Shown piece after piece: positions 1 through 33,670 of a stretch of DNA of 33,670 nt. Positions within the stretch are counted from its first letter, which is position 1, and every line of letters begins with the position of its first letter. The notes beneath the pieces were generated by a model. That model was not told where the DNA came from. It ran no database searches and saw only the letters and a program-made list of their open reading frames with translations. The stretch comes from Candidatus Accumulibacter adjunctus (GTDB lineage Bacteria; Pseudomonadota; Gammaproteobacteria; Burkholderiales; Rhodocyclaceae): NCBI GenBank assembly GCA_000585015.1, contig JFAX01000018.1, forward strand, positions 44,024 to 77,693, in the 5' to 3' direction. The position numbers and the translations under genes were made by a program.

Positions 1-1
1 C

Positions 2-334
2 ATGCTCGAGCCGCGCTTGGGCGTTCGCATGGCAGAACTGGGCGAGATGCCGTTGATGTTTGTCGTGATCGTGTTCGCGGCGAGATTCGTCATGCGACGA
101 TTCACCGTCCCGCCTTCCATGGCCGCGCGCCTCGTGACGGGGATGCTCGCCCTGGCCCTGCTGCTGGCCGCCGAATTGCTGCTGGTCGTGGTCTTGCAGG
201 ATCGAGCACTTGCGGACTATGTCGCCAGCCGCGACCCCGTTTCCGGAAGCGCATATCTGGCGATGCTGGTGCTGTTTGCCTTGATGCCTGCCTTGACCGG
301 CCAGACAGACAGGGTCCAGGACGACAACGCCTGA
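2..334 (+). CDS. Small integral membrane protein, probably cut at its 5' end by the window
   Basis: The frame encodes 110 residues from the first codon of the window, so the ATG at position 2 may be an internal methionine. Two hydrophobic segments are clear, at about residues 14-28 and 44-66, with a third at about 84-97. The stretch RDPVSGSAYLAMLVLFALMP near the C-terminus resembles that of short uncharacterised proteobacterial membrane proteins I have seen before, in which further residues precede the LEPRLGVR part. I therefore think the gene is 5'-truncated here. No catalytic motif is visible and no function can be assigned. It ends 59 bases before the next gene on the same strand. Confidence 0.6.
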   Translation: MLEPRLGVRMAELGEMPLMFVVIVFAARFVMRRFTVPPSMAARLVTGMLALALLLAAELLLVVVLQDRALADYVASRDPVSGSAYLAMLVLFALMPALTGQTDRVQDDNA

Positions 335-393
335 GCGGGCCAAGCGGCAGCGAATCGTCTTCCCATCGACCTCTGCACTGAAAGGATCCTGTT

Positions 394-792
394 GTGAATC
401 ATCACGGACAATGCTCATGCGGCGCAATCCACTATCAGCTCGCAGGCGAACCCAAGGTCGTCGCCTTGTGCCATTGCAGCGACTGCCGAAGAAGTGCGGG
501 CGCGCCTGCTGTCGCCTGGGCGATGTTTCCTGAGTCTGCGCTGACCGTGACAAGAGGGCAGCCAAAGACGATCAATTCGTCTGGTTCGGCAATGCGCAGT
601 TTTTGCGCAGCGTGTGGCAGTGGTCTCTTCTACCGCAATGCAGCGGTTCTCCCCGGGCTGGTCGACGTGCAGACATCGACGCTTGATGATCCCGACGCGC
701 TGCCGCCCACAGTCCAGGTGCAAGTCGCCGAACGACTCGGCTGGATGAAGCATGTCCACGAACTGCCAGAGTTCGAACGGTATCCGGGGTAA
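394..792 (+). CDS. GFA / CENP-V family zinc-binding protein
   Basis: The 132-residue product has the cysteine layout of the GFA (glutathione-dependent formaldehyde-activating enzyme-like) fold: CSCG near residues 8-11, CHCSDC near 26-31 and CAAC near 71-74. These would bind the two zinc ions typical of the family. The length is normal for a single-domain member. Most members have no proven reaction, so formaldehyde or S-hydroxymethylglutathione should not be assumed as substrate. The start is GTG at 394, chosen because AAGGA lies about ten bases upstream and because the N-terminus (MNHHGQCSCG) matches the usual family start. It converges with the ynb cluster. Confidence 0.85.
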   Translation: MNHHGQCSCGAIHYQLAGEPKVVALCHCSDCRRSAGAPAVAWAMFPESALTVTRGQPKTINSSGSAMRSFCAACGSGLFYRNAAVLPGLVDVQTSTLDDPDALPPTVQVQVAERLGWMKHVHELPEFERYPG

Positions 793-1151
793 CTGCTTGT
801 TCCCGCCCGGCAACGCCAACAACTCGCGCACGCGGAAGCTGCGCGTCGCCCTGCTGCCGCGCGTCGGCTGGGGCGAGCATTCGGCGCTTGCCGATCTTTC
901 ACATGGCGGCAGTCAAGTGGAAGCAGGCGACCGTTCTCGCTCGACTGCAACCGGACTGCGACCTCGACCAGGGTGGGCGGCCGGCGACAGGTCGTTTGGC
1001 TGCACCGGGCGTCGAAGGTGTTCACCCACACTCGCTGCTTGCCGAAGCCGAGCGGGCGATCTGGTCGGTCGGCGCCGGTGCCGGCATCGGCGGCCTGCTG
1101 CTCGGCTGGCTGCCCGGTCGCCGGCGGCGGAGCCAGTACGGAGCCGATTGC
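793..1151. other. Convergent intergenic stretch without a supported gene
   Basis: This 359-bp stretch lies between the stops of the GFA gene and the ynbB-like gene. A plus-strand frame running to 1211 contains SVGAGAGIGGLLLGWLPGRR, which resembles the glycine-rich C-terminal membrane anchor of DUF883 (YqjD/ElaB) proteins. The rest of that frame does not look like such a protein, and its end would overlap ynbB by 60 bp. It may be a decayed gene or chance. No clear terminator hairpin was seen. Confidence 0.3.
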
Positions 1152-2126
1152 TCAGCCACCGTAGCCGAAGCGCAGCAGGTAGTAGAAGACCGGCGCCGAC
1201 AGGCAGAGTGAGTCGAGGCGGTCGAGCATGCCGCCGTGACCGGGAAGCAGGGTGCCCCAGTCCTTGATTCCGCGCTGCCGCTTCAGCGCCGAGAGCAGCA
1301 GGCCGCCGCCGAAGCCGAGTACGCCGAGCAGGAGCGAGATCATCGCCGCGGCGGCGGTGGTGAATGGCGTCAGCGGCGCCAGCCAGGCGCCGAGGGCGCA
1401 GGCGCTGAGAATGCCGCCGACGGTCCCTTCGACGGTCTTCGCTGGCGACAGGCGGGGAGCGATCGGATGCCGGCCGGCGAGTGTTCCCCAGAGGTACTGC
1501 AGGACATCGCCGACCTGCACGACGAGCAGCAGGAAGACCAGCAGCCAGCCATTGCGCTGCGTGTCGCCCGCGTCGACCGGCAGCGCCAGCAGGGCGGGAA
1601 CGTGCGCGATGCAGTAAACGCAGAGCAGCAGCCCGAGCTGCAGCGGGCGCAGGTGTCGCGGCGGCCCGCCGTGCGCAGCACGCAGCCATTGCCAGGCCGG
1701 CAGGACGAGCAGGACGCAGAGCGGAACCAGGCTGGCGAACAGCAGGCCGGGCGCAGTGAAGAGCAGCAGGTACTGCAGCGGCAGGATGATCGCGAAGCCG
1801 CTCCAGCGCAGGGCGCGCGGAATCGCCGCGGCGACGTCGCCGGCAAGGAACTCGCGCAGCGCCGCCAGCGAGGCCAGCGCGAAGAGCAGGATCACCCCGG
1901 GCCGCCCGGCGACGAGCGCCAGACCGACGGCGATGGCGATCAGCCACCAGGTGTCGATGCGCTGATTGAGGTTGTCGAGCAGCGCATGTGGTTGCCGGCG
2001 CGCCAGCCGCAGCCGCAGCAGGCGGGCGACCAGCGTCGCCAGCAGCAGCACGATGGCGATGCCGGCGGCCATTCGCCACGCCTCGTCCGGCGGTTGCGGC
2101 AGCAGGTCGGCGGCGTGCCAGTCCAT
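1152..2126 (-). CDS. ynbB: Phosphatidate cytidylyltransferase (CDP-diglyceride synthase), YnbB-like
   Basis: The 324-residue polytopic membrane protein should convert phosphatidic acid and CTP to CDP-diacylglycerol. The CdsA family signature is complete near the C-terminus (about residues 279-306): SALKR, then KDWG, then PGHGGMLDRLDS. These residues bind magnesium and the nucleotide. About eight hydrophobic segments precede it. The ATG at 2126 was chosen because it lies 19 bases after the stop of the upstream ynbD-like gene; the frame is open further upstream but would overlap that gene. Its neighbours match the E. coli ynbABCD set, so I take it as the YnbB-type paralogue rather than the housekeeping CdsA. 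From memory, E. coli YnbB has been linked to synthesis of the glycolipid MPIase. Confidence 0.88.
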   Translation of the reverse strand: MDWHAADLLPQPPDEAWRMAAGIAIVLLLATLVARLLRLRLARRQPHALLDNLNQRIDTWWLIAIAVGLALVAGRPGVILLFALASLAALREFLAGDVAAAIPRALRWSGFAIILPLQYLLLFTAPGLLFASLVPLCVLLVLPAWQWLRAAHGGPPRHLRPLQLGLLLCVYCIAHVPALLALPVDAGDTQRNGWLLVFLLLVVQVGDVLQYLWGTLAGRHPIAPRLSPAKTVEGTVGGILSACALGAWLAPLTPFTTAAAAMISLLLGVLGFGGGLLLSALKRQRGIKDWGTLLPGHGGMLDRLDSLCLSAPVFYYLLRFGYGG

Positions 2127-2145
2127 GCCGGGTGACGGCCTCGCC

Positions 2146-3444
2146 TCAAAGGCCGCCGCCCGGCGCTGCCTGCCACCGGCGGTGCCAGTCGCTGAGCAGC
2201 TCGATCTCCGCTGCGCCGATGACGACCGCGGGTCGGGCGCGCCGCACCAGCGCGACGGCGTCGGCTGCCGTCGCCGCCTGGCCGCTGCGCAGCAGCCAGG
2301 CGGCAACGACCAGTGCGCTGCGCGCCAGTCCGAGCGCGCAGCAGACGAGAACCGGTGGCGTTGCCAGAGCCTGCTGCAGCGCGGCCAGCGCGCGCTCGAT
2401 CTGCTCCGCTTCGGGGGGCAGCAGGTCGAGCATCGGCACGCTGGCATGGGCCAGGCCAGGGGTGGGGCAGGGCAGTTCGGCGCAGACATCGACGACCGCC
2501 GCCACGGGCAGCCGTTGCAGGTCGGCCGCCGTCGGCAGCCGCCCGAGCAGGAGCGTGGGTACGACGACGTCGGCAGACGGGAGATTGCGTGTCCACCAGC
2601 GCTGGTTGAGCCAGGCGCCGATCTGGTAGGGAGCGAACAGGCAGCGCAGGGCAGCGGGCATCGATCCATCCCGACGCTTGCCGAAGGCTTCGCCATCGAG
2701 CAGCAGGTAGATCAGCGCCACCATCGCCAGCGACGCCGCCGGCCAGAGCAGCCAGAGCCAGCCACCCCCGTTCAGCGCGGCGAGGCTGCCGAGGGCGAGC
2801 GCCGCGGCGGCGTAGACCAGCGACAGCCGGCGCCGCTGGCGATCGCGGCTGAGTCGCGCGCGGCGGAGCGGCGAACCGCCCTCGTCCGGAAACAGCCAGA
2901 TCGCCAGGCAGCCGAGCCAGAGGCCGGTCGGAATGTCGAAGAAGTGGTGCTGCCAAGTGGTCAGCACCGAGACGCCGATGAGCAGCGCGACGCCGTAAAC
3001 GACGAAATGCCAGGCACGCGGGACGACGCGCAGATACAGTTCGAGGAGGACGACGAGCAGCGCGATGTGCAGCGACGGCGCCTGATTGTACGGCTGGTCG
3101 AAGCTCGCCAGTACATCGAACAGCCAGCCGAAGGCGCCATCGACGGCACCCCGCTCGAAGGTCACGCGCAGCGGGAAGAGGAGAAAGCAGGCGATGGCGA
3201 TCAACTGCGTCGCCAGCAGGCGGCAGGCGTGCGTGTCGACTTCGCGGCGCGTCCGGCAGAGCAGAAGCGAGAGGCCGTAGAGCAGGTCGATCAGCCAGTA
3301 GGGAACGATCGTCCACGGCAGCAGCGGGATGTGCCGCTCCCAGTCGAAACGGATGAAGCCGACGTCGCCGCGCTGGCTGCTGACCCAGGTGGCGAAGCCG
3401 TAGCTGGCGAAGAAGAAGGGTCCGAGCAGCAGCAGCCAAGCCAT
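2146..3444 (-). CDS. ynbD: PAP2-like / dual-specificity phosphatase fusion, YnbD-like
   Basis: The 432-residue protein has two parts. The N-terminal membrane region (about 1-185, several hydrophobic segments) carries PAP2-type motifs: PSLH at 123-126 and a later HHFFD at about 166-170. This suggests a lipid-phosphate phosphatase or phosphotransferase of the Aur1/PAP2 type. After two more membrane segments comes a cytosolic dual-specificity phosphatase domain with the C-x5-R loop C369-ALGLA-R375. Asp340 is a candidate general acid. The same fusion occurs in E. coli YnbD. The start is uncertain. The ATG at 3444 begins directly at the first hydrophobic segment. A TTG at 3519 is in frame, would add 25 residues, and overlaps the stop of ynbC as TTGA, so translational coupling is possible. 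Confidence 0.85.
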   Translation of the reverse strand: MAWLLLLGPFFFASYGFATWVSSQRGDVGFIRFDWERHIPLLPWTIVPYWLIDLLYGLSLLLCRTRREVDTHACRLLATQLIAIACFLLFPLRVTFERGAVDGAFGWLFDVLASFDQPYNQAPSLHIALLVVLLELYLRVVPRAWHFVVYGVALLIGVSVLTTWQHHFFDIPTGLWLGCLAIWLFPDEGGSPLRRARLSRDRQRRRLSLVYAAAALALGSLAALNGGGWLWLLWPAASLAMVALIYLLLDGEAFGKRRDGSMPAALRCLFAPYQIGAWLNQRWWTRNLPSADVVVPTLLLGRLPTAADLQRLPVAAVVDVCAELPCPTPGLAHASVPMLDLLPPEAEQIERALAALQQALATPPVLVCCALGLARSALVVAAWLLRSGQAATAADAVALVRRARPAVVIGAAEIELLSDWHRRWQAAPGGGL

Positions 3445-3515
3445 GGCCCGTCGCCACGGCCGGCGTTCGGCAGCGCCGGCAGCGCCGGCAGGAGGGGGCG
3501 GCGCTGCGGCGGGCC

Positions 3516-5264
3516 TCAATCGCGGCGGGCCAGCGAGACGCTGAACATGCCCCAGTCGTCGATCCACTGCGCCAGCTTGCTGAAGCCGGCGACACGCACC
3601 AGTTCGTCGATCTCCGCCTGCGTCCGCCGCCGCATGATCCACGGCTGGTGGCCGCGGTGGCTGGTCAACGTGCGGGCGATCAGCTCGATCTGCGGATGCC
3701 AGGGCTGGCCGGTGTAGATCAGGTAGCCGCCGCGCTCGATCGCCTGCGCCAGTCCGCGCAGCGAAGCCGCGACGAGCTGGTTGTCGGAGAACAGCTCGTA
3801 GAGGCCGGAAACGGTCACCAGGTTGGGGTGCGGGCGGAGCGCCGCGAGTTCGGCCTCGGCGAAGGCGTCGCCGGTCTCGCAGTGGGCGATGTCGGCAAGC
3901 CCGGCGGCGTCGAGCAGCGCCCGCGCCTGCGCCACGTTGGTCGCGTCGAGGTCGCGCAGGAGCAGTGATTGCGGCCGCTCGGGCAAGGCCTGCACGGCTT
4001 CGACGAGATAGCGCCCGTGTCCGGCGGCGGGGTCGAAGACGCGAATCGGCTGGTCGGCGGCGCGCAGTCGCGCGGCGGCGCTGGCGATCGCCGCCAGCAG
4101 GTGCGTGCGGCGGATGCGGATGCCGCGCCAGCCGATCGAGTCGAGATAGCCACGGTCGATCAGGCGGCCGAGCAGCAGCCGGCCGCGTGCCTGGTTGCGG
4201 TAGACGTGATCGAGGCTGCTGCCGGAATCGAAACCGCTTGCCAGACCGATGGCGATGCCTTCGCCGAGCCGGCCGAGCGTGCGCATCGCCAGGCGGGTGG
4301 CGGCAAAGTTCAGCCGGCGCGGCGAGAACGGCGGCAGCGGCTGGCCGAGGCGCAGCTCCTCGTCGCGCGTGTAGCCATCGCGATCCGCGTGCAGCAGCGA
4401 ATCGGCAGCCGGTGGCGCGGCAAACATCCGCTCGACGAAGGCGCGGATCGCGTTCAGTGGCAGCCGGCGCTCGCGCTCGCCGAGGGTGTCGTGCAGGAAT
4501 CCGGGCAGCAGGTGACATTCGCGGACGGGCGAGCCCAGGCGCTCGAAGAAGCGCTCCTGCGGCTGGCGATGGACCACCCAGTCGTTGCCCGAGATCAGCA
4601 ACTGCAACGGCACGCGGATCGCCTGCGCATCGGCGACCACCCGGTCGGCGGCGTCGCCGAGTTCGAGAAGGACGCGCGCCGAGATGTTGCGGGTGATCAG
4701 CGGATCCTCGTCGTAGGAAGCGATGCGCTGCGGATCATGGGTGAGGAAACGCGCCTTGACGTACGAAGTGATGAAGAAGTTGCCGAACAGGCGCCGCAGC
4801 AGCGCCAGCCCCGGCCGTGCCAGCGGCACGTAGAGGCGGACCTGGAACGCCGGCGCGGTCAGCACCAGGCAGCGCAGGCGCGGTGCGTAATCGTGCACCC
4901 AGGTGGCGGCGATGACCGCGCCGACACTCTGGCCGATCAGCGCGATATCCCCGACGGCGACTCCGTGCGTCTCGCCGAGGTGCGCGACGAAGGCGTCGAG
5001 GTCGCGGACCAGGGCGGCAAAACCCGGACTGTCGCCGCGCGCACCGGGCGAACGTCCGTGGCCGCGTGCGTCCCAGGCGAAGACGGCGAATTCATCGAGG
5101 CCGAGCCCGTCGACGACATGCTGCAGGCGTCCCGAATGCTCGTGGCCGCGATGCAGCAGGATCAGCGCGCGCGCGTCGGGGCCTGCCAGCGTTGGCGGCC
5201 AGTGGCGATAGAACAGGCTGCTGCCGTCGTGCGTGGTGAATTGTCTTTCCAGCGCCGGGCGCAT
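3516..5264 (-). CDS. ynbC: Alpha/beta hydrolase fused to SAM-dependent methyltransferase, YnbC-like
   Basis: The 582-residue soluble protein has an N-terminal alpha/beta-hydrolase of the monoacylglycerol-lipase type (serine aminopeptidase S33). The nucleophile lies in GQSVG (Ser113), the likely acid is Asp228 in SGNDWV and the likely histidine is His258 in FLHDTLGE; HRGHEHSGR forms the oxyanion region. From about residue 315 to the end is a class I methyltransferase domain with motif I VFDPAAGHGRY (about 409-419). The combination matches E. coli YnbC. Probable substrates are a lysolipid or glycolipid intermediate, but neither reaction is known. AGGAGA sits about eight bases before the ATG at 5264. 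The gene follows ynbA by 24 bases, which supports an operon. Confidence 0.87.
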   Translation of the reverse strand: MRPALERQFTTHDGSSLFYRHWPPTLAGPDARALILLHRGHEHSGRLQHVVDGLGLDEFAVFAWDARGHGRSPGARGDSPGFAALVRDLDAFVAHLGETHGVAVGDIALIGQSVGAVIAATWVHDYAPRLRCLVLTAPAFQVRLYVPLARPGLALLRRLFGNFFITSYVKARFLTHDPQRIASYDEDPLITRNISARVLLELGDAADRVVADAQAIRVPLQLLISGNDWVVHRQPQERFFERLGSPVRECHLLPGFLHDTLGERERRLPLNAIRAFVERMFAAPPAADSLLHADRDGYTRDEELRLGQPLPPFSPRRLNFAATRLAMRTLGRLGEGIAIGLASGFDSGSSLDHVYRNQARGRLLLGRLIDRGYLDSIGWRGIRIRRTHLLAAIASAAARLRAADQPIRVFDPAAGHGRYLVEAVQALPERPQSLLLRDLDATNVAQARALLDAAGLADIAHCETGDAFAEAELAALRPHPNLVTVSGLYELFSDNQLVAASLRGLAQAIERGGYLIYTGQPWHPQIELIARTLTSHRGHQPWIMRRRTQAEIDELVRVAGFSKLAQWIDDWGMFSVSLARRD

Positions 5265-5288
5265 CTCATCGCTCTCCTGGGAAGGTCG

Positions 5289-5909
5289 TCACTGCTGCGG
5301 GCTGCGCGGGTCGGCGGCGATGCCGTGGCGGACCCGGTTGCCGATCGTCAGCACGAGCAGGACGGCGACGATCGCCAGCACCCAGGCGAGCCATGGACCC
5401 GGCGCGACGCCGCAGCCGAGCAGCAGGCCGAGCATCCCGAAGACCAGCGCGCGATCGCTCTTGCCCATCGGCCCGTCGTTGCGCCGCCCGTTGCCGGTGG
5501 CCAGAACGGCCGCCATTTCAGCCACGTTCGCCAGCACGACGACCAGCACCGCCAGCGCGCCGGGTGTCCCCGGCAGGAGAGCGAACGGCAGGTACAGTGC
5601 GGCGTCGGCCAGCAGGTCGGCCAGTTCGTTGAGACAGGCGCCGAGCCGCGAGGCCTGGCCGAACTCGCGCGCCAGCAGGCCGTCGATCGCGTTCAACGCC
5701 ATGCGCAGCAGCAGCCAGCCGGGCAACAGCAGGAACCAGCTCAGCGCGCCGCCAGCCGCGGCCAGCGCCAGTCCCGCGCCGAGCAGCAGCGACGCGGCAG
5801 CGGTAGCGACCGTCACCTGGTTGGCGGTGACGCCGGCGGCGTGCAGGTGCCGTACCGCCGGGCGCAGCAGCGCCTGGAAGCGCGGTTTCAGCGAGTAGAG
5901 GGTGGTCAT
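5289..5909 (-). CDS. ynbA: CDP-alcohol phosphatidyltransferase family protein, YnbA-like
   Basis: The 206-residue membrane protein belongs to the CDP-OH-P transferase family, which joins a CDP-activated lipid to an alcohol. The signature can be read in order: N73-AI-D76-G77-LL-A80-R81, eight residues, G90, N94, D98. In the canonical motif positions 73 and 94 are aspartates, so two of the four metal-binding or catalytic acids are asparagine here. I recall the same asparagines in E. coli YnbA, so this is likely a subfamily trait rather than decay. About six hydrophobic segments follow the usual topology. It is the first gene of the ynb-type cluster. The ATG at 5909 gives the usual start MTTLYSLKP. 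Confidence 0.85.
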   Translation of the reverse strand: MTTLYSLKPRFQALLRPAVRHLHAAGVTANQVTVATAAASLLLGAGLALAAAGGALSWFLLLPGWLLLRMALNAIDGLLAREFGQASRLGACLNELADLLADAALYLPFALLPGTPGALAVLVVVLANVAEMAAVLATGNGRRNDGPMGKSDRALVFGMLGLLLGCGVAPGPWLAWVLAIVAVLLVLTIGNRVRHGIAADPRSPQQ

Positions 5910-5948
5910 CGGTGGCTGCGGGAACGAGCAGGCCGCCCAGCAAACAGC

Positions 5949-6001
5949 ATGCCGCCCGCAGGCGGCATCGGCGGCTGCCGGAGCCCCGCTGCCGGGGCTC
6001 C
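5949..6001 (-). terminator. Two GC-rich hairpins downstream of the acyl-CoA synthetase gene
   Basis: Two perfect inverted repeats lie between the stop at 6013 and the ynbA start. The first met by the polymerase is a 9-bp stem with a CTGC loop (5980-6001). The second is an 8-bp stem with a CGCA loop (5949-5968), followed on the minus strand by a short T-containing run. They probably end or attenuate transcription before ynbA. Neither has a long U-tract, so intrinsic termination is uncertain. Confidence 0.5.
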
Positions 6002-6012
6002 TCGTGGCGGTG

Positions 6013-7689
6013 TCAGAACTCGAAGTCCTCCTCATAGAACTCCAGCGGACCACGGGCAGCGGCACCCCGGTCCTGTTCGCCCTTGCGCAGCTCGACACGG
6101 CGAATCTTGCCCGAGATCGTCTTCGGCAGCTCGCCGAACTCGATCCGCCGCACGCGCTTGTACGGCGAAAGCCGGCTGCGCAGGAAGACGAAGATGTCGC
6201 GCGCCAGTTCGCGGCTCGGCTCGTGGCCGGTGCGCAGCGTCAGGAAGGCTTTCGGTACCGCCAGCCGCAGCGGATCCGGGCTCGGCACGACCGCCGCTTC
6301 GGCGACCGCGTCGTGCTCGATGAGGACGCTCTCGAGCTCGAACGGGCTGATGCGGTAGTCCGACGCCTTGAACACGTCGTCGGCGCGGCCAACGTAAGTG
6401 ATGTAGCCGTCGGCATCGACCGATGCCGTGTCACCGGTGTGGTAAAACCCGTCGCGCATCACTTCGGCGGTCTTCTCCGGATCGTCGTCGTAGGCGATCA
6501 TCAGGCCGACCGGGCGCTGCGAGAGGTCGAGGCAGATCTCGCCCTCTTCGGCGACGTGCCCGTCGACATCGACCAGGCGCACCTGATAGCCGGGCATCGG
6601 GCGGCCCATCGAGCCGAGCTTGACGACCTGGCCGGGCGAATTGCCGACCTGCGCCGTCGTTTCGGTCTGGCCAAAGCCGTCGCGCAGCGTGATGCCCCAG
6701 GCTTCCTTGACCTGATCGATGACTTCCGGGTTGAGCGGCTCGCCGGCACCGATCAGTTCACGCACCTTCACCGGGTACTTTTTCAGGTCTTCCTGGATCA
6801 GCATCCGCCAGACGGTCGGCGGCGCGCAGAGCGTCGTCACCGAGCAGCGGACCAGCGTCTCGAGGATCGCCGCGGCGGCAAAGCGGGCATAGTTGTAGAT
6901 GAAGATCGTCGCGCCGGCGTTCCACGGTGCGAAAAAGCAGCTCCAGGCGTGCTTCGCCCAGCCCGCCGAGCTGATGTTCCAGTGCACGTCGCCCGGCTGC
7001 AGGCCGAGCCAGTACATCGTCGACAGGTGTCCGACCGGGTAGCTCTGCTGGCTGTGCAGGACGAGCTTCGGTTTCGAGGTCGTGCCCGAGGTGAAGTAGA
7101 GCAGTTGCGGGTCGGTCGCTTTCGTCGGGCCGTCGGGCAGGAATTCGGGTGACCCGCTGTACGCCTGTTCGAGCTGCTGCCAGCCGGCGACCGCGCCGCC
7201 GACGGTGACCCGGGTGTACTCGCCCGGCAGGTCGTTGAACTTGTCGGCGTGCGTGTGGCCGATGATCACGTGCCGGATCTGGCCGCGGTCGATGCGGTCG
7301 CGCAGATCGTCCGGGGCGAGCAGCGTGGTGGCCGGCGACAGCACCGCGCCGAGCTTGATCGATGCCAGCATCGTGTCCCACAGCGGCACCTCGTTGCCGA
7401 GCATCATGAGGATGCGGTCACCGCGGCGGACGCCCTGGTCGCGCAGCCAGTTGGCGACCTGGTTCGAGCGCCGCGACATGTCGGCGAAGGACATCTTCTG
7501 TTCCGAACCATCCTCGTTCACCACCCACAGCGCCGGCCTGTCGTTGCCGGCAGCCATCACGTCGAAGTAATCGAGTGCCCAGTTGAAGTCGTTGAGGACC
7601 GGCCACCTGAAATCCCGGTACGCCGTCTCGTAATCGGTGCGGTGGGCCTGAAGGAAATCGCGGGCCTGCACGAAGGCCGAATAAGACAT
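6013..7689 (-). CDS. AMP-forming acyl-CoA synthetase
   Basis: The 558-residue enzyme activates a carboxylic acid with ATP to an acyl-adenylate and transfers it to CoA. The P-loop-like motif YFTSGTTSKPK lies at residues 198-208, the adenylate-binding GFGQTETT in the middle, YHTGD later, and the C-terminal catalytic lysine is in KTISGKIRR (Lys528). The full length and the layout (large N-domain, small mobile C-domain) match acetyl/medium-chain acyl-CoA synthetases of the ACSM type. The substrate chain length cannot be read from sequence. The ATG at 7689 is preceded by a strong AAGGAG. Transcription runs away from the defence cassette, and hairpins separate the gene from ynbA, so it is probably monocistronic. 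Confidence 0.92.
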   Translation of the reverse strand: MSYSAFVQARDFLQAHRTDYETAYRDFRWPVLNDFNWALDYFDVMAAGNDRPALWVVNEDGSEQKMSFADMSRRSNQVANWLRDQGVRRGDRILMMLGNEVPLWDTMLASIKLGAVLSPATTLLAPDDLRDRIDRGQIRHVIIGHTHADKFNDLPGEYTRVTVGGAVAGWQQLEQAYSGSPEFLPDGPTKATDPQLLYFTSGTTSKPKLVLHSQQSYPVGHLSTMYWLGLQPGDVHWNISSAGWAKHAWSCFFAPWNAGATIFIYNYARFAAAAILETLVRCSVTTLCAPPTVWRMLIQEDLKKYPVKVRELIGAGEPLNPEVIDQVKEAWGITLRDGFGQTETTAQVGNSPGQVVKLGSMGRPMPGYQVRLVDVDGHVAEEGEICLDLSQRPVGLMIAYDDDPEKTAEVMRDGFYHTGDTASVDADGYITYVGRADDVFKASDYRISPFELESVLIEHDAVAEAAVVPSPDPLRLAVPKAFLTLRTGHEPSRELARDIFVFLRSRLSPYKRVRRIEFGELPKTISGKIRRVELRKGEQDRGAAARGPLEFYEEDFEF

Positions 7690-8047
7690 CTCTGCTCCTT
7701 TCTTGTTGATCAAACCGCTCTGGCGCCGATCTCGGCCGGAGCCCTTGCGGGCGTCCGCGCGTGCCGGCGTCTCTCCCCGACGGTGGCTCGGCAGAAGCAG
7801 CACGCGAAGTCTTGCCGCGATCTGCCGCCGGCCGGTCCTTGCCATGCCTTGCAGAACTGCATTGTAAGTGAGTTGCCCGCTTCGCAACCACCATTCCCAT
7901 GGTCGACCGATGGCGCGGCATCACTGCAGCGGGTCTGAGCACTGGCGTCGGGCACGCGCCGGTTGCAGCCGCCGGGCGTCGCGGACGTCGGCCGCCGCTT
8001 CGCCGGATGCGATGGCGTGTCGCTGCGGAGCTTTACATCTACTGGCA
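7690..8047. other. Divergent intergenic region before the defence cassette
   Basis: About 460 bases separate the acyl-CoA synthetase start from the helicase start. Frames here are short and do not resemble proteins. The part from 8048 on holds a palindrome and a promoter, listed separately. The part before it should contain the minus-strand promoter of the acyl-CoA synthetase gene, but no clear -35/-10 pair was recognised. No attachment site or direct repeat that would mark an island boundary was found by eye. Confidence 0.5.
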
Positions 8048-8065
8048 ACTATGCAAACGCATAGT
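8048..8065. promoter_or_regulatory. Perfect 7-4-7 palindrome, candidate operator
   Basis: ACTATGC and GCATAGT form perfect 7-bp arms around AAAC. The element ends seven bases before the -35 box of the helicase promoter. XRE-type repressors bind such sites, and the helicase itself begins with an XRE-like HTH domain, so autoregulation is plausible. The palindrome is seen; binding is inferred. Confidence 0.55.
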
Positions 8066-8072
8066 AGAAGCG

Positions 8073-8101
8073 TTGACAGTACAGGATCATTGCGATACGG
8101 T
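8073..8101 (+). promoter_or_regulatory. Candidate sigma-70 promoter for the defence cassette
   Basis: A perfect TTGACA -35 box at 8073-8078 is followed after exactly 17 bases by TACGGT (8096-8101), a weak -10. The helicase ATG lies about 50 bases downstream. The -10 matches the consensus at only three of six positions, so activity may depend on an activator or be low. Confidence 0.5.
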
Positions 8102-8152
8102 CCATGGAACTGGAACTGGAAGCGGCTGCCAAGTCGTCGAGGACATCGCTGG

Positions 8153-11100
8153 ATGGAGGCGACCGAAATCCGAACGCTGCGCGAAAGGCTTGGGCTGACC
8201 CAGGCGGCAATGGCCGCGCAGCTCGGGGTCAACTTCGTGACCCTTTCGCGCTGGGAACTGGGACGCAGCCGACCGTCCGCGCTTGCGCTGGGTAGGCTGC
8301 GCGAGTTGGATCGGGCGGAGTCAACATCGCGGTCTGCGCCGGTTGCTTCCGTTGCCGTCGAGGCTGAAGAGCGGGCAGGCCAGAAGCTGGACTTCCTCGG
8401 CGACCCGAATCAGCTGCGGACGCTCGTCGAGGGCGAGCGGCTCAGCTACGGCCACCTGTTCAACCCGGCCTTCGCCACCGAGATCAGCCAGGTTGATCCG
8501 CTGCCGCATCAGCGGATCGCGGTGTACGAACGGATGCTGCCTCAGCCGCGTCTGCGCTTCGGCCTGTTTGATGATGCCGGCGCCGGCAAGACCATCATGA
8601 CCGGGCTCTACATCCGCGAGAGCCTGTCACGGCGTAGGCTACGCCGCGTCCTGGTTGTCGTCCCCGCCGGGCTGGTGGGCAACTGGTACCGCGAGATGCG
8701 GACGCTGTTCCAACTGTCCTTCCGCATCGTCACGGGCAGCGACGCGCGGCGGGGCAACCCCTTCACCGGCGCGGACAGCGACCTCGTGATCGTCAGCGTC
8801 GATAGTCTCCGGGGCCAGGCCTTGTTCGGATGCCTGAGCGGCGCCACCGTCTCCCCGTATGAACTCGTCGTGTTCGACGAGGCGCACAAGCTGAGCGCCA
8901 ACCGCGATCCCGACGGCACCTTCAGGCCCACCGACCGCCATCGCCTTGCCGAGGCGCTCGCCGGGGTGCGCGATGTTCCGGACGAGTGGCGTCTCGGGTG
9001 GAGCGCTCACCACCTGCTGCTCCTGACCGCGACGCCCCACATGGGCAAGCCGTTCCCGTACTACTGCCTGTGGAGACTGCTCGAGCCGGAGATCTTCTCG
9101 ACCGAGACGGCCTTCGCTTCGTTCGCCGCAGACGACCGCAAGAAGTATTTCGCCCGGCGGGTCAAGGAAGAGATGGTCGACCTGCGCGGCGCGCCGCTGT
9201 ACCCGCTGCGCGTTTGCGACACGCACAGCTACGAGCTGAGCCAGGGGCCGCTCAGCGAACAGGAGCTGTACGACAGGACCACCGCCTACATCCGCCACTT
9301 CTACAACCAGGCACGGCTGCTCAACCGTTCTGCGGCGCGCTTCGCGATGACCATCTTCCAGCGTCGCCTTGCCAGCAGCACCTGGGCGCTGCTGCGCTCG
9401 CTGCGAAACCGCCTGGATAAGCTCGAAACGCTCATCGACGACATCCAGTCCGGCCGGATTCCGGAGGAACAGCTGCGCGAGCAGCAGCGGCGGCTCGATC
9501 GCCAAGTCCGCGACACGCTGATTGATGCGACCGCCGACGAGGAGGGTGCCGAGGGCGGCATCGAAGAGCACGAGAAGGACGAGGCGCAGGCACTTGCCGC
9601 CTTCGTCGCTACCAATCTGGCCGAGCTGGTCGCTGAGCGCGAGAAGCTCAGGGAACTTGTCGGTCTCGCGGAGGCCGTCTACGCGCGTGGCCTGGAAAGC
9701 AAGTTCGAGAAGTTGCGCGAGTTCCTGCGCAGCCCGGAGTTCGAGCACGAGAAGGTGATCATCTACACCGAGCACCGCGACACGCTGGACTTTCTGCTGC
9801 GCCGGCTCGAAGCGATGGGCCATGCCGGGCAGGTGGCCTGCATCCACGGTGGGCTGGACTTCGCGGCACGCGACACTCAGGTGGACCTGTTCCGCCGCCC
9901 GCACGGTGCCAAGTCCGGGCCCGATGGGTCAGGCGCACGGTTTTTCGTCGGCACCGACGCCGCGGCCGAGGGCATCAACCTCCAGTTCTGCTGGGTGCTC
10001 GTCAACTACGACGTGCCATGGAACCCGGCGCGTCTCGAGCAACGCATGGGCCGGATCCACCGCTACGGCCAGAAGAAGGATCGGGTCGCGATCCTCAATC
10101 TCGTTGCCGGCAAGACCCGTGAGGGTCGCGTGGTGCAAACCCTGCTCAACAAGATGGAGGCGATCCGCAAGGAACTGGGATCGGACAAGGTCTTCGACGT
10201 CATCGGGCGCATCTTCGAGGGACTGTCGCTCAACGACTACATCCAGCGCGCAATCGTCTCCGAGGACGCGGCCGAGCGCGAAGCGCTCGATCTGGCCGGG
10301 CACCTGACGGTGGAGCAGATCCGGGCGATCGCGGCGCGCGAAGAGGCGATCTTCGGCCGTGGTGGCGAGGTGGTGACAGACCTGCCCAAGCTGCAGGAGG
10401 CGATGCACATCGAGGAAATGCGCCGCCTGCTGCCCGGCTATGTTCGCCGCTACCTGGAACACGCCGCACCGACCATCGACGTCGATCTCGTCGGCGACCT
10501 CGACAGCGCCTTCTTCCTGCGTGCTCGAAAGAAGGGCGCGCTGGACAGCGTCATTCCCCTGCTGGAAAGCTACCGCGAGTCAGCCCGAGCGCGGCTCACC
10601 GTGTATCGCCCAGCCGATAGCCGCGATGCGGTGTTTCTGCATCCGGGTGAACCGGTCTTTGAGCGTCTGTCCGCCCTCGCCGTGGAACGTTGCCGCCTTG
10701 CCGGCCGGCGAGGGGCAGTCTTCGTCGATGTCTCCGCGTCGGCGCCATATCTGCTTCACGTCATGCGCGCAAGCGTCGTGCGGCGCTTGGACGAAGCGTA
10801 TCCGGCCATGCACCAGGACGAGGTGCTCGAGCAGTGCCTGGTCGCGGTAAAGCAGTTTGGGGACAACCGCATCGAGGAGACCTCCGTCGAGCAGATCCTG
10901 CTCCTGCGGCCGGCGTCGAAAGTGGACGCGGCCAGCGTCGGCTTCGTTGCCCAAGGCAACACCTACCGCCTCGCTGCGGAGGAGTTCGTCGCGGGCACCT
11001 TGCTTCAACGAATGAGCGATGTTCGTCGACTGCAAGCGATCGATCGGCTGCGCGACACGGAGGACCACCTGCGCCGCGCCTACGACTATCAGGAATCCGA

Positions 11101-11728
11101 GCTGGCGTCGGCGCGCAAGCGTTGCACCGAACGCGCCCGCGAAGGCGACAAACGCGCCCTCGCCGAGCTCGAGCGCATCAAGCAGCAGCAGCGCGGGCTG
11201 TCCGAGCGCCGCGACGTCGCGATGGCGCAGGCGCGGCGCGAAGCCGAGCTGATCCAGCCGGGCCAGGTCGAACGGATTGCCAGCGCCCTCGTGCAGCCAT
11301 CGACCAACCCGGAGGACGTCAAGGCCCGCGACATCGAGGTCGAGCGCATCGCCATGGAAATCACCATGGCGTATGAGACTGCGGCCGGCGGCGCGGCGCG
11401 TGATGTCTCCACACCTGACAAGGCCAGGCTCGCCGGACTGACCGACCATCCGGGATTCGACATCTTCTCGAAACGCCACGACCACGAGCGCGCGATCGAA
11501 GTGAAGGGCAGGGTCGAGACCGGCGACATCGAGTTGACCGAGAACGAATGGGCGAAGGCGATCAACCTGCGGAGCCGCTACTGGCTCTACGCCGTCTTCG
11601 ACTGCGGCAGCGGGTCGCCGCGGCTCGTCCGGGTGCAGGATCCCTTCGGGAAGCTGGTCGCCCGCTCGCAGGCCGGCTTCGTCGTGTCGGCCAAGGCCAT
11701 CCTGGACGCCGCCGAGGTCCGGTGGTGA
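8153..11728 (+). CDS. HTH-SNF2 helicase-DUF3883 protein (putative defence helicase)
   Basis: The 1191-residue protein combines three modules. Residues 1-50 form an XRE-like helix-turn-helix (LGLTQAAMAAQLGVNFVTLS). Residues about 110-720 form an SNF2-family ATPase: Walker A GAGKT (143-147), DEAH (242-245), motif V TDAAAEGINLQ and motif VI QRMGRIHRYGQ (630-640). Residues about 1090-1175 match the DUF3883 nuclease-like fold (HERAIEVKGR, then ELTENEWAKA). Related large SNF2 helicases work in DISARM (DrmD) and BREX. The likely role is ATP-driven movement on DNA to find or process invading DNA. The ATG at 8153 was chosen because it begins the HTH domain and has a GAGGA upstream. It is the first gene of the cassette. 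A fused HTH is unusual for this helicase class as far as I know. Confidence 0.88.
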   Translation: MEATEIRTLRERLGLTQAAMAAQLGVNFVTLSRWELGRSRPSALALGRLRELDRAESTSRSAPVASVAVEAEERAGQKLDFLGDPNQLRTLVEGERLSYGHLFNPAFATEISQVDPLPHQRIAVYERMLPQPRLRFGLFDDAGAGKTIMTGLYIRESLSRRRLRRVLVVVPAGLVGNWYREMRTLFQLSFRIVTGSDARRGNPFTGADSDLVIVSVDSLRGQALFGCLSGATVSPYELVVFDEAHKLSANRDPDGTFRPTDRHRLAEALAGVRDVPDEWRLGWSAHHLLLLTATPHMGKPFPYYCLWRLLEPEIFSTETAFASFAADDRKKYFARRVKEEMVDLRGAPLYPLRVCDTHSYELSQGPLSEQELYDRTTAYIRHFYNQARLLNRSAARFAMTIFQRRLASSTWALLRSLRNRLDKLETLIDDIQSGRIPEEQLREQQRRLDRQVRDTLIDATADEEGAEGGIEEHEKDEAQALAAFVATNLAELVAEREKLRELVGLAEAVYARGLESKFEKLREFLRSPEFEHEKVIIYTEHRDTLDFLLRRLEAMGHAGQVACIHGGLDFAARDTQVDLFRRPHGAKSGPDGSGARFFVGTDAAAEGINLQFCWVLVNYDVPWNPARLEQRMGRIHRYGQKKDRVAILNLVAGKTREGRVVQTLLNKMEAIRKELGSDKVFDVIGRIFEGLSLNDYIQRAIVSEDAAEREALDLAGHLTVEQIRAIAAREEAIFGRGGEVVTDLPKLQEAMHIEEMRRLLPGYVRRYLEHAAPTIDVDLVGDLDSAFFLRARKKGALDSVIPLLESYRESARARLTVYRPADSRDAVFLHPGEPVFERLSALAVERCRLAGRRGAVFVDVSASAPYLLHVMRASVVRRLDEAYPAMHQDEVLEQCLVAVKQFGDNRIEETSVEQILLLRPASKVDAASVGFVAQGNTYRLAAEEFVAGTLLQRMSDVRRLQAIDRLRDTEDHLRRAYDYQESELASARKRCTERAREGDKRALAELERIKQQQRGLSERRDVAMAQARREAELIQPGQVERIASALVQPSTNPEDVKARDIEVERIAMEITMAYETAAGGAARDVSTPDKARLAGLTDHPGFDIFSKRHDHERAIEVKGRVETGDIELTENEWAKAINLRSRYWLYAVFDCGSGSPRLVRVQDPFGKLVARSQAGFVVSAKAILDAAEVRW

Positions 11729-11752
11729 CGGCCTCGCGCAGGCACGAAAAGA

Positions 11753-11798
11753 GACGCCTCCACGAGGGAGGCGTCGGGCCGGAGATGCGATCTCCGGC
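11753..11798 (+). terminator. Two tandem hairpins between helicase and NYN gene
   Basis: A perfect 9-bp stem with an ACGAG loop (11753-11775) is followed three bases later by a perfect 9-bp stem with a GCG loop (11778-11798). Neither is followed by a T-run. They could terminate part of the helicase transcript, stabilise its 3' end, or attenuate expression of the downstream genes. Confidence 0.4.
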
Positions 11799-11816
11799 GG
11801 GGTTGATGCGTGGCAT

Positions 11817-11832
11817 TATCGCGAGTGCGATA
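11817..11832. promoter_or_regulatory. 6-4-6 inverted repeat before the NYN gene
   Basis: TATCGC and GCGATA flank GAGT, 44 bases before the NYN start codon. The spacing of four and the outer TAT/ATA resemble the palindrome at 8048-8065. It could be a second operator of the same regulator or a third small hairpin. No convincing -35/-10 pair is next to it. Confidence 0.35.
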
Positions 11833-11876
11833 GGTGGCGTCAAGCCGCTGTTGCGGCCTTGGTGGAGTACTTCACG

Positions 11877-12497
11877 ATGACTCGGGTCATCTCGTATATC
11901 GACGGATTCAACCTCTACTTCGGCCTGCGCTCGAAGGGATGGCGCAAGTACTACTGGCTCGACCTCGTTGCTCTGTCCACGAGCCTGCTCAAACCTGGCC
12001 AAGAACTTCAGGCCGTCCACTACTTCACGACCCGCATCCGCAACAACCGGCACAACAGCCAGGATATCCAACGGCAGAACATGTATCTCGAAGCGCTGGG
12101 CATGCGGCCGGCGTTGTCACTGCACTTTGGCCACTACCTCGAGAAGCCGAAGCAGTGCCGAAAGTGCGGCGCGACCTGGATGGACTTCGAGGAGAAGATG
12201 ACCGACGTCAACATCGCCGTTCAGCTGCTTGCGGACGCCTTTGATGATCGATTCGACACGGCGCTGCTCGTCTCCGCGGACAGCGTTCTCACGTCGCCGG
12301 TACGTCAGGTGCGGAACCGTTTTCCGCTGAAACGAATCGTCGTTGCGCAGCCGCCGGGACGACACTCCAGCGAGCTGACGAAGGCAGCGACGGGATTCGT
12401 CACGGTGGGCGAGGACAAGCTGCGGCAGTCGCAGCTGCCGCCATTGGTCGCGCGTTCAGACGGGTTCGTTCTGCAGCGCCCGACCTACTGGACATGA
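11877..12497 (+). CDS. NYN (LabA-like PIN) domain protein, putative nuclease
   Basis: The 206-residue protein matches the NYN branch of the PIN-like nucleases: YIDGFNLYFGL near the N-terminus (Asp9), EEKMTDVNIAVQLLADA in the middle (Asp110) and LLVSADSVLTSP (Asp135). A CxxC pair (Cys94, Cys97) precedes the central helix, as in many relatives. In the usual SADSD or SGDSD motif the last aspartate is an acidic site; here it is Val137, so metal binding may be altered. The predicted role is RNA or DNA cleavage within the defence cassette. The ATG at 11877 has GGTGGAG upstream. The stop overlaps the next start as ATGA, showing translational coupling. Confidence 0.85.
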   Translation: MTRVISYIDGFNLYFGLRSKGWRKYYWLDLVALSTSLLKPGQELQAVHYFTTRIRNNRHNSQDIQRQNMYLEALGMRPALSLHFGHYLEKPKQCRKCGATWMDFEEKMTDVNIAVQLLADAFDDRFDTALLVSADSVLTSPVRQVRNRFPLKRIVVAQPPGRHSSELTKAATGFVTVGEDKLRQSQLPPLVARSDGFVLQRPTYWT

Positions 12498-12901
12498 GTC
12501 TTCTGCGCATGGGAACAGCGATGACTCGTGCTCGACCCGCTGCAATGGCGGAACGGCTGAAGCTCGGGGAGGTGGACCCTTGCGCGACGACAGACGCGCA
12601 GTGCGACGCCATCACGCAGCAGATCGACGCCGCGGTCGAGGCAGCCGGTCGCGGGTCGCGGATGCAGACCGTCAACGGCAACTGCGGCCCAAATCGCGGC
12701 ATCGCCTCAGACCTTCTGATTGTTCTGGCGGTCGCGCCAGCAGTACCTCCGCTCAACGGCCCTGTTCCGTGCAGCGTGCTGGTTGCGATCGGACTGGCCG
12801 CGTCGCGCATGCATCGGGTTGGAACGTACTGCGGACGCGAGCTGTTTGTGCAGTTCCTGCAGCTGCCGGCCAGCGAACGACCTCCGGAGAACAAAACATG
12901 A
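12494..12901 (+). CDS. Unrecognised 135-residue protein coupled to both neighbours
   Basis: I recognise no family. The gene exactly fills the 400-bp space between the NYN and methyltransferase genes. Its ATG overlaps the NYN stop (ATGA at 12494-12497), and its own TGA overlaps the methyltransferase ATG (ATGA at 12898-12901). This double overlap is strong evidence for a translated, coupled gene. The product has five cysteines (30, 37, 64, 93, 113), a hydrophobic stretch DLLIVLAVAPAV (73-84) and another SVLVAIGLAAS (94-104), and a charged Pro-containing tail. There is no signal peptide. It may be a small subunit, a specificity or inhibitor protein of the methyltransferase, or a degenerate remnant kept for coupling. 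Function is unknown. Confidence 0.65.
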   Translation: MSLLRMGTAMTRARPAAMAERLKLGEVDPCATTDAQCDAITQQIDAAVEAAGRGSRMQTVNGNCGPNRGIASDLLIVLAVAPAVPPLNGPVPCSVLVAIGLAASRMHRVGTYCGRELFVQFLQLPASERPPENKT

Positions 12902-15900
12902 GTGGTCCGAACGGCAAGCGCCTGATCGAAGTCGCATTCCCGCTGAAACAGGCGTCGATCGATTCCGTCCATGAGAAGAACGTCCGGCACGGGCACATCT
13001 CGACGCTGCACATCTGGCCTGCGCGGCGACCGCTGGCGGCATCGCGGGCGGCGCTGATCGCCACCCTGCTGCCCGATCCCGGCGACAAGGAGATGCGCGA
13101 CGAGATCCTGAAGCGGCTCGGCGGCACGGTCGTCACGGCGGTCAAGCGCAAGAAGCTGCCTTCCGGCAAGGTCGAGGACGTGGTCTCGGAGGAAACGCAG
13201 GGCGGCATCCTGCACTGGGGTCGCGAGTCCGGGCCCGACCTGGACTGGTTTCGCGCCGAGATCCGCAAGGCTTACGGCGGGCGGGCGCCGAAGGTGCTCG
13301 ACCCCTTCGCCGGTGGCGGCGCGATCCCGCTGGAGGCGATGCGCCTCGGCTGCGAGGTGACCGCGGTGGACCTCAACCCGGTGGCGTGGTTCATCCTGAA
13401 GTGCACGCTCGAGTATCCACAGAAGCTCGCCGGGCAGAAGCGGCGCCTGCCCGATTTCGCGCTCGCCGATCGCGAGTTCATGACCGCCTACCTGAAGGCG
13501 CTCGGGTTGAAGCCCGCGGCCATCCGGACGCAGCTCGACCTGCTGACGGGCCAGACGCCCAGCGCTGCGCAGCGAGAGATGTTCGAGCATCTTCAGCTCG
13601 ATCCCGCGCTGCTGCAGGCCGATCTCGCCTGGCATGTGCGCGCCTGGGGCCGCTGGGTGCTGCGCGAGGCGCGCCGCGAACTCGCACGCTTCTACCCGAC
13701 GTATGCCGAGTTCTGCTCGCTCGCTCCCTACCGGCGCGTGCCGCTCGCGCGGGAGGAGCAGCTCAGGCTGGTGCCGACCAACGCGGCCGGTGAGCCGCAG
13801 ATCGAGCTGCTGAATGCCGGCTTCGACAGGAAGACCTATCTCGACAACGACGAGAACCCGCGCTGGCTGGCCAAGCCGACGGTCGCCTACCTGTGGGCGC
13901 GCACCGTCAAGTGCAAGGCCTGCCGCGCCACCGTGCCGCTGTTGAAGACCCGCTGGCTGGCGAAAAAGGACAACAAGCGGGTCGTACTGGCGATGGAGCC
14001 GAACGCCGACGGCACAGGGGTGGTGTTCGGCATCGATTGGGAGGCGAAGGTCCAGGGCGGCAACGCCGCCCAGCGGCGGGAGTACGACAAGCGGCTTGGC
14101 GCAGGCACGATGAGTCGTTCCGGGGCCTCTTGTCCCTGCTGCGGAACCATCATGACGCAGGAAGACCTGCGGCTCGAAGGCCGTACTGGTCGCTTGGGCG
14201 CCGTCATGACTGCAGTGGTAGTCGACGGTGTCGAAGGCAAGGAATATCGGCTGCCGACCGAGCATGAAAGTGCGGTGGCACATGCCGCCGAAGCGGACCT
14301 GGAGCGGGCGTTCGAAAGTGTGCCACTCGGGCTGCCAAGAGAAGCGATACCCCTTGGCGCAAGCCGCGAGGGAGGCGGCTCGGCCTTCACAGTGCCTCTC
14401 TATGGCATCGACGAGTGGCAAAAGCTCTTCACGGCGCGGCAGCTCGTGGCACTGAGTTGTTTTCTCAAAGCTATCAGGGCAGTGCCGGCGCGATTTACTT
14501 CCGAGGAAGCCACATGGCGTGAGGCTTTGGCGGCATATCTCGCCACCGTGCTCGACAAGTCCGCGGACTACGGATCAGCTATCTGCACTTGGCATAACTC
14601 TGGGGAGAAGATGCGCAACACCTTTCCCAGATTTGCGTTGCCGATGGCTTGGGACATCGCAGAGCTGCCCCTGCCAAATTCCGTAGGCGGCGCTTGGGAG
14701 GCGCAACTGGACTGGGCTGCACGTTACGTCGAGCACGCAACTGGCGCAGTCGACGGCGGTAGGGCCCATGCTATGCAGCGCTCGGCAACCCGGCCGCTTG
14801 ACGAGCAGGTGGATGTCGTCGTAACCGATCCGCCGTACTACGACGCCATCCCCTATTCGGACCTGATGGACTTCTTCTACGTCTGGCTGCGGCGAATATT
14901 GTTGAACCTCTCGCCCGAGTTCGATGCGGCATTCGCTGAACCGCTGGCGCCGAAGTGGAACCATCTGGCCAACGACGGTGAGCTCATCGACGACGCTTCT
15001 CGCTTTGGCGGCGACAAGGCTGCGTCGAAGAAGAACTACGAAGACGGAATGGCGCGTGCATTCCAGGCGTGTAATGCGGCACTGAAGGCCGACGGACGGC
15101 TGGTTGTCGTGTTTGCCCACAAGCATCCCGATGCCTGGGAAACGCTGGTATCCGCAATCATCCGCGCTGGATTCGTGGTGGACGCTTCTTGGCCCATACA
15201 AACCGAAATGGGCAACCGCATGCGGGCGATGTCGTCTGCTGCCTTGGCATCATCGGTCTGGTTGGTCTGCAGGAAGCGCGATCCATCGGTCCGCGCCGGC
15301 TGGGACGCGCAGGTGCTGAAGGAAATGGAGACCAGCATCGTCGCGAAGCTGCGCGACTTCTGGGATGCCGGCATCCGCGGTCCCGACTTCGTCTGGGCCG
15401 CCACGGGCCCGGCCTTGCAGGCGTACAGCCGGTATCCGGCAGTCAAGAAGGCGTCCGAGCCCGGCGCGCTGATGACGGTGACGGAGTTCCTGCGCTACGT
15501 GCGCCGCATCGTCGTCGACTTCGTCGTTGGCCGCGTTCTGACACGCGGCGAGGCGGTTGCCACCGACGGCGCCGGCCTTGACGACCTGACCGCGTATTAC
15601 CTCCTGCACCGCAACGACTTCGGCCTCAAGGATGCGCCCGCCGGCGCCTGCATCCTGTACGCGGTCTCGTGCAACCTCTCCGAGCGGCAGTTGGCCGATC
15701 AGTACGAGATGCTCAGCCGTGGCAAAGGAGCGGCCGCGGAGGAGGAAGGCGAGGATGCGGAGGCTGAGGAGGGCGCGGAAGAGGTCGAGCGGAGCGGCGG
15801 TGGTGGCACGTTCCGGCTGCGCGCATGGTCGCAGCGCAGGCATCGGATGCTGGGTCTGGACTCCGAAGGCGGTCGCGCGGCGCCGCTGATCGACCAGGTT

Positions 15901-16116
15901 CACAAACTGATGCACCTGTGGAAGGGTGGCGACGTCAACAAGGTCAACGAATACCTCGACTCGCGTGGTCTGCGACGGAGCCCCATCTTCGCGCAACTGC
16001 TGCAAGCATTGATCGAGCTCGCGCCGCACGGCGACGAGGAGCGGTCGATCCTGGAGAGCCTTTCGAATCACGTACGCAGCCTGGGCGCTGCGGCCCAGGG
16101 TGCGTTGCCGGTTTGA
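12898..16116 (+). CDS. DUF1156 / COG1743 adenine-specific DNA methyltransferase
   Basis: The 1072-residue protein begins with the DUF1156 region (KRLIEVAFPLKQ, HISTLHIWPARRPLAASRAA). The SAM-binding motif LDPFAGGGAIPLEAMRLG is at about 134-151. The catalytic motif TDPPYYDAIPYSD starts near residue 643, about 500 residues later. Between them lie two CxxC pairs (Cys339/Cys342 and Cys412/Cys415) that fit the zinc ribbon of COG1743. An acidic linker (about 945-970) precedes a C-terminal helical part. The expected activity is N6-adenine or N4-cytosine methylation of host DNA, marking self or acting within the system. It follows the small gene by an ATGA overlap and precedes the DUF499 gene by 41 bases. 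The segment from about 14130 to 15290 has visibly lower G+C than its flanks. Confidence 0.9.
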   Translation: MSGPNGKRLIEVAFPLKQASIDSVHEKNVRHGHISTLHIWPARRPLAASRAALIATLLPDPGDKEMRDEILKRLGGTVVTAVKRKKLPSGKVEDVVSEETQGGILHWGRESGPDLDWFRAEIRKAYGGRAPKVLDPFAGGGAIPLEAMRLGCEVTAVDLNPVAWFILKCTLEYPQKLAGQKRRLPDFALADREFMTAYLKALGLKPAAIRTQLDLLTGQTPSAAQREMFEHLQLDPALLQADLAWHVRAWGRWVLREARRELARFYPTYAEFCSLAPYRRVPLAREEQLRLVPTNAAGEPQIELLNAGFDRKTYLDNDENPRWLAKPTVAYLWARTVKCKACRATVPLLKTRWLAKKDNKRVVLAMEPNADGTGVVFGIDWEAKVQGGNAAQRREYDKRLGAGTMSRSGASCPCCGTIMTQEDLRLEGRTGRLGAVMTAVVVDGVEGKEYRLPTEHESAVAHAAEADLERAFESVPLGLPREAIPLGASREGGGSAFTVPLYGIDEWQKLFTARQLVALSCFLKAIRAVPARFTSEEATWREALAAYLATVLDKSADYGSAICTWHNSGEKMRNTFPRFALPMAWDIAELPLPNSVGGAWEAQLDWAARYVEHATGAVDGGRAHAMQRSATRPLDEQVDVVVTDPPYYDAIPYSDLMDFFYVWLRRILLNLSPEFDAAFAEPLAPKWNHLANDGELIDDASRFGGDKAASKKNYEDGMARAFQACNAALKADGRLVVVFAHKHPDAWETLVSAIIRAGFVVDASWPIQTEMGNRMRAMSSAALASSVWLVCRKRDPSVRAGWDAQVLKEMETSIVAKLRDFWDAGIRGPDFVWAATGPALQAYSRYPAVKKASEPGALMTVTEFLRYVRRIVVDFVVGRVLTRGEAVATDGAGLDDLTAYYLLHRNDFGLKDAPAGACILYAVSCNLSERQLADQYEMLSRGKGAAAEEEGEDAEAEEGAEEVERSGGGGTFRLRAWSQRRHRMLGLDSEGGRAAPLIDQVHKLMHLWKGGDVNKVNEYLDSRGLRRSPIFAQLLQALIELAPHGDEERSILESLSNHVRSLGAAAQGALPV

Positions 16117-16157
16117 GAGCGCAGCTGCTACGAGACACACAGAAGAAGGACTTGCAC

Positions 16158-19100
16158 ATGGCCAAGATCAGCACGAAGCCCTGGCACAAGGTGGTCGACT
16201 TGAGGCCGGACATCCGCAGCGGCGAACTGTCGCAGAAGGAGTTCGCCGCGGACCTCTACGACGTGATGATGGAACGCAACCGCTCCGTCTACCACGACCC
16301 GAAGGAGTTCTTCGGGCTGACGTATCCGACGACCAAGCTGCGCGACCTGGCGCGTGACGTGGTCCTCAGGCTCGCTGGGAAGTCGGAAAAGGCCGTCCGG
16401 CAGCTCCAGCTCACCTACGGCGGCGGCAAGACGCATGCGCTGATCACGCTGGTGCACCTGACCGCCGCGCCAGATAAGCTGCCCAAGCTGCCGGCGGTGG
16501 ACGAGTTCATCACGCACATCGGTACCGTGCCAGCCAAGGCGCGCATTGCCGCCCTGGTCTTCGACCAGCTCGACCTCGAAACCGGCATGGACGTCAAGGC
16601 GCCGGACGGGACGGTGCGCCGTTTCAGGATGCCCTGGAGCGCGCTGGCGTGGCAGTTGGGCGGCACGACCGGACTCCAGGTTCTGGGCAGGGCGGACGGC
16701 GAGCGCGACACGGCGCCGGCGACGAACGTCCTGGAAGAGCTGCTCGCGCTGCCGGGCAAGGAGGGCCTGGCGACCCTGGTCCTGCTCGACGAGGTGCTGA
16801 TGTGGGCGCGGCAGGTCGTCGGCGCCGACACGGCCTGGCTCGGCAAGGCGGAGTACTTCTTTCAGTGCCTCACGCAGGCGGCAGGACGGGTTCCGGGCTG
16901 CGCGCTGGTCGCCTCGCTGCTGGCGTCCGATCCGGCGCAGAGCGACGAGCTCGGCAAGAAGATCGAGAAGGCGCTGTACGAGACCTTCCAGCGCGTATCG
17001 GATGCTGGCGTGCAGCCGGTGGAGCGGCAGGACGTCGCCGAGGTGCTGCGGCGGCGGCTGCTGGCACCGGCGAGCTACACGCAGCGGGCCGATTGGAAGC
17101 AGCAGGTGGTGAGCGCGCTCAACGGCATCTGCGAGCTCGACGAGCAGACGAAGAAGAACCGCTCGCTCGAGGAAGATCGCTTTCTGGCGGCGTTCCCGTT
17201 CCATCCGAACCTGACCGATGCGTTCTTCGAGAAGTGGACGCAGCTGGAGGGCTTCCAGCGCACGCGCGGCGTTCTGCGGACCTTCGCACTGGCGTTGCGG
17301 GATGCCGAGAAGTGGGGTGATCCAACGCCTGTCATCGGTCCGGCGGCGTTCCTCGCTGCGCCGACGGACTTCGCGCTGACCGATGCCACGCGCGAGCTGG
17401 CGACGATCGCCCGCACCGAGCAGTACGAGGGCAAGCGGCAGGACTGGCAGGCGATCCTCGAAGGCGAAATCAAGAAGGCCCGCGAGATCCAGGAGGAGGG
17501 CTTCGGACTCAAGTTTCGCGAGATCGAGCAGGCCGTCGTCGCGACCTTCCTGCACTCGCAGCCGATCGGCCAGAAGGCGCGGACACGGGAACTGCTGGTG
17601 ATGCTCGGCGCCAACGGCCCGGACAGGATCGATCTCGCCAAAGGTCTTGCGCGCTGGGCGGACGTGTCGTGGTACCTGGATGACACCTTCACGGCGGAGA
17701 AGGAAGGCAACCTGCCGAAGGTCTGGCGTCTGGGCTCGAGGCCGAACCTCAGGCAGATGCACCACGACGCCCGGCAGCACGTCTCGGGAACCGTGCTCGA
17801 CGAGCTGCTGGAGAGGGAGATCGGCCAGATCAGGCGTTTGACCGAAGGCGCGCGCACGATGGGCGCGGCTGTCCACATGCTGCCGTCCAGGGCCGCGGAT
17901 ATCGAGGACGACGGCGAGTTTCACTACGCGGTGCTTGGCCCGAAGGCCGCGTCCGAGTCGGGCAAGCCGAGCGCGGAAGCCAGGCGGTTCATCGACGAGA
18001 CCACCGTGGCTGACCGGCCTCGCGCCACCAATCGGAACGCGGTCGTGCTCGCCGTGCCATCCAGGGACGGCATCGAACTCGCCCGCGAGAAGCTCCGCGA
18101 CCTGCTCGCCTGGGACAAGGTGCGCGAGCTGCTGAAGAGTCGCGACGACATCGAACCAGTCCGCTTCGCGCAGCTCGACGCGAACCTGCGGGCGGCGCGC
18201 GGCGAGATGACGTCGCAGCTGATCATGGCCTATTGCGTCGTCGTGACGGTGAACGAGGCGAACGAGGTGGCGGCGTTTCGTCTTCCCATCGACAACCAGC
18301 CGCTGTTCATCAAGATTGTCAACGAGCGGCGTGCCCGCATCGAGAGCACCGCGGTCAACGCCGAGGCGCTCCTGCCCGGCGGGCCCTACGATCTGTGGCA
18401 GGCAGCCGAGAAGTCGCGCTATGTGAAGGACCTGGTTGGCGCCTTCGCTTCCACCGCACGGCTGCCGAAGATGCTGAACCGGGGGGCGATCCTCGACACC
18501 TTGTTGCTCGGTTGCGTGGCCGGCGATTTCGTCCTGCAGGTCACGCGGGCCGACAGGTCGGTCCGCACCTTCTGGAGGTCGCGTCCGGATGACCTGGCCC
18601 TGCGTGACCCGTCGCTGGAAGTCGTGCTGCCGGATGCCGCGACCCTCGTCGACCTTGATGCCGCGCTGCTCGCGCCGGGAATCCTCCCAGGTCTTTGGCA
18701 GACGGACGCAATCAATCTCAGCGACGCCGCGGCGTACTTCTCGGGCAAGCACTGCGTGCCGATCGACAAGGGGGGCTACACGGAACCACTGTCGATTCCT
18801 GGCGCATCAGCGGAAGCGATCAAGGGTGCGGTGGCGGCTGCCGTCAAGTCGGGGCGGGTGTGGCTGCTGAACGGGACGATCAGTGTCTGCGGCGACGATG
18901 TGCCTGCCGGATTTCTGACCGACGAAGCACAGCTGCTGCCGCCGCCGGCACCGTTGTCGACAGCCGACCTGCTGCCGGCGAATCTGCCGGCGGCCTGGGC
19001 CGAGAGGGTCACCACCGCGCATCTGATCCACGCCTCGCTCTCGAACAAGCGGGGCAAGCCACTGCCCTGGGCTCCGGTCAGGCAGGCGCTCGACGAGGCC

Positions 19101-19433
19101 TTCCGGCTGGGGGTCCTCGAGCGGACGGCGGATTCCCACGACTGGCCGACTGATTTCGGCGGCGCCGCCGGCGTGAAGTTCGTCCGGACCGGAATCAAGG
19201 AGCCGCCGCCGAAGAAGGGCTACGGCGCAAGGCAGCTCATGGCCGAGCTGCGCCCGAACGAGATCCAGGACCTCGCCGACCAGCTCGGCGAGCTGACGAA
19301 GGCTGCCGCGGGACATGATCTGAAGTTTTCGCTGCGGATTGAGCTGGGGACCGAAAAGGAGCCGCCGGACGAGGTGGTGGTACAGATGAACAGGATTCTG
19401 GGCGGGATCAAGACGGGGATGCGGCTCGAGTAA
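16158..19433 (+). CDS. DUF499 / COG1483 AAA+ ATPase, defence-associated
   Basis: The 1091-residue protein begins with KPWHKVVDLRPDIRSGELSQ, a typical DUF499 start. It has Walker A TYGGGKTHAL (GGGKT 88-92) and Walker B LVLLDEVLMW (Asp211, Glu212). The remaining two thirds are a long alpha/beta region without motifs I recognise. COG1483 ATPases are repeatedly found beside COG1743 methyltransferases in defence islands, which is exactly the arrangement here. The ATPase may use ATP to move along or remodel DNA, or to control the methyltransferase or helicase. AAGAAGGA precedes the ATG at 16158. It is the last gene of the cassette, and a long hairpin follows its stop. Confidence 0.88.
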   Translation: MAKISTKPWHKVVDLRPDIRSGELSQKEFAADLYDVMMERNRSVYHDPKEFFGLTYPTTKLRDLARDVVLRLAGKSEKAVRQLQLTYGGGKTHALITLVHLTAAPDKLPKLPAVDEFITHIGTVPAKARIAALVFDQLDLETGMDVKAPDGTVRRFRMPWSALAWQLGGTTGLQVLGRADGERDTAPATNVLEELLALPGKEGLATLVLLDEVLMWARQVVGADTAWLGKAEYFFQCLTQAAGRVPGCALVASLLASDPAQSDELGKKIEKALYETFQRVSDAGVQPVERQDVAEVLRRRLLAPASYTQRADWKQQVVSALNGICELDEQTKKNRSLEEDRFLAAFPFHPNLTDAFFEKWTQLEGFQRTRGVLRTFALALRDAEKWGDPTPVIGPAAFLAAPTDFALTDATRELATIARTEQYEGKRQDWQAILEGEIKKAREIQEEGFGLKFREIEQAVVATFLHSQPIGQKARTRELLVMLGANGPDRIDLAKGLARWADVSWYLDDTFTAEKEGNLPKVWRLGSRPNLRQMHHDARQHVSGTVLDELLEREIGQIRRLTEGARTMGAAVHMLPSRAADIEDDGEFHYAVLGPKAASESGKPSAEARRFIDETTVADRPRATNRNAVVLAVPSRDGIELAREKLRDLLAWDKVRELLKSRDDIEPVRFAQLDANLRAARGEMTSQLIMAYCVVVTVNEANEVAAFRLPIDNQPLFIKIVNERRARIESTAVNAEALLPGGPYDLWQAAEKSRYVKDLVGAFASTARLPKMLNRGAILDTLLLGCVAGDFVLQVTRADRSVRTFWRSRPDDLALRDPSLEVVLPDAATLVDLDAALLAPGILPGLWQTDAINLSDAAAYFSGKHCVPIDKGGYTEPLSIPGASAEAIKGAVAAAVKSGRVWLLNGTISVCGDDVPAGFLTDEAQLLPPPAPLSTADLLPANLPAAWAERVTTAHLIHASLSNKRGKPLPWAPVRQALDEAFRLGVLERTADSHDWPTDFGGAAGVKFVRTGIKEPPPKKGYGARQLMAELRPNEIQDLADQLGELTKAAAGHDLKFSLRIELGTEKEPPDEVVVQMNRILGGIKTGMRLE

Positions 19434-19446
19434 CGGGGTTGATCGT

Positions 19447-19483
19447 AGTCACTCGCTCCACGCCAAAGGCGGGACGAGTGACT
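19447..19483 (+). terminator. Long bulged hairpin after the DUF499 gene
   Basis: AGTCACTCG (19447-19455) pairs perfectly with CGAGTGACT (19475-19483). Inside, TCC/GGA and CGCC/GGCG extend the stem with two single-base bulges around an AAA loop, giving about 16 base pairs. No T-run follows. It lies 14 bases after the stop, a good place for transcription termination or mRNA 3'-end protection. Confidence 0.55.
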
Positions 19484-19575
19484 CAGGTTGCAAGTCGCCT
19501 TCTTGTGAGCATCGCGTCAGCGTCTCGCAACCTCGCTTCTCAGGCACGCGGGAGAAGGTACCGGGGGTGAGGGGG

Positions 19576-19624
19576 AACGGTCATGGCTTTCACCATCAGG
19601 GGCGTCTCGACAGCCATGACCGTT
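19576..19624 (-). terminator. 13-bp perfect inverted repeat after the patatin gene
   Basis: AACGGTCATGGCT (19576-19588) and AGCCATGACCGTT (19612-19624) are perfect 13-bp arms around 23 bases, lying 17 bases beyond the stop of the minus-strand patatin gene. The element probably ends that transcript. The long loop and the lack of a U-run leave open that it is instead a repeat or binding site. Confidence 0.45.
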
Positions 19625-19641
19625 GACCGCGGTCCGGTCGG

Positions 19642-20805
19642 CTAACGGAGGTCGAAGACCGGTGGAAAATGGCCTTCCTCGACCTTGCGGGCGACCGCCT
19701 GGCCGATCTCGATCAGTTGCGGCATGTTCTTCGGTTGGTCCATCTCGCGCAGCGCCTTCGCATCGGCATCGCTGTAATCCGGGCGGACGTTGGCGCGCAG
19801 CCAGTCGCCGTCGAGGTGGGCGTTGTAGCGCAGGTAGGTGAGCAAGGGCAGTCCGCCGCCCGGATGGTCGGTGGCCAGGTCGCCGACCTCGCGATCGATC
19901 ACCCGCGCCGTCGGGCTGACCGACATCCACTGCAGCAGCTGCTCGTTGAGCGCCAGCGCATCGTCCATCAGCGACGCCAGTCCGATCACCGCCTCGGCCG
20001 CTGCGGGTGCCTTCTGGCCGGGGTCGAGAGCCGTCTCGTTGATGCCCGTACCACAGGAGACGAGCAGCAGCCTGTCGGCCCCTGCCGGCCACTGCAGCGC
20101 ATAACCGCGCAGCCAGGCGAGCATCAGCAACTGCAGCGATGGGTTGTTGTGCGGGCTGACGCCGCCATCGACGAAGACTCCGGCCTGATCCTTGCCGCCG
20201 GCATCGCGGCCGACGACCAGCTTCTCGGGATCGAAGTAATGCGGTGCCGCGGTGCTCGCGCGAACGATCTGCCAGAGCAGGAACTCGCTGTTGGCGAGCG
20301 CCTTGCCACCCGGCCGCGGGCTGAAGTAGCGGCCGCGCGGGTTGTTGTGCACGACCCACGGGCTGCCGGTATCGAAGCGCTTGAGCATGATCGCCAGACC
20401 GGTGCGGATGCGCGTCGGGTCGCCGAGCCTGATGTCGCCGAACTGCCGCTTGAGCGCCTTCTCGAGCGGCGCTTTCGAGAACTTGGCGCGCAGCAGCCCC
20501 CAGCGCAGCAGGTCGGGTTCGAAGATCGCGTCGCCCAGCTCCTGGTAGAGGGTTTCGAGGTCCGCTGCCGACATGCCGGTCGCCAGGCCGGCAGCGAGAA
20601 TGGCGCCCGTCGACGTGCCGCCGATGAGGTCGAAGTAGTCGCACAGGCGGAACGTGTCGTCACCGCCGGCACGCGCGCGCAACAGGCTTTCGATGCGCTT
20701 CAGGATCTGGACGGTGAGGACGCCACGGATGCCGCCGCCGTCGAGGGCCAGGATTCGCTTCGGTCCGGGGCTGAAAAGATGTTCGTCGCGATTGGGTCGG
20801 GTCAT
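19642..20805 (-). CDS. Patatin-like phospholipase
   Basis: The 387-residue protein should hydrolyse acyl chains from phospholipids with a Ser-Asp dyad. The oxyanion-hole motif DGGGIRG is at 22-28, the nucleophile lies in GGTSTG (Ser65), and the catalytic aspartate in VDGGVSPHNNP (Asp213). No signal peptide or secretion domain is visible, so it is probably cytosolic. The ATG at 20805 has GTGAGGA upstream and gives a short N-terminal tail before the first strand. It converges with the defence cassette. Patatin proteins serve as effectors in CBASS, but no cyclase or sensor gene is present here, so a housekeeping lipid role is at least as likely. Confidence 0.88.
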   Translation of the reverse strand: MTRPNRDEHLFSPGPKRILALDGGGIRGVLTVQILKRIESLLRARAGGDDTFRLCDYFDLIGGTSTGAILAAGLATGMSAADLETLYQELGDAIFEPDLLRWGLLRAKFSKAPLEKALKRQFGDIRLGDPTRIRTGLAIMLKRFDTGSPWVVHNNPRGRYFSPRPGGKALANSEFLLWQIVRASTAAPHYFDPEKLVVGRDAGGKDQAGVFVDGGVSPHNNPSLQLLMLAWLRGYALQWPAGADRLLLVSCGTGINETALDPGQKAPAAAEAVIGLASLMDDALALNEQLLQWMSVSPTARVIDREVGDLATDHPGGGLPLLTYLRYNAHLDGDWLRANVRPDYSDADAKALREMDQPKNMPQLIEIGQAVARKVEEGHFPPVFDLR

Positions 20806-21129
20806 GGTTGCGGTCCTCACGGCTGTGACGCACGGGTTGCAGAAGGCTGTGGCGAAGGGTCGGCGGCCGGCGCCGCGGAGCTCCAGCGCGCATTGGCGAA
20901 TCCCGCTCGATCGACGGCCTGCCCATTGGCCGCCCCGGCAACCGCCGGTCGCCTGGCAGCCGCCGGGTCGGCCGGGCCGCTTCGGACCCTGCCCGCAGAC
21001 GGCCATTCTAAGCGCATTGCAGCGGCCCTGGTTGCCGATCGCTGGTCATCGCCGCGGTTTTCCTGCGCAGCGGCCGTGGCGCTCGCCGCGTGGCTGTTGG
21101 CATCGGCAGTCGGCAGCCGGGTCGGCGGC
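20806..21129. other. Divergent intergenic region, patatin / mtnA
   Basis: This stretch between divergent genes must hold the patatin promoter and upstream sequences of mtnA. A TTGGCA at 21097-21102 is too far from the mtnA -10 box to act as its -35. No supported gene or repeat was seen. Confidence 0.5.
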
Positions 21130-21138
21130 TGCTAGAAT
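21130..21138 (+). promoter_or_regulatory. Extended -10 box next to the mtnA start
   Basis: TGCTAGAAT fits the extended -10 consensus TGnTATAAT with one mismatch. It ends eight bases before the mtnA ATG, so transcription would begin at or just before the start codon and the mRNA would be leaderless or nearly so. No Shine-Dalgarno sequence is present between box and ATG, which agrees. Confidence 0.5.
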
Positions 21139-21146
21139 GCCGGCCC

Positions 21147-22226
21147 ATGCAAGTCGATGGCGTCCCGTTGCGAACGATCTGGCCGGTCGCCGGCGCGCGC
21201 GCCGTCGACATCATCGACCAGACGGTGCTGCCGCACGTTTTCCGCGTCCGCCGGCTGGGCCGTCTCGAAGACGCGGCGGAGGCGATCCGCAGCATGCAGG
21301 TGCGTGGTGCGCCGCTGATCGGGGTGACCGCTGCCTACGGCCTGGCGCTGGCGCTCGATGGCTGCGCCGGCGACGAGACACTGCTGGCGGCGGTGCAGCT
21401 GCTGGCGGCGACGCGGCCGACGGCGGTCAACCTGCACTGGGCGCTGGCGCGCATGCAGTCCCGCCTGCTGCCGCTGCCGCCGGCTGCGCGGGCTGCCGCC
21501 GCTTGGAGCGAGGCGGCGAAGATCGCCGACGAGGACGTCGAACAGTGCCGGCGGATCGGCGCGCACGGCCTGCAACTCCTGCTCGCCGGCCGGCGCGGCG
21601 AGGCGCGGCTGGAAATCATGACCCACTGCAACGCCGGCTGGCTGGCGACGGTCGACCACGGCACAGCGCTGGCACCGGTGTACGCCGCCTTCGACGCCGG
21701 CATCGACATCCACGTCTGGGTCTCCGAGACGCGGCCGCGCAACCAAGGCCTGCTCACCGCCTGGGAACTGCGCCAGCACGGCGTGCCGCACACCGTCATC
21801 GCCGACAACGCAGCCGGGCTGCTGCTCATGCGCGGCGGCATCGACGCGGTGATCGTCGGCGCCGATCGCATCGCTGCCAACGGCGACGTCGCCAACAAGG
21901 TCGGCACCTGCCTGAAGGCGCTGGCGGCGCGCGCCGCCGGCGTACCCTTCCTCGTCGCCGCGCCGGGTTCGACGATCGACTTCGCCTCTGCCGACGGTGC
22001 GTCGATCCCGATCGAGGAGCGCGCCGGTGATGAGCTGCGGCTGCTGCGTGGCTGTGACGCCGCCGGCCTGCCCGGCGAACTGCGGCAACTGCCGGCGACT
22101 GCTGCGGTCGCCAACCCGGCTTTCGACATCACGCCGGCGCAGCTCGTCGACCGCATCATCAGCGAGCGCGGTTGCTGCGCCGCCGATCGCCTGCGCACGC
22201 TTTACCCGGAGGAAGCCGATGGCTGA
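21147..22226 (+). CDS. mtnA: S-methyl-5-thioribose-1-phosphate isomerase
   Basis: The 359-residue enzyme isomerises 5-methylthioribose-1-phosphate to 5-methylthioribulose-1-phosphate in methionine salvage. Family motifs are complete: RGAPLIGVTAAYG, THCNAGWLAT with Cys161, and GADRIAANGDVANKVGT with Asp240, matching the catalytic Cys and Asp of the Bacillus enzyme. The related eIF2B-like proteins lack this set. The ATG at 21147 gives the usual N-terminus and sits directly after an extended -10 box. The stop lies inside the next gene (8-base overlap), so the two are co-translated. The upstream kinase or phosphorylase (MtnK or MtnP) is not in this window. Confidence 0.94.
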   Translation: MQVDGVPLRTIWPVAGARAVDIIDQTVLPHVFRVRRLGRLEDAAEAIRSMQVRGAPLIGVTAAYGLALALDGCAGDETLLAAVQLLAATRPTAVNLHWALARMQSRLLPLPPAARAAAAWSEAAKIADEDVEQCRRIGAHGLQLLLAGRRGEARLEIMTHCNAGWLATVDHGTALAPVYAAFDAGIDIHVWVSETRPRNQGLLTAWELRQHGVPHTVIADNAAGLLLMRGGIDAVIVGADRIAANGDVANKVGTCLKALAARAAGVPFLVAAPGSTIDFASADGASIPIEERAGDELRLLRGCDAAGLPGELRQLPATAAVANPAFDITPAQLVDRIISERGCCAADRLRTLYPEEADG

Positions 22227-22863
22227 ACTGCGGCAGCAGCTGATCGATGGTGCGCGGCGCATGGCCGATCTCGGGCTCAACCGCGGCACCGCCGGCAACC
22301 TCAGCGTGCGCGCGCCGGCGGATGGCGAGGCGGGGTTCCTGATCACGCCGAGCGGCATGGCCTACGATGCGTTGCAGCCCGAGGACATCGTTCACGTCCG
22401 CCTCGACGGCGTCGCCGTCGGCCGCCGCAAACCCTCGTCCGAGTGGCGCTTCCACCGCGACCTCTACGCCAGCCGCGCCGACGCCGGCGCCATCCTGCAC
22501 GCGCATTCGCCCTTCGCCACCAGTCTCGCCTGCCTGCGCCGCGACATCCCGGCCTTCCACTACATGATTGCCCGCTTCGGCGGCGACAGCCTGCGCTGCA
22601 GCGACTACGCCACCTTCGGCACGCAGGCGCTGTCGGCGGCGGTGCTGCGCGCGATCGACGGCCGCTGCGGCTGCCTGCTGGCGAATCACGGCATGCTCGT
22701 CATCGGCGGCGACCTGTCGCGGGCGCTGGCGCTCGGCGTCGAGCTCGAGGCGCTCTGCGAGCAGTACTGGCGTGCCTGCCAGATCGCGCCGCCGGTGCTC
22801 CTCGACGCCGCCGAGATGACGCGCGTGCTGGCGAAGTTCGCCGGCTACGGTCAGCAGTCCTGA
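22219..22863 (+). CDS. Class II aldolase, FucA-like; likely methylthioribulose-1-phosphate aldolase
   Basis: The 214-residue zinc enzyme has the FucA-type layout. The catalytic Glu75 is in SSEWRFHRDLY, the zinc ligands His94 and His96 are in HAHSPFAT, and a third histidine, His157, is in ANHGMLVIG. The stretch FHYMIARFGG...YATFGT resembles L-fuculose-phosphate aldolase more than the MtnB dehydratase. Together with the overlapping mtnA this matches Ald2 of the DHAP shunt, which splits methylthioribulose-1-phosphate into DHAP and methylthioacetaldehyde. GGAGG precedes the ATG at 22219. The assignment rests on context plus family similarity; an MtnB role is the main alternative. Confidence 0.85.
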   Translation: MAELRQQLIDGARRMADLGLNRGTAGNLSVRAPADGEAGFLITPSGMAYDALQPEDIVHVRLDGVAVGRRKPSSEWRFHRDLYASRADAGAILHAHSPFATSLACLRRDIPAFHYMIARFGGDSLRCSDYATFGTQALSAAVLRAIDGRCGCLLANHGMLVIGGDLSRALALGVELEALCEQYWRACQIAPPVLLDAAEMTRVLAKFAGYGQQS

Positions 22864-22901
22864 GCGGCGGCTTTCCAGGCAACGGCGACCGGCATCCCAG
22901 C

Positions 22902-24518
22902 ATGTTGCGAGTCAGCGAAATCCGCCTGCCGATCGACCATGATGCCGCCGCGCTGCCGGCGGCGGTCGCCGCCCGCCTGGGCGTCGAGCCGGCCGACATC
23001 CGCTCGCTGAGCATCTTCCGGCGCAGCCATGATGCCCGCAAGAACAGTGCGCTGGCTTTCATCTACAGCGTCGACGTCGCGCTCGCCGACGAAGCGATCG
23101 TCGTCGCCCGCCTGGCCGGCGATCGCCACCTGCAACCGACGCCCGACATGCGCTATCGCTTCGTCGGCCACGCGCCGGACGAGCCGGGGGAGCGGCCGCT
23201 CGTCGTCGGCTTCGGCCCGGCGGGCATCTTCTCCGCGCTGATCCTGGCGCAGGCGGGCTTCCGTCCGATCGTCCTCGAACGCGGCAAGGCGGTGCGCGAG
23301 CGCACGCAGGACACCTGGGGGCTGTGGCGCCGCAAGCAGCTCGACCCCGAGTCGAACGTCCAGTTCGGTGAAGGCGGCGCCGGCACCTTCTCCGACGGCA
23401 AGCTCTACAGCCAGATCCGCGACCCCAGGCATTACGGGCGCAAGGTGCTCGAGGAGTTCGTCAAGGCCGGCGCGCCGGCCGAGATCCTGCATGTCAGCAA
23501 GCCGCACATCGGCACCTTCCGCCTCGTCGGCATGGTCGAACGCATCCGCCATGAGATCGAGCGCCTCGGCGGCGAGGTCCGCTTCCAGCAGCGGGTCAGC
23601 GGTCTGCGAATCGACGACGGCCAGCTCGTCGGCGTGACCATCGCCGATGGCGGCGAGCTGCGCGCCCGGCATGTCGTCCTGGCGCTCGGGCACAGTGCCC
23701 GCGACACCTTCGCCATGCTGCAGGCCGCCGGCGTCCGCATGGAAGCGAAGCCGTTCTCGATCGGTTTTCGCATCGAGCACCCGCAATCGCTGATCGACCG
23801 CGCGCGCTTCGGGCCGCACGCCGGTCACCCGTCGCTCGGCGCTGCCGATTACAAGCTGGTCCATCATTGTCGCAATGGCCGCTCGGTCTACAGCTTCTGC
23901 ATGTGTCCCGGCGGCACCGTCGTCGCCGCGACTTCCGAGGCCGGGCGGGTGGTCACCAACGGCATGAGCCAGTACTCGCGCAACGAGCGCAACGCCAACG
24001 CCGGCATCGTCGTCGGCATCACGCCGGCCGACTACCCCGGCGGACCGCTCGCCGGCATCGAGCTGCAGCGCCAGCTCGAAGCGCGCGCCTTCGAACTCGG
24101 CGGCGGCAGCTACGAGGCGCCGGCACAACTCGTCGGCGACTTCCTCGCCGGCCGGCCATCGACCGGGCTCGGCAGCGTGATCCCCTCGTATCAGCCCGGC
24201 GTCCGCCTCACCGATCTTGCCGGCGCGCTGCCCGACTACGCGATCGCCGCGATCCGTGAGGCGCTGCCGGCATTCGATCGCCAGATCCGGGGCTTTGCGA
24301 TGCCCGACGCGGTGCTCACCGGCGTCGAGACGCGCACCTCGTCGCCGCTGCGCATCACGCGCGGCGACGACTGCCAGAGCGTCGGTCTGCGCGGGCTCTA
24401 CCCGGCCGGCGAGGGCGCCGGCTACGCCGGCGGAATCCTCTCTGCGGCGATCGATGGCATTCGCGTCGCCGAGGCGGTGACGCGCGCTCTGCTCGCGGCA
24501 GGGGAGGGCGGCGGCTGA
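22902..24518 (+). CDS. COG2509-type FAD-dependent dehydrogenase
   Basis: The 538-residue protein has an N-terminal region of about 95 residues (IRLPIDHDAAALPAAVAARL, with a RRSHDARKN stretch). A Rossmann FAD site VVGFGPAGIFSALILAQAG (glycines in GFGPAG, 103-108) follows, with the acid at the end of the second strand (VLERG). Later come FGEGGAGTFSDGKLY, a cysteine-containing YSFCMCPGG, and a C-terminal FAD motif GLYPAGEGAGYAGG. This is the uncharacterised COG2509 family found in many bacteria. No substrate is known. It starts 38 bases after the aldolase gene and is probably in the same transcript, though a link to methionine salvage is unproven. Confidence 0.88.
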   Translation: MLRVSEIRLPIDHDAAALPAAVAARLGVEPADIRSLSIFRRSHDARKNSALAFIYSVDVALADEAIVVARLAGDRHLQPTPDMRYRFVGHAPDEPGERPLVVGFGPAGIFSALILAQAGFRPIVLERGKAVRERTQDTWGLWRRKQLDPESNVQFGEGGAGTFSDGKLYSQIRDPRHYGRKVLEEFVKAGAPAEILHVSKPHIGTFRLVGMVERIRHEIERLGGEVRFQQRVSGLRIDDGQLVGVTIADGGELRARHVVLALGHSARDTFAMLQAAGVRMEAKPFSIGFRIEHPQSLIDRARFGPHAGHPSLGAADYKLVHHCRNGRSVYSFCMCPGGTVVAATSEAGRVVTNGMSQYSRNERNANAGIVVGITPADYPGGPLAGIELQRQLEARAFELGGGSYEAPAQLVGDFLAGRPSTGLGSVIPSYQPGVRLTDLAGALPDYAIAAIREALPAFDRQIRGFAMPDAVLTGVETRTSSPLRITRGDDCQSVGLRGLYPAGEGAGYAGGILSAAIDGIRVAEAVTRALLAAGEGGG

Positions 24519-24790
24519 GCACGTCGCGGCATGCTTGATGAAGCCTGTCGGGCGGTGTTCCGCGAGTGGGCAGGGCGGCAATCAGGACGTTGGCGGGCGA
24601 GACATCTGGCGACGGCGGCCACGGACATCACGGAGGACAGGCGCGTCGCGGGAAGGACGAGTCGGCGGCGTGTGGCGGCCAGCCACCCGTCCCTGATTGC
24701 GTCTACCGGCTGCGATGCCGCACACTCTCCGTGTTTCCTGTGTCCTTCATATCCTCTGTTTCCTTGCTCGCCCTGACCGGTGTTTTCGCG

Positions 24791-26002
24791 ATGAATCCCT
24801 GGCTGCGTGTGTTCCTGCCCTTTGCGGCGGGCTACTACTTCTCCTACTTCGTGCGCAACGTCAATGCCGTGATCGCACCGGAACTGACGCGCGAACTCGG
24901 CGTGTCCGCCGCCGACCTCGGCCTGCTGACCTCGGCCTACCTGCTGACCTTCGGCGCCGTGCAGTTGCCGCTCGGCATTGCGCTCGACCGCTGGGGGCCG
25001 CGGCGCGTCGAGACCGGCCTGCTGCTGATCGCCGCCGCCGGCTGTGGCCTGTTCGCGCTGGGCGAGACGCTGCCGCAACTCGCGGTCGCGCGCGGCCTGA
25101 TCGGCCTCGGCGTCTCGGCGTGCCTGATGGCGTCGTTCAAGGCCTTCGGCCAGTGGTTCGGCGTCGAGCGCCAGGCCTCGCTCAACGCGGCGATCATGGC
25201 TGCCGGCGGGCTCGGCGCGCTGACCGCGTCGACGCCGCTGAGTTGGGCGATACCGGCTCTCGGGTGGCGCACCGTGTTCGTCGCCCTTGGCGCTGCGGGC
25301 CTCGTCATCGCGCTGCTGATCTGGCGCACCCCGGACAAGCCCGCGGCCGGCGCGGCCGGCGAGTCGCTGCGGCGGCAGCTCGCGGCGCTGCGCGATATCC
25401 TGCGCAGCCGCGCCTTCTGGCGCTACACGCCCCAGTCGACTCTGATCGTCGGCGGCTTCATGGCGCTGCAGGGTCTGTGGGCGGTGCCGTGGCTGATGAA
25501 TTTTTCCGGTCTGCCGCGTGCGGCGGCGGCGCATCACCTGCTGCTGATGAGCCTCGGCATGCTGCTCGGCTTCCTCGGCATCGCCTTCGGCATCGGCCCG
25601 CTCACCGCGCGCGGAGTCTCGGCCGAACGCGTGCTGCAGACCGGCATGGGCCTCGGCATGCTGGCGACACTGCTGATCGTCACCGGCACCGGCCCCAGCG
25701 AGCCGCTGTGGTTTGCGCTCGGCCTCGTCTTCTCGGTCGGCAACCTGGCCTATGCGCTGCTGCAGAAGCACTACGCCGGCAGCCTGGCCGGGCGCGTGAA
25801 CACCGCGCTCAACCTGATGGTGTTCGTCGGCGCGTTCTCGATCCAGTGGAGTTTCGGCGCCGCCATCGATGCGCTGCAGGCCCGTGGCATGAGCCCGCGC
25901 GATGCCTACCAGGCAACCTTCGGCGTCCTCCTGGCGCTGCAGCTCGGCGGCTGGCTCTGGTATCTCGCCGGCAGCCTGCGCGCCGCGCGCCCGGGAAACT
26001 GA
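24791..26002 (+). CDS. Major facilitator superfamily transporter
   Basis: The 403-residue protein has about twelve hydrophobic segments in two halves, with the MFS loop 2-3 signature as DRWGPRR near residue 65. The N-terminus YYFSYFVRNVNAVIAPEL and the overall pattern resemble YbfB- or NarK-like members of unknown substrate. The ATG at 24791 was chosen because the first membrane segment begins there; the frame is open further upstream without good support. The 272-bp gap before it has no recognised gene. It converges with the DUF2062 gene. Confidence 0.88.
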   Translation: MNPWLRVFLPFAAGYYFSYFVRNVNAVIAPELTRELGVSAADLGLLTSAYLLTFGAVQLPLGIALDRWGPRRVETGLLLIAAAGCGLFALGETLPQLAVARGLIGLGVSACLMASFKAFGQWFGVERQASLNAAIMAAGGLGALTASTPLSWAIPALGWRTVFVALGAAGLVIALLIWRTPDKPAAGAAGESLRRQLAALRDILRSRAFWRYTPQSTLIVGGFMALQGLWAVPWLMNFSGLPRAAAAHHLLLMSLGMLLGFLGIAFGIGPLTARGVSAERVLQTGMGLGMLATLLIVTGTGPSEPLWFALGLVFSVGNLAYALLQKHYAGSLAGRVNTALNLMVFVGAFSIQWSFGAAIDALQARGMSPRDAYQATFGVLLALQLGGWLWYLAGSLRAARPGN

Positions 26003-26018
26003 AGGAAAGGCGCACGGC

Positions 26019-26052
26019 AGCGGCCGGGACGCGTCGCTGGCGATCGGCCGCT
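26019..26052. terminator. Candidate bidirectional terminator between convergent genes
   Basis: AGCGGCCG (26019-26026) and CGGCCGCT (26045-26052) are perfect 8-bp arms around 18 bases, placed between the stops of the MFS and DUF2062 genes. No T-run is present, so efficiency is uncertain. Confidence 0.4.
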
Positions 26053-26640
26053 TCAGGCCTGCCGTGTCCGCTGTTCGCTCGTCGTCAGCACCTCGGCGGT
26101 GTCGGTGCGCGGCCGCTGATGCGGCACATCGCGTCGTCGCCGATGGCGTTCGAGCCAGCGCCAGACGAGGTGGATCGTCAGGTGGCAGCACAGCGCGGCG
26201 ACCGTGGCGCTGATCGTCAGCCCGACGAGCAGCGGCCAGCCGATGTCGCCGAGACTCTGCCAGAGACCCGCCGCTTCCTCGCTCGCGACGCCGCCGGGCT
26301 GCTCGACCGCGGCTGCCGGGTCGGCGGTGATCCACACCCCGAGGCGATAGGCGGCGTAGTACACCGGCGCGAAGGTGACCGGGTTGGTGACGAAGGTGCT
26401 GGTCACCGCTGCCGGGACGCAGGCGCGCAGCGCGATCGCCGCGATGACGGCGAGCGGGATCTGCGCCACCGGGATCAGGAGACCGAAGAAGACGCCGATG
26501 CTGACGCCACGCGCGACACCGCGGCGCGACCAGCGCCAGAGTTGCGGATCGAGCAGCAGCGGGCCCAGCCAGCGCAGGCAGCGCTTGCTGGCGAGCTGTT
26601 CGCGCGTCGGTACCAGGTGGGTCAGGCGATCGAGGAGCAT
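26053..26640 (-). CDS. DUF2062 membrane protein
   Basis: The 195-residue protein has the DUF2062 core: a basic N-terminal part (LWRWSRRGVARGVSIGVFFG), the motif FVTNPVTFAPVYYAAYRLG, and three hydrophobic segments at about 46-68, 78-100 and 133-158. The C-terminal tail is strongly charged. The family is common in proteobacteria, often near lipid or competence-like genes, but its function is unknown. The ATG at 26640 is followed by the usual MLLDRLTHLVPTRE-type start. It is transcribed alone, convergent to the MFS gene. Confidence 0.87.
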   Translation of the reverse strand: MLLDRLTHLVPTREQLASKRCLRWLGPLLLDPQLWRWSRRGVARGVSIGVFFGLLIPVAQIPLAVIAAIALRACVPAAVTSTFVTNPVTFAPVYYAAYRLGVWITADPAAAVEQPGGVASEEAAGLWQSLGDIGWPLLVGLTISATVAALCCHLTIHLVWRWLERHRRRRDVPHQRPRTDTAEVLTTSEQRTRQA

Positions 26641-26750
26641 CGGTCTTTCCCCGTCGCGCCGCCGGCGGATCGTCGGGAGGAGTCGGGCGGGCGCTTCTGC
26701 AACAAGAATAGACCGTCAGGAGGAAGAATTCCAGCCTGTCGCCAGGGTGT

Positions 26751-26803
26751 GATTTGCGGGGACGATTTGCGGGGACAGTATATTTAACTCCCGAGGCTGC
26801 CTG
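26751..26803. repeat. Compound repeat unit A
   Basis: GATTTGCGGGGAC occurs twice head to tail (26751-26776). It runs into a 28-base module, 26776-26803, that begins CAGTATATTTAACTCC and ends GAGGCTGCCTG. A diverged copy of the whole unit follows 68 bases later. No transposase is nearby. The G-rich box plus AGTATA-TTAA composition reminds me of intergenic sequences near REP-associated tyrosine transposases, but this is recollection only. Confidence 0.7.
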
Positions 26804-26816
26804 TTGCCCGCCGTCG

Positions 26817-26871
26817 ACAATTGTGGTGACACAATTGTGGTGACAGTATATGTAATTCCTGAGGCTGCCTG
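26817..26871. repeat. Compound repeat unit B
   Basis: ACAATTGTGGTGAC occurs twice head to tail (26817-26844). It runs into a 28-base module, 26844-26871, that differs from the module of unit A at three positions. The doubled box matches that of unit A at about nine of twelve positions, so both units share one architecture: doubled box, then AGTATAT module. Confidence 0.7.
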
Positions 26872-27184
26872 CTGAAGCCTGGCGCGCCCGAGCTCAGCAA
26901 TGCCTCACTGGGCAACCGGAGCCTGCAGCGTATCGTCCTTGAAGTGGTCGAGTTGCTGGCCCGACGCTGAATGCGGCATCGAGTGATCGGGACAGCATGC
27001 TGGATGCCCGGGAGCATGCCGTCCCTTCCCGGGATCCTGTTCCATTGCTCCTCGACCCCTTGCGGAGGACTGTCCTTTGCAGTGATGATCCGGGTTTCGC
27101 TGCTTGTCAGCCTGTTCACAATCTTGGTCATCCCTTCCCGTTCGTGTCGACGCGAGTCGTTCGGCGGTCAACGACGCGCCTTCC
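26872..27184. other. Intergenic stretch before tamA, no supported gene
   Basis: Frames here are short and contain low-complexity or unlikely residues. A promoter for tamA is expected but no convincing -35/-10 pair was found. One short plus-strand frame ends in LQRIVLEVVELLARR before a stop at about 26970, which could be the tail of a decayed gene; it is too short to name. Confidence 0.4.
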
Positions 27185-28891
27185 ATGCGCATCTTCCTTT
27201 TCCTTGCAGCGCTGCTGCCCTCCCTGTCGGTCATGGCTGCGGTGCCCGTCCTGCGCGCACCGCAGGACGTGCGTGCCCTGCTCGCAGAGCACATCGAGCT
27301 CGCTGACGTCGCCGATCAGCCGGCCGAAGTGGCGTTCGCGCGCCGGATGCAGCGCGAGGTCGAGAAGCTGCTGGCGACCGAAGGATACTTCTCGCCGCGT
27401 GTCAGCCTCCTTCGCGAGGGTGAGGAACTGCTCCTCGTCGTCGATCCCGGGGCGCGCGCGCTGATCGCCAGCGTGCGCATCGACATCGGTGGTGAGATCG
27501 ATGCCGCACGCCGGCAGGCGCTGGTCGATGGCTGGAAACTCAAGGTCGGGCAGCCTTTCCGCCAAGCGGACTGGGACGAGGCCAAGGAATCGCTGCTGGC
27601 CAGCCTGCTGGCCGTCGACCACGCCGGTGCGCGCCTGCAGCAGAGCAGCGCCGAGGTCGACGCGGAGACGCTGCGCGTCGACCTGGTCGTCGTTGCCGAT
27701 GCCGGTCCGCGCTACCGCTTCGGCGAGCTGCAGATCAGCGGTCTGCAGCGCTATCATCCGGCACTGGTGGCACGCTTCAACCGCACCGTCAAGGCCGGCG
27801 ACGAGTACCGCGAGGATCGCCTGCTGGCGCTGCAGGCCGCGCTGCAGAGCACGCCCTACTTCTCGTCGGTGAGCGTCGCCCTGCAGCGCAGCGATGGCGA
27901 TGGCGAAGCTGCCGACGAAGCTGGCTGGGTGACGGCTCCGGTGCTCGTGCAGTTGCGCGAGCGCGCACCGTTCGAGATCACGCTCGGCGCCGGTTACAGC
28001 ACCAACACCGGCGCGCGCGTCGAGGCTGCCTACCGCAACAGCGACTTTCTCGGTCGCGCCTGGCTGCTGCAGACCGGCGTCCGCATCGAACAGCTGCGCC
28101 AGTCGGGCTTCATCGACGTTTTCCTGCCGCCCGACGAACAGCAGCGGCGTGATGGTGTCGGCACCGTCGTCGAGCATTCGGACATCGAGAACCTGGAACT
28201 CCATCGCTTCGCCATTGGCGCGATGCGGGTGCAGAAGCTGGGCAGTGTCGAGCAGCAGATCGGCATCAACTGGCAGAGCGAACGGCAGGCGCCGCAGGGC
28301 GCACCGACGGTCACCAACCAGGCCTTGACGCTGCAGGGTGGGTGGACGTGGCGGCATGCGGCCGATCCGCTCGATCCGGCCGAAGGGTTGTCATTGCAGT
28401 TCCAGATCGGTGGTGGCAGCAAGCATCTGCTGTCCGACCAGAGCTTCGTTCGCACCTACCTGCGCTACAGTCAGGGGGTGCCGCTCGGTGCCCGTGACGC
28501 GCTGCTCTTTCGCGCTGAGCTGGGGGTGACCTTCGCCGAATCGTCGAAGGGGATTCCGCAGGATTTCCTCTTCCGTACCGGTGGCAGCAACTCGGTGCGG
28601 GGTTACCCCTACCTCAGTCTCGGCGTGCCAGAGGGGTCGGCAATCGTCGGCGGCCGTTACCTGCTGGTGCTGAGTGGCGAGTACACGCACTGGCTGACGC
28701 CGACCTGGGGAGCTGCTGCCTTCATCGACGCCGGCAACGCCGTCGATGACCTGCAGGCGATGAGCCTCGCGGTGGGTTACGGCGTTGGCGCGCGCTGGCG
28801 CAGTCCGGCCGGGCCGCTCGGCATCGATCTCGCCTACGGCCATCGGGACAGCTCGCTGCGTCTCGGCTTCTCGCTGGCCATCCCCTTCTGA
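27185..28891 (+). CDS. tamA: Outer-membrane assembly factor TamA (Omp85 family)
   Basis: The 568-residue protein has a signal peptide (MRIFLFLAALLPSLSVMAA, cleavage near residue 19). About three POTRA-like repeats follow to about residue 270, then a 16-strand-type barrel from about 285 to the end. The Omp85 lid-loop motif VRGY is at 471-474, and the protein ends in an aromatic residue (SLAIPF) as expected for BAM-dependent insertion. With TamB it forms the TAM complex, which helps insert some outer-membrane proteins and has been linked to phospholipid transport. The ATG at 27185 was chosen because the signal peptide starts there, although no good Shine-Dalgarno is visible. tamB follows after 25 bases. 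Confidence 0.92.
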   Translation: MRIFLFLAALLPSLSVMAAVPVLRAPQDVRALLAEHIELADVADQPAEVAFARRMQREVEKLLATEGYFSPRVSLLREGEELLLVVDPGARALIASVRIDIGGEIDAARRQALVDGWKLKVGQPFRQADWDEAKESLLASLLAVDHAGARLQQSSAEVDAETLRVDLVVVADAGPRYRFGELQISGLQRYHPALVARFNRTVKAGDEYREDRLLALQAALQSTPYFSSVSVALQRSDGDGEAADEAGWVTAPVLVQLRERAPFEITLGAGYSTNTGARVEAAYRNSDFLGRAWLLQTGVRIEQLRQSGFIDVFLPPDEQQRRDGVGTVVEHSDIENLELHRFAIGAMRVQKLGSVEQQIGINWQSERQAPQGAPTVTNQALTLQGGWTWRHAADPLDPAEGLSLQFQIGGGSKHLLSDQSFVRTYLRYSQGVPLGARDALLFRAELGVTFAESSKGIPQDFLFRTGGSNSVRGYPYLSLGVPEGSAIVGGRYLLVLSGEYTHWLTPTWGAAAFIDAGNAVDDLQAMSLAVGYGVGARWRSPAGPLGIDLAYGHRDSSLRLGFSLAIPF

Positions 28892-28916
28892 CAACCGACG
28901 GCGGCGACAGACGACG

Positions 28917-31900
28917 ATGACTCGGGAAAGCGACAGGGCTCCATCCTCGGTATCGACATCGGCAGCAGGCGAGGCGCCGCCGCCCGACACCGCGCCGCCG
29001 GCCGACACCGCTGCGCCGGCAGCGCCGCGTCGACGTCGCGGCTGGCTGGTGCTGCTGTCGGCGCTGTCGCTGCTGTCGTTCGCGCTGGCCGGCATTGCCG
29101 CGCTGCTCGGCAGCGAAGGCGGCCTGCAGTTGAGCTGCCGGGTCCTCGAAAGACTGGCTGGCGGGCAGCTCGTCGTCACGGCGCCCGCCGGCACCCTCGC
29201 TTCATCGTTCACCCTGGCGTCGCTGCACTGGCGCAGCGAGACGCTCGATGTCCAGGTGCAGGAACTGCAGTTCGACTGGCGACCGGCCGAGCTGCTGCGC
29301 GCCCGCCTCACCATCAGCCGGCTCGCCGCCGGCAGCTTGCGGGTGTCGCTGGCGACGAGCAGCGATCCGGTCGTCGTCCCGGAACGTCTCGAGCTGCCGC
29401 TGGCGGTCGCCATCGAGAAGCTCGAGATCGCCGTCATCGAGCTCGGCGACCACGCCCATCCCGATGGCCAGGCGGCGACGATCGCCGAGTCGCTGCGGGC
29501 GGAGCTGGCGAGCGACGGCCGCGTGCACCGGCTGCTCGGCCTGCGCGCCCGGGCCGGCGGTCTGGCGCTCGGGGGCAGCGCCACGCTGGCCGCGGCGCGG
29601 CCCTTTGCGCTGCAGGCCACGGCCGGCATCGAGGGCGAGGCGGCGGGCCGGGCGCTGCGCTTCGAGCTCGGCGCCGAGGGAACGCTCGAGGACTTCGTCG
29701 TGCGCGGTGCGGCGCGACCGCTGGCGGCGGTGGCAGCCGACGACTTCGCCGGCGAGCTCAGTGCGCGCATCGCGCCTTTCGCGCCGCAGCCGATCGGCGA
29801 AGCGGCGCTGAAGCTGTCGGGCGTCGACCCGGCGGCGTGGATTGCGGGTGCGCCGCACGCCGATTTCGAGCTGCAGCTCGACCTGCTGCCGGTCGCGGAC
29901 TCTTCGCCGGCCCTGCAGGGCAGGCTGCGGGCCGTGAACCGTCGTCCGGGGGCGATCGATCGCGAGTCGTTGCCGATCGAGTCGCTGGCCGCCGGCCTGA
30001 CGCTGGCGGCGGACGGGTTGCGGCTGGGCGACATCGACCTGCGTCTGGCGGGCGGCGGGCGGTTGCGCGGCAGCGGCGCGCTGCACGACTCCGAGCTGTC
30101 GCTGACACTCGCCGCGAGCGCGGTCGACGCCGCCGCACTGCATGGTGGCCTGCAGAACACCCGCTTGGCTGGCCCGTTGCGCGCCACGCTCGGATTGCAT
30201 CGGCAGCTCGTCGAGGCCGACCTGCGCGACCCGCGCTTCGCCCTCGACACCAGGCTGGCGATCGACCCGGAGCAGCTCGCCGTCGAACGGCTGCGCCTTG
30301 CTGCCGGCGATGCGCGGCTCAGCGCCAGCGGCACGGTGGCTCTGGCGGGCAGCGGCAGCTTCGCGCTGCAGGGGCAGTTGCGCGAATTCGACCCGCGCCG
30401 CTTTTTCGCCAGGCTGCCGGCTGCGCGCATCAACGCCGAGTTCTCCGCGCGTGGCAGCAGCAGGCCGCAACTGGCCTTGCGCCTCGGCTTCCAGTTGCGC
30501 GACAGCCGCTTCGCCGGCGAGGTGCTGGCCGGTGGCGGCGAGATCGATCTGGCGCCGGGCCACCTGCGCCAGGCCGATGTCGAGCTGCGCGTTGGCACCA
30601 ACCGCCTACTGGCGAAGGGTGCCTTCGGGGCGCCCGGCGAGCGCCTGCGCTTGAGCATCGCGGCGCCGCGCCTCGATCCGCTCGGCCCGGGCGGCGACCT
30701 TGCCGGCGAAGTCGTCGTCGGCGGCAGCATGCGGGCGCCGGAGGTGTCCGCCAGTCTGCAGTCGCAGCGACTGGCCTGGCCCGGCCTCGGCCAGCTGCGC
30801 GGACTCGATGTCGACGCTCGGCTCGCAGCCGGTGAGCACGGCGCGCTCGGCGGCACCCTGCGACTGGCCGGCGTCGATCTGGCCAGCGGTGAGGCGGTGG
30901 TGACTGCGCTGCAGCTCGAGGCCGACGGTGTGCGCAGCCGGCATCGCCTGCGCGGGCGCTGCGAGCTTGCCGGACGGCGCGCCGTCGAGCTGGCGCTCGA
31001 AGGGGGTCTCAAGCCGAACAGCCCGGCGCCGGTCTGGGTCGGCGCGCTGCAGGAGTTCAGCCTGTCGGCTGCGGGCGGGCGAACGCCGCCCTTGCTTCGC
31101 CTGGCGGCAGCGATGCCGCTGCAGATCGCCGCGGGCAGCTTCAGTGCCGGTCCGGGCGATTTCGCCGGTGCCGACTGGTCGGCGCGCCTGCAGCGGGCGC
31201 GCTACGACGGTGGCACTTGGCAGACCACCGGCAGCCTGCGCTCGCTGCCGGTGGCGGCACTGCTCGCCGAGTTCCCGCAAGCCTTCGCCGCTGCGGCGGC
31301 AGCGGCGGTGCCGGTCGAGGGCGAAGCGTTGCGCATCGATGGCGAATGGGACCTCGGCAACGGCGGCCGGGCGGCCGGCGCGGCGGCTGCACGGCGGTTG
31401 CCGGGCGGCAGCCTGCGGCTGTGGCGTGCACGCGGCGATCTCGCGGTCGGCGCGCTGCCGCTCGGCTTGGAGGAGGGCGTCCTGAGTCTGCAGGCGGGCA
31501 ACGGCAAGATCGACCTGCGGCTGCAAGTGCGCGGCAAGCGACTCGGCGAGGTGAGCGGCGAGCTCAACGCGACGAGTTCCACCGCCAGCCTGATCGACCG
31601 TTCGGCGCCGTGGCGCGGTCGCCTGCGGTTGAGCATGCCGGACCTGGCGTGGGTCGGGCCGCTGCTCGGTGCCGGCTGGCAGCTCGGCGGGCAACTCTCG
31701 GGTGAGGCGCGGCTCGACGGCAGCCCGGCGCAGCCGCGCGTCAGCGGCGAATGGCGGGGCGAACGGCTGGCGGTGCGGGCGCTCGATCAGGGCATGCGTC
31801 TGGAACGGGGCAGCCTGTTGCTCGAACTGGCGGTCGGGGCCGACGGCGAGCAGCGCCTGCACGTCAGGGAACTGGGCTTCGACAGCGAGCAACAGCCGAT

Positions 31901-33014
31901 GCCGCGCGCGCTGGCACTCGCTCCGGGAACCGACGTCGCCGCCCTCACTGGCCGGCCGGGTCGGGTCGAGGCGAGTGGCGAGCTGCGCCTGGGCAGCAAC
32001 GACGGCGTCCTCAACCTTCGTGCCGAGCGCCTCGGCGTGACGCAGCGTGCCGACCAGTGGACGCTGCTTTCCGGCACCGCCGAGCTGAAACTCGCGGCCG
32101 GCAGGCTCGACGTCGCCGGCAAGCTTCGCTTCGACGCTGGCTACTGGCAATTGGCGAAGGCGGGCGCGCCGCAGCTGTCGGACGACGTCGTCGTCCGGCG
32201 CGCCGGCGGCGCGGCGAGGAAGGCGGCGGCGCCGGTCCGGCTGGTGGCGGTCGACCTCGAGGTGGACCTTGGGCGGAACTTCCATTTTCGTGGCGCCGGA
32301 GTCGAGAGCAGGCTCGTCGGCTCGGTGCGTCTCCAGTCGGACGAAAGCGGCATACCGCGGGCGACCGGGACGATCCGCACGCGCGATGGCCTCTTCGACG
32401 CCTACGGGCAGAAGCTCGAGATCGAGCGCGGCATCCTCAATTTCCACGGCCTGATCGACAACCCCGGACTCAACATTCGCGCGGTGCGGGCCAACCTGCC
32501 GGTCGAGGCGGGCGTCGAGGTGACTGGCACCGCCAGGCGGCCGATCGTCCGCCTGGTTTCCGACCCGGAGGTTCCGGACGCCGAGAAACTCTCCTGGCTG
32601 GTGCTCGGACAGGGCCTGGACCAGCAGGGCGGCAAGGATTCGTCGGTGCTGCTGGCGGCAGCGCAGACGATCCTCGGCGGCCAGGACGGGGGACCGTTGA
32701 AGGCGGTACAGCGGCAACTGGGAATCGACCAGTTCGGCATCAGTTCGGGGACGCTGAGTGGTTCCGGACGACCGTTGAGCAGCCGCATTGCCAGCAGCAG
32801 CGGTTTCGGCAGCAGCGACACGACCACCGACCAGATCGTCAGCATCGGCAAGCGTCTGTCGTCGACGATGCTGATCAGCTACGACCAGTCGCTGAGCAAC
32901 GCCGGCAGCGTCGTCAAGCTGACCGTCAACCTGAGCCGGAACCTGTCGCTGGTCGGTCGCGCCGGTACCGACACCGGTTTCGACCTGCTGTGGAACCATC
33001 GTTTCGGGCGTTAG
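28917..33014 (+). CDS. tamB: Translocation and assembly module protein TamB
   Basis: The 1365-residue protein is anchored in the inner membrane by one segment (42-65) and reaches across the periplasm. A cytosolic Pro/Ala-rich tail of about 37 residues precedes four arginines and the anchor. The long middle part consists of repeating short beta strands typical of the AsmA-like/TamB beta-taco. The C-terminal DUF490 (TamB) domain covers about the last 350 residues, including ATGTIRTRDGLFDAYGQKLE and GTARRPIVRLVSDPEVPDAE. It acts with TamA and, like YhdP and YdbH, in phospholipid delivery to the outer membrane. It follows tamA in the canonical order and is surely co-transcribed with it. Confidence 0.93.
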   Translation: MTRESDRAPSSVSTSAAGEAPPPDTAPPADTAAPAAPRRRRGWLVLLSALSLLSFALAGIAALLGSEGGLQLSCRVLERLAGGQLVVTAPAGTLASSFTLASLHWRSETLDVQVQELQFDWRPAELLRARLTISRLAAGSLRVSLATSSDPVVVPERLELPLAVAIEKLEIAVIELGDHAHPDGQAATIAESLRAELASDGRVHRLLGLRARAGGLALGGSATLAAARPFALQATAGIEGEAAGRALRFELGAEGTLEDFVVRGAARPLAAVAADDFAGELSARIAPFAPQPIGEAALKLSGVDPAAWIAGAPHADFELQLDLLPVADSSPALQGRLRAVNRRPGAIDRESLPIESLAAGLTLAADGLRLGDIDLRLAGGGRLRGSGALHDSELSLTLAASAVDAAALHGGLQNTRLAGPLRATLGLHRQLVEADLRDPRFALDTRLAIDPEQLAVERLRLAAGDARLSASGTVALAGSGSFALQGQLREFDPRRFFARLPAARINAEFSARGSSRPQLALRLGFQLRDSRFAGEVLAGGGEIDLAPGHLRQADVELRVGTNRLLAKGAFGAPGERLRLSIAAPRLDPLGPGGDLAGEVVVGGSMRAPEVSASLQSQRLAWPGLGQLRGLDVDARLAAGEHGALGGTLRLAGVDLASGEAVVTALQLEADGVRSRHRLRGRCELAGRRAVELALEGGLKPNSPAPVWVGALQEFSLSAAGGRTPPLLRLAAAMPLQIAAGSFSAGPGDFAGADWSARLQRARYDGGTWQTTGSLRSLPVAALLAEFPQAFAAAAAAAVPVEGEALRIDGEWDLGNGGRAAGAAAARRLPGGSLRLWRARGDLAVGALPLGLEEGVLSLQAGNGKIDLRLQVRGKRLGEVSGELNATSSTASLIDRSAPWRGRLRLSMPDLAWVGPLLGAGWQLGGQLSGEARLDGSPAQPRVSGEWRGERLAVRALDQGMRLERGSLLLELAVGADGEQRLHVRELGFDSEQQPMPRALALAPGTDVAALTGRPGRVEASGELRLGSNDGVLNLRAERLGVTQRADQWTLLSGTAELKLAAGRLDVAGKLRFDAGYWQLAKAGAPQLSDDVVVRRAGGAARKAAAPVRLVAVDLEVDLGRNFHFRGAGVESRLVGSVRLQSDESGIPRATGTIRTRDGLFDAYGQKLEIERGILNFHGLIDNPGLNIRAVRANLPVEAGVEVTGTARRPIVRLVSDPEVPDAEKLSWLVLGQGLDQQGGKDSSVLLAAAQTILGGQDGGPLKAVQRQLGIDQFGISSGTLSGSGRPLSSRIASSSGFGSSDTTTDQIVSIGKRLSSTMLISYDQSLSNAGSVVKLTVNLSRNLSLVGRAGTDTGFDLLWNHRFGR

Positions 33015-33670
33015 CCGCGATCGTCCGCGCCACTGCGTGCCGGCGGCACGGCGCTGCGCCGTCGCAACTGGTTCCTGCAGGCGGCGGGGCGACGCAGGCG
33101 ATGTCGGGCGCCTCGCCATCGCGAGTCGGAGGACGCGCCAGCGGCGGTCTCCGCGCCGGTCGGCAGGCCTGCCAGCGCGCCGGCCGCTTCTGAGCCCGCC
33201 GCTGGCGGCGAAGCTCCACAGACAGACGGTGATCAGCAGCAGGCAGGCGAATCCGAGGGCGAGAAGATACAGCCGGCTGACGTCCGCGCGGCCGATCGGG
33301 TGTGCCATGCCGGCGATGCGGCTCACTTCGGGCGCAGCTTGCCGGTAGCCAGCCCGGCGTCGCGGATCGGCTTCTGGCAGCCTGTCGGCACGGTGCAGAA
33401 ACCCCTGCGCAGAGCCCGTTACGGAAGAACGAGGGACGTCCCGGTGCCACCTTCCGGAGCGGTTCAGCGGAGCGATCCGATGGCGTCGGGGCTCGTCGTC
33501 TCACCCACCAAGACCAAGCCTTTCGTGCGCAACGTCTTTTCCAGAAGAGGTGGCCCCGCTTGTTTGGACAGGAAATGCTCGAGGATAAGTGGAGCCCTGC
33601 CGGCTGTGGTCTGGTTGACCGGTGATACGATTGGTTTTGACCTTCTGGGATTTTATCCGAACCGAATAGA
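33015..33670. other. Terminal stretch with no supported gene
   Basis: On the minus strand a frame starting at 33308 encodes MAHPIGRADVSRL followed by one good membrane segment (LYLLALGFACLLLITVCLW), then arginine-rich sequence running into antisense of tamB. It may be a small or broken membrane protein gene. On the plus strand a frame starting ATG at 33480 stays open to the window edge and has GGAG about ten bases upstream, but its codons (AGA, AGG, ATA) do not fit the neighbours. The last 80 bases are clearly richer in A+T and may be a promoter or element end. Confidence 0.35.

Follow-up and report, generated by a model that had tools for sequence, protein, structure and literature searches.

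Gene content and boundaries of the locus

The DNA analyzed here, a 33,670-nucleotide stretch of Candidatus Accumulibacter adjunctus (the window), carries five adjacent plus-strand ORFs at 8048-19433, as originally predicted. The last four occupy 7.56 kb (11877-19433), in agreement with the 7.6 kb of overlapping or closely spaced genes described earlier. The locus comprises the following features:

7898-19641, no strand: approximate limits of the insertion, as judged from the empty site in G016
8048-8065, no strand: perfect inverted repeat ACTATGCAAACGCATAGT, a candidate operator, as yet unproven, in the window subclade; L033, L035 and L167 have imperfect versions
8073-8078, plus: TTGACA, the likely -35 box for HmaA transcription; conserved in both L033 and L035
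8153-11728, plus: HmaA, with an XRE-like HTH (residues about 1-58), an SNF2-type helicase and a C-terminal NOV_C/DUF3883 nuclease region (D1103, E1116, K1118)
11746-11808, minus: two-hairpin RNA element, read as an RNA of ~60 nt transcribed away from NYN, its minus-strand end being a GC hairpin plus U-run
11815-11843, minus: predicted promoter of the RNA (-35 TTGACG, 11838-11843; -10 GATAAT, 11815-11820)
11877-12497, plus: NYN-domain protein (PADLOC HEC-09), with Val137 in place of the Asp found in the other 15 of 16 aligned rows
12494-12901, plus: ORF3, C-terminal remnant of a 218-aa membrane protein; the intact form occurs in L033, next to an MBL hydrolase
12898-16116, plus: HmaB, DUF1156 DNA methyltransferase; compared with L033, its central region (codons about 450-750) is replaced
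16158-19433, plus: HmaC, DUF499 AAA+ ATPase

HmaA most likely starts at the ATG at 8153 and not at 8048, a start that matches near relatives (MEATEIR...), and the NYN gene most likely starts at the ATG at 11877. NYN overlaps ORF3, and ORF3 overlaps HmaB, by 4 nt each (ATGA at 12494-12497 and 12898-12901, respectively), and 41 bp lie between HmaB and HmaC. The 148-bp gap between HmaA and NYN holds the structured element and is thus not empty. Two of six same-genus regions (G016 and G014) have AMP-ligase and patatin genes adjoining without the insertion; G014 places its ends within some tens of bases of those given by G016, and the other four regions align on the AMP-ligase side only. Patatin was rejected as a part of the system, since it flanks the empty site in both G016 and G014.

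The protein families assigned in the original prediction were recovered: HTH_3, SNF2/Helicase_C and NOV_C in the first ORF, NYN in the second, no hit for ORF3, and DUF1156 and DUF499 in the last two. PADLOC models match HmaA (4e-151), HmaB (4e-124), HmaC (6e-79) and HEC-09 (1.6e-94) far above chance. With helicase, methyltransferase and ATPase all present, we assign the locus to the named Hma system, which is DUF499-centered and BREX-related, as a divergent HTH-type clade. The prediction had envisaged a distinct defense system. Its recognition of a restriction-modification-type defense locus (DUF1156 methyltransferase, DUF499 ATPase, SNF2-DUF3883 helicase) holds, and its claim of a distinct five-gene system does not: the three core genes match Hma (PADLOC; PMC8565338 and PMC12839542), and a match to an already named system is what the prediction itself had set as grounds for its withdrawal.

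The prediction was right that DISARM and BREX core genes, as well as DUF3780, are missing from the locus. No PglZ was found in the locus, which argues against a Type-3 BR system or BREX; the single PglZ match of the genome lies on contig C27 and not on the window's contig C18. DISARM is disfavored by the lack of any MZB/DUF1998 (DrmB) match in the whole genome and by a DrmD score of 311 bits against a cut-off of 610. The Type-2 BR markers, DUF3780 and an N-terminal HKD nuclease on the helicase, had no Pfam match among the scanned window proteins.

HmaA and the palindrome upstream of it

Comparison shows that HmaA of the divergent clade carries a predicted N-terminal XRE-like HTH in place of the TUDOR of BR helicases. 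The predicted structure of residues 1-300 has no strand before residue 134, with a linker of low confidence. At the other end of the protein, D1103, E1116 and K1118 are present in every one of the 61 aligned rows that have letters at those sites. HmaA of L054, L073, L074 and L085 aligns only from residue 78-81, so some members may be without the HTH.

Most of the HTH-type clade, by the same kind of comparison, shows a palindrome upstream of HmaA. The motif TATADC-N4-GHTATA occurs exactly in 27 of 50 loci (shuffled, 0), a set whose criteria favor HmaA with an HTH: survey loci in which the HmaA match begins no later than residue 16 and at least 160 bp of upstream sequence is present, together with L167, with the duplicate L022 = L084 removed once. 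A motif-free palindrome test was positive in 23 of the 50 loci (shuffled mean, 1.9), and every one of the 27 exact copies within 1,052,490 bp stands upstream of HmaA. A hold-out set combined three new loci from an order search with seven viral loci, the first of 21; L221 was removed, as its upstream region is identical to that of a known locus. Here, the motif was exact in four of five HTH-type loci and within one mismatch in all five, and HTH-less relatives (n = 4) had 4-5 mismatches. One universal palindrome was rejected, the window subclade being without the canonical motif. Genome-wide use of the palindrome was also rejected: background matches appeared in 219 of 398 genomes, commonly at or below the reversed control, and the palindrome therefore identifies nothing without HmaA.

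The cargo slot and the RNA element beside NYN

Locus comparison shows the gap between HmaA and HmaB to be a slot with exchanged cargo. The three closest, near-identical cores hold three different cargos, and the slot is at least 560 bp in 54 of 62 loci. Among 33 hand-picked cargo proteins compared with PADLOC, 22 match at 1e-10 or better. The slot of the window contains HEC-09 and a stump of another cargo, ORF3. This previously “unknown protein” is a truncated leftover: the full-length membrane protein occurs in four survey loci (L033, L086, L092 and L096). ORF3 was rejected as a conserved component, with matches among 61 relatives in G000 and G016 only. In the core, the central region of HmaB has been swapped through recombination.

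The NYN protein matches the HEC-09 model at 313 bits (E 1.6e-94) over 202 of 203 positions, and a fold search returned 2qip as the sole match judged credible. Given Val137 for a conserved Asp, the window copy may be impaired. The NYN tree was tried as grounds for rejecting a single HTH-type NYN clade, which it does not reject (p-AU 0.096).

Covariation and a conserved promoter support the view that HEC-09 travels with a putative two-hairpin RNA gene of ~60 nt, transcribed away from NYN. The element is not listed in family databases. The NYN upstream alignment comprised 12 loci, without L036, which lies at a contig edge, and L064, at 31% identity. For the RNA element, 97.4% of cells are paired on the minus strand and 7 of 17 pairs are changed on both sides, with none of 500 shuffles as high. 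The promoter scores a mean of 10.07 of 12 (shuffled, 7.25). L064 and most of the distant NYN loci gave no match to the RNA covariance model. In 200 genomes, matches below about 35 bits were treated as background (49 of the 200 had some match at E 0.001).

A proposed self-regulated Hma with an RNA-restrained NYN

On balance, and only slightly, we favor a combined explanation: an HTH-type Hma with a self-regulating HmaA, an exchange slot, and an RNA-restrained NYN as backup effector. From family knowledge, HmaB would methylate self DNA, its central region determining the target site; HmaC would join HmaA, the SNF2 helicase, in an ATP-driven complex; and the DUF3883 domain of HmaA would cut unmodified DNA. 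The HTH of HmaA would bind the upstream palindrome and repress its own operon, in which case HmaA drawn to invading DNA would raise expression; we infer that HmaA controls the expression of its own gene. The RNA would restrain the NYN nuclease, and its loss during infection would free NYN. The RNA would lie opposite the NYN strand, a departure from the type III toxin-antitoxin order that counts against the RNA-restraint view.

In its boldest form, which we put forward tentatively, HEC-09 would be the nuclease half of a mobile module, a NYN ribonuclease with a dedicated, divergently transcribed two-hairpin restraining RNA of ~60 nt, representing a new class of RNA antitoxin with the Hma exchange slot as its docking site, and the HTH-type helicase would be its own repressor. 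It is possible, with a minor yet appreciable likelihood, that the hairpin element is a mere terminator or insulator between HmaA and the slot cargo, and that NYN acts alone or with Hma and has no RNA partner. A GC hairpin plus U-run at the minus-strand end would suit a terminator, as would persistence of the element in Hma slots without NYN (L035 and G045). However, a conserved predicted promoter of its own lies 5-7 nt ahead of the element in 11 of 15 loci. The element also has a second covarying hairpin and tandem copies, and in L166, L122 and L133 it accompanies NYN with neither HmaB nor HmaC close by. We consider it unlikely that the role of the HTH is instead to bring the helicase to targets on DNA or to partners while another regulator binds the palindrome. 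The TUDOR that it replaces is described as a possible reader in PMC12839542, which is compatible with such a role. Yet in the examined loci the exact motif occurs only upstream of HTH-type HmaA, being absent from seven canonical Hma loci and four HTH-less relatives, and the half-site base tracks an HTH residue (17/17 vs 3/19), though not independently of descent. Descent-corrected covariation, with two independent pairs, was not significant.

That NYN is an effector subunit of the Hma core and not independent cargo seems improbable. Of the eight strongest HEC-09 matches, seven are within Hma loci, whereas the eighth (L166) adjoins a SIR2-like gene without Hma, and NYN identity does not track HmaB identity (Spearman 0.15, 36 pairs). 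NYN moves between cores: the NYN proteins of L021 and L022 are 80% identical, with HmaB at 34%. Least credible by far, and hardly to be entertained, is the originally proposed cooperation of all five proteins. Its attraction lies in the tight NYN/ORF3/HmaB overlaps, but ORF3 is a stump missing beside other NYN genes, NYN is found in a minority of window-clade loci and also without Hma, and the core is already named. The proposed conserved set of five families likewise failed the co-occurrence test, with loci lacking ORF3 or NYN and loci with swapped cargo.

The self-regulated, slot-bearing Hma favored here turns a list of defense families into testable regulatory claims, with a restriction helicase that would carry its own DNA-binding domain and predicted site. 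A named embedded defense gene, HEC-09, gains an overlooked candidate RNA partner. Near-identical cores with swapped cargo, a swapped methyltransferase center and cargo stumps form a natural series illustrating the re-arming of a single defense chassis by bacteria.

Type III toxin-antitoxin systems (e.g., ToxIN) resemble the NYN-RNA pair in joining a ribonuclease-fold protein to an adjoining structured, sometimes tandemly repeated RNA. Here, the fold is NYN, and the predicted promoter and wobble pairs favor an RNA that is encoded on the opposite strand and has a promoter of its own, in contrast to the same-strand RNA of type III. HEC-09 itself is listed as an Hma-embedded candidate (PADLOC; PMC12988326), and the window NYN matches its model; relative to that listing, we report the adjoining RNA element and Val137 in the window copy. 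With Hma (PADLOC; PMC8565338) the locus shares HmaA, HmaB and HmaC in one operon. It differs from canonical Hma in HmaB score (256-290 bits in six genus loci of the window clade; at least 1050 in longer canonical copies), in the N-terminal HTH of window-clade HmaA, and in a cargo slot that is occupied in most loci. The text of PMC12839542 does not mention XRE, repressor, autoregul- or operator. The Type-1 BR systems it describes have the same gene set as the locus, namely a DUF499 ATPase, a DUF1156 N6-methyltransferase and an SNF2 helicase with a C-terminal PD-(D/E)XK-type nuclease, whereas the helicase here bears HTH_3 in place of the N-terminal TUDOR, and most of its clade has a palindrome upstream of the helicase gene.

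The Hma locus and its exchangeable cargo

The original prediction placed five adjacent ORFs on one strand of the window; all five are present, on the plus strand. Relative to an empty site in two other genomes (G016 and G014, two of the six regions fetched), where AMP-ligase and patatin genes adjoin, they lie within an insert. The Pfam matches of the 19 flanking ORFs scanned include no integrase and are to ordinary families of metabolism, transport and the envelope.

Features of the window (ORFs 1 to 5 in order; Pfam match, then PADLOC match)
~7898-19641: extent of the insert
ORF 1, +: HTH_3 + SNF2/Helicase_C + NOV_C (DUF3883); HmaA
ORF 2, +: NYN; HEC-09
ORF 3, +: no match in either
ORF 4, +: DUF1156; HmaB
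ORF 5, +: DUF499; HmaC
19642-21006, -: patatin-like phospholipase, resembling CBASS effectors and scoring below their cut-offs

The patatin-like gene is part of the chromosomal flank. Elsewhere in the same genome, a PglZ domain (G000:C27:45546-46082) hints at a separate system. In G016, the sister Hma locus is followed within a few kb by a HEPN_Swt1-SNF2 helicase gene (L034:57-3422).

The name Hma comes from PMC8565338. In the available text of PMC12839542, such loci are BREX-related (BR) systems in which a DUF499 ATPase and a DUF1156 N6-methyltransferase accompany an SNF2 helicase bearing a C-terminal nuclease, and auxiliary nucleases are listed inside and near them; in that of PMC12988326, "HEC" denotes an Hma-embedded candidate. 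The system and the notion of embedded cargo are therefore already known. An HmaB match at 1e-50 is present in 13 of 28 Candidatus Accumulibacter genomes; six loci of the window's divergent clade (HTH-type) have bit scores of 256-290, versus 1050-1700 for the longer canonical copies. A survey with four HmaB query sequences yielded 69 loci, for the most part in metagenome-assembled genomes spanning many phyla. The order HmaA, HmaB, HmaC is retained wherever these genes are present, and HmaC is also seen in 57 of the 62 loci having both HmaA and HmaB.

The HmaA-HmaB gap, here termed the slot, reaches 560 bp or more in 54 of these 62 loci; it is shorter than 260 bp in 6 and falls within 260-560 bp in 2. 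Among 33 slot proteins of our choosing, 22 have a PADLOC match at 1e-10 or better, including a CBASS cyclase and 2TM effector, HEC-07, PDC-S02, Ppl, PDC-M48B, PDC-S20, PDC-S32, SoFic/PDC-S04, a ThsB-like TIR and others; HEC-08 occupies the slot of canonical locus L021. Among the cores, those of the window, L033 and L035 are the most similar to one another (HmaA 91-94% and HmaC 89-96% identical), and their slots hold, respectively, NYN and ORF3, an MBL and a membrane protein, and a Ppl-like protein of 900 aa. ORF3 is a leftover, corresponding to the C-terminal part of the 218-aa membrane protein of L033 (55% identity, 121 aa) without its two N-terminal hydrophobic segments. Compared with L033, its dS of 1.08 against 0.41 for HmaA indicates that it came from another allele; its dN/dS of 0.30 does not demonstrate free decay. 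NYN stumps were found in L036, L045 and L078.

HmaB shows exchange of another kind. Between the window and L033, blocks outside residues 376-825 are 85-100% identical and residues 451-750 are 35-56% identical. Synonymous divergence is 2.79 in codons 450-750, compared with 0.58 in the codons that precede them and 0.54 in those that follow. This pattern points to replacement of the centre of HmaB through recombination rather than selection alone, and such a swap predicts differing methylation sites.

The CBASS-type pair (cyclase and 2TM effector) that was scanned lies within the slot, at L037:8490-9998, and slot proteins of L041, L075, L082 and L091 fall in the same sequence clusters. An ATPase family (cluster c0) recurs in the HmaB-HmaC gap of nine loci (L047, L049, L056, L057, L058, L060, L068, L073 and L076); a member of this family from an HmaA-HmaB slot matches HEC-01A.

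The HTH domain of HmaA and an upstream palindrome

Upstream regions were compared in 50 loci whose HmaA match lies near the N-terminus, and with that inclusion rule an HTH signature ending in RWE is present in all 50. The HmaA match begins only at residue 78-81 in L054, L073, L074 and L085, which may lack the HTH. Perfect 6-4-6 inverted repeats occur upstream of HmaA in 23 of the 50 loci, against a mean of 1.9 and a maximum of 5 after shuffling, and repeats of other spacings in at most 10. The derived motif, TATADCNNNNGHTATA, is found exactly in 27 and with at most one mismatch in 36 (shuffled means 0.0 and 0.3). Within the 1,052,490 bp of these loci, every one of the 27 exact copies sits upstream of HmaA, and none occurs in seven canonical loci. 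Since the motif was derived from the same 50 loci, a hold-out test was made on five new HTH-type loci: it is exact in four and within one mismatch in all five. The best match in four HTH-less HmaA relatives still has 4-5 mismatches.

T occupies half-site position 5 in 17/17 loci with V at an HTH residue and in 3/19 with A or P, a covariation that comprises two independent pairs and is not significant. The recognition helix is changed and the motif is missing in the window and in the three loci most closely related to it; a different perfect repeat lies at 8048-8065 of the window and is imperfect in those three. We infer from these sequence patterns that HmaA would repress its own operon through the HTH.

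NYN and its putative two-hairpin RNA

Across three overlapping samples (101, 369 and 399 genomes), eight loci match HEC-09 at 290 bits or more, and seven of the eight are inside Hma loci (five canonical and two HTH-type cores). At the eighth, L166, NYN adjoins a SIR2-like gene among housekeeping genes. Here a small cassette without Hma (L166:8370-10218; HEC-09 NYN, RNA element and SIR2-like gene) lies between scpB-like and rluB-like genes. Neither HmaB nor HmaC was found in 16 weaker NYN loci fetched from the class sample, some on short contigs. The weaker loci of the relatives sample include L024, with an HmaC-like match ~8 kb off, L028, with a helicase match, and L029, whose NYN stump stands inside an Hma locus. 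NYN and HmaB identities are uncorrelated (Spearman 0.15, p 0.37, 36 pairs), as exemplified by L021 and L022 (NYN 80% identical, HmaB 34%). The window NYN keeps D9, D110 and D135 and has Val137 against Asp in the other 15 of 16 rows, possibly an assembly error. Its structure model (pLDDT 92.8) is nearest to 2qip, a solved structure of unknown function.

In every one of the 12 aligned loci, among them L166 and two stumps, NYN is preceded by an element of ~60 nt (11746-11808 in the window) that folds into two hairpins. Paired cells amount to 93.8% on the plus strand and 97.4% on the minus strand, the latter with both sides changed in 7 of 17 pairs and none of 500 shuffles as high; eleven plus-strand A-C cells become G-U on the minus strand, and plus-strand G-U cells number only 3, which is suggestive of transcription from the minus strand. 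Minus-strand promoter matches over 15 loci average 10.07 of 12 (shuffled 7.25, maximum 7.67; plus strand 6.73), and the predicted promoter ends ahead of the element, by 5-7 nt in 11, 3 nt in two, 17 nt in L035 and 43 nt in L121. The minus-strand RNA has a predicted fold of -33.6 kcal/mol (z -6.25). Tandem copies occur in L022 (three), L021 and L020 (two each). Rfam gave nothing over the element and two chance-level matches beside it.

Searching 75 loci with a covariance model gave 14 copies scoring at least 64 bits, spread over 13 of the loci. NYN or a NYN stump lies downstream in 12 of these; the thirteenth is L035, where the Ppl-like gene now fills the slot. Among 200 genomes, six have copies of at least 64 bits (next best 34.7), five beside NYN. 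In the stretch examined, the sixth, G045, carries a canonical Hma locus with the element, no NYN found and much of HmaB gone. Five of the six had been used in building the model; G045, L035, L122 and L133 are newly found. In L122 and L133, weaker matches, the element lies directly upstream of a NYN 45-46% identical to that of the window, with the same promoter-hairpin-hairpin-U-run layout and no HmaB or HmaC nearby; another weaker match, L131, does not adjoin NYN. No such RNA was found at most other distant NYN loci, with only a similar hairpin at L123 and L124. By eye, the distant NYN genes of L125 and L126 have two different hairpins immediately before them, those of L125 resembling a terminator on the NYN strand.

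Proposed mechanism and relation to known systems

From family knowledge and the available text of PMC12839542, the methyltransferase would mark self, and the ATPase, helicase and DUF3883 nuclease would act upon unmarked DNA. The HTH of HmaA would act on its own promoter. By analogy with RNA-antitoxin systems, NYN might be held back by its RNA and released once infection halts host transcription. Taken as a whole, this is the explanation we favour; its odds are a little reduced by the presence of the element in L035 and G045 with no NYN beside it, and by the members in which the HTH may be missing. The cargo in the window may itself be inactive.

In the parts of the literature surveyed, we found no mention of the HTH-type HmaA, the palindrome or the HEC-09 RNA, which does not establish their absence from print. 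In the structure model of window HmaA residues 1-300, helices span 3-58, a linker of low confidence spans 59-124, and no strand begins before residue 134; thus, as modelled, the TUDOR described for Type-1 BR helicases is not seen.
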